A DNA stretch of 64,000 nt from Opitutus sp. ER46. GTDB lineage: Bacteria > Verrucomicrobiota > Verrucomicrobiia > Opitutales > Opitutaceae. Under the pieces are notes generated by a model that did not search any database, was not told the origin of the DNA, and saw only the letters and a program-made list of their open reading frames with translations. This document shows, piece after piece, positions 1 through 64,000 of the stretch; position 1 is the stretch's first letter, and every line of letters starts with the position of its first letter. Both the position numbers and the translations under genes were made by a program. The DNA is taken from contig NZ_QAYX01000022.1 of the NCBI RefSeq assembly GCF_003054705.1, positions 558,001 through 622,000 on the forward strand, read 5' to 3'.

Positions 1-448
1 TGATCACGGCCCGCACGTCGCTCTCCGCCCCGCGATGCAGCGCCATGTTGGCTAGGATCTCCGCCGTGCAGCACAACACCTTCGCGCCGGGATTCACGCT
101 CGCGTCACCCGTCATCATGCCGACGTTCTCGGGCCCGAAGTCACGGCACAACGAAAGGAACTTCTCGTTCACCAGCGCCTTGATCGGGCACGTGTACACC
201 GAGCGCTCGCCCGCGCAGAGCGCCTTGAAATGGAACGCCGCCGCGACCAGCGACTTTCCCGAGCCGGTCGGCGTATTCAGGACCACATTGCGCCCGGCGA
301 ACAGTTCAAGAATCGCCTCCTCCTGCTCCGGATACAGCGTCAGCCCGCGCTCCCCCGCCACCGTCAGGAACCGGTCCAGCACCGCATCGGCGTCGGCCCC
401 CGCAGGCAGCGGGGCAAGAGGTGGAGGTGGCGGCGAAACGGTCGACAT
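1..448 (-). CDS. DEAD/DEAH-box (Ski2-like) helicase, N-terminal part only
   Basis: This is the first 149 codons of a superfamily 2 helicase that runs off the left edge of the window. After a Pro-rich start comes a Q-motif-like stretch ([12 protein letters not shown]), then Walker A TPTGSGKS at about residues 69-76, then motif Ia ([11 protein letters not shown]) and motif Ib-like residues ([20 protein letters not shown]). ATG at 448 is preceded by GAGG at a normal distance. The pattern resembles the Ski2/DUF3516-type helicases of high-GC bacteria, which unwind RNA or DNA using ATP. The DEAD box itself lies outside the window, so the subfamily is not certain. Confidence 0.8.
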
Positions 449-753
449 GCGCCTCACAACGACGCGACCTCGCGCCCGAGACAAGCAAGGAGGGCGTCCG
501 CGCCACGTCGCCGCGCGCCGGCCCCGCCGCCTATGTTCCCGCTCCTCCCGCGCGCGCCGCGCATCGCACCGCGCCCGACCACTACCGCCGCCTCCCGTTC
601 CGTCGCCGGCTCGGGCTACCGCAACCTACCTTGGGGCCGTCGCCGACCCGCCGAAGCCTCCGCCGGTGGACACAAAGACGCCCGCGGGCCGGATGGCCGC
701 GCGGGCGGAAAGCGATCGGTTGCTGAACTCCGGACGAAAGCGTTCGCGTCCGC
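449..753. other. Intergenic region, helicase to cytochrome c
   Basis: I see no convincing gene in these 305 bp. The open frames here are high-GC shadows. The only structured element is the hairpin at 679-707, listed separately as the terminator of the cytochrome gene. The upstream part should hold the helicase promoter, but I cannot pick out -35/-10 boxes. Confidence 0.5.
670..707 (-). terminator. Rho-independent terminator of the cytochrome c gene
   Basis: A GC-rich hairpin (arms 679-690 and 695-707, loop GGAT, one bulge) lies 47 bp past the cytochrome stop codon. Reading on the minus strand it is followed by TCTTTGTG. Confidence 0.55.
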
Positions 754-1083
754 TCAGGACTTGAAGCTGCGGATGAGCTTCACGAGCTCCTTGCCCTCGT
801 CCGCGCTCAATTTGTCCGCGTAGCCCTTCATCTTCTCTTTTCCGTCCACGATCACGCCCTTCATTGTCGCCTCGAGCAGCTGCTCGTCGGTGAAGGCAGC
901 CTGCACCTTCGGGTCAGAGTAGTCCCGCAGTTTCAGCTTCTGGCCCATCTTGGAGTCAGCCTTGCCCGTGGCGCCATGGCACCGCGCGCAATGGTCTTCC
1001 CAGTTCGTCTTGGCATCGGCAGCGAAAGCGGCGGGCACGGCCGCCGCGAGGAGTCCAGCAAGCACAACCATTTTGGTCTTCAT
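754..1083 (-). CDS. Secreted monohaem c-type cytochrome
   Basis: A 109-residue protein with a Sec signal peptide (MKTKMVVLAGLLAAAVPAAFA) and one haem-binding motif CARCH, placed about 12 residues into the mature chain. A Met-containing segment (KEKMKGYADKLS) is a plausible source of the distal haem ligand. This is the layout of a small class I periplasmic cytochrome c that carries electrons between respiratory complexes. An in-frame ATG at 1101 would add six residues in front of the signal peptide; the ATG at 1083 fits a normal signal sequence better. The gene stands alone, and its partner oxidase or reductase is not in the window. Confidence 0.85.
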   Translation of the reverse strand: MKTKMVVLAGLLAAAVPAAFAADAKTNWEDHCARCHGATGKADSKMGQKLKLRDYSDPKVQAAFTDEQLLEATMKGVIVDGKEKMKGYADKLSADEGKELVKLIRSFKS

Positions 1084-1349
1084 GCCGGGAGAGGGTAACA
1101 CAGGCCCTCCGGCACCGCCGCGCGTTTTTTGTCCAGCACGCGCTTTAGCCTGCCTTCGGCATCACGCACCTTTTGTCGTCCTCCACTTTTGCGGAACTAC
1201 CGACGAGCCGGCGCACTCTGCTGGTCCCCATGTTCGCCGTCCGCCGGTTTTACCCTCCCCACCGCGCCGCTTTTCACCGTCACTCACCCGGTTCCGGGAC
1301 CCGCCAGCTGAGGCTTGCTTGCCCGTTTGGCCGCCCCTTTGCTGCGCCC

Positions 1350-3548
1350 GTGATTCGTCGCCTAATCCTTTGCTGCTGCCTGGTTGGTCTCTTGCACGCG
1401 GAGCAGCCCGCCGGCACCCAGCTCAGTGCCGACCGTACCGATTATCTCCTCGCCACCGACGAGACCGCGCTCATCGGGCACGCCGAGTTGCGCGAAGGCG
1501 ATCTCCTGGTCACCGCCGACGAGTTTCGTTTCAAGGGCCAGCAGGGCACCAACCCCGAGACCATCACGGCTTCTGGCCACGTGGTCTACACCCGCGGCCC
1601 CCTCCGTATCCTGGCCGACCGCGTGGTCTTCCATCGGGTCGAGCGTACCTTCACCGCCGAGAACATTCGGTTGGGCAGCTTCCCGTACTACATCGAGGGC
1701 GCTTCGGCCAGCGGTGCCCGCGACACGGTCACCGTCCACCAGGCGCGCATCTCCTACGGAGAGCCCGGCCCCTGGCAGCCCACCGCCCGGGCGGAGCAGA
1801 TCACCCTCAACCCCGAGACCCGGCAGGTCCGCTCGGCACGCACTCAACTCGGCATCGGCGGCGTCCAGCCCGTCCCGTTCCCCAAATTCGAACAGAATCT
1901 GTCCGACCCGCTGTGGTCCCTCCTGACTTTCAGCGGCGGCTATCGCGGCTCGCTCGGCGCGTTCGTTGACCTGGGGCTGCACCTGCCAGTGACGCCCGGG
2001 CTGCGCCTCGGCGGTGATGTGGGCTACTACACGGAGCGGGGGCTCCTCGCCGGGCCCTCGGGTTCCTATTCCAGCCCGACTGACCCGGCACGCCTCCGGG
2101 GCAGCTTCCAAAGCGGCTATATCAACGACCACGGCGACAAGAAGACCGACCTGCTGGGCCGCGCGGTGCCGGAGAATCGCGCGTTCTTCGAATGGCAGCA
2201 CCAGCAACAGATCTCCGAGACCGTCACCCTCAACGGCCAGTTCAACTGGTGGCGCGACTCCGAGGTGCTGCGCGACTTCCGCCCCCGCGAATTTTTCCCG
2301 GTGCAGCAGCCCGACTCGTTCGTCGAACTCACCCACGCCGGCGAGAACCTGTTTGCCTCCGCCTTCGCCCGCTTCCGGCCCAACTCCTTCCAAGTGGTCC
2401 AGCAGCGCACGCCGGAACTCCGCGTCGACCTCCTGCCCATGCCGATCGGCGGCGGATTCTACGAGCGGTTCAACGCCAGCATCGCCTTCCTCCGGGAGAC
2501 GCCCCTGCCCGATCCGCAGACCGGCCTCGCCTCGATGCCGGCCAATGAGCTGCCCGCCGCGGGCGCGTTCCTCTACCCCGCCGAGCAGCATTGGTCATCC
2601 CATCCCTATGCCGGCAGCGCCATCCAGGAGCTGCAGAGCACACGGATGGATGCCTACTACGCACTGACGCGGCCCATCTCGTCCGGGGACTGGTTCGCGT
2701 TGACTCCGGTCGCCGGCGGTCGGGTCACCCACTACATGAACACGCGCGGCGCCGCGAAGGCCGGCCCGTACACCCGCGTGCTCGGCGAGGTCGGCGCCGA
2801 TGCCGAGCTGCACGCCAGCGGCACGTTCGCGTATCGCAACGAGGCCTGGAAGATCGACGGCCTCCGCCATCTCTTCACGCCGCGGATCAGCTACCGCTAC
2901 ATTCCGCAGGCGGACAAGGGCCGGGCCTACATTCCGCCGATCGATCGCGAGTCCTTCTCCACCTACCTGCCGCCGCTCGGACTCGGCGACGTCCGCTCCA
3001 TCGATGATCTCCAGCCGACCCACACCCTGCGACTCGCGTTGCTCAACACGCTGCAAACGCGCGACGCGGGCTACGGCTCCCGCGACCTGCTGCGACTCAA
3101 CGTCGCGAATGACTTCCGCTTCAAGCGCGCCCCGGGCGAGCGCGACGTCTCCGAGATTCACGCCGAGTTTGCCGCGATGCCGGCCCGCTGGCTCGAGGTC
3201 GGCGTCTACAACAGCTTTGCCCCGCAGACCTTCACGCTGCGCGAGTTCAACTCCGGGGTGACCGTCCGCAACGGCGACGCCTGGAGCGTCCGCTTCGGCA
3301 ACAGCTTCTTCCGCCACCAACTCGAGGACTACGTCGTCGACGGGCGCGCCCGCCTGAACGAGAACTTCGACGTGCTCACCCAGGTGCGCTACGACCAGCG
3401 CAAGCACCGCTTCACCGAGCAGACCTACGGCGTGGTGCAGAATCTCGCGAACATGTGGCGGATCTCCTACCTCGTGAGCTTCTACTCCGGCCGCCAGCGC
3501 GAGAGCGGCTTCGGCTTCAGCATCCAGGTCGACACGGTGCGGTTCTGA
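1350..3548 (+). CDS. lptD: LptD-like outer-membrane LPS assembly protein
   Basis: A 732-residue protein: signal peptide (MIRRLILCCCLVGLLHA), then an OstA/LptA-like beta-jellyroll region (ALIGHAELREGDLLVTADEFRF and ASGHVVYTRGPLRILADRVVF, about residues 40-110), then a long run of alternating beta-strands ending in F, as expected for a beta-barrel. LptD receives lipopolysaccharide from the periplasmic Lpt bridge and inserts it into the outer leaflet. I chose the GTG at 1350 because it begins a clean signal peptide; the open frame extends 59 codons further upstream without homology-like features. Length is close to other LptD proteins. The next gene starts 8 bp downstream. The canonical C-terminal cysteine pairs are not evident. 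Confidence 0.75.
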   Translation: MIRRLILCCCLVGLLHAEQPAGTQLSADRTDYLLATDETALIGHAELREGDLLVTADEFRFKGQQGTNPETITASGHVVYTRGPLRILADRVVFHRVERTFTAENIRLGSFPYYIEGASASGARDTVTVHQARISYGEPGPWQPTARAEQITLNPETRQVRSARTQLGIGGVQPVPFPKFEQNLSDPLWSLLTFSGGYRGSLGAFVDLGLHLPVTPGLRLGGDVGYYTERGLLAGPSGSYSSPTDPARLRGSFQSGYINDHGDKKTDLLGRAVPENRAFFEWQHQQQISETVTLNGQFNWWRDSEVLRDFRPREFFPVQQPDSFVELTHAGENLFASAFARFRPNSFQVVQQRTPELRVDLLPMPIGGGFYERFNASIAFLRETPLPDPQTGLASMPANELPAAGAFLYPAEQHWSSHPYAGSAIQELQSTRMDAYYALTRPISSGDWFALTPVAGGRVTHYMNTRGAAKAGPYTRVLGEVGADAELHASGTFAYRNEAWKIDGLRHLFTPRISYRYIPQADKGRAYIPPIDRESFSTYLPPLGLGDVRSIDDLQPTHTLRLALLNTLQTRDAGYGSRDLLRLNVANDFRFKRAPGERDVSEIHAEFAAMPARWLEVGVYNSFAPQTFTLREFNSGVTVRNGDAWSVRFGNSFFRHQLEDYVVDGRARLNENFDVLTQVRYDQRKHRFTEQTYGVVQNLANMWRISYLVSFYSGRQRESGFGFSIQVDTVRF

Positions 3549-3555
3549 ACGCGCC

Positions 3556-4761
3556 ATGAGCCGCGCCGGTAGCCAGCTGCAGATTTTCCTGCGCCTGCTC
3601 GCGGCGTTGCAGCCGCACTGGCACCGTGACCAGGCCCTGCCCGCCCGCCTCCAGACCCTCCTCGCCCGGCACAAGGAGTTCGGCTCCCGCGACCGCCGCC
3701 TGTATCGGGAACTTCTCTACACCACGCTGCGCTACCTGCCCTGGATCGAACCGCTGCTCGCGGCCGACGCGACGCGCGCGGGTCGCATCATCGCCTGGCT
3801 CGCGGCCGAGACGCGCGACTCCGCCGCCTATCGTCAGGAAATCTGCGGCGACTGGCCCACGCTGCCGACCGTCGCCGCCCGCGCCGCGTTTCTCGGCGCC
3901 ACGCCCGAAACGCTTCTGCCCGCGTGGCTGCGCGCCGAGTGCCCCGCCGCCTTCACAGCCGCCGAACTCGAGGCGCAGCTCGCCCGCGCCCCGCTCTGGC
4001 TCCGGCTGCAGACCGACGCCCCCGACGAGGTCGCGCGCGAGTTTGCCGCCCACCAGTGGTCCTGCCGTCCCGCCGCCATCCTGCCGGATGCCTGGCAGGT
4101 CCTGGGCGAGGTCGACGTCACGCGGTCCGCCGCCTACGCCCGCGGGGCGATCGAGATCCAGGACCTTGGCTCCCAACTTGTCCTCGCCAGCATTGGCGTC
4201 GCTCCCGGCACGCGTTGGTTCGATGCGTGCGCCGGCGCCGGCGGCAAGACGCTCCAGCTCGCGCGGCTCGTCGGCCCGCACGGGGCGGTGGATGCCCATG
4301 ACATTCGCCCCGCTGCACTCGCCGAACTACGCGCCCGGGTCTCCCGCGCGGGGCTTTCCCAGGTCCGGACCGTCGCCGTCCCCGCCTCTCCCGCCTACGA
4401 TGGCGTGCTCGTCGACGCCCCGTGCTCCGGATCCGGCACCTGGCGGCGAGCGCCGCACCTCAAGTGGACCACCTCGCGCGGCACGCTCGCCGATCGCGCC
4501 GCGCTGCAGCTCACGCTGCTGGAACGATACGCCGGCCAGGTGCGGCCCGGCGGCCAGCTGGTCTACGCCACCTGTTCGCTGGCGCGGACGGAGAACGCGG
4601 GCGTCGTGACAGCCTTCCTGGCCCGCCATCCGGAGTTTTCACCCGCTGCCTTTGCCAACGCATTCGGTTTTCACCCCGACGCCACCGGTCTGACCATCCT
4701 TCCCTCCCGCCACGATACCGACGGCTTCTTCGTTGCCCACCTGCGCCGGCAACCCGCCTGA
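3556..4761 (+). CDS. RsmB/NOL1-NOP2-sun family rRNA (cytosine-5) methyltransferase
   Basis: A 401-residue SAM-dependent RNA methyltransferase. The N-terminal third is helical and NusB-like. The catalytic domain has motif I DACAGAGGKTLQLA (about residues 219-232), motif IV DAPCSGSGTWRR (about 287-298, with the Cys that releases product) and motif VI YATCSLARTEN (about 336-346, with the nucleophilic Cys). These are the signatures of enzymes that methylate C5 of cytosine in 16S rRNA. It starts 8 bp after lptD and is probably cotranscribed. Assignment to RsmB itself rather than a paralogue cannot be settled by eye. Confidence 0.85.
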   Translation: MSRAGSQLQIFLRLLAALQPHWHRDQALPARLQTLLARHKEFGSRDRRLYRELLYTTLRYLPWIEPLLAADATRAGRIIAWLAAETRDSAAYRQEICGDWPTLPTVAARAAFLGATPETLLPAWLRAECPAAFTAAELEAQLARAPLWLRLQTDAPDEVAREFAAHQWSCRPAAILPDAWQVLGEVDVTRSAAYARGAIEIQDLGSQLVLASIGVAPGTRWFDACAGAGGKTLQLARLVGPHGAVDAHDIRPAALAELRARVSRAGLSQVRTVAVPASPAYDGVLVDAPCSGSGTWRRAPHLKWTTSRGTLADRAALQLTLLERYAGQVRPGGQLVYATCSLARTENAGVVTAFLARHPEFSPAAFANAFGFHPDATGLTILPSRHDTDGFFVAHLRRQPA

Positions 4762-4903
4762 CGCCCGATACAGCCGGAGCCTTTGGCGCTCCGAGACGAC
4801 CGCCGCCGCCGGCGTGGCCGTTCGGCCCCAAGCCACCTGCAGCCCACGCGTTTCCCGCCGATTTTTCCGTTGCCGCGAGTGCGGCCCAGCCAACCATCGC
4901 GAC

Positions 4904-5680
4904 GTGGTTCCTGACGCCGATTATCGCATCAAGCTTCAAGTCTTTGAAGGTCCGCTCGACTTGCTGTTGTTCCTCATTCGCAAGAACGAGCTGGATATCT
5001 ACGACATCCCCATCGAGTCGGTGACCCACCAGTACATCGACGCCCTGCATGCGATGCAGCAGCTCGATCTCGATGTCGCCGGCGAGTTCTTCGTCATGGC
5101 GGCCACGCTGATGGAGATCAAAAGCCGGATGCTGCTCCCCAAGGGGCAGCAGGCGATCGATCCAAACGCTGAGGACGAGGAGGTCGATCCGCGCTGGGAG
5201 CTCGTCCATCAGCTCCTGCAGTACAAGAAGTTCAAGGAAGCCGCCGCCGCGTTGGCGAACCTCGCCGAGACCCGGCAGAACCTGATGGAGCGCTACATCT
5301 CGGAGCTGTCCGCCGAGGAGCAGGAGCGCCCGCTCCGCAACGTCGACCGCATCGAGCTCTGGAACGCCTTCAACATCGTGCTGCGCCGCCTCGCCGAGAA
5401 GCTCGTCGTCGGCGAGATCCATGACGAAGTCGTCACCGTTGCCGACCAGATGGAGTGGTTGCTCGGCCGCTGCCGGGACCAGCAGAGTTTCCTCTTCTCC
5501 AGCCTCTTTCCGACCGGCGTCACGCTGCGCCGGCTCGTCGCCACCTTCCTGGCCATGCTCGAGCTCACGCGACTCAAGCGGTTCCGTATTCGCCAGGCGG
5601 AGGCGTTCGCCGACATCAGCGTCGAGGTGGTGCAGAACCCACTTGAAACCGTGATCCCCACCGACACGGTGTCGGCGTGA
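4904..5680 (+). CDS. scpA: Segregation and condensation protein A (kleisin)
   Basis: A 258-residue ScpA. The N-terminal block YRIKLQVFEGPLDLLLFLIRKNELDIYDIPI is a classic ScpA opening, followed by FFVMAATLMEIKSRMLLP and a C-terminal winged-helix region. ScpA bridges the two heads of SMC and, with ScpB, forms the bacterial condensin. GTG at 4904 gives a start just before the conserved block; the frame is open further upstream, but that part is unconserved in character. No scpB is visible nearby. The next small gene overlaps its stop by 4 bp. Confidence 0.9.
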   Translation: MVPDADYRIKLQVFEGPLDLLLFLIRKNELDIYDIPIESVTHQYIDALHAMQQLDLDVAGEFFVMAATLMEIKSRMLLPKGQQAIDPNAEDEEVDPRWELVHQLLQYKKFKEAAAALANLAETRQNLMERYISELSAEEQERPLRNVDRIELWNAFNIVLRRLAEKLVVGEIHDEVVTVADQMEWLLGRCRDQQSFLFSSLFPTGVTLRRLVATFLAMLELTRLKRFRIRQAEAFADISVEVVQNPLETVIPTDTVSA

Positions 5681-5931
5681 CTCCGAAGAAGAAGAAAACG
5701 CCGAAGCGTCAGGCCGCCTTGCTCGGGCTCGGGCTCGACAATGAGGACGGTCACAAGCGCATCACGACGGGCGAGAAGTTCGCGATTGTCGGCGGCTCGG
5801 AGGAGACTCACGGCCGGATGACGGAGACCGTGGTGAAGACCTTCGAAGAACTGAAGTCCCGCGGGAAACACCTCGAGCAGGTCGCCCCCGAGGAACTCGC
5901 GGAGATCATCCACAAATCGCGGCCGCGCTGA
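5677..5931 (+). CDS. Small conserved-type hypothetical protein coupled to scpA
   Basis: An 84-residue soluble protein with a Lys-rich N terminus (MTPKKKKTPKRQ) and a mixed charged body. The GTG start overlaps the scpA stop (GTGA), so translation is probably coupled, which supports it as a real gene. I recognise no domain. The basic tail could bind nucleic acid, but that is only a guess from composition. Confidence 0.6.
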   Translation: MTPKKKKTPKRQAALLGLGLDNEDGHKRITTGEKFAIVGGSEETHGRMTETVVKTFEELKSRGKHLEQVAPEELAEIIHKSRPR

Positions 5932-6079
5932 GCGGATTGCGTCGTTGCACTCCGACCATTCCCGCCGGGCGTCGACCTACGCACCCGCGTGCCCGGTCGG
6001 CAGTTGCAGCGGCGGCATGAACTCCCCGGAGTTGCTTCCGCCGCGCTTTCGGTTCTCTTGTCCGTGAACTGACCAACTC

Positions 6080-6409
6080 ATGTCCGAAAAAATCGCCAAT
6101 CTCACTGCCGAGACGTTCAAGCTCACCGTCAACTCGTCCCAGACTCCCGTGCTGGTCGACTTCTGGGCCCCCTGGTGCGGGCCGTGCAAGGCGATCGCTC
6201 CGATTCTCGAGGAACTCGCGGTGGAGCTGAACGGCAAGCTGGCCATCGCGAAGCTCAACATCGACGAGCACGACTCGATTCCGGCCGAGTACGGCGTGCG
6301 CGCCATCCCGACGATGATCCTGTTCAAGGGTGGCAAGGTCGCCGAAACCCTCGTGGGCCTCATGCCCAAGGAGACGCTAAAGGCCAAGCTGAAGGCTCAC
6401 CTGAACTGA
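6080..6409 (+). CDS. trxA: Thioredoxin
   Basis: A 109-residue thioredoxin with the WCGPC active site in the context VDFWAPWCGPCKAIAPIL, the cis-Pro loop (VRAIPTMILFKGG) and full family length. It reduces disulfides in cytosolic proteins using electrons from thioredoxin reductase. It has its own upstream region of about 150 bp. Its last 33 bp overlap the 3' end of the convergent menA gene, so the two transcripts are complementary there. Confidence 0.95.
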   Translation: MSEKIANLTAETFKLTVNSSQTPVLVDFWAPWCGPCKAIAPILEELAVELNGKLAIAKLNIDEHDSIPAEYGVRAIPTMILFKGGKVAETLVGLMPKETLKAKLKAHLN

Positions 6410-7291
6410 GCTGAGCAGCAGCCCGAGAGCGAACCCCAGCGCATACAGCGCCAGCAGTCTTCCCGTCGCGCCCAGCAGAGCAATCAGCTCGCTGGGCGTT
6501 TTGCTGTCCCGCAACCGCCGCGCGTGCCGCCAGGCGACGGGCACCAGCAACAGCGGCACGAGGTAAGCCCAATGGTGATGCCGCCACGCGAGCAGCACCG
6601 GCACGGCGAATGCACCGACCAGGGAGAGCCCAAACTGGGCTCGCGCCGCCCGCCGGCCCAAGATCACCACCAAGGTGCGTTTGCCCGCAACGGCATCGGT
6701 GTCGGCGTCCCGATAGTTGTTCACCACGAGAATATTCGCCGCCAGCAACCCCACCGGCACCGCCGCCAGCAGCGCATCGGTGCTCACCCGGCCCGCCTGC
6801 ACGAAGTACGTCGCCGCCACCGCCACCAGGCCGAAGAAGATGAACACGAACACATCGCCCCAGCCGTGATACGCCAGCGGCCAGGGTCCGCCGGTGTACG
6901 CCACGCCGGAGATGATCGAGGTTACGCCGACCACGAGCAGCCAGGGCCCACCCCACGCGATCAGCGAGAGCCCCAGCAGGAACGCCACCGCGAACACGAC
7001 CACCGTCGCATTGCGCATCGTGGCCGGCGAGACCAGGCCCGCCGCCACCGCCCGCCTCGGCCCCTGGCGGGCCGCCGTGTCGGCGCCGTGGACGAAATCG
7101 AAGTAGTCGTTGGCGAAGTTCGTGCCGATCTGCACGAGCAGCGCAAAGCCCAGACAGATCAACGCCGCCGCGCCGTCGAAGGCGTTGTCGCGCCACGCCA
7201 GCGCCGAACCCACGACCACCGGCGCCACCGCCGCCGGCAACGTCCGCGGCCGCGCCGCGGCAATCCACACTCCCCACATCGACGAGTTCAC
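6377..7291 (-). CDS. menA: 1,4-dihydroxy-2-naphthoate polyprenyltransferase
   Basis: A 304-residue UbiA-superfamily membrane enzyme that attaches a polyprenyl chain to DHNA in menaquinone synthesis. The two Asp-rich motifs are present: [13 protein letters not shown] near the N terminus and [16 protein letters not shown] in the middle. The N terminus ([20 protein letters not shown]) is typical of MenA, and about nine hydrophobic helices are visible. GTG at 7291 overlaps the stop of the upstream membrane gene by 4 bp (GTGA), implying coupling in an acyP-membrane-menA operon. The TAG stop lies within the end of the convergent trxA. Confidence 0.9.
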
Positions 7292-7974
7292 GCTTGGACG
7301 CCGGACCTGCCGTTCAGGGCATGGCGGGACAGCACCAGCAACGGACGCCGCGCCAGGAGACTCAGGAATACCGGGAGAAAACAGAGACCGACCGAAATCA
7401 TCGTCGCCAGATTGAGGCCATGGAGCACGGCGCCAAGCACGCAAAGCACCACCGTCTGCACCACCAGGAACCCCTGCGCATTCGGCACCACCGGACTCAT
7501 GATCCACGCCATCGCAAAGGCGCACACCCCGGCGACCGGCAAATGAAAGGCGATGGTCGCGCCCGCGAGGAAGAACACCGGCGCCGCCAGCGTCATCCTT
7601 CCCCTCGGCCAGGAAATGGTCTGCACCAGCACGGCCACGCCAAGGATCGCCGCTTGTACCAGCAGCGGATCCCGCGCCTGCGTTCCCGCCAGATGCCCCA
7701 GCGGGCCCTCGCCGCCCCCGCCGAACGCCACCAGCAGCGCAAGCGTGCCCAACGCCGCGCGCGCGAAGTCGTAGTAGTTGTGCGCCCGGGCAAACTCACG
7801 GCGCGCGTCCAGGCCCGACTCATTCACCGGGCCCCGTTGCCCGTGATGGTGGCGTCGGTGACGCCATGGTCCGAAGGATACGCCCAGGCGCATCCAGGAA
7901 CGGGGTAACCAGAGGAGAGCGACGCCACCTGCCAGGAAGGGCACATCGACGGTCATGTGGGGGTAGAGCCGCAT
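7288..7974 (-). CDS. Integral membrane protein of unknown function, menA operon
   Basis: A protein of about 228 residues with five to six hydrophobic helices and a central soluble loop containing RREFARAHNYYDFARAALG. I recognise no enzyme motif. It lies between acyP and menA, with a 4-bp overlap into menA, so it is probably made together with MenA. The start is uncertain: ATG at 7974 is used, a TTG at 8001 has GGAGG only 2 nt upstream, and ATG at 7956 also keeps the first helix. Confidence 0.6.
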   Translation of the reverse strand: MRLYPHMTVDVPFLAGGVALLWLPRSWMRLGVSFGPWRHRRHHHGQRGPVNESGLDARREFARAHNYYDFARAALGTLALLVAFGGGGEGPLGHLAGTQARDPLLVQAAILGVAVLVQTISWPRGRMTLAAPVFFLAGATIAFHLPVAGVCAFAMAWIMSPVVPNAQGFLVVQTVVLCVLGAVLHGLNLATMISVGLCFLPVFLSLLARRPLLVLSRHALNGRSGVQA

Positions 7975-8025
7975 CAAGCCGCGTCGCCTTTCCCGTGTCA
8001 AAACCTCCGCGGCAGGTGCGGGTAC

Positions 8026-8301
8026 TCAGCGAATCGCGAATCCCGCGAAGGCCGGCTGACGCTTCTGCCGCGATCGCTCCGTCTTCCGCACGTAGCCATG
8101 CATCCGGTCCTGCAGTGCTTCCACAAAGGCATCGATCTCGCCCGCCGTGCCTTCGACTTCCACCTGGACTCTCCCGTCGTCCAGGTTCTTCACGAATCCC
8201 GCCACCTCGAACTCCTTTGCCACCTGCAGCGTGCTGTAGCGAAAGCCGACACCCTGCACATGGCCGGTGAAGAAGATGGATTCGTGGGTAACCTCGGTCA
8301 T
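8026..8301 (-). CDS. acyP: Acylphosphatase
   Basis: A 91-residue acylphosphatase, full family length. The signature GHVQGVGFRYSTLQVA holds the phosphate-binding loop and the catalytic Arg, and GFVKNLDDGRVQVEVEG holds the catalytic Asn. The enzyme hydrolyses carboxyl-phosphate bonds such as those in acyl phosphates. It is the first gene of a likely three-gene operon with the membrane protein and menA. Confidence 0.93.
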   Translation of the reverse strand: MTEVTHESIFFTGHVQGVGFRYSTLQVAKEFEVAGFVKNLDDGRVQVEVEGTAGEIDAFVEALQDRMHGYVRKTERSRQKRQPAFAGFAIR

Positions 8302-8539
8302 CGGGGATGCCGGCTAAGTACGCTAAACTTTCGGCCGCCTTCAACCTGCAAAACACCGGTCCCAGCCGCAGCAGCCCCCGACTGGCCCCCCCTTCCACTC
8401 GTTGCTGTTCATCCCCGTTCCTCGCCCACGAATATTCCGCAGTCTATTTCATTCCAATTACTTGCGCCATACCGGCAGGTGCATTGACCGGCTTTTGATT
8501 TGCTTTCCGGAAACGCCCTCGCTCAGTTTCGGCCACCGA

Positions 8540-9220
8540 ATGAGCAATTTCGATTCTGACGGCGGGCCGGAGTTTGAATGGGAGGATCGAGGCGATCTGG
8601 CCTGGAACGAATTTGACTGGGAGCGCTACCTGCGGGAGCAGGACGACGCGATCGAGCGGTATTTGGGATTCTACGAGGCCTGCAAACGCAGCGCCGAGCG
8701 TCTGGATCAGGTCGCCGAGAAGATGAGCTGGAACCAGGAGTCCTGGACGGAGGATGGCGACGACGACGAGGACGATGACGATGAGGACGACGATGAGTTC
8801 GAGCGGCCCCAGGACGTCTACACCCTCCATAAGAACCCGATTTTCATCGCCACCAAGGCGATCTACCTTGGGCTAAACCGCTCCTGGCAGTCGCTCGCAT
8901 CCGAGCCCGGTCGCGTGCCCGCGGCTCACGTCATCGCCATCCAATCCGCGCTGCACGCCGGCGAGGACCACGCCGTCCAGGCCATTCACGCGCTCGACTT
9001 CGGCGACTACGCGATGGCCGTGAGCCTTTTCAAGCGAGCCCTCAGCGCGCTCAACAACTCCTTCGCCCTGCTCGGCGCCGACGAACTTGCCACCATGCCC
9101 GCCGTCGTCGAATGGCGCGACGACGCCATGTCCCGCCTTTTCGACCTGCGCGAGATCTGGCTGCGCGTCATGGCGGAGTGCCGGGGCGAACTCGAGCGTC
9201 CGATGGACGACGAGAGTTGA
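8540..9220 (+). CDS. Hypothetical protein with a poly-Asp/Glu segment
   Basis: A 226-residue soluble protein. Residues about 75-90 are almost entirely Asp and Glu and separate an acidic, aromatic N-terminal part (EFEWEDRGDLAWNEFDWERYL) from a helical C-terminal part with an HAGEDHAVQAIHALDFGDYAMAV core that looks like a helical-hairpin repeat. I chose ATG 8540; the open frame upstream is basic and aromatic-poor, unlike the rest. No known domain is recognised. It lies directly before tRNA-Ser. Confidence 0.65.
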   Translation: MSNFDSDGGPEFEWEDRGDLAWNEFDWERYLREQDDAIERYLGFYEACKRSAERLDQVAEKMSWNQESWTEDGDDDEDDDDEDDDEFERPQDVYTLHKNPIFIATKAIYLGLNRSWQSLASEPGRVPAAHVIAIQSALHAGEDHAVQAIHALDFGDYAMAVSLFKRALSALNNSFALLGADELATMPAVVEWRDDAMSRLFDLREIWLRVMAECRGELERPMDDES

Positions 9221-9324
9221 GCCGCCAGCCTGCTCCGCAACGGAAGTTCGTCGCCCACAGCGTTCACGAAGAAATCGGCCTTGCACTTTCCCCGACGAGC
9301 GTTTGCCTCTGCAAAATCTGATTC

Positions 9325-9418
9325 GGAGAGATGCCTGAGTGGCCGAAAGGGGCGGTTTGCTAAACCGTTGTAGGGGTTTAAATCCCTACCGAGGGTTCGA
9401 ATCCCTCTCTCTCCGCCA
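9325..9418 (+). tRNA. tRNA-Ser(GCU)
   Basis: A class II tRNA: acceptor arms GGAGAGA (9325-9331) and TCTCTCC (9408-9414), anticodon loop TTGCTAA with anticodon GCT, a long variable arm of the serine type, T-loop GGTTCGAATCC, discriminator G and an encoded CCA. Confidence 0.97.
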
Positions 9419-9428
9419 GTTTCTTAAG

Positions 9429-9451
9429 CCCGCCGCGAGGCGGGTTTTTTT
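9429..9451 (+). terminator. Rho-independent terminator after tRNA-Ser
   Basis: Perfect 6-bp stem CCCGCC/GGCGGG with loop GCGA, followed directly by seven T residues, 10 bp after the tRNA. Confidence 0.9.
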
Positions 9452-9621
9452 GTGCGTTCACCCTGGCGTGCCGCACATGCCGCACTCGGTCCCAGCGAAG
9501 CTTCAAGAACCTGTATCTACGTAGGTTGTGCATCGTTTGGCAGCGCGAATCAGAATCTCGCCCTCGCGGAGCCGCCTCCCCCATCATGCCGGCCCCCAGC
9601 CTGACAGCCCGCCTGTCCTGA

Positions 9622-11703
9622 ATGAATTCGCCCGCCCCTACCGCCGAGTCCCGCGTCCTTGTGATCGACGACTGCATCGCCCTGCACGATGCGTTCCGCC
9701 AGATCCTCCTCGGCAGCCAATCCCGCTCTCCTTTTGCGGTTCGCCCCAGCACGCCGGGAGTGAACCCCGGACCACTTCGGGCCTCCGGATTCGCAGTCGA
9801 TTGCGTTGCGCAGGGTGAAGAGGGCATCGCCGCCGTCCGCCGGGCTCTCGACTCCGGTCAACCGTACGCGATCGCCTTTGTCGACATGCGCATGCCGCCC
9901 GGCGTCGACGGCATCGAGACCACACGCCGCCTGTGGGAAATCGACCCGCAGTTGCAGGTCATCATCTGCACCGGCGTCTCCGATCACTCCTGGGAGTCGA
10001 CCGTCCTGCAGCTCGGAGCCACCGACAACCTGCTCATCCTCAAGAAGCCTTTCGACAAGATCGAGGTCCTGCAGATGGCGCACGCGCTCGCCACCAAGTG
10101 GCTGACCGCCCGCCGCGACCGCGCCTTGCTGGCCGATCTCGACGCTCGCGTGCGCCAGCAGACCAGCGAGCTCAACGAGGCCGAAGGCCGCTTCGCCAAC
10201 GTCTTCCACGCGAATCCCGTCCCCACCGCGCTGCAATCCGCGGCGGACGGCCGCTTCGTCGACGTCAATCCCGCGTTCCTCGATCTCGTCGGCCTCCCTC
10301 GCGACCGGGTCGTGCGGCACACCAGCACCGAACTCGGTCTCTGGCCCGAACAGGACGTGTGGCGGCTGGCCGTCGACTCCATCCACCGCCGCGCCCCCTG
10401 GCGCTCGCAAAGCGCGCGTCTCCGTTCCGGCCGCGGGATGCGCGACGTCCTCGTCTCGGTCGAAAAGGTCCAGCTCGGCCCGCAACCGTGCGTCCTCACG
10501 AGCATCGAGGACGACACCGACCGCCTGTTGCTCGAGAAGAAATTCCAGCAGGCCCAAAAGATGGAGGCCGTGGGCCAGCTCGCCGCTGGCGTGGCGCACG
10601 ACTTCAACAATCTCCTCACCGTCATCCAGAGCTACACCGCGCTTGTGCTCGACGACGCGCACCTGAGCTCCACCAACCGCGACGGGCTCGCCCAGGTCAA
10701 CGCCGCCGCCTCGCGCGCCGCCGCCCTCACCCGCCAGCTCCTCATCTTTAGCCGCCGTCAGATCACCAATCTCGAAGCCGTCGATCTCGCGCACGCCCTC
10801 GCGTCCACGCGCGAAATGCTCCGCCGGCTCCTGCCCGAGCACACCGAGCTCGTCTGGGACTCCCGGCCCGGCCTGCCCCGCGTCATGGCCGACATCGCCA
10901 ATCTCGAGCAGGTGGTCATGAACCTCGCCGTCAACGCACGCGACGCCATGCCACGCGGCGGCAAGCTCACCATCCGCCTCGCCGCCGCCGACCTCGGTGC
11001 CGACGCCTCACGCCGGCACCCCGACGCGCGCCCCGGCCGCTTTGTCCAGCTCACCGTCAGTGACACCGGCCTGGGCATGTCGGCGGACGTGATGTCGCAT
11101 TTGTTCGAGCCCTTCTTCACCACCAAGGAGGCGGGCAAGGGCACCGGCCTCGGACTCCCGACCGTGTACGCCATCGTGCGCCAGCACTCCGGCTGGACCG
11201 AGGTCACGAGCATGCCGGCGCGGGGCACGCGCTTCGACGTCTACCTGCCCGCCCTCCCGGCCGCCCCATCCGCCCCCCCCAGCGAGGAACCGGCCAAGCC
11301 CACGGGCGAGTCCCTCGTCCGCGGCAAGGGCGAACGCATTCTCCTCGTCGAGGACGAGCCGAGCGTCCGCCTCACCGTGCGCATCATCGCGCAGCGCGCG
11401 GGTTACGATGTCACCGAGGCGGTCGACGGTCCCGATGCGCTGAGGCGCTGGCAGGAACGCAGCGCCCCCTTCGACCTGCTGTTCACCGACATGGTGATGC
11501 CGAACGGAATGAACGGCGTCGAACTCGCCGCCAAACTCCGCGAGGAAGCGCCGGATCTCCCCGTCGTCATCAGCACCGGCTACAGCCAGGAACTCCTGCG
11601 CCAGAACGGGACGCCCGTCGCCGGCGCCCGCCTGCTCCTCAAGCCTTTCACCACCGCCGCGCTGCTCGACACGTTGCGCGAGATCCTCGCGGCCCCGCGC
11701 TGA
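9622..11703 (+). CDS. Hybrid sensor histidine kinase, REC-PAS-HisKA-HATPase-REC
   Basis: A 693-residue cytosolic two-component hybrid. Domains in order: receiver (phospho-acceptor Asp88 in [12 protein letters not shown]), a PAS fold (about 185-295, [19 protein letters not shown]), HisKA with His326 in [14 protein letters not shown], an ATPase with N box [11 protein letters not shown] and G boxes DTGLGM and [10 protein letters not shown], and a C-terminal receiver (Asp623 in [12 protein letters not shown]). The first receiver carries about 20 extra residues between helix 1 and strand 2. No membrane segment is present, so the PAS domain or the first receiver is the likely input. No adjacent regulator is seen. 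Confidence 0.9.
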
Positions 11704-11730
11704 GTCCGCGGCCCCGCCGCCGGCCGGTTC

Positions 11731-12204
11731 TCATTTTTCCACCCCGGACGCCGGGACCGTGAACCGCTTCCCTTCCGTCCCGACGACGAACATTACCAGC
11801 CGCGCCGGCCGCTCCGTCTTGTTCCTGCCGTTGTGCAGGAGGTCGACGACTTCGGCGAAGGCCTCGCCCGCCTTCAGCGTGCGCACGCCCCGGCCGCGCG
11901 TCTCCACCTGCAGTTCTCCTTCGAGCATGTAGGCAAAGCAGGGCACGGTGTGGTGGTGCCACGCGGTCTGCGCACCCGCCGGGATCTCGACGAGCAACGC
12001 TGTGACTTCCGCGGATCCGTCGCGCGGGTACACGAGCGGCTGCCCGGCGTTGTCGGTGGTCGTCCGCAGCAGCGGCGTCACCTTGACGACCGCGGGATAC
12101 GCCTCCTCGCCCGCGGCGAGGCGCGTCGTCGCGGTCCAGCAGGCCGTGAGCACGACGAGCGCAAGTGAGCAACGCAGGCGGGAGGTAGAAAGGTGGGGTT
12201 GCAT
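11731..12204 (-). CDS. Secreted cupin-domain protein
   Basis: A 157-residue protein: signal-like N terminus (about 1-30), then one small cupin barrel. The metal-site motif 1 reads GAQTAWHHHTVPCFAYMLEGELQVE (His-His-His plus Glu), and motif 2 is degenerate (HNGRNKTERPARLVMFVVG). Such single cupins bind a metal and act as small dioxygenases, isomerases or sensors; the substrate cannot be told. A GTG one codon upstream of the ATG is an alternative start. Confidence 0.75.
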   Translation of the reverse strand: MQPHLSTSRLRCSLALVVLTACWTATTRLAAGEEAYPAVVKVTPLLRTTTDNAGQPLVYPRDGSAEVTALLVEIPAGAQTAWHHHTVPCFAYMLEGELQVETRGRGVRTLKAGEAFAEVVDLLHNGRNKTERPARLVMFVVGTEGKRFTVPASGVEK

Positions 12205-12261
12205 CACCCCAGGGAAATGAACTCCCCGCGGGGAGGCAACGTTCGCGGCGCCCGCAGCCCG

Positions 12262-12813
12262 TCAGGTCGCGGCGCCGAGTTGCGCCGCGCCGGACTTCTC
12301 CTGCGCCGCCGGCTTCAGCATCAGCTCAAAATAGATCAGCGGCGTGCCGTTATACGGCGCGCGTCGCACCTCCCGGTAGCCCGCCTTGCGATAGAAGTCC
12401 CCCGCCCCCGCCGGCGCATCGTACGCATCGAGCCGGATCGCGTCGGCCGGCCATTCGCGCGCGATGCGCGCCACGTCGGCCAGGCAGGCCCGCCCAATGC
12501 CCTGGCGCTGAAACCGCGGCGCCACCGCCATCGAGGTGAGGTACAGCGGCGTGCGACAGGGGGTGAAAAAGCTGATGTCGCCGAGCCACGGTGAACGGGT
12601 CGAGAGCCGCAGCGTCGCCACGATCGAGCCGCCCTGCCGGGCCGCGAGCACGGTCGAGGTCATGATGTCCGCCCGCACGCTCCACTCGGAATCCGCGGCG
12701 AACGACCACGTCCCCCGCCCGTGCCGTGCCGTCAAGTCACGCGCCGACGCGATTCTCACCGCGGCGACCGCCGCCGCGTCGTGATCTGTTGCCGTTATGA
12801 GCTTCACGTCCAC
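12262..12813 (-). CDS. GNAT-family N-acetyltransferase
   Basis: A 183-residue acyl-CoA N-acyltransferase. The acetyl-CoA loop is seen as VAPRFQRQGIGRACLADVARIA (about residues 115-136), preceded by the strand LYLTSMAV, with a C-terminal YRKAGYREVRRAPYNGTPLIYFELML typical of the fold. Substrate unknown. Start is GTG at 12813, with a second in-frame GTG two codons later. Confidence 0.8.
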   Translation of the reverse strand: MDVKLITATDHDAAAVAAVRIASARDLTARHGRGTWSFAADSEWSVRADIMTSTVLAARQGGSIVATLRLSTRSPWLGDISFFTPCRTPLYLTSMAVAPRFQRQGIGRACLADVARIAREWPADAIRLDAYDAPAGAGDFYRKAGYREVRRAPYNGTPLIYFELMLKPAAQEKSGAAQLGAAT

Positions 12814-12871
12814 GCGTCACCGTGCGCGCCCGCCGCCATTCTGCAACCGGCGCGCCCCCGCGTTGCCGGGT

Positions 12872-14686
12872 TCAGCCTCGCGCCCGCAGCGGCGCGGTCC
12901 GCTTCTCAAAGTACGCCTGCACGTCGGCGAGCGGCCGCGTGTTGAGCAGTTGCTCCCGCGTGAGGCCGGCCTTCCGCGCCGCGTTCAGGCCCGCGCGGAC
13001 AAACCGCAGGCTCCCCGTGTCGTGCGCGTCGGGATTGATGCTGCACAGAAGTCCACGCGCCGCCGCCTTTCGCCAGTGCCGCCAGTCCAGGTCGAGCCGC
13101 GAGGGGTTGGCGTTCAGTTCGATGATCACGCCCTTCGCCACCGCCGCATCGATCACCTTCTCGACCTCCACGCGATAGGCCTCGCGCCGCAGCAGCAGCC
13201 GGCCCGTGAGGTGCCCGAGCATCATCGTCGCCGGATGTTCGATCGCCCGGATGATCCGCCGCGTCATCGTCGCTTCATCCTGCGAAAACACGTTGTGCAC
13301 CGAGGCCACCACGTAATCGAGCTGCGCGAGCGTGACGTCGTCATAGTCGAGCTGCCCGTCGGGCAGGATGTCGCATTCGACGCCCGCAAATACGCGCGTC
13401 GTGAAACGCTTCGAGGCGTTCAGCGCGCGAATCTCTTTCACCTGATAGAGCAACCGCTCCTCATTCAGCCCGTTCGCCACGAAGCTGGATTTCGAGTGAT
13501 CGGCGATTCCGAGATACTCCCAGCCCAGCGCCTCCGCGGCCGCCGTCATCTCCGCGAGCGTGTTCCGCCCGTCCGAAGCCGTGGTGTGATTGTGGAAACA
13601 GCCGCGGATCTCGGCGGCCTCCACCAGCCGCGGCAGCGCGCCGCGCTCCGCCAGCTCGATCTCGCCCAGGCCTTCGCGCAACTCGGGCGGCACGTAGCTG
13701 AGCCCCAGCGCCGCAAAGAGCTCGCCCTCATCCTTCGGGCTCACCACCGAGGGCGTCGACGGCCCCGTGACCTTGCGCGGGGGCTTGCTCTCGGCCGCCG
13801 CGCCGGCCACGGCCGGCTCCGATTCGACCCGCGTCAGCCCCCACTCGCTCAGGCTCAGCCCCCGCGCGAGCGCGCGCTGCCGCATCTGCACGTTGTGGTC
13901 CTTCGAGCCGGTGAAATGGTGCAGCGCAAAGACGAACTGCTCGTCCGGCACGATCCGCAGGTCCGCCTGCAGCCCACTCTCGAAGCGCACGCTGGCCTTG
14001 GTGTCGCCCTTCGCCGTCACTTCCTTCACGCCCGGCAGCGCGACAAACCACTCGACGACCGGCCCCACCTCGGTCGCGGCCACGATGAAATCGAGATCGC
14101 CCACCGTCTCCATGCCACGGCGCAGGCTCCCGGCGGCTTCCGCCCGCTTCACCTGCGGCAGTTGCCGCAAGCCTTGGACGATCGGTTCCGCGATCGTCCA
14201 CGCGTCCCACCACAGGTGCCGCCGCCCGTAAGCCTCCCGGTTGCGGATGCCGGCGATGATTTTCTCCTGCGTCTTCGCCCCGAAGCCGTCGAGCTCCGCC
14301 ACGCGCCCGTCGGTGCAGGCCTCCGTCAACGCGGCGATCGTCGTGATCCCGAGCCGATCCTTGAGCGCGCGGATCTTCTTCGGCCCGAGCCCGGGGATCT
14401 GCAGCATCTCCACCAACCCCGGTTCCACCGCCGCCTTCTGCTTCTCGTAGAACGCCAGCTTCCCCGTCGCATGCAGCTCAACGATCTTCTTGCTCAACGC
14501 CTCGCCGATGCCTTTCACGTCCTGCAAACGATCCTCCGCGATGAGCCGCGCCAGCTCCGATTCCTCGATGGCCTCGAGCGCTCGCGCGCCCGTCGAGTAG
14601 GCGCGGACTTTGAAGGGATTCTCTCCCTGCAATTCCAGCAGCAGCGCAATCTCACTCAGGACGTCGGCGATCTCGTTCTTGGTCAT
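12872..14686 (-). CDS. polX: DNA polymerase/3'-5' exonuclease PolX (PolX + PHP)
   Basis: A 604-residue bacterial family X DNA polymerase. N-terminal 8-kDa region with helix-hairpin-helix motifs ([11 protein letters not shown] and IPGLGPKKI), a nucleotidyltransferase core with [17 protein letters not shown] giving two catalytic Asp and LQADLRIV the third, then a PHP exonuclease domain with [26 protein letters not shown] and INPDAHD metal-binding motifs. The enzyme fills short gaps in base-excision repair. ATG 14686 begins the conserved [19 protein letters not shown]. Confidence 0.95.
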
Positions 14687-14942
14687 GGCGGCGTTGGCCG
14701 TAGCGGTAGGCGGGTTCCGTCCGCGGCGCAACCTGCCGCTCACACAAGTATCCGCGATTGGCCCAAACCCCCGCACGACCGTCGGTCGACTCCAGAACAG
14801 ACACCCGCGCGCGCGGTCGGCCGCCATGACCCCACCGCCCGAGCCGTGCGCCGCGGCAGAACTCGGCGCCGCGCCGCGGGCGAGCCGACAAATTGCGCTT
14901 TCGCCCGCGCTTCCCGGAGTACAGCCTGCTCACGATCCCCGC

Positions 14943-15350
14943 ATGCCCTTCGCCTACCAGCGCACGCTCCACCTGGCCGACACCGACGCCGCCGGTGTCG
15001 TCTACTTCGTCCGCACCATCTCCCTTTGCCATGAGGCCTACGAGGAGGCGCTCGCCGCCGCGGGCGTCCGGCTCGCCGACCTGCTCGGCGCCAACGGCAT
15101 CGTCGTGCCGATCGCCAAGTGCGAGGCGCAATACCTCCGCCCCCTGCATGCCGGCGACAAGGTTCGTGTGGTCGTCACGCCGGTCGCGCTGACCGAGGAC
15201 TCCTTTGCCGTGGACTACGAGGTGCACCGCCTTGGCTCGCCGGAGAAGCTCATGGCGCGGGTCCGTACCGAACACGTCTGCACTTCCCCCGCGAAGCGCG
15301 CGCGGGCCGTCTTGCCCGGCGATCTCGCCGCGTGGGTGGCCGCCCGCTGA
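14943..15350 (+). CDS. Hotdog-fold acyl-CoA thioesterase, MenI/YbgC-like
   Basis: A 135-residue hotdog thioesterase. The N-terminal block YQRTLHLADTDAAGVVYF with the catalytic Asp, followed by CHEAYEEALAAAGV, strongly resembles the 1,4-dihydroxy-2-naphthoyl-CoA thioesterases of the 4-hydroxybenzoyl-CoA thioesterase family. A role in menaquinone synthesis fits with menA 8 kb away, but family membership alone does not fix the substrate. ATG 14943 starts the conserved region. Confidence 0.8.
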   Translation: MPFAYQRTLHLADTDAAGVVYFVRTISLCHEAYEEALAAAGVRLADLLGANGIVVPIAKCEAQYLRPLHAGDKVRVVVTPVALTEDSFAVDYEVHRLGSPEKLMARVRTEHVCTSPAKRARAVLPGDLAAWVAAR

Positions 15351-15366
15351 GCCTGCATCCCTCGCG

Positions 15367-15403
15367 CAAAATGAAACCGGCCGCCCGGTGGAGGGGCGGC
15401 CGG
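15367..15403 (-). terminator. Rho-independent terminator of the pectinesterase gene
   Basis: A 10-bp stem (15377-15386 with 15394-15403) and 7-nt loop, followed on the minus strand by TTTCATTTT. It lies between the convergent thioesterase and pectinesterase genes. Confidence 0.7.
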
Positions 15404-15444
15404 CGGTGTGCAGCACACCTGTAGTCAGGGGGGTAATCCCAAAC

Positions 15445-18400
15445 TTACGGCAATTCGTAGATCTCCATGAGCGCGGTGCCGGAGCCGCCGTCGGCGCTGG
15501 TCACCTGGATGGTGTACAGCCCCGGGGCGAGGTGGATCACCATCGCGGAATCGCTCGAGTCTTCGGCAAACGGGAAGGTGCCGACTTCGCGCGTGGCGGC
15601 GCGCACGCCGACCACGTCGCCCTTCGTCCAGCCCGCGTTCTGCGCCACCACGGTGGAGCCCTGGAAGAGCGTGATCACCGGCTTGGCGGCGGGGTTCTGC
15701 ACCCCGAACACCGCCAGCGCCGGCCCCACCGCCCGGATCAGCATCCGTTTCGGTTGCGAACCCGAGACGACGAAGCCGGTCGTGAACGTATCCTCGCCCA
15801 CACCGATGTTCGCCCGGGCGGAGAGATTCGTCAGCCGCTGCCCGGCCGCCCCGCCCGTCACTTCATAGACCTCCATCAGCCCGATACCCGAGCCGGTACC
15901 GGAGGCGCTCGTCATGATCGCGGTGTACGGCCCGGGTGCCAGCGTCAGCCGCAACGCCGAGTCGGCGGACGTGGCGCGGAGCGGGAACGCGCCCGCCTGC
16001 GCCGTCGCCAGCGCGATGTCGACCGGGCTGGTTGTCGTCCAGCCGACGTTCGACGCGATCAGCGTGCTGCCGCTGTAGACATCGATGCGCGGGTTCGGCA
16101 GCACCGACTTCAGCCCAAAGTAGCTGAGCGAGGGGCCAACCGCGCGAATCAGGACGTCCTCCGGCGTGTCGCCGGCGATGGCAAACCCGACGATGCCAAT
16201 CTGCCCGGCATCGACCTTGCACCGGACGGAGACCTCGCGGAACCGGTTCACCTCGGCCTTCGCGTCAATCGCGCCGGCCACGGTGATCGCGGAGCCCGCC
16301 GCCGGCGTGATCGTGCCGGAGGCGCTCCCCGCCACCAGGGTCGCGGTCACCGTCGGCCCGCCCGTGATCGTCACGCTGAGTTGTCCGGAGCTGGTCACCG
16401 TGCCGCTGCCGGCCGAAGCGGTGTTGCCAACCTGGGCCACCACCATCGCCGTGCCGTCCGCGGCCACGATGACGTTGGCGCTGTTCGCCGAGCCGACCGC
16501 GCCGAGTTGATAATGCCCGGCCAGCGCCGCCGCCGCACCGGTGCCGGCTGCGCGCGTGGCCGACATGGTCGTGCTCAGCAGCACGGCCGGGGCGACCCCG
16601 CCGCTTTCCGGCGCATAACCAATTGTGCCGCTCACCTTGCCGGCCTCGTCGATCGTGGCCGTCAGGGCCACATAGTTTCCGTTGTGGCCGGTGATCTGGA
16701 TCTTGCCCGCGGCGTCGACGCTGCCTTCGCGCGCAACGACCGTGCCGAAGCTGTCGGCATCGCTCGCCAGCATCACCGCCGAGCCATCATCCCGCACGCA
16801 CAACGCGAGCGTGCCCTTGGTCCCAACCTTGCCCTGATAAATGCCGGCGTACTTGCCCGCCGTGAACGTCAGCGCCGCCGCCGCGCTCGTTACGGTTCCA
16901 CCGGCGTTGCTCGCTTTCACGGTGTAAAGGCCGGCGTCGGTCGGCTGCGCATTTGGCACCACCAAGGTCGCGGCGGTCGCGCCCGCAAGCGCGACGCCGT
17001 CCTTGTACCATTGCAGCACGGGTTGCGGGGCGCCGTTGGCCACCACGGTGAAACGCGCGTTGTCGCCCGCATGCACGCTCTGGGCAACGGGACCGTGCTC
17101 GATCGTGGCCGCGATCGCGGGCTCCCAGCCGAGCACGTAGGCGGGATTCCGCAGGAGTGTCGCCTCGCTTTCCGTCAACTGCCGCGAAGCGGCGAGGCGC
17201 TTGGTGACGTCGAGCGTCGCGCCGTTCAGGTCGGTCGACTGGTACTCGCCGAATTGCACCGTGGCCGAGTTGCTCGCGTTATCGAGCTTCCAGCCCACCG
17301 GCAGGATCTGCGATCCCATCGCGCAATTGAGGAAGACGACCTGGCTGTAGGGGAAGTTGCCGGGCGTCGGATCGATGCGAGCCAGGTAGCTCCCCGCCGC
17401 GGCGGCGGTGCCGGTCAGGCGGCAATCGACGTAGATGTGACCGAACTGCCCCAGTCCGTTGCGCACCTGGGCAAGGTATCCGGGACTCAGCGACTTGATT
17501 TCGCAGCGCTGGAAGTACACCGCGCCACTGCCCCACATATAATCCACGTCACCTTCGATGTAGCTGTCGGTGATGAAGGCCGAGCAGTTCGTCCCGTTGA
17601 TCAGGAGCGTGTCCTGGAAGCTCAAGAGGTTCACCCGATTCAGCACGATGCGCCGCCCGTTGCCCCGGAAGGCCTCGGCCTGCGACCCACCTTTCGGCGT
17701 GGTGTTGTGCAGCGTGATCGTCTCGAGCGTGAAGTCGGAGGCGTCGACGCTGAACATGCACCGGTTGTTGCCGGTGAGGGTGTTGAAGTTGTTGTTGTCC
17801 GCGTACTGGATGACCGTGCCGTCGCGATCCTCGCCGCGCACCGTGATGAATGGTTTGCCCACGTGGTTCATCTCCGTGTACGTGCCGGTCTTCACCGTGA
17901 TGACGACGCGCTGGTTATTGGTGCGCGGCACGAAATCAATCGCGCCCTGCACCGTCGTGAAGTCAGCGCTGCCGTCCGCGGCCACCGTCAACTCGGTGGC
18001 ACCCGCCACCGGCCCGGAGATCTTCGTGGTGAAGCTCCACGTCGCCGAGTCGCTGATCCCGTTGAACGTCGCGCCGGTCGCATCGAGCAGCGCGCCGCGG
18101 TCGATCGTCACGTAGTAGGACTGTCCATACTCCAGGACGCCGGCATGCGGATAGATCGCCGCCGTGTTTCCGGTCACGATGATGGGATAGAAGATGTACG
18201 GGACACTCTGGGTGCCGATCAGCCGCGTGTACGGGGTGACGCCCAGGTCGAGGGTATCAACGACCGCCCCATCCGTGGCGCGGTGGATCTGGATCTTGCC
18301 GAAGTTTCCGACCTTGGGTTCCGCGTCGAAGGTGATGCGCAGCGGCGTATCGGGATTGATGCCACTCGCGCCCTTGGCCGGCCAGACGCCGGTCGCCTGC

Positions 18401-19959
18401 AGCGGCGACGGAATCGCGAGCAGCGCCCCCGCGCTCGTGACGGCACCGACGGAGTTGGCCACCCGCGCGGTGTACACGCCGGTGTTCGCCAGCGAGACGT
18501 TGTCGATCGTCAGCGTCGCCGCCGTCGCTCCCGGCAGGTTCACGCCGTTCTTCTGCCACTGGATCGTCGGCGCCGGGCTGCCGCTTGCCGCCACCGTGAA
18601 GGTGACGCTCTGGCCGAGCGTGGTCGTCACGCTGGCGGGATCGGTCGTGATCACCGGCTTGGTATTCACCGTCAAAGTCGCGGCGCGGCTCGTCGCCGAG
18701 CCCGCGGTGTTGCTCACGGTCACGGTGTAGGCGCCGGCATCGGTCCCCGTGGTGACCTCGATCGCGTACGTGGGGTTCGTCGCGCCCGCGATCGCCACCC
18801 CATCCTTCTTCCATTGGTACGCCACGGGTGAGCTGCCGTAGGCCGCCACCGTGAACGTCGCCGGCGCGCCAGCCGTGACGGTCACCGCCGCCGGATCCCG
18901 GATGATCGTCGCCGGAATTGGCGTGGTGGTCACGGTCACGGTCGCCGCGTTCGAGGCCACGCTGCCGTAGCTGTTCGTGATGGTGACCGCATAGCTGCCG
19001 GCGTGCGCCGCCGTCGCATTGTCAAAGGTGTAGCTGGCCGCCGTGGCGCCGCTGATCGCGGTCCCGTCCTTCTTCCACTGGTACGCCAACGGCGCGGTGC
19101 CCGTCGCCGTGACGGACAACGTGCCCGTCTGGCCGGGGTTGACGCTGATGGCCACGGGTTGCACCGCGACCGCCGGCGGATTGACCGCCGTCAGGCCGGT
19201 CAGGGACTCAACCGTCAAGGTCACGTCGGCCGCGGTCGAGTTGTAGAACATGAAGCCGACCTGGTTGAACACCTGCGTGGCCGGCGGGTTGTCAGGGTTG
19301 GTGTAGGCTGTCTGACTGAGGCCGTCGCCGCTCACCCAGACACCGGCGCCGGTGGTCGAGGAGCTCGTGTTGCCCAAGGAGACGCCGGGATTGCGCCCCA
19401 TCAGGTGCAACTGGATGGAATAGCTGTTCCCGTCGCTGAGCGTGCCCGAGGTGAAGGTCTTCGTGCCGGTCCCCAGGCTGTTGAAGGCGGTGCCACTCGG
19501 GTTGAGCAGGCTGGTTGACGTCCCATCGCCATTCCGGCGCCGGAGCTCGATGAGGCTCCCGGTGGCCCGGCCGTTCAGCCAGGTGAAGTACCCGTTGTCG
19601 TCCGCGAAGGTCGCCGTGCCATTGGTGTTGTAGAGGCCGAAACCGATCGCTCGCGTGCCGCTGCCGATCGTCGACAGCCCGCCCGACGCCTTGAAGGTGA
19701 TCGTGGCGTACACTTCGCCCGTCGGTCGCGCCGTGAAGTCCACCGGCACGAAGTTGGTCGCGAACAGGGTCACGCGCTTGCCGGCGGGAACAGTCACGGT
19801 GGTCGTGCCATCGGGCTGGCTGCTGAGCGTCGTGGTCGTCGTTTCGTCAAACGCGCTCCAGCTGAGCTGGGCGGATGCGGAAAGCATCGAGGCAAGCATC
19901 AGGGCGGCCCAGCCCGCCACGCGGCGGAACTGGCCGGAGCCAGGGGGGATTGGAGTCAT
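15445..19959 (-). CDS. Very large secreted multidomain pectinesterase
   Basis: A 1504-residue secreted protein. Signal peptide to about residue 32; a lectin/CBM-like N-terminal region (about 32-255); three Ig-like repeats (about 263-515, each with a YQWKKDG-type motif); a Big_5-like module (about 515-640); a pectin methylesterase beta-helix (about 646-946); a fourth Ig-like repeat (about 953-1040); a beta-rich region; and two related modules of about 130 residues at the C terminus (VLIRAVGPSL and MLIRAVGPAL). The esterase motifs FQDTLLING (Gln and Asp), YIEGDVDYMWGSG (Asp) and YLARIDPTP (Arg) keep the catalytic set, although the usual LGRPW is altered. It demethylates pectin outside the cell and is divergent from a LacI regulator. 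Confidence 0.88.
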   Translation of the reverse strand: MTPIPPGSGQFRRVAGWAALMLASMLSASAQLSWSAFDETTTTTLSSQPDGTTTVTVPAGKRVTLFATNFVPVDFTARPTGEVYATITFKASGGLSTIGSGTRAIGFGLYNTNGTATFADDNGYFTWLNGRATGSLIELRRRNGDGTSTSLLNPSGTAFNSLGTGTKTFTSGTLSDGNSYSIQLHLMGRNPGVSLGNTSSSTTGAGVWVSGDGLSQTAYTNPDNPPATQVFNQVGFMFYNSTAADVTLTVESLTGLTAVNPPAVAVQPVAISVNPGQTGTLSVTATGTAPLAYQWKKDGTAISGATAASYTFDNATAAHAGSYAVTITNSYGSVASNAATVTVTTTPIPATIIRDPAAVTVTAGAPATFTVAAYGSSPVAYQWKKDGVAIAGATNPTYAIEVTTGTDAGAYTVTVSNTAGSATSRAATLTVNTKPVITTDPASVTTTLGQSVTFTVAASGSPAPTIQWQKNGVNLPGATAATLTIDNVSLANTGVYTARVANSVGAVTSAGALLAIPSPLQATGVWPAKGASGINPDTPLRITFDAEPKVGNFGKIQIHRATDGAVVDTLDLGVTPYTRLIGTQSVPYIFYPIIVTGNTAAIYPHAGVLEYGQSYYVTIDRGALLDATGATFNGISDSATWSFTTKISGPVAGATELTVAADGSADFTTVQGAIDFVPRTNNQRVVITVKTGTYTEMNHVGKPFITVRGEDRDGTVIQYADNNNFNTLTGNNRCMFSVDASDFTLETITLHNTTPKGGSQAEAFRGNGRRIVLNRVNLLSFQDTLLINGTNCSAFITDSYIEGDVDYMWGSGAVYFQRCEIKSLSPGYLAQVRNGLGQFGHIYVDCRLTGTAAAAGSYLARIDPTPGNFPYSQVVFLNCAMGSQILPVGWKLDNASNSATVQFGEYQSTDLNGATLDVTKRLAASRQLTESEATLLRNPAYVLGWEPAIAATIEHGPVAQSVHAGDNARFTVVANGAPQPVLQWYKDGVALAGATAATLVVPNAQPTDAGLYTVKASNAGGTVTSAAAALTFTAGKYAGIYQGKVGTKGTLALCVRDDGSAVMLASDADSFGTVVAREGSVDAAGKIQITGHNGNYVALTATIDEAGKVSGTIGYAPESGGVAPAVLLSTTMSATRAAGTGAAAALAGHYQLGAVGSANSANVIVAADGTAMVVAQVGNTASAGSGTVTSSGQLSVTITGGPTVTATLVAGSASGTITPAAGSAITVAGAIDAKAEVNRFREVSVRCKVDAGQIGIVGFAIAGDTPEDVLIRAVGPSLSYFGLKSVLPNPRIDVYSGSTLIASNVGWTTTSPVDIALATAQAGAFPLRATSADSALRLTLAPGPYTAIMTSASGTGSGIGLMEVYEVTGGAAGQRLTNLSARANIGVGEDTFTTGFVVSGSQPKRMLIRAVGPALAVFGVQNPAAKPVITLFQGSTVVAQNAGWTKGDVVGVRAATREVGTFPFAEDSSDSAMVIHLAPGLYTIQVTSADGGSGTALMEIYELP

Positions 19960-20048
19960 GGGTAAAAAGCGCAGCGCGGCCCGGGGTGGCCGCAGGGGTA
20001 AGAGCGCCGGCATCGACGGCGGCGCCGCCGGCGAAGTCAACCGCAAAG

Positions 20049-20060
20049 CGACACGTGTCG
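20049..20060. promoter_or_regulatory. Palindromic operator candidate 1 (LacI/pectinesterase)
   Basis: Perfect 12-bp palindrome CGACACGTGTCG in the divergent promoter region, with a central CG as in LacI-family operators. An identical copy lies 21 bp away, two helical turns, so two dimers would bind the same DNA face. Confidence 0.65.
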
Positions 20061-20069
20061 TTGTTTTTG

Positions 20070-20081
20070 CGACACGTGTCG
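20070..20081. promoter_or_regulatory. Palindromic operator candidate 2 (LacI/pectinesterase)
   Basis: Second exact copy of CGACACGTGTCG, preceded by GTTTTTG. The conserved context is GCGACACGTGTCG. It is 80 bp from the LacI start used here and 110 bp from the pectinesterase start, so it could control both genes. Confidence 0.65.
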
Positions 20082-20160
20082 GCGCCCTGGCCCCATCCAC
20101 CGCCGCGGCGCTCCGGTGACGCGGCTTGCGACGTCCCGCGGAACTCTCTACCCGTCGCCT

Positions 20161-21213
20161 GTGCCCGCGCGTCCAACCCAGCCCGTCCTCATTCGTTCCA
20201 CCGCGGAATTCGCCCGCTACGTGGGTCTCTCCCGCAGCACCGTCTCACGGGCGCTGAACGGCCACGGCGACCTGCGGCCGAAGTCGATGGAGCGTATCCA
20301 GGCTGCCATTCAGGCCACCGGCTTCACCCCCAACGCGCACGCCCTGCACCTGCGCGGCCGCCGCTCCGCCATGGTTGGGGTTTGCATGGAAAACTTCCTC
20401 ACGCCGACCGCCGTCGCCAAGGTCTCGGCCCTGCAGCAGGGCCTGCGCGATGCCGGCCTCGTGGCGCTGATCGAGGTGCTCGAACCCGGGGCGAGCCAGA
20501 AGACGCTCGAACACTTTCGCTCCCTCCGCGTCGAAGCCGTCGTCTTCATCGGTCACTTCGAGACCGCCGAACTCGCCGCCCGCATCACCGAGCTCGACCG
20601 CCACGGCACGCCCCACCTGGTCATCGATTCGGTGGGTGTCCGTCGTGCCAACACCGTCTCGCTCGACCGCACCCAGGCCATGGCCGATGTCGTCACCCGC
20701 CTCCATGCGCTTGGTCACCGCCGATTCGGCCTGCTGGGCCTGTCGGGCAATTTCCAGACCGTCGCCGACCGGCTCACCGGTATTCACCGGGCGGTGACGG
20801 AACTCGGTCTCGACCCCGCCGCCAGCCTGCTGGCCTACGATCACCTGCACGCGCGGCGGGACCATTTCGAATACGGTGCCGTCCTGGCGCAGGAGTTTCT
20901 CCAGCACGCCCCCCGCCCGACCGCGTTCATCGCCGTCAACGACGAGACGGCCGTCGGCGCGCTGCTCCACTTCCAGGCCGCCGGGCTCAGCGTCCCGCGC
21001 GACTTCTCCATGGTGGGTTTCAACAACCAGAACATCTGCCTCATGACCCGCCCCGCGCTCAGCAGCGTGGACCAGCAGATTGCCGAGACCGCCCGGATCG
21101 CCGTCGAGATTCTCACCCGGCAGATTGCCCGGCCCTTCACCACCCGCCCCCTGCACCGGCTCGTCCGGCCCAAGTTCGTCGACCGCGGCAGCATCGGCCC
21201 TGCCGGCGCCTGA
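20161..21213 (+). CDS. LacI-family transcriptional regulator
   Basis: A 350-residue LacI/GalR repressor. The helix-turn-helix TAEFARYVGLSRSTVSRALNG with hinge helix (ERIQAAIQATGFTPNAHALHLR) is followed by a periplasmic-binding-protein-like effector domain (VGVCMENFL, FGLLGLSGNF, AFIAVNDETAVGALLHF). It probably senses a sugar released from pectin and represses the divergent pectinesterase and itself through the two palindromes upstream. An in-frame GTG at 20116 would add 15 residues; 20161 places the HTH nearer the N terminus, as is usual. Confidence 0.88.
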   Translation: MPARPTQPVLIRSTAEFARYVGLSRSTVSRALNGHGDLRPKSMERIQAAIQATGFTPNAHALHLRGRRSAMVGVCMENFLTPTAVAKVSALQQGLRDAGLVALIEVLEPGASQKTLEHFRSLRVEAVVFIGHFETAELAARITELDRHGTPHLVIDSVGVRRANTVSLDRTQAMADVVTRLHALGHRRFGLLGLSGNFQTVADRLTGIHRAVTELGLDPAASLLAYDHLHARRDHFEYGAVLAQEFLQHAPRPTAFIAVNDETAVGALLHFQAAGLSVPRDFSMVGFNNQNICLMTRPALSSVDQQIAETARIAVEILTRQIARPFTTRPLHRLVRPKFVDRGSIGPAGA

Positions 21214-21227
21214 GCCTCTCTCTCCGC

Positions 21228-21611
21228 ATGAAATTCGAACACTTCGCCCTCAACGTGCCCGACGCCCGGGCCCACGCCCGCTGGTACGTGCAGCATCTGG
21301 GGTTCTCCGTCGCGCGCTCCCGCCCCGACGCCCCGTTCACCCACTTCCTGGCCGACGCGTCCGGCCGTGTCATCGTGGAACTCTACTCCAACCCCAAGGC
21401 GACCATCCCCGACTACGCCGCGCAGCATCCGCTCGTTTTCCATTTTGCCGTGGTCTCGCGTGACGCCCGCGCCGATGCCGCCCGGCTCCAGCAGGCCGGC
21501 GCCACCCTCTTCCTCGAGGAACCGCAGCCCGACGGCTCCATGCTGATCATGATGCGTGACCCGTGGAACGTGGCGCTGCAGCTCTGCCAGCGCACGAACC
21601 CGATGCCCTGA
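21228..21611 (+). CDS. VOC-family (glyoxalase-like) protein
   Basis: A 127-residue vicinal-oxygen-chelate protein: FEHFALNVPDARAHARWYVQHLGF at the N terminus, a central strand RVIVELYSNP with a ligand Glu, HFAVVSRDARADAARLQQAGA for the second half, and DPWNVALQLCQR at the end. These keep the two beta-alpha-beta-beta-beta modules that bind a metal. The substrate is unknown. It lies 14 bp after the LacI gene in the same direction, so it may belong to the same transcript. Confidence 0.8.
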   Translation: MKFEHFALNVPDARAHARWYVQHLGFSVARSRPDAPFTHFLADASGRVIVELYSNPKATIPDYAAQHPLVFHFAVVSRDARADAARLQQAGATLFLEEPQPDGSMLIMMRDPWNVALQLCQRTNPMP

Positions 21612-21707
21612 ACTCGCGGCCCGTGGCCGCCGCGGCGCCACGCCGGCGCCGCTTCAGCGCCCGGCGAACCACTCGCACGCGTTGGGTTCTATCGTGCACC
21701 CAACGCC

Positions 21708-22238
21708 GTGCCCTCCTCCCCGCCCGCCAACGTCGCTCCTGTCGTGGAGCGCAACATCACCGCGCTCCTCGCCCGCCGCCAGGCCGTCGAACGGAGCCGC
21801 ACCTTCGGCGAGCGCCTCTCCGACGGCATCGGCCGCTTCGCCGGCAGCATCGTGTCGGTCTATTTCCACTTCGCGGTCTTCGGCTCTTGGATCGTGATCA
21901 ACCTCGGGTGGACGCCCCTGCGCCCGTTCGATCCTTCCTTCGTCGTCCTCGCCATGGTGACTTCGGCCGAGGCGATCTTCCTCTCCACGTTCGTGCTGAT
22001 CATGCAGAACCGGCTGGCCGCCATCAGCGAGCAACGCGCCGAGCTCGACCTGCAAATCAGCCTGCTCGCGGAGCACGAGGTCACGCGCGTGCTCCAGCTC
22101 ACCAGCGCCATCGCGGACAAGGTCGGGGCTCCCTCCACCGTCGGCACACCCGAGATCGACCAGCTGAAACAGGACGTCTCGCCCGAACACGTGCTCGACC
22201 GGCTGTCCGCCGCCGAAAACAAAAAGACCGGCGCCTGA
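21708..22238 (+). CDS. DUF1003 family membrane protein
   Basis: A 176-residue protein. GERLSDGIGRFAGSIVSVYFHFAVFGSWIVINLG and the following hydrophobic helix with AEAIFLSTFVLIMQNR match the DUF1003 core with two transmembrane segments. A charged helical cytosolic tail follows (EQRAELDLQISLLAEHEVTRVLQL). No biochemical role is established for the family. The start is GTG 21708. The stop codon sits in the loop region of the hairpin that ends the convergent gene. Confidence 0.8.
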   Translation: MPSSPPANVAPVVERNITALLARRQAVERSRTFGERLSDGIGRFAGSIVSVYFHFAVFGSWIVINLGWTPLRPFDPSFVVLAMVTSAEAIFLSTFVLIMQNRLAAISEQRAELDLQISLLAEHEVTRVLQLTSAIADKVGAPSTVGTPEIDQLKQDVSPEHVLDRLSAAENKKTGA

Positions 22239-22247
22239 GCGCCGGTC
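22216..22247 (-). terminator. Terminator of the zinc-ribbon gene
   Basis: Perfect 9-bp stem GACCGGCGC/GCGCCGGTC (22226-22234 with 22239-22247, loop CTGA on the plus strand). On the minus strand it is followed by TTTTTGTTTT. The convergent DUF1003 stop codon lies within it. Confidence 0.85.
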
Positions 22248-22257
22248 CGGAAAATCA

Positions 22258-22635
22258 TCACACCGCCATCGCTTTCGCGCGGGTCGCCCGGGGCTTGATC
22301 GTGACGCCCGCCGCCACCGCGCCGATCGCGTGCTTGTCCTCCGGTGAAAGCGTCACGAACGTGCCGCAGCTTTCACACATCAGGAGGTCGTTGGAGCGGC
22401 TCAACATGTGCACCATCGCATGCGACAGCCGTAAGTGGCACTCACCGCAGACTCCGTTGCGCACCAGCGCGATGCCCCGGCGGCCACCCCGCAGTTGCCG
22501 GAAAAAGTGATTCGAAATCGCCGGCGGCACCGCCGCCCGCAGCTTCTCGATCTGTCCTTTCTGTTCCGCCGTCGCGGCATCACCCAGCCGGACCAGATTC
22601 TGAAGCGTGAGAAGATCGTCGACGAGTTGGCTCAT
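22258..22635 (-). CDS. C4-type zinc-ribbon protein
   Basis: A 125-residue protein with an N-terminal helical part (coiled-coil-like, about 1-45) and a C-terminal zinc ribbon: CGECHLRL and CESCGTFV, giving two CxxC knuckles 28 residues apart. This is the layout of the CT398-like/zf-RING_7 proteins, thought to act in nucleic-acid or secretion-related contacts, although the N-terminal coiled coil is shorter here. It has its own terminator. Confidence 0.75.
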   Translation of the reverse strand: MSQLVDDLLTLQNLVRLGDAATAEQKGQIEKLRAAVPPAISNHFFRQLRGGRRGIALVRNGVCGECHLRLSHAMVHMLSRSNDLLMCESCGTFVTLSPEDKHAIGAVAAGVTIKPRATRAKAMAV

Positions 22636-22832
22636 GCGCGCCTGTCACGCAGCCTGCGTACCGACTTAGTGGATGCAGCCACAAGCGGCTGGAAGCTAAG
22701 CCGTTGACGCCACATTCCAGGTTCTCACTCGTCCGTCTCTGCCGTTGCCGAACTGCCGTCCGTGCACAGATTGCACCGCTGGACGCCGGGAAGTGCACGC
22801 TGCCGGCCGCCTTTCGCCGGAACGCGAGCGAA
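22636..22832. other. Intergenic, upstream of the zinc-ribbon gene
   Basis: About 200 bp without a supported gene. Apart from the terminator that follows it, nothing structured is seen. Confidence 0.4.
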
Positions 22833-22863
22833 AGGAAAAGGCGGGCCCACGAGGGAGCCCGCC
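22833..22863 (-). terminator. Terminator of the Ala/Thr-rich small gene
   Basis: Hairpin GGCGGG...CCCGCC (22840-22863), with an inner CCC/GGG extension. On the minus strand it is followed by TTTTCCTTT. It supports the small gene upstream as a real transcript. Confidence 0.7.
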
Positions 22864-22916
22864 GCGCAAACCGAAAGCTGATTCACGTCACACCGGCAAG
22901 GCCCGGTGGCCGATGA

Positions 22917-23129
22917 TCAGCGCGTCGTCGCAGGCTGCGTCGGCGCCGGAGAAGCTGCCCCGCCCCGCTGCCGGCGGCGCGACATCTTCGCGACCGCCTT
23001 CGGCGCGTTGGTCGCCGCGGGAGCCGCCGCGGTAGTCGCGGTAGTCGCGGCCGGCGCGGGAGTCGCAGCGGCCGTGGTCATGGGCACGACGTTGGTCGTG
23101 GCGGTGGGGAGAGAATTTTCGGTGCTCAT
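22917..23129 (-). CDS. Small Ala/Thr-rich low-complexity protein
   Basis: A 70-residue protein made mostly of Ala, Thr and Pro, with a short basic patch (KAVAKMSRRRQRGG) near the C terminus. There is no signal peptide or known domain. In its favour are the upstream AT-richer stretch, an ATG start, and a convincing terminator 53 bp downstream. The composition recalls small histone-H1-like or nucleoid proteins, but that is only a resemblance. Confidence 0.45.
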   Translation of the reverse strand: MSTENSLPTATTNVVPMTTAAATPAPAATTATTAAAPAATNAPKAVAKMSRRRQRGGAASPAPTQPATTR

Positions 23130-23482
23130 TGATGGGAGTGATTGAATTTAGAGTGTCCGATTGGACGCCCCCTCCGGGTGCATCAGGTGTGCCCCGGCGG
23201 TTTCGGTGAACCGACGTCCCACCCCATCAACGTTTTGCCCATGCCACGCGCGAACGCTTCCCTGGCCCAGTTGGGCGCCATCATCACCGCTCGCGCAAAA
23301 CCTGCACCCCCGGCGCGAGCGACGTGCAACGCTGCGCACGATTGCGCCAGACCGCGGGTCCGCCCGGTTCCACACGCCGGGCATAACCGCGCCCCCCCCC
23401 GTTCGCCGGCCCAAGAGGTGCAAAGCGCACACGACGGCGATCAGCGCTGTTCCGGTCGTCGGTCACCCGCGCCTGCGTCGCC
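23130..23482. other. Intergenic, no gene supported
   Basis: This 353-bp stretch holds no credible gene. Its left end (about 23130-23160) is unusually AT-rich for the window and probably holds the promoter of the small Ala/Thr-rich gene. A run of nine or so C residues lies near 23393. Confidence 0.4.
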
Positions 23483-24913
23483 TCAGTCGACCGCGCCTTT
23501 GCCGTCGCCATTGAGCTCCGGTACCGACGTCGGCGGCACCGGCTCACGCTTCGCCGGCAACAGCCCGTACGACTTCAATTTGTACTGCAGCGCGCGCCGG
23601 CTGATTCCCAGCAGCCGCGCCGCCTGCTCGCGGTTCGCCGTCGCATGCGTGAGGGTCTGCCGGATCAGCAGCTTCTCGCATTCCGCGAGTGTCATGCCCG
23701 GCCGGATCTCACACGCCGGCGCCTGCCGGTCGTGCTCCTGCAGGAAGTCCGGCAAGTCACGTACTTCGATCGTCGAGCCCGCACACGTGACGACGAGTCG
23801 CTCAACGACATTGCGCAGTTGCCGCACGTTGCCGGGCCAGGGGAAGCGGCGGCACAGCTGCATCGCCTCGGCCGACAGCTTCTTCCGCCGGCGCTTATGC
23901 TTGGACGAGAAGTGGTCGAGGAACGATTCGACGAGCAGCGGGATATCCTCCGCCCGCTCGCGCAACGGCGGCACGACGATCGGCACCACCTGCAGGCGAT
24001 AGAAGAGGTCTTCCCGGAAGCGGCCCGCGGTCACCGCCTCCTGCAGCCGCTTGTTTGTCGCCGCCACGATGCGCACGTCGACGCGGATCAGCTCCGTCCC
24101 GCCCACCATGCGGAACGCGCCATCCTCCAGGACGCGCAGCAGGTCGCCCTGCCCTTTCGCCGGCAGGTCGCCGATCTCGTCCAGGAACAGCGTGCCCCCA
24201 TCGGCCAGCTGGAAGCGTCCGGGCTTCGTCGTCACCGCGCCCGTGAACGCCCCTTTCACATGCCCGAAGAGCTCGCCCTCCAGCAACTGCTCCGCAAACG
24301 CCGCGCAGTTCACCGAGATGAACGGCTTGCCCGCGCGCGCGCTGTGCTGGTGGATCGTCCGCGCCACCAGTTCCTTGCCCGTGCCGCTCTCGCCTTCGAT
24401 GAGCACCGTCACGTCGCTGCGCGCCACCTCCTGCGCCGTCTCCAGCACGCGGCGCATCGGCTCGCTTTCCCCGATCAGCAGCCCCGGCTCCGCCTTCTTG
24501 CGCAACCGCTGCCGCAGCTCGTTGTTCTCCGCGACGACGTTCCGAAATTCCAGCGCCTTGGCGACCAGCAGCCGCAGCCGCTGCATGTCCAGCGGCTTCG
24601 TCACGTAGTCGTAGGCGCCCGCCTTCATCGCCTCGACCGCGTTCTCCACCGTGCCGTACGCGGTCATCACGATGAACTGCGTGTCCGCGTGCGCCTGCCG
24701 CGCCTGCTGCAGCAGCTGCAGCCCGCTCATCTCCGGCATGCGCACGTCCGTCAGCACCACCTGGTACGAGTGCGCGCCCAGCAGCTCCAGCGCCGTGCGG
24801 GCGTCGTTCGCCCCGTCCACCAGGTAGCCTTCGCGGCGCAGTGCTTCCTGCACGCCCGCGCAGAGGCCGCGTTCGTCATCCACCACCAGCAGTCGAAATC
24901 TCGCGTTATCCAT
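23483..24913 (-). CDS. NtrC-family sigma-54-dependent response regulator
   Basis: A 476-residue activator. Receiver with Asp56 (TDVRMPEMSG), AAA+ domain with Walker A GESGTGKE (about 174-181), the sigma-54 contact loop GAFTGA (221-226), Walker B LFLDEIGDLP, and a C-terminal Fis-type HTH (ANREQAARLLGISRRALQYKLKSYGL). It hydrolyses ATP to remodel sigma-54 RNA polymerase at enhancer-dependent promoters. Its start overlaps the end of the histidine kinase gene by 8 bp, so the two form a coupled two-component pair. The target genes are not evident. Confidence 0.95.
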   Translation of the reverse strand: MDNARFRLLVVDDERGLCAGVQEALRREGYLVDGANDARTALELLGAHSYQVVLTDVRMPEMSGLQLLQQARQAHADTQFIVMTAYGTVENAVEAMKAGAYDYVTKPLDMQRLRLLVAKALEFRNVVAENNELRQRLRKKAEPGLLIGESEPMRRVLETAQEVARSDVTVLIEGESGTGKELVARTIHQHSARAGKPFISVNCAAFAEQLLEGELFGHVKGAFTGAVTTKPGRFQLADGGTLFLDEIGDLPAKGQGDLLRVLEDGAFRMVGGTELIRVDVRIVAATNKRLQEAVTAGRFREDLFYRLQVVPIVVPPLRERAEDIPLLVESFLDHFSSKHKRRRKKLSAEAMQLCRRFPWPGNVRQLRNVVERLVVTCAGSTIEVRDLPDFLQEHDRQAPACEIRPGMTLAECEKLLIRQTLTHATANREQAARLLGISRRALQYKLKSYGLLPAKREPVPPTSVPELNGDGKGAVD

Positions 24914-25658
24914 GGTTCTCCTCGTTCACCCGCAACGGCAGCGTCAGCGTGAATACCGCGCCGCGCGTCGCCGCATTCTCCGCGCGAATCATCCCGCCGT
25001 GCGCCACGGCGATCTGCCGCACGATCCAAAGGCCCAGGCCGCTGCCGTCCTCCTTCGTCGTGTAGAACGGCTCGAACAGTGCCTCGACGTTCTCCAGGTC
25101 GATGCCCTTCCCCGTATCCGTCACCGCAATATGCATCTGGTTCGCCGCCACCTCGACGCGCGCCGCCACGAGCACCCGCCCCTCGCGCCCGACCGCCTGC
25201 ACCGCGTTCAGCACCAGGTTCACCAGCGCCTGCGTCAGCTGGTCCGGGTCGGCCACGATCGGCGGCAGCGCCTCCGGCAGCTCCAGCGCGATCTCGATGC
25301 CATGCGCCGCCGCCTCCGGTCGCAGCAGCGCGCACACGTGGTCGGTCACCGCCGCCACCTGCACCGGTTGCCGGTTCACCGCCGTGCGGCCCGCCAGGCT
25401 GAGGAACTGCTTCACCAGGTTGTTCAGCCGCTCGATCTCCGTGTGGATGATGCGAAAGCGCGCCGCGGAACGCGCCCGCACTTCCGGCGGCGTGTGCGCA
25501 ACGTCCTCCTCGAGGAGCTGCACGTGGATGTCGAGGGAGCTCAGCGGATTCCTGATCTCGTGCGCCAGCCGCGCCAGCAGCCGCGAGAGCAGGAGCTGTT
25601 TCTCCTGCACTGCCTTCGCCGCGTCCTGCGGCATCGGTGTGACTGGCAGCGGTTCCAT
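24906..25658 (-). CDS. Cytosolic sensor histidine kinase, partner of the NtrC-type regulator
   Basis: About 250 residues with no membrane helix. HisKA motif LARLAHEIRNPLSSLDIH with the phosphorylated His at about residue 33, N box NLVLNAVQAVG, G1 VTDTGKGI, F box FEPFYTTKEDGSGLGLWIV. There is no clear sensor domain, so input must come from another protein or from the short N terminus. ATG 25658 is used; a GTG at 25724 would add 22 residues. Confidence 0.85.
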   Translation of the reverse strand: MEPLPVTPMPQDAAKAVQEKQLLLSRLLARLAHEIRNPLSSLDIHVQLLEEDVAHTPPEVRARSAARFRIIHTEIERLNNLVKQFLSLAGRTAVNRQPVQVAAVTDHVCALLRPEAAAHGIEIALELPEALPPIVADPDQLTQALVNLVLNAVQAVGREGRVLVAARVEVAANQMHIAVTDTGKGIDLENVEALFEPFYTTKEDGSGLGLWIVRQIAVAHGGMIRAENAATRGAVFTLTLPLRVNEENHG

Positions 25659-25724
25659 GGCCGGCGAAGGTTCGCACACCTCGCGGGGCGCAACAACGCG
25701 CCGGCTGTCAATTTCTACGCACAC

Positions 25725-26039
25725 ACTGCCGGCGCCCGACCGCCCACGCGTCGGGCCAAGAAAAATGTCGGCTCCGGGCTGGACATTCCGGGAACCCGAC
25801 CGACAGTCCTCAAGTCAGCAGGCCAGTGAGTCGTTGTTAGGAGCAGATTTCAGCCAGGATCAGGTTGCAGATTGCAGTGTGAGACTGCAGCGCCCTGCCG
25901 CTGCTCTTTGAGAGTTAGGTCCGAACCGTGCCACGCCGCCCTCTTGCGGCGTGGGCACAATCCCGTCGGTCCTCCGACCGCCGGGCGTACATCTCCCCCA
26001 AGAAGGTGCACGGGCACCGAAGCCAGAAACTTCATCCCT
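25725..26039 (+). other. Structured leader upstream of the 26040 gene
   Basis: No gene is supported. The DNA can form three successive hairpins before the downstream gene: a 12-bp stem with one bulge (25928-25958), CGGTC/GACCG (25967-25980), and GGTGC/GCACC (26005-26018). None is followed by a T run, so they look more like a folded 5' leader than terminators. Confidence 0.4.
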
Positions 26040-26459
26040 ATGAAACTTTCGAAACTTCTCGCCACCCGCCAGGCCCTCCTGCGTCAGACCCAGCTCGCCA
26101 ACCTCGCGTACGCCTATGTCACGCTCCGGTGCTTCGTCACCCGGATCGCGAACGCGAACCTGCATGGCCTCGTCCGCCTTCGTCCGGCTGACCCCGACGA
26201 CGGGTGTTACTGGGCCACGCTTACCGCGCTCGATTTCAACCAGTCCGTCGTCGAGGAGCACTTCGGCGACCAGGAACTGATCCAGCTCGCCGATGCCGTG
26301 GCTTTCGCCACCGACACCGACTTCGCCGAGGTCGAGTTCCGGCTCGAGGAAATGGGCGACCGCTTCCTGCAGCCGCTGCACGAGACCCTTGAAGAGGCGG
26401 GCATCACGCTCGACCACGAGCAGGGGAGCCCGAACGTTTCGGCCGACAACGCCGACTAG
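26040..26459 (+). CDS. Hypothetical soluble protein
   Basis: A 139-residue, largely helical protein beginning MKLSKLLATRQALLRQTQLANLAYAYVTL, with an acidic C-terminal half (DTDFAEVEFRLEEMGDRFLQPL). I recognise no domain or catalytic motif. ATG 26040 follows a hairpin-rich leader. The frame is open upstream, but that part is basic and Pro-rich and is probably not translated. Confidence 0.6.
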   Translation: MKLSKLLATRQALLRQTQLANLAYAYVTLRCFVTRIANANLHGLVRLRPADPDDGCYWATLTALDFNQSVVEEHFGDQELIQLADAVAFATDTDFAEVEFRLEEMGDRFLQPLHETLEEAGITLDHEQGSPNVSADNAD

Positions 26460-26601
26460 TCGCGCCGGCGCCGGCTACGCCGCGTCGCCCGGCCGCTGCT
26501 TCCGTATCCGCATCGCCATGCAGGCGGCTTTCATGCCGCCCGCGTCGGACCGCCACGCCGCCGCACAACGCGGCGTAACGCCTCGCTGGCTCGCCGTTCC
26601 C

Positions 26602-27912
26602 TCACCGCTTGAGGTGCCGGTCGGCGAAGTCCAGGAACGCCTGCCAGTCTCCCGGCAGGATCGCGTGTCCGCCGCGGTGATACCGCCAGCCGAGGCTCCC
26701 GTCCGTCAGCGCGACGTCGAGCGGCGGGAGCTCCGTCGTGCCCAGGTCACGCTTCCCCAACAGCCGGTAGACCGGCCCCGCCGCCACCGCGGCGAGGAAC
26801 TGGCCCTTGGGATCCGCCCACAGGTCCTCCGTGCCTCCGGTCAGGAACACCGGTCGTGGCGCGCTGAGCGCGATCAGGCTGTGCGCGTCCACCGGCATGT
26901 CCGGCCAGTGCCCGACATATTTCTGAAAGCCTTCGGCGAACCACCAGGGGAAGCTCACCGCCATGTCGTCCACGGTCTCCCCAAAGTCCCGCCGCGAGAG
27001 GGCCGCGCCCATCTCGCCGCTGCAGCTCGCGAAGGTCAGCGCGAACCGCGGGTCCAGCGCGCTCGCCCACAACGCCGTTTTGCCCAGCCGCGAATGCCCG
27101 ATCAGCGCGACGCGGCTCCCGTCCACCCGCGCGTCCGCGGACAACTCGTCCAGCACCCGGCTCGCCGCCCAGGACCAGACCGTGATCGTCCCCCACTCGC
27201 CCGGCCCCGGCCGCGTCTGCCCGGGCGCATACGCGAGCGCCTGCACGCCACGCGCGTGCGTCTCCTTGTTGTCCGGCTGCACTTCGCCGTAACGGAAAGT
27301 CGCATACCCGTAGCCGCGCGCCAGGATCTCGGCCACCGGTCCGGTTTCGCTGAACGCCCGGCCGGATTTCGCGAACGCCGGCGGCAGCGGCGGCTCCGGC
27401 ACCTCGCTCGGCAGGCCGCGGAAGAACACCACATGCAGCAGCACCGGCACCGGCTGCTTCGCCGCCGCCGGCAGGTACAGTACCACGTCCGCCTTCGGGC
27501 CCGTTTCGTCCGGCCCGAAGTTCAGGACCACGTGTTTCCGCACCGCCGCGCCATTCTCCACCGGCACGTTGTCCGACAGCACCGTCGCCCGGGCGCGTGG
27601 CGCCCGCTCCGGCACACGGCCAAAGATTTCCTGCTCATACGCCGCCCGGACCTCCGCCCGCCGGTGCTGTGACCACGCCGCCGCAGCCGTCACCGGCCGG
27701 CCACTCCGATCCACCAGCAAGGGCGGCAGCGTGTAGGACCCCACCTTGGTCTCGTCGTAGTTGGAGACATGGCCCGTCGCGGCCCGCCGGAGCGGACCAG
27801 GCTCCTTCGGCTCCCCGGTCGTTCCCGCCGGAGCCTCCGCCGCTCCGGCCATCCCGGCCGATGCCACCATCGCCACCGTCGCTCCGATCCCCAGCCAGGC
27901 TCGCAGGTTCAT
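26602..27912 (-). CDS. Secreted CE15-like glucuronoyl esterase
   Basis: A 436-residue alpha/beta-hydrolase with a signal peptide (residues 1-24). The nucleophile elbow reads GHSRLGKTALW, matching the GxSRxGK pattern of carbohydrate esterase family 15, and YHRGGHAILPGDW near the end supplies the catalytic His. TGGTEDLWADPKGQ carries conserved acidic residues. CE15 enzymes cleave the ester between lignin and 4-O-methyl-glucuronic acid on xylan, which suits an organism attacking plant walls. ATG 27912 starts the signal peptide; the open frame extends 24 codons upstream. Confidence 0.8.
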   Translation of the reverse strand: MNLRAWLGIGATVAMVASAGMAGAAEAPAGTTGEPKEPGPLRRAATGHVSNYDETKVGSYTLPPLLVDRSGRPVTAAAAWSQHRRAEVRAAYEQEIFGRVPERAPRARATVLSDNVPVENGAAVRKHVVLNFGPDETGPKADVVLYLPAAAKQPVPVLLHVVFFRGLPSEVPEPPLPPAFAKSGRAFSETGPVAEILARGYGYATFRYGEVQPDNKETHARGVQALAYAPGQTRPGPGEWGTITVWSWAASRVLDELSADARVDGSRVALIGHSRLGKTALWASALDPRFALTFASCSGEMGAALSRRDFGETVDDMAVSFPWWFAEGFQKYVGHWPDMPVDAHSLIALSAPRPVFLTGGTEDLWADPKGQFLAAVAAGPVYRLLGKRDLGTTELPPLDVALTDGSLGWRYHRGGHAILPGDWQAFLDFADRHLKR

Positions 27913-28088
27913 GGCGCGGAATACACTGCGACATCGCGACCGCCGCAACCGGGAATCCAGCCCCGCCCTTCCCGGTCTGCGCATATCTTGCGCAACCGGA
28001 AGTCAGCCTGCTAATCCCGCCCAAATACCAGCCGAGGTTTGTCGGCCCGCGCATCGCGCCCATACTGGAGGGCAACCCCGACCACGCC

Positions 28089-28856
28089 ATGAATCCCTTG
28101 CCGGTTTTCGAGAAGGCGGAGGCGTACCTCAATGTCCACCTCGGCCACACGGGCCCAGGCGGTGCCATCAAGGCTCCCGGCCCTTTTGTCACCCTCTCCC
28201 GTGAGTCCGGCGCCGGCGGCTCCGCTGTCGCGCGCGCCATCGTTGCCCAGCTCCACGAACCCGATCCCCGCGCCCCGCACTGGGCCGTCTATTCGGCCAA
28301 CCTCATCGACGAGATGCTGCTGAGCGCCGGCCTTCCGCCGCGGCTCGCCCGGTTCCTGCCCGAGGACCGCACTTCAGAGATCCAGGCCACGATTGGTGAG
28401 ATCATCGGGCTCCACCCGAATCTTTGGAGCCTCATCGACAAGACCAACGAGCTCATCCGCCGGCTCGCCCGCGATGGCCACGCCATCTTCCTCGGCCGCG
28501 GCGCCAACTTCGCCACCGCGAGCATCCCCAACGGCGTGCACGTCCGCCTGGTCGCACCTGTCGCCATTCGCGCCGAGCGTACCGCCCGCTGGCTCGGCGT
28601 CGATCCGACCACCGCCGCGATGCACAACAGCCGCCGCGACGCCGCCCGCGCCCGCTACGTCCAGTCCAACTTCAACACCGACGTCGCCAGCCCGAGCGAG
28701 TACGACCTCGTCATCAACACCGGCACCATCCCCGCCGAGACCGCGGGCGAGATCATCGCCGGCTTCGTCCGCGCTCACACCACCGCCACGATGTCCACCG
28801 CACCGGCCGCCACCGCGGGAAGCGCCGCCTCGGCGACTCCGGTGTCGCTCCGCTGA
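28089..28856 (+). CDS. Cytidylate-kinase-like family protein
   Basis: A 255-residue P-loop protein. PFVTLSRESGAGGSAVARAIVAQL is the nucleotide-binding region of the cytidylate_kin2 group, followed by IFLGRGANFAT and an LVAPVAIRAERTARWLG helix. A Thr/Ala-rich tail follows. Members are annotated as nucleotide kinases, but their real phosphoryl acceptor is mostly unknown. ATG 28089 is in a good position before the P-loop. Confidence 0.75.
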   Translation: MNPLPVFEKAEAYLNVHLGHTGPGGAIKAPGPFVTLSRESGAGGSAVARAIVAQLHEPDPRAPHWAVYSANLIDEMLLSAGLPPRLARFLPEDRTSEIQATIGEIIGLHPNLWSLIDKTNELIRRLARDGHAIFLGRGANFATASIPNGVHVRLVAPVAIRAERTARWLGVDPTTAAMHNSRRDAARARYVQSNFNTDVASPSEYDLVINTGTIPAETAGEIIAGFVRAHTTATMSTAPAATAGSAASATPVSLR

Positions 28857-28977
28857 GTCTTCGCCGCCGGGCGTTCCGCGCCTCCGTCCCATCGAGCCAA
28901 GGACGGCGGGCTGGAGCGCCGCATCCTCATTTTTTCCCGCCCGGGGACGCTGCCGGAATCTTGTCCGGCAGCGCGAT

Positions 28978-28999
28978 AACTAGCCAGATTTGGCTAGTT
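28978..28999. repeat. Palindrome copy 1, core AACTAGCCAGA
   Basis: A 22-bp near-perfect palindrome (one central mismatch) with half site AACTAGCCAGA. The same sequence recurs 31 bp downstream. Confidence 0.8.
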
Positions 29000-29003
29000 A
29001 CAT

Positions 29004-29035
29004 GAGATAACTAGCCAGATCTGGCTAGTTATCTC
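29004..29035. repeat. Perfect 32-bp palindrome, copy 2
   Basis: Each half is GAGATAACTAGCCAGA or its exact complement. It contains the same core as copy 1. It lies about 140 bp upstream of the membrane/TPR operon. A regulator-binding site or a transcript hairpin are both possible. Confidence 0.85.
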
Positions 29036-29176
29036 CGTGGTACCCATTCGCGCCTCCCTTTCCCGAGACCGTGCGGCGCACGGCTGCCGCGGGGCCTGGG
29101 CGCGAAAACCAGCGCCGCCTTTTTTTGTGGTGCCCGCCCTCCCGGCACTGCGATTCTGCGGCGCCTCAACTTCCCC

Positions 29177-30685
29177 GTGTCTTCGATCTTCTCCCGCGAA
29201 AACATCTTCCGCTGGCTGCTGGGAATCGCCTGCTTCGCCGCGGTCATTTTCTTTTTCAGTCCCTCCTGGGGCGCCTTCACGCTGTGGTCCCGCGTGCCTG
29301 AGATGGGTGGCATGCTGGAGGTGCGCCGCGGCGTCTCCGTTCTCGCCCAGGCCGCCCACCCCGGCGCGGAGATCGCCGACCCGCTCCACCGCGCGATCCA
29401 GTGGCGGCTCCTGTTTCCCGTCGTCGGCTACGCGCTGAACCTGTCGCCCACGCTCCTCTTCGGTCTCGCCCACGTCGGCTGCGTCGCGGTCCTCGGCTTC
29501 CTGGTCAGCCTCCTGCGCCGCCACGGCTACACTTGGACCGACGCCGCTCTCGCCACCCTCGCCCTCGGCGCCGGCTCCTGGTTCTTTGTCTCGACCGGCT
29601 GGCTCGGCTATTACGACTCCTGGCTCGCCCTCGGTCTCCTGCTCGTCGCGTTCGGCCGCCACCCTTGGACCGTCTGGGCCGCCTGCCTGTGGGCGCCATG
29701 GGTCGACGAACGCTTCGTCATGGCCGCGCCGCTCGCGATCCTCTGCCGCTGGGTGCACGCCGCGCTCGCCCCTACCGTCACCACCTCGCCGGCCTTCTCC
29801 TGGCGCCGCGAACTCGCCATACCGGCCGCCCTTCTCGCCGGCTTTCTCGTCGTCCGCTTCGGGCTCCTCGCCGGCGCGTCCTCCAGCGGCGCAACCGTCT
29901 CCGGGTATTTCGCCGGCAAGAACTACCTCGATGCGCCGTTCTCCCGCATCCTGCTCGGCGTCTGGGATGGGCTCCGCGCCGGTTGGCTGTTCGTGATCGC
30001 CGCCGTCCTCCTCCTGCGGCGGTCGCCGACCCACGCCGCACTGCTCGGAGCGGGCGCGATCGTCTACGTGGGCATCGGTCTCGCCACCGCCCAGGACTAC
30101 AGTCGGTCCATGACCATGCTCCTGCCCCTCGCCGCCCTGGGGCTCATCGTTCTTTTCCAGGAGAATCCGCCCTGGCGTGGCCCGGCGCTCGGCGTGGCCG
30201 CCGCCGCCGCGCTTCTCCTCCCCGCGCACCACGTGATGAACGACGCGGTCAACCCGATCTACTACCTGTACCACGAGCTCGCCGTCCTGAAGACGCCTCC
30301 CGCCGCCGCGATGCCCGAGCTCCGCGAACTCCACGCGATCCACGCGATGGAACAGGGCGACTACGCCCAGGCCGAGCAGGACCTCACGCTCGCGATCAAA
30401 CTCGCCGCCAATCCCGCCTCCGCCGCCCGCCAGCGCGCCATGCTCTACGCCCGCGGCGGTCGCTGGCCGGAGGCCCGGCAGGACCTCGTCCTCGCCCTCG
30501 AGCACGAACCGGATCGCCCCGACACGTGGCTGCTCCGCTGCCAGGTTGACCTCGCGATGCACGACCTGACGTCCGCCCGCGCGAGTTTTGAGCGCGCCCG
30601 CGCCATCGCTCCCGCCAGCTGGACGCAACGCCCCGACGTTGCCCGCGTCGCCAACCTCCTCGCCCAGCAATCCGGCCGGCCATGA
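29177..30685 (+). CDS. Polytopic membrane protein with C-terminal TPR repeats
   Basis: A 502-residue protein with about nine hydrophobic helices (residues 10-365), followed by a soluble tail with TPR-like helix pairs (HAIHAMEQGDYAQAEQDLTLAIKL, ARGGRWPEARQDLVLALEHEPDRPDTW). There is no known catalytic motif, although the layout resembles GT-C type membrane glycosyltransferases. The start is GTG. The stop overlaps the start of the next, similar gene (ATGA), so the two are translationally coupled. Confidence 0.7.
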   Translation: MSSIFSRENIFRWLLGIACFAAVIFFFSPSWGAFTLWSRVPEMGGMLEVRRGVSVLAQAAHPGAEIADPLHRAIQWRLLFPVVGYALNLSPTLLFGLAHVGCVAVLGFLVSLLRRHGYTWTDAALATLALGAGSWFFVSTGWLGYYDSWLALGLLLVAFGRHPWTVWAACLWAPWVDERFVMAAPLAILCRWVHAALAPTVTTSPAFSWRRELAIPAALLAGFLVVRFGLLAGASSSGATVSGYFAGKNYLDAPFSRILLGVWDGLRAGWLFVIAAVLLLRRSPTHAALLGAGAIVYVGIGLATAQDYSRSMTMLLPLAALGLIVLFQENPPWRGPALGVAAAAALLLPAHHVMNDAVNPIYYLYHELAVLKTPPAAAMPELRELHAIHAMEQGDYAQAEQDLTLAIKLAANPASAARQRAMLYARGGRWPEARQDLVLALEHEPDRPDTWLLRCQVDLAMHDLTSARASFERARAIAPASWTQRPDVARVANLLAQQSGRP

Positions 30686-32634
30686 CGTCGCGCACCTCCG
30701 CCCCCGGTACCGCGACCGCGCCCTGGTGGGACCGCTCCTCGCCTTGGTTGATCGTCCTCATCTTCGCCGCCGCCCTCGTGGCCTACTCGCCCGCGCTCTC
30801 GGCCGGCTTCATCTGGGACGACGCCGGCCACGTCACTCGCCCCGAGCTCAGGACGCTCGGCGGGCTGTACCGCATCTGGTTCGATTTCGGCGCCACGCAG
30901 CAGTACTACCCGCTCCTCCACTCCGCCTTCTGGCTGGAATCACACCTGTGGGGCGACGCGCCGTTCGGCTACCATCTCCTCAACGTCCTGCTGCATGCCA
31001 CCGCCGCGTGCCTCTTCGCCACCGTCCTGCGTCGGCTCGCCGTTCCGGGCGCGTGGCTCGCCGCGCTGCTTTTCACCCTGCATCCGGTCGCCGCCGAGTC
31101 CGTCGCCTGGGTCGCCGAACAGAAGAACACGCTCTCGCTCGTGTTCTACCTCTGCGCCGCGCTCGCGTATCTGCGGTTTGAGGACGATCGCCGGCCCGCG
31201 CGCTACGCCGTCGCCTCGCTGTGGTTCTTTGCCGCCCTCGCCACGAAGACCGTCACCGCCACGCTCCCCGCCGCCCTCCTCGTGCTCGCTTGGTGGCGCC
31301 GCGGCCGGATCGACGTCCGCCGCGACGTGCTGCCGCTGCTGCCTTGGTTCGCACTCGCCCTCGTCGGCGGGCTGCTCACCGCCTGGGCCGAACGCACCTT
31401 GATCGGCGCCCAGGGTGAGGGTTTCGGCCTCGGCCCCGTCGAACGCGTCCTCCTCGCCGGTCGCGTCGTCTGGTTCTACCTCCTGCAGCTCCTCTGGCCC
31501 GCCAACCTGGTGTTCATCTACCCGCGCTGGACGGTCGATGCCGCGTCCGCCTGGCAATACCTCTTCCCGCTCGCCGCCGTCGGCCTCGCCGTTGCCCTGC
31601 TGCTCACGCGCCGACGCGGGCAGCTCGCCGCCTACCTGCTGTTTGGCGGCGCACTCTTCCCCGCCCTCGGGTTCGTGAACGTGTACCCGTTCCTCTTTTC
31701 GTACGTGGCCGACCACTTCCAGTACCTCGCCAGCCTGGCGGTGCACGCCACGCTCGGGGTCGGCCTGACCCTCGCCCTTGCCCGCTGGCGCGCCGCGACG
31801 CTCGGCGGCTTCGCCGTCCTGCTCCTCGCGCTCGGTTTCCTCACCAGCCGCCAGAGCGCGAACTTCCGCGACAACCTCACGCTCTTCAGCGCCACGCTGG
31901 AACGAAACCCCGACTCCTGGATGGTGCGCAATAACCTCGCCGAGGCGCTCGCCGCCGCCGGCCGCCACGAGGAAGCCATCCCCCATCTGCAGCGCGCCCT
32001 TCAGCTCCGCCCGGACTTTCCGCTCGCGGAGAACAATCTGGGCGACGACCTGCGCGTTCTCGGTCGCCTCAACGAGGCGATTCCTCATCTCGAGCGCGCC
32101 CTCAAGCTCCAGCCAAAGTTCGCCGAGGCGCACAACAATCTTGCGGCCGCACTCATGGTCGCCGGCCGCGCGGCCGAGGGCCTCGCGCACTTCCAGGAAG
32201 CCGTACGGCTCAAGCCCGGCTACGCCGTCGCCCACCGTAACCTCGGCCTCGCCCTCGCCACCGAGGGCCGCACCGCCGAGGCACTGCCCCACTTCGCAAC
32301 CGCCGTCCGCCTCGATCCCACTGACGCCGAGGCCGAGCTCAACTGGGCCATCGCGCTCACGCTCTCCGATCAGTTCTCCGCCGCCGTCCCGCACTTCGAA
32401 CGCGCCGCCCAACTCGCCCCCGCCGACGCCCGCGTGCCCATCACGTACGGCCGCGCCCTCGCGCGCGCCGGGCGCCACGCCGAAGCCGTCACCCGCTTTC
32501 GCGCCGCGCTCGAACTGGCGCCCACCGACGCCGACGCCTGGTACAATCTCGCGCTTTCCTGCCGCCAACTCGGCCGCGCCGGCGAGGCCGCCGAGGCCAT
32601 GGCCAACGCGCAGCGGTACCGCGGCGCGCGCTGA
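30682..32634 (+). CDS. TMTC-like membrane protein with TPR array
   Basis: A 650-residue protein. About ten transmembrane helices include the family-typical HPVAAESVAWVAEQKNTLSLVFYLCAALAYL, and an early Asp-rich loop FIWDDAGHVTRPEL resembles the catalytic acidic loop of GT-C glycosyltransferases. From about residue 395 there are six to seven TPRs (NNLAEALAAAGRHEEAIPHLQRAL and similar). In eukaryotes TMTC proteins O-mannosylate cadherins; bacterial relatives are poorly understood. It is coupled to the preceding gene by a 4-bp overlap. Confidence 0.75.
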   Translation: MTSRTSAPGTATAPWWDRSSPWLIVLIFAAALVAYSPALSAGFIWDDAGHVTRPELRTLGGLYRIWFDFGATQQYYPLLHSAFWLESHLWGDAPFGYHLLNVLLHATAACLFATVLRRLAVPGAWLAALLFTLHPVAAESVAWVAEQKNTLSLVFYLCAALAYLRFEDDRRPARYAVASLWFFAALATKTVTATLPAALLVLAWWRRGRIDVRRDVLPLLPWFALALVGGLLTAWAERTLIGAQGEGFGLGPVERVLLAGRVVWFYLLQLLWPANLVFIYPRWTVDAASAWQYLFPLAAVGLAVALLLTRRRGQLAAYLLFGGALFPALGFVNVYPFLFSYVADHFQYLASLAVHATLGVGLTLALARWRAATLGGFAVLLLALGFLTSRQSANFRDNLTLFSATLERNPDSWMVRNNLAEALAAAGRHEEAIPHLQRALQLRPDFPLAENNLGDDLRVLGRLNEAIPHLERALKLQPKFAEAHNNLAAALMVAGRAAEGLAHFQEAVRLKPGYAVAHRNLGLALATEGRTAEALPHFATAVRLDPTDAEAELNWAIALTLSDQFSAAVPHFERAAQLAPADARVPITYGRALARAGRHAEAVTRFRAALELAPTDADAWYNLALSCRQLGRAGEAAEAMANAQRYRGAR

Positions 32635-32745
32635 CTCGGCGCGGCGCGGCAGTCATCGCCGCGGCGCGCTCGGCCACGGTCGGCCGCGTGGGGCCGTCGC
32701 CGCACTCCGTGCCACTCCCGGCGGCATCCGCTTCCTCCGTGCGCG

Positions 32746-32786
32746 CCAAAACGAAGCGCGGCCATCCGGATTTCGGATGGCCGCGC
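32746..32786 (-). terminator. Terminator of the amtB1-glnB operon
   Basis: A 13-bp perfect stem (32756-32768 with 32774-32786, loop GATTT). On the minus strand it is followed by TTCGTTTT, about 70 bp after the P-II stop. Confidence 0.75.
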
Positions 32787-32856
32787 CGTTGTGCGTGTGT
32801 GTCTGGCGTGTGGCAGCAGCGAGTAGACGGGTAGCGGGAGGATCGCGAAGGTCGGC

Positions 32857-34720
<1,864 letters not shown>

Positions 34721-34840
34721 GGTGGAGAACTCCCCTCCATGAGCAGAATCGATGCCGAGGCGCCGAACCATGCATGTTTTTCGAATTTTCGCGCGTGCCG
34801 GCGCGTCGACAACGCCCCTCCCCCGCACGTCGCCAGACGA

Positions 34841-34874
34841 CAAAAAAGCCGGACCACCCTCGGGCAGTCCGGCT
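34841..34874 (-). terminator. Terminator of the amtB2-glnK operon
   Basis: Stem AGCCGGAC/GTCCGGCT (34847-34854 with 34867-34874), followed on the minus strand by a T run. It separates the second P-II gene from the first ammonium transporter operon. Confidence 0.88.
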
Positions 34875-34898
34875 GAAAGGGGGCCGACTTGAATCGGC

Positions 34899-35336
<438 letters not shown>

Positions 35337-35349
35337 TCACACGGGGTGG

Positions 35350-36843
35350 TTATTTATGGGCGGGCGAGAAATCGGGGTAGGCCTCGTTGCCATGTTCGCC
35401 GATGTCGAGTCCCTCCCTCTCCTCCTCCGCGCTCACGCGGATGCCCATGGTGGCCTTGAGCAGGAACCAGAGCACGAGCGAGACGATGAACACGAAGACG
35501 CCCACGACTGCGATGCCCTTGAGTTGCACGAGAGTCTGGGCCAGCACGCCCCATTTCTCAGCCGGGATCACCTGCCCGTCCGCGCCCACCGGCGGCAGCG
35601 CCGCGATCGTCGAGGCGATGTCGTAGTTGTAGAACAACCCCAGGGCCAGCGTGCCAAAGACGCCGTTGACCAGGTGCACCGACAGCGCGCCGACCGGATC
35701 GTCGAGTTTCACCTTGTCGAAGAAGACCACCGCCAGGACCACGAGCACGCCGGCGATCAAGCCGATGATGGCGCTCGAACCCACGGTCACGAACGCGCAG
35801 GGCGCCGTCACCGCCACCAGGCCGGCGAGACAGCCGTTCAGGATCATCGAGAAATCCGGTTTCTTCAGCAGCAGCCACGCCGTGACGAGCGCGCTGAGCG
35901 AGCCGGTCGCCGCGGCCATGTTGGTCGCCACCAGGATGTGGGCGATCGCCTTGCCGTTGCCGGCCGACATCGTGGAGCCGGGATTAAACCCGAACCAGCC
36001 GAGCCAGAGGATGAGCACGCCAAGCGCCGCGGAAGTCATGTTGTGCCCGGGGATCGGATGCACCTTCCCGTCGCGGTACTTGCCCAGCCGCGGCCCCAGC
36101 ACGATCACTCCCGCCAGCGCGGCCCAGCCGCCCACGGAGTGCACCACAGTCGAGCCCGCGAAATCGCGGAAGTTGCCCGCGCTCAGGAAACCGCCGCCCC
36201 AGATCCAGTGACCGGATACCGGGTACACGAACGCGACCAGCAGGAAGCTGAAGATCAGGAACGCGCCAAACTTGATGCGCTCCGCCACCGCGCCCGACAC
36301 GATCGTCGCCGCCGTGCCGGCGAAAACGAGCTGGAAGAAGAACTTCGCCCAGAGCGGCACCGCCGTCCAGTTGATGGCTCCGTACACGCCCGCATATTTC
36401 TCGGTCGAGAACGGATTCATCGCCGCATAGGCCGCACCGACGGCGGGCGAGTTGTCGGCGCCGCCGACGAACCAAAGGCCGCTCGTTCCGACCCATGGCG
36501 TGCCGTCGCCGAACATCAGGCCCCAGCCCACGACCCAGTACGAGATCGTGGAGGCGGCGAACACGATGAAGTTCTTGGCCAGGATGTTCGTGCAGTTCTT
36601 CGACTGGCAGAGTCCGGACTCCACCAGCGCGAACCCCGCGTTCATCCAGAACACGAGCATCGCCGCGACGAGGACCCAGACGGTGTCCGCGGCGACCCGC
36701 AGATCACTCAGATCGGACATCTTGGGAATTGCCGGCGTCCCGGCGGCATCGGCCGCCAGCGCCAGCGTTGGACCCGCGAGCGCGGCAACCGCAAAGGCGG
36801 TCTTCCACCAGAACACGGAGTCGAACTTGGACCTTAGCTTCAT
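35350..36843 (-). CDS. Ammonium transporter (copy 2)
   Basis: A 497-residue Amt protein of a different subtype from copy 1: after the signal peptide it has WVLVAAMLVFWMNAGFALVESGLCQSKN, as in AMT-type transporters. Twin pore His are seen in FAGSTVVHSVGGWAAL and LSVHLVNGVFGTLALG. The C-terminal cytosolic tail (RVSAEEEREGLDIGEHGNEAY) contains the conserved EGLD.GEHG element also present in copy 1. It heads the second transporter/P-II operon. Confidence 0.93.
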   Translation of the reverse strand: MKLRSKFDSVFWWKTAFAVAALAGPTLALAADAAGTPAIPKMSDLSDLRVAADTVWVLVAAMLVFWMNAGFALVESGLCQSKNCTNILAKNFIVFAASTISYWVVGWGLMFGDGTPWVGTSGLWFVGGADNSPAVGAAYAAMNPFSTEKYAGVYGAINWTAVPLWAKFFFQLVFAGTAATIVSGAVAERIKFGAFLIFSFLLVAFVYPVSGHWIWGGGFLSAGNFRDFAGSTVVHSVGGWAALAGVIVLGPRLGKYRDGKVHPIPGHNMTSAALGVLILWLGWFGFNPGSTMSAGNGKAIAHILVATNMAAATGSLSALVTAWLLLKKPDFSMILNGCLAGLVAVTAPCAFVTVGSSAIIGLIAGVLVVLAVVFFDKVKLDDPVGALSVHLVNGVFGTLALGLFYNYDIASTIAALPPVGADGQVIPAEKWGVLAQTLVQLKGIAVVGVFVFIVSLVLWFLLKATMGIRVSAEEEREGLDIGEHGNEAYPDFSPAHK

Positions 36844-37196
36844 TTGGGAGGTGTGTGTGTGTTGTGAACGTTGCTCTGCCCCCGGCGCGGCGCCGACCAG
36901 CTGTCCCCGGATCGCCGGACTCGTCCGGGGCGGCGCGAACCATCTGAACCGCCGCCGGTTGAGCACTGGCGATGCCAGCGGGCGTGCCATGAAAACTTCG
37001 CACGTTGCGCGGTGAATCCAGCAACGCGATGACTGGCTCATCCGCCCACCTGTCGTGATCTGCAGCCGCGGTTGGCGCACCCTCCAGGAGGGAGAGTCTG
37101 TGCTCCGCCGCACCTCGGGCCTGCCGCCCGGTGACGCGCTTTTTCCTTCTCCCGCGGGCCCTCTCCGGTCTCCCTAGTCGGCGACTTTTCTCCTCC
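36844..37196. other. Divergent promoter region amtB2/dapF homologue
   Basis: A 353-bp gap with no gene. It should hold promoters for both neighbours. A CGTGCCA element near 36985, read on the minus strand as TGGCACG, resembles the -24 half of a sigma-54 promoter, but the -12 half is off in spacing, so I do not call it. Confidence 0.4.
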
Positions 37197-38057
37197 ATGC
37201 ACTTCCACAAGTACCACGCCCTCGGCAACGACTATATTGTCCTCGACCCGCGCGACTTTCCCGCCTGGCAGCCGGCCCCAACCGTCGAGCAGATCCGCGT
37301 CGTCTGCCACCGCAACTTCGGCGTCGGCTCCGACGGCATCCTCTGGGGCCCGCTGCCGTCGAAGCAGAGCGAGTTCGGTCTGCGTATCTTCAATCCCGAC
37401 GGCTCCGAGGCCGAGAAGTCGGGTAACGGGCTGCGCATCTTCTCTCGCTTTCTGTGGGACCAGAAGCTGGTCAAGAATCCCGCCTTCACCGTCGAGACTC
37501 CCGGCGGCCACGTGCAGTCAGTCATCAAGGAGAACGGCCACCTGATCACCGTTGCCATGGGCCGCGTCAGTTTCGATAGCGCGAAGATTCCCGTGAACCT
37601 CCCCGGCGCGGCGCGCGAAGTGATCAACGAGAAGCTCCAGGTTCTCGACCGCGAGTTCACCTATTGCGCCGCCACGATCGGCAACCCGCACTGTGTCATT
37701 CCGCTCCCCGAGGTCTCTCCCGCCCTCGCCCACCGCTACGGCCCGCACCTCGAGACCCATCCCAATTTTCCGCGTAAAACCAACGTCCAGTTCCTGCGCG
37801 TCATCGATCGGGCCAACATCCAGATCGAAATCTGGGAGCGCGGCGCCGGCTACACCCTCGCCTCCGGCAGCAGCTCCAGCGCCTCCGCCGCCGTTGCCCG
37901 CAAGCTGGGCCTCGTCGACAGCAGCGTCACCGTCCACATGCCCGGCGGCCAGATCGGCATCGAGATCGGCCCCGACTTCTCGATCATGATGACCGGCACC
38001 GTGAACAAAGTCGCCGAGGGCACAATGCACCCCGACCTCTTCCAGGTCCGGGTGTGA
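37197..38057 (+). CDS. DapF-fold protein with both catalytic Cys replaced by Ser
   Basis: A 286-residue protein clearly of the diaminopimelate epimerase fold: FHKYHALGNDYIVLD, FNPDGSEAE, GNGLRIF, ATIGNPHCV and WERGAGYTLASG. In true DapF a Cys pair in the contexts EMCGNG and LACGTG acts as the two catalytic bases. Here they are Ser75 (codon TCG at 37419) and Ser223 (TCC at 37863). Substrate-binding Asn, Glu and Arg positions are kept. DapF interconverts LL- and meso-diaminopimelate for lysine and peptidoglycan. This version may be a slow epimerase, a different enzyme, or catalytically dead. ATG 37197 starts the conserved block. No other lysine genes are adjacent. Confidence 0.85.
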   Translation: MHFHKYHALGNDYIVLDPRDFPAWQPAPTVEQIRVVCHRNFGVGSDGILWGPLPSKQSEFGLRIFNPDGSEAEKSGNGLRIFSRFLWDQKLVKNPAFTVETPGGHVQSVIKENGHLITVAMGRVSFDSAKIPVNLPGAAREVINEKLQVLDREFTYCAATIGNPHCVIPLPEVSPALAHRYGPHLETHPNFPRKTNVQFLRVIDRANIQIEIWERGAGYTLASGSSSSASAAVARKLGLVDSSVTVHMPGGQIGIEIGPDFSIMMTGTVNKVAEGTMHPDLFQVRV

Positions 38058-38438
38058 CCAGCCACTCTTTCTCTTCCTCTTGCTCTTCCTCTTTCTCTCG
38101 AGGGATTGAGCAGTTTTCGCTCCGCGAAAACTGAAGTGAGGGCTGCTGCGGGCGCCCTCGCCCTCCGGTTTTGCCCGAGGAATCGGAGGTCAAACGCCGC
38201 GGCCCGCCGATCACCCGCGCGGACTCGGATCGAGAGAAAGAGTATGAGTACGAGAGAGAGTAAGACCGACACGTATACTCCGTGGGCGCCACTCTCACTC
38301 TCACAATCACTCCGCACGCGTCCATCGGCCCGCCCCTCCTTCCCACCGGCCTCCTGCACACCCACCGGGTCACCCTCCGCGCCCCGAACCCGGCGCCCGC
38401 CTGATGCCGCGCTTGCCGGGTCCTTGCGACGATAGGGC
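38058..38438. other. Intergenic holding repeat element copy 1
   Basis: The 381-bp gap contains no gene. Most of it is the pyrimidine/purine inverted repeat (38063-38266) described next. After it come further CT-rich tracts and the SDR start region. Confidence 0.6.
38063..38266. repeat. Polypyrimidine/polypurine inverted repeat element, copy 1
   Basis: Left arm 38063-38100 is a CTCTTC-rich tract; right arm 38231-38266 is its imperfect complement (GAGAGAAAGAG...). Inside is a perfect 10-bp hairpin (CAGTTTTCGC, 38111-38120, with 38124-38133). The 28 bases 38083-38110 match copy 2 at 26 positions. Confidence 0.7.
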
Positions 38439-39236
38439 ATGACCACCGAAGCCAAAGCGATGGCCGGCCGCGTCGCGCTTGTCACCGGCGCCGGCTCCGG
38501 CATCGGCCGCGCCACCGCTGAACTCTTCGCCCTCGCCGGCGCCCGCGTCGGCGTAGTCGAACTTCATCCCGACGACGCCGCCGCGACCGCCGAAGCGATC
38601 CACACCGCCGGCGGCGAGGCGCTCGCGCTGCCGGCCGATGTTTCGCAGGCCGACACTCTCGACCGCGCCATCCGCCAGATCGACGACACTTGGGGCCGAC
38701 TGGACTTCGTCATCGCCAACGCCGGCATCAACGGCACCTGGGCTCCCATCGAGGAGCTCTCCGAACAGGAGTGGGAAAAGACGTTCGCCGTGAACCTCAA
38801 GGGTACCTTTCTCACCACGAAGCTGTGCGTGCCGCTCCTCCGGCGCCAGGGCGGTGCCATTGCCATCGTCTCGTCGGTCAACGGCACCCGGATTTTCAGC
38901 AACGCTGGAGCCAGCGCCTACGCCACCACGAAAGCCGGCCAGCTCGCCTTTGGCCGTATGATGGCGCTCGAACTCGCCAAGCACCGGATTCGCGTAAACA
39001 CCGTCTGCCCCGGCGCCATCGAGACGAACATCAGCGAGCGCACCACCCGCCGAAACCTAAAATCAGCCCGCGAACCGGTCATCTATCCCGCCGGCGAGAT
39101 CCCCCTCACCGACGGCAAACCCGGCACCGCCCTCCAGGTCGCCCAGGTCCTCTGGTTCCTGTGCTCGCCCCTCGCCTCACACGTCACCGGCGCCGAGGTC
39201 TTCGTCGACGGCGCCGAGTCCCTCCTCCAGGGCTGA
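38439..39236 (+). CDS. SDR-family NAD(P)-dependent oxidoreductase
   Basis: A 265-residue short-chain dehydrogenase. Cofactor motif TGAGSGIG at the N terminus, NAG at FVIANAGIN, catalytic Ser in AIVSSVNG, YATTK (Tyr and Lys of the YxxxK motif), and PGAIETNI after it. Its substrate, likely an alcohol or sugar, is not clear. It stands alone between two copies of a repeat element. Confidence 0.88.
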   Translation: MTTEAKAMAGRVALVTGAGSGIGRATAELFALAGARVGVVELHPDDAAATAEAIHTAGGEALALPADVSQADTLDRAIRQIDDTWGRLDFVIANAGINGTWAPIEELSEQEWEKTFAVNLKGTFLTTKLCVPLLRRQGGAIAIVSSVNGTRIFSNAGASAYATTKAGQLAFGRMMALELAKHRIRVNTVCPGAIETNISERTTRRNLKSAREPVIYPAGEIPLTDGKPGTALQVAQVLWFLCSPLASHVTGAEVFVDGAESLLQG

Positions 39237-39751
39237 CCCGCTAATCTATCTCTTACTCCTACTCTTCCTCTTCCTCCCGAGGGATTGAGAACTGCAGGGC
39301 TCGAGGCGCCAAATCGGCCCCGCGAGCGAGAGCAAGAGAAAGAGGAAGAGTAAGAGAAAGACCGCAGCGGGACAGATGGCTAGTCGATCGGCCCATCCGC
39401 CGTCCCCGCCTCGCGCCCGGCCCTCCCGCAATCCAAGAATCGCCCGTCCCCGCCGCCGGCTCCGCTGCTCCGCTGCCCCGGCTCCGCGTTCGGCCGGTCC
39501 GCGCTCCGCCGCACCATGCTCCGCCGCGCCGACGTGCCGCCGCGCCACGACGTCAGCGTTTTCCGCCCCGGGAAAGAGATCGTAAACCCGCGGTCGCGAG
39601 CCAAAATCCAGCCTCGCTTTCGCCCTCCGGCCCGCCCCTCAGGCCGCAGGTTCCACCGGGACTCAGCCCGGTCACTCTTCCCCAAACGCCGACGCCGTGC
39701 TCCCCTCGCTGGCGTCGCCGACCCAGCCCCCAATCCCAACGGAGACAGCAT
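39237..39751. other. Intergenic holding repeat element copy 2 and a long leader
   Basis: This 515-bp gap has no gene. Its first part is the second repeat element (39246-39360). The remainder is GC-rich and upstream of the phosphatase gene; a GGAGA Shine-Dalgarno lies 6 bp before the 39752 ATG. Confidence 0.5.
39246..39360. repeat. Polypyrimidine/polypurine inverted repeat element, copy 2
   Basis: Left arm 39246-39280 (CTCTTACTC-type repeats) pairs imperfectly with right arm 39325-39360 (GAGAGCAAGAGAAAGAGG...). The segment 39262-39289 matches copy 1, including CGAGGGATTGAG. Both purine arms end in AAGACCG. Confidence 0.7.
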
Positions 39752-41554
39752 ATGCCCAACCTCAATGTGTTGGTCGTCGATGACGAAGCGGAGATTCTCG
39801 AGACCATGAAGGTCTTCCTGCGGCAACGCGGTGACAACTGCACCACCTGCAGCAGCGGCCCGGAAGCACTTCAGGTCATGCATGACCGGATCTTCGACGT
39901 CATGCTCAGCGATATCCGCATGCCCTGCATGGACGGCCTCGAACTCGTCCGGCGCGGCAAGCTTCTCCAGCCCCACACCGCCTGCATCCTAATGTCCGGT
40001 GCCGGCAGCCGCGGCGACATCATCGCCGCGCTCAAGGCCGGCGTGTTCGACTTCGTCGACAAACCCTTCTCCAGTCTGCCGGAACTCACAATGCTCCTAG
40101 AGCGGGCGGCAGAAAGCAGCCGGACCGCCCGCGAGCGCGATGCTCTGCTCGAAAACTTGAAGGAGCAGAATACGCAGTTGGAGTTCAGCCTGCTGCGTCT
40201 CCACGAAGCGTTTGGCCGGCTGCGCGAGCAGGAGGAGGCGCTCGAGTCGGACCTCTTCAAAGCGCAACTCGTCCAGCGCCGCTTTCTCCCGCCCGGGTTC
40301 CCGATGCTGCCAGGCCTCGATCTGTACGGACATTTCGAACCCTGCGAGCACCTCGGCGGTGACTTCTTCGGCACGCTGGCACTCCCCGATGGTCGCCTCG
40401 GGCTCTACCTGCTCGATGTCGCCGGCCACGGCGTGAGCGCCGCCATGCTCACCGTCACGCTCCGTGAGTTCCTCCGTGCCCCCCAGCGCCATGCGTCGGC
40501 CGCCGACCTGCAGTCCGCCCCCGATCAGATGCTGGCATACCTCAACGACACGCTGCGCGCGGAGGCCTTCGATCCTCCCGTGTTCGCCACCATGCTGTAC
40601 GCGGTGCTCGACCCGCAGACGGGCGAGGTGCGCCTCGCCGCGGCGGGCCATCCGCCGCCGCTCCTGCTCTCCGCCGCCGGCGAACCACGGTCGGTCTCCG
40701 TCCACGGCCCGGTCCTGGGCGGTCGCGCCGGGGCCCGCTACCAAGTCACCACGTGGACGCTCGAGCCCGGCGATACGATGCTCCTCTACTCCGACGGCCT
40801 CACCGAGGCGCGCGATGCGACCGGCCGCGAGTTTGGCATCGATACCCTGCAACACGTCCTGATGCACAACCACCGCCGACCTGCGATCGAGCTGGGCGAG
40901 GGCGTCGAGTCCGCCCTGCACGAACACCTCCGCGGCGCGACGGCCGCCGATGACGTGACCTTCCTGGTGGTCCGTCGGCCGGCAGCCGTCCCCACCGCCA
41001 CCGTCCCGGCCCCCGGCGGCGCCTCCCGCCTGGCTCCGGGCAGCGTGCGGGTGGTGCCCCCGCGCACGCTCCGGCACGTGCCGCCCGATACGGGCGGGCG
41101 GATTGCGGGCGGCTGGCATGGGGAGAGTTGCATCATCCGCCTCCGCGGCGTGGGCAACTGGCAGCTCGCGACCACTTTTCGCGAGATGTTCATCAAGGCC
41201 CGCGAGCGGACACAGGACCGCGTGGCGATCGACCTCGCCCAATGCCAGTTGCTCGACTCGACCATGCTCGGCGTGCTGCTCCAGCACGCGGCCAATCTCG
41301 TCTTGCACCAGCCCGGCCTGCGCGTCGTCGAACAGTTGCGCGAGATCGACGTGGCGGACCAGTTCACCCTGAGCCACGAGCCGTGCCCGCCGATGCAGGC
41401 GCCGATCGCGATCGAGCCGATGGACACCAAACAGCCCTGCTCCGAGCTGATTCTTTCCGCGCATCAAGCCCTGATGGACGCGTCTTCCCGCAACTATCAA
41501 CGGTTCGGCGCCGTCGTGGCGGCCCTGCGGCCGTCCGAGGACTCCGACACCTGA
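39752..41554 (+). CDS. REC - PP2C (SpoIIE/RsbU) phosphatase - STAS fusion
   Basis: A 600-residue signalling protein. Receiver with Asp54 (MLSDIRMPCMDG); a coiled-coil linker (about 125-175); a PP2C phosphatase (DFFGTLALPDGRLGLYLLDVAGHGVSAAM, AAAGHPPPLLL, LLYSDGLTEARDATGREFG, DDVTFLVVRR); and, after a Pro-rich linker, a STAS domain whose DLAQCQLLDSTMLGVLLQHA keeps the Ser that is phosphorylated in anti-sigma antagonists. In partner-switching systems the phosphatase dephosphorylates a separate STAS protein; here both are in one chain. Confidence 0.88.
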   Translation: MPNLNVLVVDDEAEILETMKVFLRQRGDNCTTCSSGPEALQVMHDRIFDVMLSDIRMPCMDGLELVRRGKLLQPHTACILMSGAGSRGDIIAALKAGVFDFVDKPFSSLPELTMLLERAAESSRTARERDALLENLKEQNTQLEFSLLRLHEAFGRLREQEEALESDLFKAQLVQRRFLPPGFPMLPGLDLYGHFEPCEHLGGDFFGTLALPDGRLGLYLLDVAGHGVSAAMLTVTLREFLRAPQRHASAADLQSAPDQMLAYLNDTLRAEAFDPPVFATMLYAVLDPQTGEVRLAAAGHPPPLLLSAAGEPRSVSVHGPVLGGRAGARYQVTTWTLEPGDTMLLYSDGLTEARDATGREFGIDTLQHVLMHNHRRPAIELGEGVESALHEHLRGATAADDVTFLVVRRPAAVPTATVPAPGGASRLAPGSVRVVPPRTLRHVPPDTGGRIAGGWHGESCIIRLRGVGNWQLATTFREMFIKARERTQDRVAIDLAQCQLLDSTMLGVLLQHAANLVLHQPGLRVVEQLREIDVADQFTLSHEPCPPMQAPIAIEPMDTKQPCSELILSAHQALMDASSRNYQRFGAVVAALRPSEDSDT

Positions 41555-41849
41555 CCTTGCCGCCCCGGCGGCACCCGAACGGGCTCCTTTCATCCGATCT
41601 GATCCGACTCGCAGGTATGTGGGGGTTGGGCGAGCCGGAGTGGGAGGTCGGATGGAGTGGAGGCGCTGTGGGAAGGGCCGCGGCTGCTCGCTCCAGCGAG
41701 AGTGGGACGCCGTGCCCGTTCGGGTGCTAGGTTGTCTGTGGGCGTGGGAACGATCGCGCCCGCCAGCGCGATCGGGAGGGAAGCCGCCGCGCGGAAGGCG
41801 CGGGGCGAAAGGACGAAGCAGGAAAGTCGGTCGTCATGGCGCGGTGACG
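41555..41849. other. Intergenic between convergent genes
   Basis: A 295-bp gap with no gene seen. Short inverted segments (GATCCGAC near 41594 and GTCGGAT near 41648) may fold, but no clean terminator can be named. Confidence 0.35.
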
Positions 41850-42320
41850 TCAGGCCGTGACTTTGCGGCGCCCGACCGTCGCGGCGTGCTGCAGCCGGTG
41901 GGCCTGCTGATGGCGGGGCGTGTGCGCGAGGACATCGAAGCGCGCCTTGGCGAGATTGTCGCGCACCTGGCGGTTGACGCCGACCCAGATGCAGTTGATC
42001 GGGCAACGCTCGGAGAGGGGGCACCCTTCGCCGCCGGGCACGCAGCGGTTGAGCGTGACGGGACCCTCGAGAGCCTCGACGACGTCGAGCAGGGTAATCT
42101 TGTCGGCCGGCCGGGCGAGTCGGATGCCGCCGCCCGCGCCGCGCACCGCCGTGACGATGCCCGCCTGCGCGAGCTGGCCGACAATGCGCCGCACGAAGGG
42201 CATCGGCAGCAGCCGCTCCTCGGCAACCTCGCGGATCGTGACCTGCACGTCATCGCCCAGGGAGGCGAGATGCAGCACCAGCCGCGCGGCGTAGTCCGTA
42301 TGTCGACCGATCGAGAGCAT
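41850..42320 (-). CDS. Rrf2-family transcriptional regulator
   Basis: A 156-residue Rrf2 protein. Winged helix with RHTDYAARLVLHLASLG and PMPFVRRIVGQLAQAGIVTAVRGAGGGIRLAR, followed by the cysteine cluster at residues 93, 100, 106 and 110 (GCPLSERCPINC) that would hold an iron-sulfur cluster, as in NsrR/IscR. It is therefore probably a sensor of NO, oxygen or Fe-S status. The target is unclear. The C-terminal tail is rich in His and basic residues (HTPRHQQAHRLQHAATVGRRK). Confidence 0.88.
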   Translation of the reverse strand: MLSIGRHTDYAARLVLHLASLGDDVQVTIREVAEERLLPMPFVRRIVGQLAQAGIVTAVRGAGGGIRLARPADKITLLDVVEALEGPVTLNRCVPGGEGCPLSERCPINCIWVGVNRQVRDNLAKARFDVLAHTPRHQQAHRLQHAATVGRRKVTA

Positions 42321-42442
42321 GAAGATGGGAAAGATGACAGCTCCGGTAACATTACCATGTCAATCACCTTTTCGGCGCCTCCGCCGCCGAAGAGATCCCC
42401 GTTCAACGCCGGCCGGCCAAGCTGCACCAACTGCGCAAACAA

Positions 42443-42519
42443 TGGCGCGGTGGGCGAGACTCGAACTCGCGACCGACGGTTTAGAAAACCGTTGCTCTAT
42501 CCGGCTGAGCTACCACCGC
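42443..42519 (-). tRNA. tRNA-Arg(UCU)
   Basis: Acceptor arms GCGGTGG and CCACCGC, anticodon loop TTTCTAA with anticodon TCT, T arm GAGTTCGAGTC, discriminator G, and CCA encoded. Confidence 0.96.
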
Positions 42520-42582
42520 AAAGAAGACACGGACGGGTAGTCAGGACGCCCCCGGCCGACAAGGGCAAAACCCCGGCCCCGA

Positions 42583-42954
42583 TTACGCCGCCGGAGGCGC
42601 GGGATCGCCGGATGGCGGTAGCTGCTGAGACGATGGGGCTTCCTCGTCAGCGGAAATGTACTCCAGGTCAAGGGGCCGGAAGTGGCCCCAGATGCGGACA
42701 CCGAGGTAAGCCCCTACCCAGGCAAACAAGGACACGAACAGGACAAAGATCGGGGCCATGATAATCGCCGCGAGCAACCCCATGATGCCGGTGACAGGCC
42801 GGCCAGAGACCGCGACCGTATTGGCACCAAAGAGGGCAAGAACTCCGAAGAATAGAGCCATCGGGCAGATCACGGTCGCCGACCCGACCAGCACAAGTTT
42901 GAGCATCGACCCGGACCTGATCCGCCGCAGGCGTATTACTTTTGGGATGGGCAT
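42583..42954 (-). CDS. Small membrane protein of unknown function
   Basis: A 123-residue protein. A basic N terminus (MPIPKVIRLRRIRSG) is followed by two hydrophobic segments (about 17-45 and 55-88) and a Pro/acidic cytosolic tail. No family is recognised. It lies 63 bp upstream of tRNA-Arg on the same strand. Confidence 0.55.
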   Translation of the reverse strand: MPIPKVIRLRRIRSGSMLKLVLVGSATVICPMALFFGVLALFGANTVAVSGRPVTGIMGLLAAIIMAPIFVLFVSLFAWVGAYLGVRIWGHFRPLDLEYISADEEAPSSQQLPPSGDPAPPAA

Positions 42955-43036
42955 AGTTGTGTGGCTTCGTCGCAAGGATTGAGGCAAGGCGTCTCGGAAT
43001 CGGCTCAGATGCCGATCCTCCCTCTGCCGGGCTGAC

Positions 43037-43348
43037 TCACGAGCTCGTGTGCTGCGTTTTCTGGAGGTACTGGATGCTGACGCCGTCCATCGCGAGGGAG
43101 ACGTCGTTGTGGCCGAAGCCCTCGAGCGGGTTGTGCCAGAGGATCTTTCCATCCTCGCCGTCGAGGCAGAACAGATGACCGGCGCAGCCGGCGAAGACGA
43201 TCGAGCCGCGCAACAAGACGGTGACGTCCTCGTGGCTCGTCGCCGAAAGGAGCGAGCCGGTCTTGAGCGACGTCTTCCAGGCGAGCTTACCTGTGCCCGG
43301 GTCGATCCGGGCGACGGTGCCGTTGCAGCCGATGATGAGATTTTCCAT
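43037..43348 (-). CDS. Short PQQ-like beta-propeller protein
   Basis: A 103-residue protein with two WD-like/PQQ repeats: ARIDPGTGKLAWKTSLKTG and FCLDGEDGKILWHNPLEG, the AxDxxTGxxxW pattern. A full propeller needs seven or eight blades, so this is a fragment or a small oligomerising repeat protein. There is no signal peptide. Function unknown; it could be a remnant of a larger BamB-like gene. Confidence 0.6.
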   Translation of the reverse strand: MENLIIGCNGTVARIDPGTGKLAWKTSLKTGSLLSATSHEDVTVLLRGSIVFAGCAGHLFCLDGEDGKILWHNPLEGFGHNDVSLAMDGVSIQYLQKTQHTSS

Positions 43349-43591
43349 GGGGAGGGTCTTGCGCCGGCGCCTCGGCGCTTCTGCACCGACGCGACAACAA
43401 ATTGTTCAGGAGAATGGGCAGGCCGTCCGCACTATGGCAATCCATTGGATCTGCGCCCCCCCTGCTCCACCGTGGCCGCCATCCACTCGGAGAAACGGAC
43501 GAACGCCCCCGCCGCCGCCGTCGACAACTGCGCCGAGAACCGCCTTTCCGGAGCCTCAAAAGAAAATTTCGAGCGACCGGGAAAACCACGC
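43349..43591. other. Intergenic upstream of tRNA-Asp
   Basis: About 240 bp, no gene supported. The following tRNA promoter is listed separately. Confidence 0.35.
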
Positions 43592-43619
43592 TTGACTCGC
43601 GATTTTCGAAACCTACGTT
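43592..43619 (+). promoter_or_regulatory. Possible sigma-70 promoter of tRNA-Asp
   Basis: TTGACT, a 16-bp spacer and TACGTT, 22 bp before the tRNA. The -35 is good; the -10 matches only partly. Confidence 0.4.
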
Positions 43620-43640
43620 CCGCCTCCTTTCCCGATTAAC

Positions 43641-43717
43641 GGGGTGGTAGCTCAGCTGGTTAGAGCGTCTGCCTGTCACGCAGAAGGTCGCGGGTTCGAG
43701 TCCCGTCCATCCCGCCA
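43641..43717 (+). tRNA. tRNA-Asp(GUC), island attachment gene
   Basis: Acceptor arms GGGGTGG and CCATCCC, anticodon loop CTGTCAC with anticodon GTC, T arm GGGTTCGAGTCCC, discriminator G, and CCA encoded. Its last 29 bases are part of the 31-bp attachment repeat. Confidence 0.97.
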
Positions 43718-43719
43718 TT
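43689..43719 (+). repeat. attL: 3' end of tRNA-Asp
   Basis: A 31-bp segment (T arm, acceptor 3' strand, CCA and TT) identical to 56557-56587. This is how integrases that use tRNA 3' ends leave their mark. Confidence 0.9.
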
Positions 43720-43735
43720 CGTCCGATTTTTGCAG

Positions 43736-43767
43736 AAGGCCTGTTTCCCTCGCGGAACGGGCCTTTT
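43736..43767 (+). terminator. Terminator after tRNA-Asp
   Basis: AAGGCC and GTTTCC pair with GGAAC and GGCCTT across loop CTCGC, with a T run at the 3' end. It lies just inside the island. Confidence 0.75.
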
Positions 43768-43855
43768 GCCTATGTATCTACGACTTACGCGGGTTCCGAC
43801 CGTTTGCACGGTCGGTCACGATTGCGCTCCGTTGTGCACGATTAGCGGTTCTAGA

Positions 43856-43873
43856 AACCACCAAGAAACCACC
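43856..43873 (+). repeat. Putative integrase arm site, left end
   Basis: AACCACCAAGAAACCACC, a direct repeat of AACCACC, found again in the same orientation at the right end (56481-56498). CGGTCGGTCAC lies 47 bp before it here and 41 bp before it at the right end. Confidence 0.55.
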
Positions 43874-43907
43874 GGAACCGCCATCACTTCGAGGCGCGTT
43901 CACGGTG

Positions 43908-44264
43908 TTAGCTGCCACTCTTTGGATCGGCAGGGCCTCGCTCAGTATTGAAGCGCGCTGCAAGTATCCGCTTGTGCTCTGCTTCGCGAATTCGTCGGTA
44001 GTCAGCCTCGGCAACCGCGCGCGCCAGTTCGTCGTCATCAATCTCGCTTCCGTCGTCGATGCCATGGCTCAGCCTTTCCCGCGCGATTGGAATGAGGTGT
44101 TCGACCGCAATCGACTGACGCAGGCACGTGGCGAGTTCGTGGTTGGTTAGGCTGCCGGTTGGCTTTGTCCACGCGTGCCGAACGCGGTCGATCAGCGAGC
44201 TGTCGCGACATGGCTCCTTCCATGGGCCGACAATATCCTCGAGAGTCTGGTTTACGATCGCCAT
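43908..44264 (-). CDS. CdiI-like immunity protein
   Basis: A 118-residue protein resembling the contact-dependent growth inhibition immunity family (CdiI_2): TLEDIVGPWKEPCRDSSLIDRV, then TGSLTNHELATCLRQSIAVEHLIPIARERL. Such proteins neutralise the nuclease tip of a CdiA or another polymorphic toxin. No toxin gene is adjacent, so it would be an orphan. It follows the membrane gene by 5 bp and is probably cotranscribed with it. The right-hand module lacks this gene. Confidence 0.6.
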   Translation of the reverse strand: MAIVNQTLEDIVGPWKEPCRDSSLIDRVRHAWTKPTGSLTNHELATCLRQSIAVEHLIPIARERLSHGIDDGSEIDDDELARAVAEADYRRIREAEHKRILAARFNTERGPADPKSGS

Positions 44265-44269
44265 GTGGA

Positions 44270-45016
44270 TCAGGGAAGCCGTGGTCCAGATTTGGATGAT
44301 CCGGGAAGCCAAGCACTGCCCATGGTGGCCTTGCCGCTGGAGACGACGTTCACAAAATACACCGCAAGGAATATCAACACGACGCTTAACGCCCAGGTCG
44401 GGGGCATCACGTTGGTGAAGGCGTTGACGATTGCGACCACCAGAATCGTGCTGCCGTAGACTGTGCGACGCACGGACCGCCTGCGCAGCAGGAGTTGGCG
44501 CGCAGCTTCGCAGAACGTAAAGAGCACCGTAGCCCGCATCAAGGCCTCGGGCGCGAAGAAATTCGGAAGATGCGGCGTGAGGCGCACCCGGTTGAGGGTA
44601 TCCGCGAACTCGATGGTGAACGCGATGCAGGCCACGGACGTTACCACGACGGCACTGTGGCTCAGCAGCGTGCGGAGTGCCGACAACATCTCCGGCGCCT
44701 CGCCCGTCTGACGCCGAAGGAAAACTGCCAGCGCGCCAATTGGAAGCATCGCCGCGATCCAAGGCGCCATCAGCACAGCGATCGAGGGCGCATACGGGTG
44801 TCCAAAACGCACGTACCGGTAGGACGGCACGATGATCACAGCGGCCGAAACGATCGCGCACACAAGCGCGGCAATGCGACCGTGTTTGGGGTACTGCAGC
44901 AGGATCACCCGAATGAACAGCGTCGCGGCCAGCGGCACGTACACACACAGGAGAAGCTGCTGCTCGAACAGTTCGTATCGTGGCGGGCCGTCCAAAAGGA
45001 ATGCGATCGGCAACAT
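44270..45016 (-). CDS. Polytopic membrane protein, left copy of duplicated pair
   Basis: A 248-residue protein with about seven hydrophobic helices, beginning MLPIAFLLDGPPRYELFEQQLLLCVYV. No known family. A second copy, roughly 70 percent identical, lies at 56812-57519 outside the island. The strong constraint between the copies (for example IVPSYRYVRFGHPYAPS is unchanged) shows that both are or were functional. It is divergent from the DUF2059 gene in both places. Confidence 0.65.
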   Translation of the reverse strand: MLPIAFLLDGPPRYELFEQQLLLCVYVPLAATLFIRVILLQYPKHGRIAALVCAIVSAAVIIVPSYRYVRFGHPYAPSIAVLMAPWIAAMLPIGALAVFLRRQTGEAPEMLSALRTLLSHSAVVVTSVACIAFTIEFADTLNRVRLTPHLPNFFAPEALMRATVLFTFCEAARQLLLRRRSVRRTVYGSTILVVAIVNAFTNVMPPTWALSVVLIFLAVYFVNVVSSGKATMGSAWLPGSSKSGPRLP

Positions 45017-45192
45017 GGGGCAGTTGATTCTGACTATTCAGAACCCACGCCTCACACGAGGCGACTAGAAATCCGCCCCGCACCTCAAGTACGACGGCTG
45101 TACGGGAGCGAAGCTGAGGAAGCATGCCCTGAAGCTGCATGAGCAGGGATGCGGGCTTGCGCAGCCGCACGGTTCGGGCGATACCCAAAACG

Positions 45193-45837
45193 ATGACTAC
45201 GTGCGCGCCGATTCGCTGGTTTCCGCGTGTCTTGCTGATGTGGATCGGTGTCGCTGTGTTGCTGACAACAACGGCCAGCGCAGATGACGCTCGCGAGCGT
45301 CTTGTGCAGCGAACCTACAACGCTCTGGCCTTGGAACAGGAGTTTGCCTCCGCCCACCACGAGTACCTGAAGTTCTTGAAGGCACGGAGCACCAGCTCGG
45401 GCTATCAGGCTGCCGTCGCGCATGTCGGGGATCGCATGATCATGTCGGATTACCGCGCTCGGATCAGCTCGTTTCTGGCCAACACATTCTCGGACGACGA
45501 ACTTTCGGTGATTGCGGACTACTTCGAGAGTCGTGGCGGGCAGGAAGTGCTGAACTACGAGCGCCGATCCCGCTCAATGCGCAACCATCCGGGATTCGAT
45601 GTGAATGCCGAGGCAAGGCGGTTTGCTGAAGGGCAGCCCAAAGGGGATCAATCTGCGTTTCGGGCCTTCAACGACTCGGCGGCCGGGCGACGCTTTCAGC
45701 CTAAGCATCAAGAGCTAGTCAGGTTTGTTCTCCAGCTCGTTGGACAACTTGGGGGACGAAATCCTTGCGAAGATCGCGGCAGAGCACAAATCACGCCCCG
45801 GCCCATAGATTGGACGGTTGCCCGATTGACCCCATGA
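45193..45837 (+). CDS. Secreted DUF2059 protein, left copy with 3' frameshift
   Basis: A signal peptide (to about residue 30) and a DUF2059 core (RISSFLANTFSDDELSVIADYFESRGGQEVLNYERR). In the right-hand copy the end reads LGDEILAKMAAES. Here the run of five G at 45751-45755, against four in the other copy, shifts the frame to LGGRNPCEDRG; with four G it would read LGDEILAKIAAEHKSRPGP and stop at 45806. As it stands the frame ends in a 4-bp overlap with the rhomboid gene. Confidence 0.75.
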   Translation: MTTCAPIRWFPRVLLMWIGVAVLLTTTASADDARERLVQRTYNALALEQEFASAHHEYLKFLKARSTSSGYQAAVAHVGDRMIMSDYRARISSFLANTFSDDELSVIADYFESRGGQEVLNYERRSRSMRNHPGFDVNAEARRFAEGQPKGDQSAFRAFNDSAAGRRFQPKHQELVRFVLQLVGQLGGRNPCEDRGRAQITPRPIDWTVARLTP

Positions 45838-47423
45838 AGGACACGGATCGTCCAAGGCAAATCGCGCCGGGCAGGCCGCGTCGGCTTACAAAGGCAGAAA
45901 GCGCGCAATTCAAGTGGCGTACGATTATCCTTCCGTCGGCACTGGGCAGCATCGGCTTCATTGGTGGCCTATCACTACTCCACTCGCTCCTGATAGCGGT
46001 GTTCGCCGTCCCGCCGCTGCCTGAAGACGTACTGAAGCTCTGGCTCCCGCTTTTCCTCCCGTGGGTTGTCATTCTGGGAGTTCTGCGTCGCCGCCTCAAG
46101 CTGCTGCGTTGGTACCGGGATTGGTTTACCGGAGCCATGCTCGTTTGGTTCGTCATCAGTTGCCCAAGCATTATCGCCCAACACTACATCGCTGATGCCG
46201 TCGGGAAGCTCACTCGAGTAACCCGCATCAGCGAGGTCCGCGGCCTACCTCAGAGCCGCTTTTGGATGGCATCAAGCTGGACCGGGGACAAGCGAGGCGC
46301 ACTTCGATCAGTTGAGATGTCCGTTAGCGGAAAACACTCGGAGTATTTCGACATCACGGTGCGGTATGCGGTGCCGCTCACGGACCCGAACACGAAGCGC
46401 GACAGCCAAAGCCCTTCCGCTTGGCTGGCGCTCAAGTACAATCGGCGCCTAAACAATAGCTCCGATCCGGCGTCCAAGCAGAGCGCTGTAAATGACCTCT
46501 GGTCCGAAGCCGCAAGAAAGCTGGCGGCAGACGATCTCCGATGGGTGACGTTTTTCTCAATTGAGGGAAACACCCGCGCGCGGCGCGCGATCGAGTCGAT
46601 GTTGCGCGATGCTTCGGCTCCGGCTGCGCCGCTGCTAGCACCACACGATGGAGAATTCGAGGATAGGACCGGTAGCTCCCTTCCGTGGGCCTTTGGAACG
46701 TTCGCCATCGGGTTTACACTCTGGTGTGCGGTGATACTGCTAGTGAGGCTGGACAGCAGCCGCGTCAGGGAATGGCAGATTGGCGATTCGTCCGCGGATA
46801 AGATCGCCGGTTTGTGGCTCCTGACTCCAAGGGACGGTTACGTGGTGACGCCGGTCTTGTTGTTCCTGAACGTCGCGGTCTGGCTAGTAATGGCCTCGCA
46901 GGACGTAGGACTGGGGCATACGTCGGCCAACGACCTCATTACCTGGGGTGCTGCATATCGGCCGTTGATTGCGCAAGGTGAATTCTGGCGGCTCATCACG
47001 TCCTCGTTCGTGCACGCCAACCTTCTGCACATCGTCAACAATGCTGTGATGCTCGTGCTGATCGGATCCGTAATGGAGCAGTCGGTGAGGTCCTCATGGT
47101 ATGCGGCGGTTTATGCGCTGAGCGGCTTGGTGGGGATTTCCGTTAGCGTTGCCTGGCATCCGAACACTGCGATTGTCGGCGCGTCGGCTGCGATCTTTGG
47201 TCTCGCTGGGTACGGAATCGTTGAACTGCTTATCAGGCGGGACAGCATCGGAGCGGCTCCTGCTCTGCTCAAGATCGCCGCAGTGTATCTCGGCATCAAT
47301 CTCGTGATTGGGATCGTCCTGCCAGGAGTAGACCTCGTTGCGCACGTGGCAGGACTCGGTACCGGTGCCGCGCTAGGTGTGTTCCGGTGTCTCGTTCCTG
47401 CTTTACGCACCGGCGATCGCTGA
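45834..47423 (+). CDS. Rhomboid-family intramembrane serine protease
   Basis: A 529-residue membrane protein. The C-terminal half is a rhomboid core: FWRLITSSFVHANLLHIVNNAVML (loop 1 and helix 2), GASAAIFGLAGYG with catalytic Ser451, and HVAGLGTGAALG with catalytic His504. The N-terminal half has three to four extra helices around a soluble domain (about 125-285). Rhomboids cut substrates within the membrane. What this one cuts is unknown, but secreted or membrane neighbours in the island are candidates. ATG 45834 overlaps the preceding stop. Confidence 0.85.
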   Translation: MKDTDRPRQIAPGRPRRLTKAESAQFKWRTIILPSALGSIGFIGGLSLLHSLLIAVFAVPPLPEDVLKLWLPLFLPWVVILGVLRRRLKLLRWYRDWFTGAMLVWFVISCPSIIAQHYIADAVGKLTRVTRISEVRGLPQSRFWMASSWTGDKRGALRSVEMSVSGKHSEYFDITVRYAVPLTDPNTKRDSQSPSAWLALKYNRRLNNSSDPASKQSAVNDLWSEAARKLAADDLRWVTFFSIEGNTRARRAIESMLRDASAPAAPLLAPHDGEFEDRTGSSLPWAFGTFAIGFTLWCAVILLVRLDSSRVREWQIGDSSADKIAGLWLLTPRDGYVVTPVLLFLNVAVWLVMASQDVGLGHTSANDLITWGAAYRPLIAQGEFWRLITSSFVHANLLHIVNNAVMLVLIGSVMEQSVRSSWYAAVYALSGLVGISVSVAWHPNTAIVGASAAIFGLAGYGIVELLIRRDSIGAAPALLKIAAVYLGINLVIGIVLPGVDLVAHVAGLGTGAALGVFRCLVPALRTGDR

Positions 47424-47427
47424 GCCC

Positions 47428-47916
47428 TCAGCCGCTTTCGTACGCCTCACGAATCCTCCGAGACTTGATTTCGCCGCGTTGGCAGGCCTCGCAACCGCAG
47501 GGTTTACGGCCCTTCGCCTCGGGGTAATACCGCCAGCCGACCCCTTGCGACGGTGTGTACACGCGCATGATTTCAGATGAAGTGATCTTGCGCGGGATCA
47601 TCACCTGCAGCCCCAGTCCAGACGTGTGCTCTCGAAAGACGCGGATTGCACCGACTGCGGTCGTGTCGAGGGGCTCCTGCCCGTAGTGGCCGACGCGCAC
47701 TTGTTCCTCGTCCGGTATCCGGAACTGGACGGCGGCGATGGTGCGGATTCCGCGTCGCTTCAGCTCACGCACCCACTGGTGCGAGACCATGAAGTTCTCG
47801 AGAACAGGTGTGGCGAAGACGTACTCCTCCCCGTTCCAGATCTCGCTCGGCTTGATGCCGGTCTTGGCGATCCGCTTCGCCAGCCGTTCGTCGGTCAAGT
47901 GGATGAATTGGGCCAT
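47428..47916 (-). CDS. Conserved-type hypothetical protein with Cys motif
   Basis: A 162-residue soluble protein starting MAQFIHLTDERLAKRIAKTGIKPSEIW, with NFMVSHQWVRELKRRGIRTIAAVQFRIPDEE and near the end RKPCGCEACQRGEIKSRRIRE. The Cys-rich tail (CGCEAC) could bind metal. It has the look of a family found in polymorphic-toxin neighbourhoods, but I cannot name a function. Confidence 0.6.
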   Translation of the reverse strand: MAQFIHLTDERLAKRIAKTGIKPSEIWNGEEYVFATPVLENFMVSHQWVRELKRRGIRTIAAVQFRIPDEEQVRVGHYGQEPLDTTAVGAIRVFREHTSGLGLQVMIPRKITSSEIMRVYTPSQGVGWRYYPEAKGRKPCGCEACQRGEIKSRRIREAYESG

Positions 47917-47938
47917 GAGTCAGAGCACTCGGTATGGC

Positions 47939-48643
47939 TCAGTCGCACGTCACATAGGCGACGACATCGTGCGATCGGGTGTCCATGGCCCAGATCATGA
48001 CATGTCCCAGTTGGGTATCGCCGGCTGGTTGGTTTTTAAAAGACAACTCCCATTTGCAAACGATAATCCAGCATTCGCCAGTTGAGTGCGTACCGAGAAA
48101 CGCGCCCACCGGCACGACGGCCAAGCTGTCGTTGTACCATTTCTCCGGGTGCGCCTCACGGTCCTTCAAGGCGGCTTCGTATTCCTCTTTCTCTTTCTTG
48201 TTCTGCTTCTCCAAAGCCTCCCGCTCTTCGCGGGAGGCATCCGGTGGAACTAGGATCTGCTGCCGGAAAGGCTCCAGCATACTCTCGCGAGTTCTGCCGC
48301 GATTGAGGCGCTGAAGACACTTTTCCAGACTCGCGATATCCAACCCGCCTGCCTTTGCTTTTGCGACGAGCGCGCCCGAGAACCGCTGCCACTTCTTCTC
48401 CCAGTCAATGGCGAGCAGCCCAGAGAAACGTCGCTCTTCCAGGCGGTTGAAGAACCGCTTCGACAAAACGCGCTCGGCCGCGTCGCGGTCTGCTGGGACA
48501 AGCAGCTCGATGCGAGAGACCGCTACATCAGCGATCGCCGCGTCGAGATCAGCAGGTGTGACGATCGGTACGATCGGCGGCAACGGTTCGGCCGCCGCCA
48601 GAGTCAATGCGGAGAAGGCGATAAGCCAGAGCGACCGTTTCAT
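47939..48643 (-). CDS. Secreted hypothetical protein
   Basis: A 234-residue protein with signal peptide MKRSLWLIAFSALTLAAAEP and a Lys/Glu-rich helical middle (EREALEKQNKKEKEEYEAALKDREA). No recognised domain. Its ATG overlaps the stop of the upstream 115-residue gene (ATGA), so the two are coupled. Confidence 0.6.
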   Translation of the reverse strand: MKRSLWLIAFSALTLAAAEPLPPIVPIVTPADLDAAIADVAVSRIELLVPADRDAAERVLSKRFFNRLEERRFSGLLAIDWEKKWQRFSGALVAKAKAGGLDIASLEKCLQRLNRGRTRESMLEPFRQQILVPPDASREEREALEKQNKKEKEEYEAALKDREAHPEKWYNDSLAVVPVGAFLGTHSTGECWIIVCKWELSFKNQPAGDTQLGHVMIWAMDTRSHDVVAYVTCD

Positions 48644-48987
48644 TTGAATTCCGCGATCACCTCGATGAGCCCCACGATGTTCCGGTTGAATTCGGCAAGT
48701 TCCTCGGCCGGCACCCACAGTTCGGCGTGAACCTTCGCGCCGACGATCTGCGGCGTGTATTTGGTGAGGAAATTGCTGCGGACACGAAACCGCATCACGT
48801 ACCCAGCGCCCGACGCCTTCACATTCCAGTCACGGGCGATCTGTGTAGCGTACGCTTCGTTCAGGACCGGATAGAAGATTGGCTGGTCCGGCAACCGTGG
48901 CGGAAACGCGGCATAGCCGGACTCGGCGATGAGCTTGAGCTCCTTTGGGCCGACCGGGCGATAAAGCGTGGTGGTGTCTTCAGGCAT
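48640..48987 (-). CDS. 115-residue protein, intact member of an island family
   Basis: Begins MPEDTTTLYRPVGPKELKLIAESGYAAFPPRLPDQPIFYPVLNEAYATQIARDWN. Homologues with this TLYRPVGPKEL start are widespread in bacteria and sometimes named ADP-ribosylation/crystallin J1 proteins, with no proven activity. A broken second copy lies 2 kb away at 50690-50851. It is coupled to the secreted protein downstream. Confidence 0.65.
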   Translation of the reverse strand: MPEDTTTLYRPVGPKELKLIAESGYAAFPPRLPDQPIFYPVLNEAYATQIARDWNVKASGAGYVMRFRVRSNFLTKYTPQIVGAKVHAELWVPAEELAEFNRNIVGLIEVIAEFK

Positions 48988-48996
48988 GGAGGCGCT

Positions 48997-50385
48997 TCAG
49001 TCCCGGTAGACGTAACGAAGTGGATCTGAAATATGGGATGTTCCGACGCGGCCGGTCACCCAACCTGAGTCGGGACGGAGCAGATCGGGCCACGCGCACC
49101 ACCACGGTACTCGCGGATGCTCGTCGCGGACGTCAGATATTCGTAGCACCTGAACAGGCATCGGGCCCCAGTCCTCCTGGCGACCAGCGATTCGGCTCGC
49201 AAAGTCCGATCGAAACTCAGCCGGCAAACGATCGCAAACCGCAGCGAAAAGCGGTCGAGCGTGTTCGGTCCAAGCATTGTGGAGCAAGATGTCGTCGGGG
49301 GCAGGACCCTCCATCGGTCCAAAATGAATCGAGACCGCCAAGCCGTCGCAGACCGGAGCCATGAACGCGCGACCGCCAAGTCTGCCCCTAGTGTCTGCGA
49401 TGATCGCTGCGATTCTCACGCTGTCATCGGGGCTCAGCGCGGCTTCCGCGAGAAGGGTGGGCTTGCTTCGTGGATCATCGTCCTTCGTCCCGATAACGAC
49501 GACACGATCGGGCAGCACGATCCAATCCCTAGACCAGTGCATCGAGTACTGATGAAGTCTGACGAGCGGTTGCGGGCCTGTGGGTACCGCTGCCGGCGCG
49601 CTGCACCAAAGGCTCACTTCCTTCTGCGGCCCGTCGCAGTTGGTGAAGAAGAATGCGGATTGCCGGTTTCCATCTGTCTCGATGGCGAACTCGAGATAGA
49701 TGTCTCCGCGCCGGTATAACGGAGCGTACGAGTATCCAGGCGCCATGTGTACCACTTGGGGGTTTAGCAGTGCGAACTCGGCGGGCCATCTGCCTTGTGT
49801 GTACCGGCGCGGTTCCTTCTCGTCCCGAACCCGCTCAGCCATCGCAGCAATCTGCCCTTCGCCGAGTCCCTGGATGCGGCGTAAACTGGCCCGAAAATTC
49901 AGGTAATCCACGAGGTTTGCCGACACGAAGGCAAATACCGGCGTACTCCAGATCACGAGCGCCAGTGCAGCGCTCCAGGTCTTCCGCATACCGAGCCACG
50001 CGTAGGTGGTGCCGATGAGAACACACAACGGCACGAGCCCGCACAGCGCGACAGCCAGTGCCATTGCCCACGTGTACGGCTGCTGCGGCCAAATAACGTC
50101 AGGGTCTTTGCACCTCGCGGCGAGCGTCGAGGCGCACGCTGCCGCAAAACCGGCCGCAGCGGGAACGCTGACAACGATTACCCATTTGAACCTCGCCGCC
50201 AGCAGCGCGGGGGCGGCGCAAATTGCTGCCGCGGCTACAAACCACCAACGCGAAGGATCGACCTGAACGAGCGGCGCTGGAATCCCGAACATGACAATCG
50301 CCCAGCAAGTCACGATCCCGACCGCGACCGTCGCAAGGATGACGGATCGGATATTGTTTCCGAACGAGCGAAATGGACGGGGCAT
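48997..50385 (-). CDS. Membrane protein with large soluble domain
   Basis: A 462-residue protein with four hydrophobic helices in the first 170 residues and a soluble domain of about 290 residues (WPAEFALLNPQVVHMAPGYSYAPLY, LVRLHQYSMHWSRDWIVLPDRVVV). No known domain. ATG 50385 lies 4 bp after the stop of the small membrane gene upstream, so the two are probably coupled. Confidence 0.6.
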   Translation of the reverse strand: MPRPFRSFGNNIRSVILATVAVGIVTCWAIVMFGIPAPLVQVDPSRWWFVAAAAICAAPALLAARFKWVIVVSVPAAAGFAAACASTLAARCKDPDVIWPQQPYTWAMALAVALCGLVPLCVLIGTTYAWLGMRKTWSAALALVIWSTPVFAFVSANLVDYLNFRASLRRIQGLGEGQIAAMAERVRDEKEPRRYTQGRWPAEFALLNPQVVHMAPGYSYAPLYRRGDIYLEFAIETDGNRQSAFFFTNCDGPQKEVSLWCSAPAAVPTGPQPLVRLHQYSMHWSRDWIVLPDRVVVIGTKDDDPRSKPTLLAEAALSPDDSVRIAAIIADTRGRLGGRAFMAPVCDGLAVSIHFGPMEGPAPDDILLHNAWTEHARPLFAAVCDRLPAEFRSDFASRIAGRQEDWGPMPVQVLRISDVRDEHPRVPWWCAWPDLLRPDSGWVTGRVGTSHISDPLRYVYRD

Positions 50386-50389
50386 GCGG

Positions 50390-50626
50390 TTAATCGAAGA
50401 TTGCCTCGTGCGGCACCGATGAGCCCAAGACAAAACTGAGAACGACCAGGCCCACGCCGGACCCGAGAAATAGCCAAAATGAATACGACCGAGCTACTGG
50501 CTCTTTCTTTCTTCGGATAAGATAGTAGGCAGTCGCGATCAACAGCGCTGCTATGCCGGCGACCATGAAATCGGCTTCGGCGGAAAAGCTCCTCTGGGGC
50601 GGAAGGAGATAAGCAAGATGGCTCAT
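50390..50626 (-). CDS. Small two-helix membrane protein
   Basis: 78 residues, with hydrophobic segments at about 18-36 and 48-68 separated by a basic loop (IRRKKEPVARSY). No family recognised. It precedes the larger membrane protein by 4 bp and is probably in the same operon. Confidence 0.5.
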   Translation of the reverse strand: MSHLAYLLPPQRSFSAEADFMVAGIAALLIATAYYLIRRKKEPVARSYSFWLFLGSGVGLVVLSFVLGSSVPHEAIFD

Positions 50627-50689
50627 GTCCGATCGATATCAACCCACGACCTGGACTGGCGCGAGAGTTTTACCGACAGCATCGGTCGT

Positions 50690-50851
50690 CACGCAACCGG
50701 GGCCATCTAGCGTACGCTTGGTTTAGCACCGGACGAACGATGAGCTGGTCCGGCAACCGGGACGGATACGCGGATAGCCTGAGTCGGCGATGAGCTTGAA
50801 CTCCTTCGGACCGACTGAGCGATAGAGAATGGTGGTGGTGGGTTCGGCCAT
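50690..50851 (-). pseudogene. Frameshifted and truncated copy of the 115-residue gene
   Basis: From the ATG at 50851 the reading is MAEPTTTILYRSVGPKEFKLIADSGYP, a clear relative of the intact gene at 48640-48987. One base is then missing, and the following DNA still matches the other copy in a shifted frame (RLPDQLIVRPVLNQAYA). The 3' half is absent. Confidence 0.8.
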
Positions 50852-50945
50852 GGCTGGTGTCGCGTTCGGAGCCTCTTCGGCGCATTGTTTGCGTCAAACA
50901 GGATTGCCGGAGAGCGTGCGTTCCCGATTATCTGGTGAACTCAGC

Positions 50946-52373
50946 ATGGCGCGCAGCATTCACACGACCCGGCGGAGTCTGGCCGAACTAAAGAAGCGAA
51001 AGTTTGCAAGCGACGATGATCGCCGAGTCGCGATCTCAAAAGCCGAGTTCAAGTTGCAGCGGAAGCGTCGGATTAAGCGCCACGTGTCTGCCGAACGCCA
51101 CGCCGTAGAGATTCAAGGCGAGCCGGTGCCTGGATCCGCGATTCCCATCGTAGTCGCTGACCAGGAGCGCAATGTCTTCCACGCGGCTTCCTCCGACGAT
51201 ATCAGGATGATCCTGGGCATGCTGCCCGCGGCCGCCGTCGAGGGAATCGGTGAAATCCGTCTCTCCCTTGGACGCGACTACATGCTGGAACTGATCGAGG
51301 AGTATCCCGGCAAACCTGACCCATTTACTGGGCGGGCGGGTTTCAGTTCGTTTCCGGGCGTTTACTCCGGGACGGTCCTCGGAACGTACTTTCCATCAAA
51401 GGGGTTGGTTTGTGTTTATGGGTACGTGGTCGACTGGGACCACTTGGCGATTCCTCGCGCCATTTTGGAAACGTACCTGCGGCTTCTCACGCTGAAGACG
51501 CTCATGCATGAGATCGCGCATTTCCATGATCGCACTGCGCGAGTGGGTCGCGGACGCTGGCTGGCAGATCGGCGCGAGAATCTGGAATGGTATGCCGAGA
51601 AGCAGGAGCAGGAATGGACCGAGCACATTGTCGTTCCTTTCCTGGAGCGCACCTATGCGAAGGAGGCTCGTGCTTTCCGTTCATGGGTAAAGCAGCGCGG
51701 GGGGATCGACCTGCCCCTCACGTTCTTCGCTGGAGACAGCCGCAGAACCGAACGGAACGGGCTGACGCGTCTTGTATTTTCTACGTCCGGTGCTTTCGAG
51801 AGTTGGCTGAAGGAACTGCCAAGCTGCGGCTCGCGGCACGAGGCGTATCTGGCGCTCGCTTGGGAGCTACATATCGCGGACCAGTACGAAGACTGCCTGA
51901 AAGTGCTAAATCGCATTCTGAACGACGACGGCGACCACATAAAAGCCCGCGAATGCCGTGCCGACACTCTCGTCCACTTGGAACGACTCGATGAAGCCCT
52001 TGCCGATGCTGATGATGTAATCCGACGGGCGCCAGATGAGAACGGTGCCTGGGAATCGCGCTGCGATGTCTTGGAGGAGCGAAAGGACTGGGCTGGCATT
52101 ATGGAGACGTGCCGCCGTTGGATGCTCGTTCCGCACGTCTCGCCAGGGAAACGCCGTGAATGTCACAGGTATCGGGCCGTGGCGCTGTGCGCGACGGGCG
52201 ACGTCGCTGCTACGGAGACGAGTCTCGCGGCATATTGGGCGACGTTCCGATTCAAGAACCCCGAACGTGCAAAGCAGCGGATGCTGTTCGTGCGGCGAGC
52301 CGTGTACCGCCGGGCGGGACGACCCCTTGCGGACGATCCGATGAGAAAATGGTCGGTCTCGGCGAACACGTAG
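50946..52373 (+). CDS. HExxH metalloprotease-like protein with TPR repeats
   Basis: A 475-residue protein. A basic N terminus (SLAELKKRKF...RRIKRHVS), a middle domain with TLMHEIAHFHDRTARVGRG (His188, Glu189 and His192 of a zincin motif), then TPR-like helices from about 280 (YLALAWELHIADQYEDCLKVLNRIL, HLERLDEALADADDVIRRAPD). No signal peptide. A zinc-dependent peptidase with TPR substrate recruitment is plausible. The frame is open upstream to 50829. Confidence 0.65.
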   Translation: MARSIHTTRRSLAELKKRKFASDDDRRVAISKAEFKLQRKRRIKRHVSAERHAVEIQGEPVPGSAIPIVVADQERNVFHAASSDDIRMILGMLPAAAVEGIGEIRLSLGRDYMLELIEEYPGKPDPFTGRAGFSSFPGVYSGTVLGTYFPSKGLVCVYGYVVDWDHLAIPRAILETYLRLLTLKTLMHEIAHFHDRTARVGRGRWLADRRENLEWYAEKQEQEWTEHIVVPFLERTYAKEARAFRSWVKQRGGIDLPLTFFAGDSRRTERNGLTRLVFSTSGAFESWLKELPSCGSRHEAYLALAWELHIADQYEDCLKVLNRILNDDGDHIKARECRADTLVHLERLDEALADADDVIRRAPDENGAWESRCDVLEERKDWAGIMETCRRWMLVPHVSPGKRRECHRYRAVALCATGDVAATETSLAAYWATFRFKNPERAKQRMLFVRRAVYRRAGRPLADDPMRKWSVSANT

Positions 52374-52748
52374 ATGCCCGGCAATACCGAACACGAGGGA
52401 GCCCCTACAGGGGAACGAGTGCTGCTCCTGACGATTCAGGACACGTTCGACATTGCTGGACGTGGATTGGTCCTGCTTCCCGATTTCTCAGTCCCTTTTG
52501 GCGGTTGGCAGAATCGCACCGACACGGTCTCGATTGTTGCCCCGAACGGGTCGACAGTTGATGCCGATGCTGCATTAAATCTGACGCACTTCGTCCCAAT
52601 CGACAAGAGCATGCCCCCGGATCGCCGCTGGCGAGTAGTGATGATGCTTCCCAACGTGGAGAGGAGCGCCGTTCCCGTAGGGTCGGAAATCTTCGGTTCA
52701 GCCGAGCTTGCGCGAGCCATTCGTGGCGAGAAGCGACTCGGGGTCTAG
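52374..52748 (+). CDS. Hypothetical beta-rich protein
   Basis: A 124-residue protein whose ATG directly follows the preceding stop. The segment LLLTIQDTFDIAGRGLVLLPDF looks like the opening strand of the small beta-barrel found as domain 2 in EF-Tu-like proteins, and the rest is strand-rich. No catalytic motif. Likely coupled to the upstream gene. Confidence 0.5.
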   Translation: MPGNTEHEGAPTGERVLLLTIQDTFDIAGRGLVLLPDFSVPFGGWQNRTDTVSIVAPNGSTVDADAALNLTHFVPIDKSMPPDRRWRVVMMLPNVERSAVPVGSEIFGSAELARAIRGEKRLGV

Positions 52749-52759
52749 AGACACCCCAA

Positions 52760-53944
52760 ATGAAGAGACCCCTGGTCATCGCTTCGATCGGATTGGTTTT
52801 GATCGTCTCGACGTACGTCGCTCTGCACCTGGCCCAGCAACGCGCGGCACGAGAGCTCGAACGCGAACTTGAGTTTACGAAATATATCAAGGCAATCGAG
52901 CGGGCCGAGGCAGCGGAAGCTGCCGTGCCGGCAATCCCGGTCTCAGCAGAGAGGCGCGGCCGCTATTTCCTGAATTCGGTGTTCGTCTGGAACGGCGGCG
53001 TTGTTGCGTCGATGAATACGAAGTACCCGCCGCGCGACCGCAATCAGAGATTGTGGATGTACGATCCAGCACTCGATGAGTTCGTTCCGCATCCCTTAAG
53101 GCAGGAATTGCAGCGAGTCATCGGCGGACTCAGGAGCTTGGCGATTGTGAGCGCAGACGGCACGTCGGACTTGGTCGAATTCAACGGTGCGAGGCGGGCC
53201 ATGCTGAAGAAGAACGTCATCGTGCCGGAAAACAGCGCGATCACCTTCAACACTAGATTCGTCTTTGTCGTGAGTCCCGGATCGGCTCAAGCGATTGACG
53301 CCACGGGTCAGGTGGTAACCTCGAAAATCGACGAGTCAGAAATCACAACAGTTGAAGCGTCACCGAACGAACTGCTTGTCTCATGCGATCAAGGTGAATT
53401 CGGCGCAACGCTTGCCGCGTATCAGATCGGCCCCAATGGCCGACTCGGCTCACGCAAAGAGCTCGTTCAAGCCCACATCACCTCAAGCGACCAAGACGAA
53501 CTGAACAACATCTGGATGTGGGGCATCTTTCGGCACCTCGGCATGGGGTCGTCCGGATTGTACGTGTACCCTCCGGGCGGGCCGATCCGTGGTCTGCGAA
53601 AAAACGGCCCTGTCGAACGCCCCGACGCGGTCGCAATTGAGTCTCCTGGGCACGTATTGGTGCTGAGTGGCTACAAGGGGATCAGTCGAGTGGATGCCCG
53701 TGGCCACGTCGAAGAACTCTGGCACGGCCGGACGTCAATCGTCTACCGTACCGAACGAGTCGGACGGGCGACGAACCGGGATAAAGACACACCGCATTCG
53801 ATGGCACTACTTGGAAACAGACTGTTCGTCGCGAGCGAGGGTCTGGGCGTGTACGAATTTGAGCGCACGGCAGACGGCATTCGCTTTTTGCGTCAGCTAC
53901 ACCTCTCTCCTGAGCCCGCCGTAGTACCTGAAGCTAGGCGGTAA
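52760..53944 (+). CDS. Membrane-anchored protein with beta-propeller-like body
   Basis: A 394-residue protein: one N-terminal hydrophobic helix (PLVIASIGLVLIVSTYVAL), an Arg/Glu coiled region, then repeated beta-strand blocks (GRYFLNSVFVWNGGVVAS, LRSLAIVSADGTSDLVEF, DAVAIESPGHVLVLSGYKGISRVDARGHVEELW) suggestive of a propeller. No named family. It starts 11 bp after the previous gene. Confidence 0.6.
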   Translation: MKRPLVIASIGLVLIVSTYVALHLAQQRAARELERELEFTKYIKAIERAEAAEAAVPAIPVSAERRGRYFLNSVFVWNGGVVASMNTKYPPRDRNQRLWMYDPALDEFVPHPLRQELQRVIGGLRSLAIVSADGTSDLVEFNGARRAMLKKNVIVPENSAITFNTRFVFVVSPGSAQAIDATGQVVTSKIDESEITTVEASPNELLVSCDQGEFGATLAAYQIGPNGRLGSRKELVQAHITSSDQDELNNIWMWGIFRHLGMGSSGLYVYPPGGPIRGLRKNGPVERPDAVAIESPGHVLVLSGYKGISRVDARGHVEELWHGRTSIVYRTERVGRATNRDKDTPHSMALLGNRLFVASEGLGVYEFERTADGIRFLRQLHLSPEPAVVPEARR

Positions 53945-53954
53945 CGTGACGCGA

Positions 53955-54464
53955 ATGAATACCCAAAAGTCGCCCAGGGATTTCGACGCGCTGGTGAAGC
54001 TGTTGGAGACGAGCCTGCTCCCGGTTGTGCGGCAAGACGAGGAGTGGCTGCATGCGTCCGGGCATTTCTCGGACGTCGAAGTCCTATCGCTGCGGCATGC
54101 AGAGACTGTGCACGCCCTTGGCATCGCCTGCAGACCTGTTTGGGCTTCTGACGAGCTGGAGCGCCTCACTTTTACGGCCGCACTGATCGAGTTTGAACGG
54201 CTTTCAGGCCGAATTGACGTGCAGTGGAGCCAGGTCTTCAACACCCGCACGGGGTCGGGATACACGAAACGGGAGTGCGGTGGGTTCCACGGCCCGTTGA
54301 TGACCGATGCCGACATAACGCGCTTCAAGGGCGAGTGGTTCCGTCTAGCAGGTCTGTTCAGGCGAGTAGCGCGGCGAGGAAAACCGAGCACGTACCTACT
54401 TCGACGCCTGCGCGGTGCTCCAGCCGATCAGTACGGCTGGAAGCAGGATGCGATGTCGACCTAA
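53955..54464 (+). CDS. Hypothetical soluble protein
   Basis: A 169-residue helical protein (MNTQKSPRDFDALVKLLETSLLPVVRQDEEWLHASGHFS). No motif recognised. A GTG at 53946 is an alternative start. It follows the propeller-like gene by 10 bp. Confidence 0.5.
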   Translation: MNTQKSPRDFDALVKLLETSLLPVVRQDEEWLHASGHFSDVEVLSLRHAETVHALGIACRPVWASDELERLTFTAALIEFERLSGRIDVQWSQVFNTRTGSGYTKRECGGFHGPLMTDADITRFKGEWFRLAGLFRRVARRGKPSTYLLRRLRGAPADQYGWKQDAMST

Positions 54465-54494
54465 GAACCAGCTCCGCCGATCGTCTCAAAGCTG

Positions 54495-55352
54495 ATGCCG
54501 TCCACATCTCCTTCGCGGTTCCGATCACTCGGAGTGGCCACTACCATGGTCAGCCTCAGTGTGGGAGGCCTGTGGCTGAAATGGTCGCTGCTGTCGTTCA
54601 ACTCGTGCGGATGGCCGACTGATTTCGGGTTGGTCATGACCGTCTTGTTTGTGGTGGGCGTTATCCTGGCGTTCTCGGCGGCGGCGGTGTCGTCGGCCCG
54701 GTGGAGGAGGACGATGCAGGTAATCGCAGGATTCGTCCTGGTTGCGATGGTAGTGATCCCCATGGACGTGAACGCCTGGCTGCCAGAGCCGAAATACACG
54801 TTCCGGCGGGAGGACCGATTCGTTTCGATTACCGGGAAGCCGCGTATCGAGGACGGGCAATACGCGAAGATTCTCGTGCTCGATCCGCCAGAAACGTCGG
54901 AACCATCCATCCGCATTTACCTATCGCCAGAATGGGCTTCCCAGCTTTCTGGCATCGGTACGGCAGAGTTTACGTTGTGGCGGACGCGCGAAGTGCTGCT
55001 GCCCGGTTGGCGCGTTGAAGGGCACGTTCCGGAATGGCGGGACACCCTCGAAACCATTCGGGTCACCGGTCAGACACTGTACGATCGCCGCACCTGCCCA
55101 GTGCACCACGTGACGATGCAACGCATGGAGTTGCCAATTCATTACGGAATGCCCGCGTACAATGACGCGTGGGAGAAATTCAGCGGCGGCCCAGGATTCG
55201 TGCAAGGTGGGTGCGTGGTGACGCCGCAACGGACGGCGATGGGTTACCGCTGCCCTGAGTGTTCCGCGGAGTACGAGAAGTGGGCGGCGGAACTGAACCG
55301 AAAATATGCGGAGCGCAGCGGGAGCCCGGCTGGCCCGGAAAAAGGCTCGTAA
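54495..55352 (+). CDS. Membrane protein with Cys/His-containing C-terminal domain
   Basis: A 285-residue protein with three hydrophobic helices in the first 95 residues and a C-terminal part with TCPVHHVTMQRMELPIHYGMP and YRCPECSAEYEKWAAEL. The paired C..H and CxxC groups could form a metal site, as in putative zinc ribbons with a CPVHH start. Function unknown. Confidence 0.55.
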   Translation: MPSTSPSRFRSLGVATTMVSLSVGGLWLKWSLLSFNSCGWPTDFGLVMTVLFVVGVILAFSAAAVSSARWRRTMQVIAGFVLVAMVVIPMDVNAWLPEPKYTFRREDRFVSITGKPRIEDGQYAKILVLDPPETSEPSIRIYLSPEWASQLSGIGTAEFTLWRTREVLLPGWRVEGHVPEWRDTLETIRVTGQTLYDRRTCPVHHVTMQRMELPIHYGMPAYNDAWEKFSGGPGFVQGGCVVTPQRTAMGYRCPECSAEYEKWAAELNRKYAERSGSPAGPEKGS

Positions 55353-55389
55353 GTTTCAAGACTGCCGGGCCAGTAGCAGCACTGTCCAC

Positions 55390-56436
55390 ATGAAGAACAT
55401 GCCTGTCGTACGACTGTGGTGGCTTCGAGTTCTCGCGATCTCGGTTCTGAGTATCGCGCGTGGATACGCAGCCGTCGTGGAAGGCGCGACATTTGAACTC
55501 CGGTTGGACGGCGCGGAAATGACGAAGGCATCGGTCGTCGGATCATCCGCCGTAACCGATGTCCGATTCGCTCCGCGTTCGATCGTTTACCACCTTCTGC
55601 TGGATGATACGACTGTCACCGTTTCCGAAGGAGCCGTGACCCTTCCAAGCTCACCTGACGCCTCCGAACGAACGGCCTTCCAGAAACGCTGTTCGGACTC
55701 GCAATTCAGTGTGCAGACGTACGTGTTCAAAACTGCATCACGTTGGACCGCCTCGTTCATTGTCGGCTCCAAGAGCGACAGCTTGAACTTTGCGCAGGGC
55801 GTGTGCCTTTCCGCTTCAGGGAAGTCACCGGAGCAAGTTGGAGTAGCACTTCGACGGGCTGCAGAAAGTCTGGTTTTGTTCGTGGGAAATCCCATCGCGC
55901 CCAAACGGCTGGTCGATTTGGAGGCGTCGCGCGACACACGTGAACTGTTCGCCTTCTTGGGAAGTCCCTCTGCCAACCCGACAGACCACTGGGAGTGGTG
56001 CATGCCCGCCGACGTGCATCAGATTGCCATCGCGTCGACCTTAGCTCAGTTCCCAGTCCCTCAAGGGCAACTTCGGTCAGTCATTGGGACAAAACGGCTA
56101 CCGAACCTTGGCGGCGCCGGCGACGATCAGGGAAGGGCCTGCTTCCGAATCGTGCTTACCAATCCGGAATCCAGCGACGGGTTTTACGCGCTCCGCGTAC
56201 ATTACGGCAATGTGTCGCCCCTTCCTCCACCTGGTGAAATTCCCATCGAAGCGGCAGAAGTCGTGTTCGTTGGTCACCACGCTCTCGAATTCGTCTACGT
56301 TCCCGGCAAAGCAATGCGGCACATGCTTCCCGAATTGAAGGAACGGATGAAGCGCGAGCACCAGACACCCTTCGAGCTTGCTGCTGCGTTCCGTGGATTG
56401 CTGGACGAGCCGCGTACCTCAGCGGCTCAGAAGTGA
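55390..56436 (+). CDS. Secreted hypothetical protein at the right end of the island
   Basis: A 348-residue protein with a signal peptide (about 1-28, ending RGYAAV) and a mixed beta-rich body with three or four Cys (QKRCSDSQF, GVCLSASG, EWCMPAD, GRACFRIVL) that may form disulfides. No domain recognised. It is the last gene before the right attachment site. Confidence 0.55.
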   Translation: MKNMPVVRLWWLRVLAISVLSIARGYAAVVEGATFELRLDGAEMTKASVVGSSAVTDVRFAPRSIVYHLLLDDTTVTVSEGAVTLPSSPDASERTAFQKRCSDSQFSVQTYVFKTASRWTASFIVGSKSDSLNFAQGVCLSASGKSPEQVGVALRRAAESLVLFVGNPIAPKRLVDLEASRDTRELFAFLGSPSANPTDHWEWCMPADVHQIAIASTLAQFPVPQGQLRSVIGTKRLPNLGGAGDDQGRACFRIVLTNPESSDGFYALRVHYGNVSPLPPPGEIPIEAAEVVFVGHHALEFVYVPGKAMRHMLPELKERMKREHQTPFELAAAFRGLLDEPRTSAAQK

Positions 56437-56480
56437 TTTCGGTCGGTCACCACGGCCGAAATCGATTTTCCTTCTTTACG

Positions 56481-56498
56481 AACCACCAAGAAACCACC
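56481..56498 (+). repeat. Putative integrase arm site, right end
   Basis: AACCACCAAGAAACCACC, identical to the left-end site and in the same orientation, 58 bp before attR. Confidence 0.55.
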
Positions 56499-56556
56499 AA
56501 ATCCCTCCGCGCCCAACCTCTACGAGGGAAGCAGGCCCTGCAAAAACGCCGAGCGG

Positions 56557-56587
56557 CGCGGGTTCGAGTCCCGTCCATCCCGCCATT
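56557..56587 (+). repeat. attR: duplicated tRNA-Asp 3' end
   Basis: Exact 31-bp copy of 43689-43719. Only the 3' end of the tRNA is present, with no anticodon arm, so this is the displaced copy. Confidence 0.9.
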
Positions 56588-56635
56588 TAGCACAAAAGCC
56601 GTCCTTAAACTGGACGGCTTTTGTGCTAAATGGCG
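56581..56635. terminator. 24-bp perfect inverted repeat, bidirectional terminator
   Basis: Arms 56581-56604 and 56612-56635 with loop TTAAACT. The inner part (AAAAGCCGTCC/GGACGGCTTTT) is a standard bidirectional Rho-independent terminator. The outer part extends into the CGCCATT of attR. Confidence 0.8.
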
Positions 56636-56811
56636 CCTTCCGGAGCTTAAGCGCAGGAAGGCCAGCAGTCCCAGGTCGCACAGCCTCCCCGCCACCTGCC
56701 CCCAGCCGCCGCTACTCGCTACCCAGAAGCCGTTCGAGGAGCGAAGGATGGCGCAGCCCTCAGGAAGTGGCTCGAGGAGCGCAGGATGGAGGCCCTCCCC
56801 GGCGGCAGCCA

Positions 56812-57519
56812 TTACGGCGATCGCATCACAGCCCTGCTGCTGGAGACGACGTTCACGGCATAGACCGCGAGGAATATCCACAACATGCCTAACGCCCATA
56901 CTGGGGGGATGACGTTCGTAACGGCGTTTACGATTGCGACGGCCAGAACTGTGCCTGTGCAGGCTGTGCGACGGGCAGACCACTTGCGCAGTAGGAGTTG
57001 GCGTGCCGCTTCGCAGAAAGCGAAGACTGCCGTCGCGCGCATGAAGGCACCTGGCGCGGAAAAGTCGGGCAGAAACGGTGCGAGGCGCACCTGGTTGAGG
57101 GTATCCACGAACTCGATGGTGATCGCGACGGAGACCACGGAAGTGAGCACGACGGCACTGTGGCTCAGCAAGGTGCGGAAGGCCGGCAACACCTCCGGCA
57201 CCGCGGCCGTCTGCCGGCGGGAGAACACGACCAACGCGCCGAATGGAACCAGCGCCATTATCCAAGGCGCCAGCAGCACAAATACCGACGGCGCATACGG
57301 GTGTCCGAAACGCACATAGCGATAGGACGGCACGATGATCGCAGCGGCCGAAATCAGCGCACACACCAGCGCGGCAACGCGGCCGCGTCCCGGGTACTGC
57401 AGGAGGAGCACCCAAATGAACAACGTCGCGAACAGCGGCACGTACACACACAGGAGAAGCTGCTGCTCGAACACTTCATAGTGTGGCGGCCCGTCCAGAA
57501 GAAAGGCGATCGGCAACAT
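56812..57519 (-). CDS. Polytopic membrane protein, right copy of duplicated pair
   Basis: A 235-residue paralogue of the island protein at 44270-45016, starting MLPIAFLLDGPPHYEVFEQQLLLCVYV, with about seven hydrophobic helices. It ends slightly earlier (SSSRAVMRSP). It is divergent from a DUF2059 gene, as on the left. No function known. Confidence 0.65.
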   Translation of the reverse strand: MLPIAFLLDGPPHYEVFEQQLLLCVYVPLFATLFIWVLLLQYPGRGRVAALVCALISAAAIIVPSYRYVRFGHPYAPSVFVLLAPWIMALVPFGALVVFSRRQTAAVPEVLPAFRTLLSHSAVVLTSVVSVAITIEFVDTLNQVRLAPFLPDFSAPGAFMRATAVFAFCEAARQLLLRKWSARRTACTGTVLAVAIVNAVTNVIPPVWALGMLWIFLAVYAVNVVSSSRAVMRSP

Positions 57520-57693
57520 GGGCAGTTGATGCCAGCAATCCCAACGTGGCGCAGCTCACGAGGCGACTTGAAATCTGCCATGCACGCGAAGGGCTCTCCG
57601 GAGCAAGGTTCGGGCAGTGCCCACCTCAACAGTCAGGCATGATGCAGGGGTGCAGGCTTGCGCGGGCGATCGGTTCGGGCGATACCCGACACG

Positions 57694-58308
57694 ATGTTCA
57701 CCTATGCGCCAACCCGATGGGTCCCGTGCCTCTTGCTGATCTGGGCAGGCGTCGCGGTGACGCAAGCCGCAGATCCGGGCGCAAACGACGCTCACGATCG
57801 GCTTGTACAGCGAACCTATAACGCTCTCGGCATGGATCAGGAGTTTGTGTCTGCCCGTCACGAGTACCTGAGGTTCATGAAGGAACGCAGCAAGAGCTCC
57901 GGACAAGATACTATCATCAGCCATGTCGGGCATCGGTTGATCACCTCTGATTACCGCGCCCGGATCTGCTCGTTTCTAGCGAGCACGTTCGCCGACGACG
58001 AACTTTCGGTGCTCGCATTGTACTTCGAGAGCCGTGGCGGACAGGAAATGCTGAGATTCGAGCGTCAGTCCCGTGCATTGCGCAACCGTCCGGGAAACGA
58101 TGTTGATGCTGAAGCACGTCGGTTTGCCGAAGCGCAGCCCCAAGAGAACCAATCTGCATTTCGATCCTTCTACGATTCACCAGTCGGGCGGCGCTTTCGA
58201 TCCAAGCATCAAGATCTGGTCGGGTTTGTTCTCAATCTCGTGGGCCAGCTCGGGGATGAAATTCTGGCGAAGATGGCGGCAGAGTCCACTTCGCACTCCA
58301 GCCCGTAG
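57694..58308 (+). CDS. Secreted DUF2059 protein, right copy, intact
   Basis: A 204-residue protein with a signal peptide and the DUF2059 core (ARICSFLASTFADDELSVLALYFESRGGQEMLRFERQ). The C terminus LGDEILAKMAAESTSHSSP is in frame here and shows where the left copy is shifted. DUF2059 proteins are small, helical, secreted and of unknown role. Confidence 0.8.
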   Translation: MFTYAPTRWVPCLLLIWAGVAVTQAADPGANDAHDRLVQRTYNALGMDQEFVSARHEYLRFMKERSKSSGQDTIISHVGHRLITSDYRARICSFLASTFADDELSVLALYFESRGGQEMLRFERQSRALRNRPGNDVDAEARRFAEAQPQENQSAFRSFYDSPVGRRFRSKHQDLVGFVLNLVGQLGDEILAKMAAESTSHSSP

Positions 58309-58526
58309 GCTGGGCGCATTCTGCCGTTTGACTCCCGCTCGGTTCAGGCGGCTTCTCCTTACGGGGCGCTGTCCGATTTGACAGCGTTCGCTGCCTCGCT
58401 TGATTCCCGGCGCGTCTGAGGCGCATCCGGGTCCGCGGGAAGAGCTGAGCTCACTCACTTTCTCAGGCTAAACATCAACCTTGATGCCGCCTGCTCGCGG
58501 ACCTCAGGCATTGGCAGAAAGGTTAT
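58309..58526. other. Intergenic after the right-hand module
   Basis: A 218-bp gap without a gene. It contains a 7-bp-stem hairpin (58367-58373 with 58380-58386) that may end the DUF2059 transcript. No third att copy is visible. Confidence 0.4.
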
Positions 58527-60053
58527 ATGTCGAAGTCCCTGCCTCCTCGGCCCCGTCTCGAACAGCTCAAGACCCAGGCCAAGGAACTCCTCAAAGCGCT
58601 GCAAGTCGGCGAACCCGCCGCCCTCCAGCGGTTCCGCGAACACCACCCCCGAGGCGCCCAGGCCGCCACCTTCGCCCGGGACGCTTCCTGGGCCCTCGCC
58701 GACGCCCAGCTCGTGATCGCGCGCGAGTACGGCGCCCCCAACTGGCCCAGACTCCGCGAACATGTCGCCGCCAAGCTCGTCGCCACCGGCGACCCCATGG
58801 ATCTCCTCCGGCAGGCGTTTGCCGAGGACGATGCGACGCTCTTCCGCCAATTGCTGGAACGCCATCCCGCCCTCAAGGCGCGGATCGACGAGCCGGTCGA
58901 GGCCTTCAACGCGCCCGTGATCACCCAGGTGCGCAGCCGCGAGATGCTCGATGTGCTGCTCGACGCCGGCGCGCAGCTCGACGTCCGCAGCCAGTGGTGG
59001 GCCGGCGGTTTTGGGCTGCTGCACACCGCCGAGCCCGAACTCGCGCACTACGCCCTCGCCCGCGGCGCGACCTTGGACGTCCACGCCGCCGCGCGCCTCG
59101 GGTTGACCGATAGCCTGCGCACGTTCCTCGCCGCCGACCCCGCGCTGGTCCACGCCCGCGGCGGCGACGGCCAGACGCCGCTCCACTTTGCCCGCACGGT
59201 CGCGTTCGCGGAACTGCTGCTCAACCATGGCGCGGACATCGACGCGGCCGACTTGGATCACGCGTCCACGCCCGCCCAATACATGGTGCGCGATCGCCCG
59301 GACGTGGCGCGCTACCTCGTCCAGCGCGGTTGCCGGACCGACATTCTGCTCGCCGCCGCGCTGGGTGACGCCAACCTCGTCCGCCGCCATCTCGACGCCG
59401 ATCCAAACTGTATCCGCACTAGGGTGACACCCGCGTGGTTTCCGAAAGCGCATCCCCACTCCGGCGGGACGATCTACCAATGGACGCTGGGCTGGTTCAT
59501 GTCACCCCACGAGGCCGCGCAAGAGTTTGGCCACACCGAGGTCGTGACGCAGCTGATGGAGCGCAGTCCCGCCGACGTGCGCTTCCTTGCCGCCTGCTGG
59601 CTGGCCGACGAAGCGCAGGTCCGCGCCTTGCTCGCCCGCGATCCGAGCCTGATCGACACGCTTTCGCCGGACGACCGCCAGCACATCGCCCACGCCGCGC
59701 GCAACAATCGCACCGCCACCGTCAGCACAATGCTCGCCGCGGGGTTCTCCGTCGCTGCAACCGGCCAGCACGGAGGCACGCCGCTGCATTGGGCGGCCTT
59801 CCACGGCAACGCCGACATGACGCGCGCCATCCTGCGGTATGGTCCGCCGCTCGAACAAACCGACCACGATTTCAAAGCGACGCCGTTGGGTTGGGCCATC
59901 CATGGGTCGGAGCACGGCTGGCACGCCAAAACCGGAGACTACGGCGTTGTCGTGGAACTGCTCCTCCAGGCAGGAGCAAAGCCGCCGCCGGACTCCGCCA
60001 AGGGAACTGACATCGTCCGCGCCGCGCTCCGGCGCTCTGAACGAAGGCCGTAA
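58527..60053 (+). CDS. Ankyrin-repeat protein
   Basis: A 508-residue soluble protein. A helical N-terminal region (RLEQLKTQAKELLKALQVGEPAALQRFREHHP) is followed by irregular ankyrin repeats, clearest at GDGQTPLHFARTVAFAELLLNHGADIDAAD and GQHGGTPLHWAAFHGNADMTRAILRYGPPLEQTD. It likely binds a protein partner. The ATG is at 58527; GC content is back to the genome norm. Confidence 0.85.
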   Translation: MSKSLPPRPRLEQLKTQAKELLKALQVGEPAALQRFREHHPRGAQAATFARDASWALADAQLVIAREYGAPNWPRLREHVAAKLVATGDPMDLLRQAFAEDDATLFRQLLERHPALKARIDEPVEAFNAPVITQVRSREMLDVLLDAGAQLDVRSQWWAGGFGLLHTAEPELAHYALARGATLDVHAAARLGLTDSLRTFLAADPALVHARGGDGQTPLHFARTVAFAELLLNHGADIDAADLDHASTPAQYMVRDRPDVARYLVQRGCRTDILLAAALGDANLVRRHLDADPNCIRTRVTPAWFPKAHPHSGGTIYQWTLGWFMSPHEAAQEFGHTEVVTQLMERSPADVRFLAACWLADEAQVRALLARDPSLIDTLSPDDRQHIAHAARNNRTATVSTMLAAGFSVAATGQHGGTPLHWAAFHGNADMTRAILRYGPPLEQTDHDFKATPLGWAIHGSEHGWHAKTGDYGVVVELLLQAGAKPPPDSAKGTDIVRAALRRSERRP

Positions 60054-60163
60054 AGGCATGCGCTAGCAGGCGCGCCCACCCGCAGCCGGGGCCCGGCGCG
60101 CGAGCGAGATGACAGGATTCCATCGGGCGGGGGGACGGGCATGTCATCGCCCTCCCTCCCCTG

Positions 60164-60298
60164 ATGAACCTGCCTGCCGCAAGATTAGCCGTTGCCGCCC
60201 TGGTCGCCGCCAGTGTCGCAGTCTTCAGTTTCGCGCCGCTCCCCTTCTCGGCCGGGCCGCAGCCCGCTTACCCGCATCCCGCCCTGCCCTGCGCGTAA
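60164..60298 (+). CDS. Possible small secreted peptide
   Basis: A 44-residue open frame with a signal-like start (MNLPAARLAVAALVAASVAVFSF) and a Pro-rich tail. No Shine-Dalgarno is clear. It could be a chance frame in the 300-bp gap between the ankyrin gene and the convergent hydrolase gene. Confidence 0.25.
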   Translation: MNLPAARLAVAALVAASVAVFSFAPLPFSAGPQPAYPHPALPCA

Positions 60299-60353
60299 CT
60301 ATGCTGACGAAGACGAACCCGTAGAAGTCTCGCCCACCATGTTGAATGCCGCG

Positions 60354-62054
60354 TCAGCGCGAAACGCGGAAGGTGACCGACGAGAGGCCCGCGATCGTCT
60401 GGGTCAGGCGGTAGGCGGTGAGCTTCACTTCGACCGGGCCGCGGGTGTTGGCGGGCAGGGGCAATATCTGCAGTTCCTGGCCCACGACCCGGGCGGGGCC
60501 GTAGTCCACGTAGTAGCCAAGATACTCCGTCGGCGAGTTGCCTGGCGGCAGCGCCACCCGCGCGCCGCACTTCTGGTCGCCGGGATGGCGGAGCGGCGCC
60601 GGACCAACCGGCCAGCGTTGCGCGGCGCCATCCGGTTCAACCTGCCCCAGCGTCACCGGGCCCGTGCCCGCCAGCACAAACCGGGTGCCCTGCACCGCCG
60701 GTCGGACCTTCGCATCGCCAGGGGTCGACACCACGAGGTAGCCACCGAAACCATTGCGGTTCAGCTTCAGCCGGTACTTCCCGTCCCCATCGCGAAACAC
60801 ATACGGGCCGCAGTCGTATTGGAGGCTGAACTCCGGACGGCTCGACGGCGCGATCGGCTGCCCGGCCTCCTTGAAGTCAGCCGGGAACACGCGGAGCAGT
60901 TCCGGAAAGATCTGAAATTCATTCGTGCCGGGCACGATCCGGTACGGCAGGGGACTCACCGGACCGGCCTTCGAAAAGGGCGCGCGCGCGCCATCGGGAC
61001 GGCGGAACCCGATGAGCTGCGTGGCGCGGTTCCACGGTCCGTCGCCCGCGATGATCCGCGCCGCCGTTTCGGCCAGCTCCCGATCGAAATACCACGGCGA
61101 CGAGGCGCGCTCGGCCGCCGTGGCGTCGGCGTACCGCCGGACCGTGATCGGGCCGTGCGGAAACTCCGGCACCGCGGCGATCCAACCCGTCGTCAAATCC
61201 ACCTCGCGCAGCGAGCCGTCCGCCGCCAGCCGCCGCTGGATCGCCCGCTCGATGTAGCGCGCAAAGAATTCCACGACCGGCTCGCTGTAGTCGAAATGCC
61301 CGCTGCCGTATTCCTCAAGGATCGAGATGGGCATCGGCCCCGCGCGGAGCCGGCGCTGCACCTCGGCGAGCGAGGCCACGGGCTTGTTCGCGCTGTTGCC
61401 CAGCGTTTGCTGTTTCTGCTCCCAGAAGGTGCCGACATAGACGAGTACCGGCCCGCGATAGCGGTGCAGGGCGTTGACGCCGTTCCAGCCGTGCGTCGCG
61501 AGCACCGCGAGCACCCGGTCGGGCCTCGCCTCGGCACCATTCTGGGCATAGGCGCAGGTATTCGAATGGCCGAAGGCGATCAGGGGCACATCGCCCAGTT
61601 CCGGGTACCCGATCGAATGGCCAAACCTCCGGAATTGGTCCTGCACCAGGGCGTGCAACTCGGCGGGACGCTCCTTGAACACGAGGTCAAAACCAGGCGA
61701 ACACCAGGCGATGGCGACCGCGTTCGCGTCGCATACGCGCCGGATCGCCGGATGCACCGAGATCATCTGCTCGACCACGTTCTGCTGGAGCAGCAGCAGG
61801 GCGCGAACCTGCTTCGCCTCCGCCGGCACGTACACATACACGGTCGAACGGGAGGAGGACTTCCGCCCCGGCGGCGTCACGGGATTGGTGAGCTCGAAGG
61901 CAAACTGGAATTCATCGTGGCTCCAGTCGTTGATCGTCTCCGGCGCCGCCGCGGAGTTGGGTTGGCCGCCGGTGGAACTCCGGGCGACGCACGCCGGCAC
62001 GCCGAAGAGGAGCGTGACCACCAATGCGATGAATGGGCTCAGGATGGTTCTCAT
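60354..62054 (-). CDS. Secreted alpha/beta-hydrolase-like protein
   Basis: A 566-residue protein: signal peptide MRTILSPFIALVVTLLFGVPA, then an alpha/beta-hydrolase domain with the nucleophile elbow LIAFGHSNTCAYA, a strand VLVYVGTFWEQKQ, and GSGHFDYSEPVVEF carrying the probable catalytic His. The C-terminal 230 residues are beta-rich (YVFRDGDGKYRLKLNRNGFGGYLVV). The substrate, possibly a sugar ester, is unknown. It is followed upstream by another secreted protein gene in the same direction (20 bp apart), so the two form an operon. Confidence 0.65.
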   Translation of the reverse strand: MRTILSPFIALVVTLLFGVPACVARSSTGGQPNSAAAPETINDWSHDEFQFAFELTNPVTPPGRKSSSRSTVYVYVPAEAKQVRALLLLQQNVVEQMISVHPAIRRVCDANAVAIAWCSPGFDLVFKERPAELHALVQDQFRRFGHSIGYPELGDVPLIAFGHSNTCAYAQNGAEARPDRVLAVLATHGWNGVNALHRYRGPVLVYVGTFWEQKQQTLGNSANKPVASLAEVQRRLRAGPMPISILEEYGSGHFDYSEPVVEFFARYIERAIQRRLAADGSLREVDLTTGWIAAVPEFPHGPITVRRYADATAAERASSPWYFDRELAETAARIIAGDGPWNRATQLIGFRRPDGARAPFSKAGPVSPLPYRIVPGTNEFQIFPELLRVFPADFKEAGQPIAPSSRPEFSLQYDCGPYVFRDGDGKYRLKLNRNGFGGYLVVSTPGDAKVRPAVQGTRFVLAGTGPVTLGQVEPDGAAQRWPVGPAPLRHPGDQKCGARVALPPGNSPTEYLGYYVDYGPARVVGQELQILPLPANTRGPVEVKLTAYRLTQTIAGLSSVTFRVSR

Positions 62055-62074
62055 GCAAAAGGTTCCAAACCGCG

Positions 62075-63706
62075 TCAGCGGTCGAGCATCTCAGTCGGCA
62101 TCGGTTTCATCGCCGCCGGGATGGTGGCCGAGTTCGCCGACGGCGCGGCTGGGGCCCATTCGGCGGTGAACGGACCGCCTTGCGCCAGGCGCGTCCGCGC
62201 GGCGGCGATTGCCTCCGCTGTTTCGGCCTGAAACTCGGGTGCGGCCGTCTGCTGCACGAACGCCGCCAAGGCGTCCAGGATCCGCTGCGCCTCGGCCACA
62301 CTGCGCGCGACCCGCACGGCCTGGCCGGCGACCGTCACATACACCGGGCTGGTGTGGGCAAACCGCAGGCGCGCCGGCCGTTCGCCGCCCAGCCGGCTGG
62401 TCTGCGCATATCGGGCGAGGTCCGCCTCCGGTACCGGCTCCTCGGCGACGGCCATCGCACAAACCCACGAGCCCTCCCGCACGTCGATGGTCGTGTCGAG
62501 CGAGCCGTTTCCTCCCGCCGCCACGACTTGGCCGTTAACCACGATGCGGACCTCCCGCAGGGGATCCGCGGACGGGGCCTCCACGTGAACCGCGAGCTTT
62601 CCACCGCCCGCTGGCAGGTCGACCGTGGCTCCCGGCGCCGCGCCGTTCACGGAGAGGAAGACCATTGGTCCGTTGGTGATGAAATTCCGTCCCTCGCGCC
62701 ACGCGGCGAGAAACTCGCGGATCCCGGCGCCTGGGGGAACCTGAACGTAGGCCCGGTTGTGGCCGACGGGATTGGACTTCACCCCCGTGGCTGATCCGGC
62801 CCCGGCGGCCAGCCGGAGCCCGCAATTGAGCAGCCGGTAATAGGATTCCGTCGTGAGCGCGAGCATGCCGTCCGCGGTGTCCGGATACACCGGGAGGTCC
62901 GCTGTGCCGAGCAGGTTGGAGTACCGCGACCGCGGCATGAACTTGTGCCGCTGAAACAGGTTGTCGGCGACGTTCACGACGTCGACGTAGCCGAGCAACG
63001 CGTCCAGCAGCACCTCGGCCGACCAGCCGCCCTGATAGCAGATTAGGGCGCCGTCAGCGCGCGCCGCACGGACGAACGCGAGATTGGGCCGGGCGGGGTT
63101 CCACGCCACCGGCAGCGGGCGGGTGAGCCCGAGGCAGTACACCGCGCCCCAGCTGTTTTCGATCTCGGCATCAAACCGGGTATAGGCGCCGGCAGCGGCT
63201 GCGTAGGCGGCGTCCCATTGCGGGCCATTCCACCACTGGAGCGACGTGCTGAAATCCAGCGCCTCCGCAGCCATCATCGCCGGCAGCATGGACCCGGTCA
63301 CATGGAGGTGGTTCTCCCCGGAGCGGTAGCCGCGGGCGGCCAGATCGATCCAACGCTGCAGCCGGAACTCGCGCGTCGTGTTGCCGGTGAGGACGACGCT
63401 CGCGCGCGCCGGCTGATACTCCGGGCCGCGTTCGACCACGACCAAGTAACGGCCGGCGGGCACGTCAAGGCGGGCGTGACCCGCGCCGGCAAACCACGTG
63501 TCGGGCCCGATGTTGACGGTCGTCGCCACGGGAGGCAGCCAAGCCTGGCCCTGTTCATCACGCACGAGGACCCTCGCCGGCAGCGGCTGGCCCGCGTCAT
63601 CCGTGGTCCGCACGGTGAACTGCACCACGTCGGCAGCACGGAGCATGGCCAGCGCCAGCGTCCCGCAGGCCGCGGCGTACCAGCGCCAATGTGTGTTTAT
63701 GTTCAT
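62075..63706 (-). CDS. CehA/McbA-like secreted metallohydrolase (PHP-related)
   Basis: A 543-residue protein with a signal peptide. An N-terminal carboxypeptidase-regulatory-like beta domain (FTVRTTDDAGQPLPARVLVRDEQG) precedes a PHP-type region: GYRSGENHLHVTGS replaces the usual DLHVHT, and GREGRNFITNGPMVFLSV-like sequence (WREGRNFITNGPMVF) near residue 345 is typical of CehA/McbA proteins. The first metal-binding Asp is missing, so activity may differ. It precedes the hydrolase gene by 20 bp. Confidence 0.65.
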   Translation of the reverse strand: MNINTHWRWYAAACGTLALAMLRAADVVQFTVRTTDDAGQPLPARVLVRDEQGQAWLPPVATTVNIGPDTWFAGAGHARLDVPAGRYLVVVERGPEYQPARASVVLTGNTTREFRLQRWIDLAARGYRSGENHLHVTGSMLPAMMAAEALDFSTSLQWWNGPQWDAAYAAAAGAYTRFDAEIENSWGAVYCLGLTRPLPVAWNPARPNLAFVRAARADGALICYQGGWSAEVLLDALLGYVDVVNVADNLFQRHKFMPRSRYSNLLGTADLPVYPDTADGMLALTTESYYRLLNCGLRLAAGAGSATGVKSNPVGHNRAYVQVPPGAGIREFLAAWREGRNFITNGPMVFLSVNGAAPGATVDLPAGGGKLAVHVEAPSADPLREVRIVVNGQVVAAGGNGSLDTTIDVREGSWVCAMAVAEEPVPEADLARYAQTSRLGGERPARLRFAHTSPVYVTVAGQAVRVARSVAEAQRILDALAAFVQQTAAPEFQAETAEAIAAARTRLAQGGPFTAEWAPAAPSANSATIPAAMKPMPTEMLDR

Positions 63707-63733
63707 TTAAATCCCGACTTGACGATTTCTACC

Positions 63734-63766
63734 ATTGGTCGAAAAATCACCGAGGTGAAGACCAAT
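63734..63766. promoter_or_regulatory. Nested inverted repeat upstream of the secreted-protein operon
   Basis: ATTGGTC...GACCAAT encloses TCACC GA GGTGA (63747-63758). It lies within 60 bp of the 63706 start and may be an operator or a transcript hairpin. Confidence 0.4.
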
Positions 63767-63768
63767 CC

Positions 63769-63778
63769 GTCGGCCGAC
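63769..63778. promoter_or_regulatory. Palindrome GTCGGCCGAC, copy 1
   Basis: Perfect 10-bp palindrome in a divergent promoter region, repeated 51 bp away. Confidence 0.45.
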
Positions 63779-63818
63779 TGCCAACATGCGTCGGCGCGGC
63801 CCGGCCGCCAAGTCGCTC

Positions 63819-63830
63819 CGTCGGCCGACG
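63819..63830. promoter_or_regulatory. Palindrome CGTCGGCCGACG, copy 2
   Basis: Perfect 12-bp version of copy 1, 22 bp upstream of the 63853 start. The central CG-rich palindrome resembles LacI-type operators. Confidence 0.45.
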
Positions 63831-63852
63831 AACCAGGGATGCGCGAGCGCCA

Positions 63853-64000
63853 ATGACTCCGTCAACTTCCACGCGGCATGGCGGCTGGACCGCCCTCCAG
63901 CAGGCGGTCGGTGCGGGGCCGCTGGAGTACTGTCCACGCCTGCCGGAGATCGCGGCGCGGTGGGAGCGCTGGTGGCGGTTCTCCGCCGAGCGGCCGCTGT
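63853..64000 (+). CDS. Start of an unidentified gene, cut by the window edge
   Basis: 49 codons from ATG 63853: MTPSTSTRHGGWTALQQAVGAGPLEY then LPEIAARWERWWRFSAERPL. The W-x-x-WW-x(5)-RPL pattern resembles the start of uroporphyrinogen-decarboxylase-like proteins of Verrucomicrobia and Planctomycetes, but so short a piece cannot decide it. Confidence 0.45.
   Translation, partial: MTPSTSTRHGGWTALQQAVGAGPLEYCPRLPEIAARWERWWRFSAERPL

Follow-up and report, generated by a model that had tools for sequence, protein, structure and literature searches.

Serine at both catalytic cysteine positions of the diaminopimelate epimerase homologue of Opitutus sp. ER46

The only diaminopimelate (DAP) epimerase homologue, DapF, detected in the genome of Opitutus sp. 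ER46 has serine in place of both catalytic cysteines, and it belongs to a clade of DapF-like enzymes that share this Ser/Ser pair. We conclude that the gene probably encodes the organism's working LL-/meso-DAP epimerase. The DapF fold and Ser-containing catalytic pairs in a related superfamily were already known; the Ser/Ser pair in a DapF appears to be new, and we found no prior report of a Ser-type DapF in the open-licence literature (subscription journals being mostly outside the scope of that search).

The gene and its two serines

The gene lies at 37197..38057 (+ strand) of the window (the whole stretch of 64,000 nucleotides that was analyzed) and has an uninterrupted translation of 286 amino acids, with its ATG start at 37197 corresponding to the Met1 that is conserved in at least 90% of relatives in the homologue alignment. 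The DapF equivalog profile TIGR00652 matches residues 1-277 with 233 bits (cut-off 114.65), and Pfam DAP_epimerase (188.6 bits) is the sole Pfam match at E 1, the proline racemase family profile giving no match to the protein in that scan. The nearest solved sequences are DapFs, the top one being the Anabaena enzyme (9mro, E 4.2e-55). The residues that align with catalytic Cys75 and Cys224 of 9mro are Ser75 (codon TCG, 37419..37421, +) and Ser223 (codon TCC, 37863..37865, +), and the surrounding stretches read ...NPDGSEAEKSGNGLR... and ...WERGAGYTLASGSSSS..., respectively. We take their H. influenzae DapF counterparts to be Cys73 and Cys217. The catalytic cysteine pair of canonical DapF is thus absent, as the first-pass annotation of this DNA had claimed from the letters alone, and the translation also confirms its statement that the GNPH, NPDG and WERGAG motifs are kept. 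CT-rich and GA-rich low-complexity runs at 38060-38260 of the window separate dapF from the next gene.

The AlphaFold model of the protein (pLDDT 93.2, pTM 0.87) has P. aeruginosa DapF (8qzy) as its top structural match, with a Z score of 36.6 and 1.7 Å over 271 residues. When known structures are ranked against this model, DapFs score from Z 36.6 down to 27.4, O-ureidoserine racemase (7vdy) scores 35.2, and hydroxyproline epimerases score 26.7 or less. In the predicted model Ser75 is directly before helix 76-88 and Ser223 is directly before helix 224-236.

Distribution and descent of the serine pair

The catalytic pair was typed from alignment columns in a sample of 242 DapF open reading frames (80 on named genome contigs, the other 162 in genomes of the phylum, with some genes repeated), which gave 152 Ser/Ser, 88 Cys/Cys, 2 partial and no mixed pairs; no single-Ser intermediate was found among the 240 typed at both sites. 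Counted as different sequences over the shared columns, there are 135 Ser/Ser and 97 Cys/Cys sequences (the latter 88 from the phylum and 9 from plasmids). The 61 genomes of the window's own family divide into 46 with Ser/Ser, 8 with Cys/Cys, one with a partial gene that has Ser at the first site, and 6 without DapF. All 13 DapF genes detected in the five other families of the same order are Ser/Ser, and beyond the order, in the same phylum, the pair occurs in families f20, f30 and f36 (7 genomes). By genus, 51 have only Ser/Ser, 68 have only Cys/Cys and one, g82, has both, in different species. The two types were never found together in a typed genome, a count that leaves aside the second DapF copies of G058, G113, G163 and G229. 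DapF-like matches were also present in 27 phage records, all at less than 60% identity.

Ser75 is encoded by TCN in 124 and by AGY in 21 of 145 open reading frames, which indicates that the amino acid rather than the codon has been maintained; Ser223 is encoded by TCN in all 145. The dN/dS values between the gene and its relatives were calculated for 17 equal-length pairs from the 80 named loci, of which 15 were usable (L116 and L118, with values near 1, are equal in length but misaligned and were excluded), and these range from 0.07 to 0.21; at about 0.1, they indicate purifying selection.

A FastTree phylogeny of 173 rows requires only one change of state between the two types (support 99), and an IQ-TREE phylogeny of 76 selected rows, with both motif regions removed, places all 34 Ser/Ser rows beyond one branch (100/99), a split that is recovered in 200 of 200 bootstrap trees. 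The first-pass annotation had asked whether Ser/Ser is a conserved clade, which it is (152 of 242 open reading frames, one clade at 100/99), and had spoken of two independent losses of the catalytic bases, which is not borne out: with no single-Ser intermediate found and a single change of state on the tree, both sites seem to have changed together. Homologues in which the serine pair is unconserved and the gene carries inactivating mutations were looked for among the relatives, and what the relatives show is the contrary. Since most of the sampled relatives in the order share the swap, the Ser/Ser enzyme probably still works, with its chemistry altered.

In the FastTree phylogeny the window's family contributes eight Cys/Cys genes, which cluster with other Cys/Cys genes, and this grouping of sequences suggests that one DapF type was displaced by the other. 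The genus that has both types, g82, offers a closer view: G144 and G232 have their Cys/Cys genes at a shared syntenic locus, and the Ser/Ser gene of G082 is elsewhere, with no synteny to them. An in-place allele swap was rejected for this reason, and the difference reflects either an exchange of enzymes in nature or the misbinning of a 247 kb contig.

The sister group of the Ser/Ser clade, on long branches, is a pair of plasmid genes; these are the two Ser/Ser cases among 11 plasmid records typed, of 117 with a match. One is L272 on Streptomyces sp. NBC_01216 plasmid NZ_CP108679.1 (5998-6942) and the other is L278 on Agrobacterium vitis plasmid NZ_AP023281.1 (453-1349). They are 36% identical, and both adjoin 2OG-Fe dioxygenase and molybdopterin oxidoreductase genes; the L272 locus also encodes an ornithine-cyclodeaminase-family protein and a PLP enzyme, for which GntC and VioD are among the top-scoring models, none of them over cut-off. 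These loci may be biosynthetic clusters that make a modified amino acid. The position of Asn163 (below) is Val or Thr in these relatives, so their substrate may differ, and the presence of Ser/Ser genes among other biosynthetic genes means that the serine pair by itself is no proof of DAP chemistry.

Active site and pathway context

Are the residues that bind DAP retained around the two serines? The contacts listed for Anabaena DapF (PMC12039745) are Asn66, Asn164, Asn197, Glu215 and Arg216 in Anabaena numbering, and all are present in 135 of 135 Ser/Ser sequences; in the window protein they are Asn66 (37392..37394), a distal-end contact, Asn163 (37683..37685) and Asn196 (37782..37784), which contact the distal carboxylate, and Glu214-Arg215 (37836..37841), which contact the distal amine and carboxylate, all on the + strand. 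Further residues that hold the distal end or the carboxylate of DAP in the Anabaena enzyme are Gly76, Asn77 and Gly224, equally invariant in the 135 sequences, and position 225, which is Ser or Thr in every one; His165 is invariant as well. Asn11 (37227..37229, +), a proximal substrate contact in known DapF structures, is conserved in every one of the 134 Ser/Ser sequences without a gap there. In 65 of 97 Cys/Cys DapFs the DAP-binding Asn column of GNPH holds Val, which makes the Ser/Ser enzyme the more typical DapF at this contact.

Several other residues distinguish the clade. Ser226 (37872..37874, +), three residues past Ser223, is Ser in 135 of 135 Ser/Ser sequences and Gly (95) or Ala (2) in the 97 Cys/Cys sequences, a pattern that makes it a candidate co-substitution accompanying the serine pair. 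The proline racemase superfamily includes a Ser-type dehydratase whose catalytic Ser is positioned by hydrogen bonds from the residue three past it (PMC4113996), and because Ser226 and Ser223 have the same spacing this is a lead on how the serine may be positioned. The plasmid relatives have Gly at 226, and the residue three past Ser75 in the window protein is Gly78. Tyr13 (37233..37235, +) replaces the Phe that the GNDF motif normally has, and it is present in both plasmid relatives and in all 134 Ser/Ser sequences that are gap-free at this column; position 13 in the 97 Cys/Cys sequences is Phe in 87 and Tyr in 8. Lys74 and Tyr219 are likewise typical of the Ser/Ser clade. Three residues were considered as substitutes for the lost cysteines and rejected. 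Lys74 is Val in one Ser/Ser sequence and Met in the Streptomyces plasmid relative, and so is not required as a replacement base. Cys37, which every Ser/Ser sequence has, is shared by 56 of 97 Cys/Cys sequences, and Cys166, although enriched (132 of 135 Ser/Ser versus 6 of 97 Cys/Cys), occurs in Cys/Cys enzymes that include that of E. coli, so neither is a compensating cysteine peculiar to the Ser/Ser group.

The source genome (5.71 Mb, 100% complete) encodes DapL (575.8 bits), LysA (448.2 bits) and MurE (518.7 bits). The MurE scores 529.9 bits on the 2,6-diaminopimelate ligase equivalog (cut-off 373), which makes it DAP-type, and it has the DNPR motif that is described as conserved among experimentally authenticated MurEs in a paper which also states that LL-DAP made by DapL is converted to the meso form by an epimerase (PMC3681970). 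No match to meso-DAP dehydrogenase (Ddh) was found in the genome at E 0.001, and Ddh was therefore rejected as its source of meso-DAP. With DapL, LysA and a DAP-type MurE present and Ddh not found, an epimerase is required. The first-pass annotation had raised the prospects of DapL and of a second, Cys-containing DapF; DapL is there, and a second DapF was not found in the genome, where apart from two half-matches of the same gene there is one match of 26 positions (E 0.81). The Ser/Ser protein is the sole recognized candidate for the step between DapL and LysA/MurE.

No pathway operon was found that would support the role. A P-II regulator gene between two ammonium transporter genes (33218-37113, - strand) is directly upstream of dapF and divergent from it, and homologues of the six window neighbors, the ammonium transporter and P-II genes included, were found beside dapF at none of 80 related loci (flanks of up to 4 kb per side); operon context was accordingly rejected as support for a DAP role. 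The commonest dapF neighbor, identified from one representative, is sppA in divergent orientation; its open reading frame cluster occurs at 59 of the 80 loci, though antisense frames may be among those counted. Elsewhere in the genome there is a MurI gene (C16:35144-35926, 160.5 bits), so D-glutamate need not derive from DapF. A PF01177 racemase-family gene (C17:290789-291397, 72.4 bits, no NCBIfam match at 1e-5) is a possible second amino-acid racemase.

A survey of 193 genomes of the phylum that are at least 90% complete, with Ddh scored at E 1e-20, found DapF in 178 and Ddh in 42. Ddh is present in 13 of 15 DapF-less genomes versus 29 of 178 that have DapF (Fisher p 3.5e-8, which ignores shared ancestry; 11 of the 15 DapF-less genomes are from one family, and this relatedness inflates the association). 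The DapF-bearing genomes comprise 38 Ser/Ser, 80 Cys/Cys, one partial and 59 untyped, and 35 of the 38 Ser/Ser genomes are free of Ddh, the exceptions being G002, G003 and G049, which have Ddh beside a Ser/Ser DapF. Three genomes from Ser/Ser lineages (G051, G194 and G219) have no DAP_epimerase match over cut-off and do have Ddh, the pattern that a Ser/Ser protein acting as the source of meso-DAP would predict. Counting against this, neither DapF nor Ddh was found in G021 (97% complete) and G052 (93%) of the window's family, both of which have LysA and a DNPR-type MurE, or in G027 (89%), G148 and G201, the last two being at least 90% complete and from another family of the phylum. The MurE of G052 is split into two frames, so that assembly may be error-prone, and genomes with neither enzyme represent either assembly gaps or another route to meso-DAP. 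MurI is present in the DapF-less, Ddh-bearing G051 and G194, and the MurI matches of G051 and G002 have one in-frame TGA.

Some cultured relatives have been analyzed chemically (PMC5303756). By GC/MS, Opitutus terrae and three strains of Lacunisphaera contain 3-7 nmol of DAP per mg, which is almost 10-fold less than in E. coli and is accompanied by 6-18 nmol per mg of ornithine, with LL- and meso-DAP not separated in these figures; thin-layer chromatography showed no DL-DAP in the three Lacunisphaera strains, and DapL and DapF are listed for strain IG16b. Three Lacunisphaera genomes in our set are Ser/Ser, and Ddh was found in none of five genomes tested, those three included (the completeness of the five is not given). 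The low DAP in cultures could reflect slow catalysis, a modified cell wall or plain detection limits. Low DAP with comparable or larger amounts of ornithine in the cell hydrolysates is possibly linked to the unusual DapF, which may bear on these observations in cultured subdivision 4 Verrucomicrobia (PMC5303756).

Proposed role, alternative readings and known systems compared

If the Ser/Ser protein is the epimerase, the pathway would run as follows: DapL would convert tetrahydrodipicolinate to LL-DAP, the Ser/Ser protein would invert one alpha-carbon of LL-DAP to give meso-DAP, and meso-DAP would go to LysA for lysine and to MurE for peptidoglycan. Ser75 and Ser223 would act as the two bases in a closed, desolvated pocket, perhaps helped by neighboring residues. 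In the Cys enzymes a thiolate takes the alpha-proton and a thiol on the opposite face returns one (PMC12039745). A working Ser/Ser epimerase would be unexpected, given that single Cys-to-Ser mutants of the DapF-like PddB have less than 0.1% activity, and the same is stated for M. tuberculosis DapF (PMC8225329). Activity is greatly reduced in the HisR Cys-to-Ser mutant (PMC11602996), and hydroxyproline epimerase C88S and C236S suffer a "radical loss" of activity (PMC1964878). Section 7 of a 2021 review attributes the catalysis of most amino-acid racemases that need no cofactor to a thiolate/thiol pair of cysteines, cites only Cys/Thr exceptions, and describes Cys as favored over Ser or Thr (PMC8142540). 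The review also quotes a kcat/Km of 883 per M per s for M. tuberculosis DapF. The analogy that the first-pass annotation drew with the proline racemase superfamily is nevertheless sound, since a natural Ser/Cys 4-hydroxyproline epimerase performs two-base transfer and a Ser/Thr dehydratase has been described as well (PMC4113996), and published homologues have Ser or Thr at the position of one cysteine or of both (PMC1964878, PMC4113996).

What else could the Ser/Ser protein be doing? It might catalyze another reaction (elimination or dehydration, or epimerization of a different amino acid) or only bind DAP, while an unrecognized enzyme makes meso-DAP. Such a role would accord with the Ser/Thr pairs that accompany dehydratases in the proline racemase superfamily (PMC4113996), with the near inactivity of Cys-to-Ser mutants of DapF-like enzymes (PMC8225329), with the two plasmid Ser/Ser relatives that are clustered with other genes, with the PF01177 gene of the organism's own genome, with the two family members G021 and G052 that have neither DapF nor Ddh, and with the thin-layer chromatography of Lacunisphaera (PMC5303756). 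We nonetheless consider it unlikely, because the distal DAP contacts are invariant in all 135 Ser/Ser sequences, DapF absence accompanies Ddh presence, and the unrecognized enzyme would be required in 35 of the 38 typed Ser/Ser genomes. The first-pass annotation had offered a changed chemistry, a retained binding role and a sole DapF working with Ser; the last of these is now the best supported, by the lack of a second DapF or Ddh in the genome, the DapL/LysA/MurE pathway, the conserved clade and the intact DAP contacts, and the other two are less so.

The protein could also combine DAP epimerase and glutamate racemase activities, a dual role that has been proposed for the DapF of Chlamydia, and its serine pair would then be tuned to two substrates. 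PVC bacteria often have no MurI, and DapF has been proposed as their source of D-Glu (PMC5885031); in 35 genomes tested, MurI (TIGR00067) is over cut-off in 7 of 23 with Ser/Ser, 1 of 9 with Cys/Cys and 2 of 3 without DapF. This reading is rather improbable, since the organism has its own MurI, the racemase activity of the Chlamydia enzyme required both cysteines (PMC5885031), and the protein reaches 62 bits on NF038284, whose cut-off is 350. That the gene is decaying or inactive, as the loss of both catalytic cysteines might suggest, has almost nothing to recommend it: the open reading frame is intact, dN/dS is about 0.1, the Ser/Ser genes form one clade in at least 51 genera, and Ser75 is maintained across TCN and AGY codons. 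A pseudogene was rejected on conservation, the single clade and dN/dS, and the first-pass argument against decay holds in light of the 152 Ser/Ser open reading frames among 242 and the dN/dS range of 0.07-0.21.

Returning to a working Ser/Ser epimerase, we incline, by a little, to the broader view that most sampled members of the order and scattered lineages beyond it epimerize LL- to meso-DAP without a cofactor and with two serines as the proton-transfer residues, and that the Cys type was displaced by this one, or the reverse, in whole lineages. If true, this would be a natural two-hydroxyl racemase mechanism, as opposed to the thiol/thiolate, Cys/Thr (PMC8142540) and Ser/Cys (PMC4113996) pairs. 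Such an enzyme would test sulfur-free deprotonation of an alpha-carbon (pKa about 29) and would reveal the neighbors that enable serine to function where engineered Ser mutants fail, and the lineage would then be expected not to respond to aziridino-DAP and other thiol-directed inhibitors of DapF. If the Ser/Ser protein is not the epimerase, a large bacterial group makes meso-DAP by an unknown enzyme. In either case caution is needed with the TIGR00652 equivalog model, which passes proteins regardless of their catalytic pair.

The window protein resembles canonical DapF (EC 5.1.1.7; TIGR00652; 9mro, 8qzy, 4ijz, 1gqz) in whole-length sequence, fold, DAP contacts, the location of both catalytic positions at helix N-termini in the predicted model, and its pathway slot with DapL, LysA and MurE. 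It differs in having Ser for both Cys, Ser226 for Gly and Tyr13 for Phe, and in the clade-typical Lys74 and Tyr219. With the DapF-like racemases (O-ureidoserine racemase 7vdy, CntK/HisR and PddB) it shares the fold (7vdy Z 35.2) and, by position, the two-base site; O-ureidoserine racemase and CntK are Cys/Cys enzymes. PddB (PMC8225329) and HisR (PMC11602996) also use Cys/Cys, unlike the window protein. The Chlamydia bifunctional DapF/glutamate racemase (NF038284) is likewise a DapF homologue from the PVC group, of a type proposed for MurI-less genomes, but it retains and requires both cysteines (PMC5885031), and the window protein is far below the cut-off of its model. The proline racemase superfamily (B9JQV3, a 4-hydroxyproline 2-epimerase, and B9K4G4, a trans-3-hydroxyproline dehydratase; PMC4113996) has the same fold class and Ser at a catalytic position, but identity in structural alignments is 9-17%, and in its characterized members Ser is paired with Cys or Thr, whereas here it occupies both positions.
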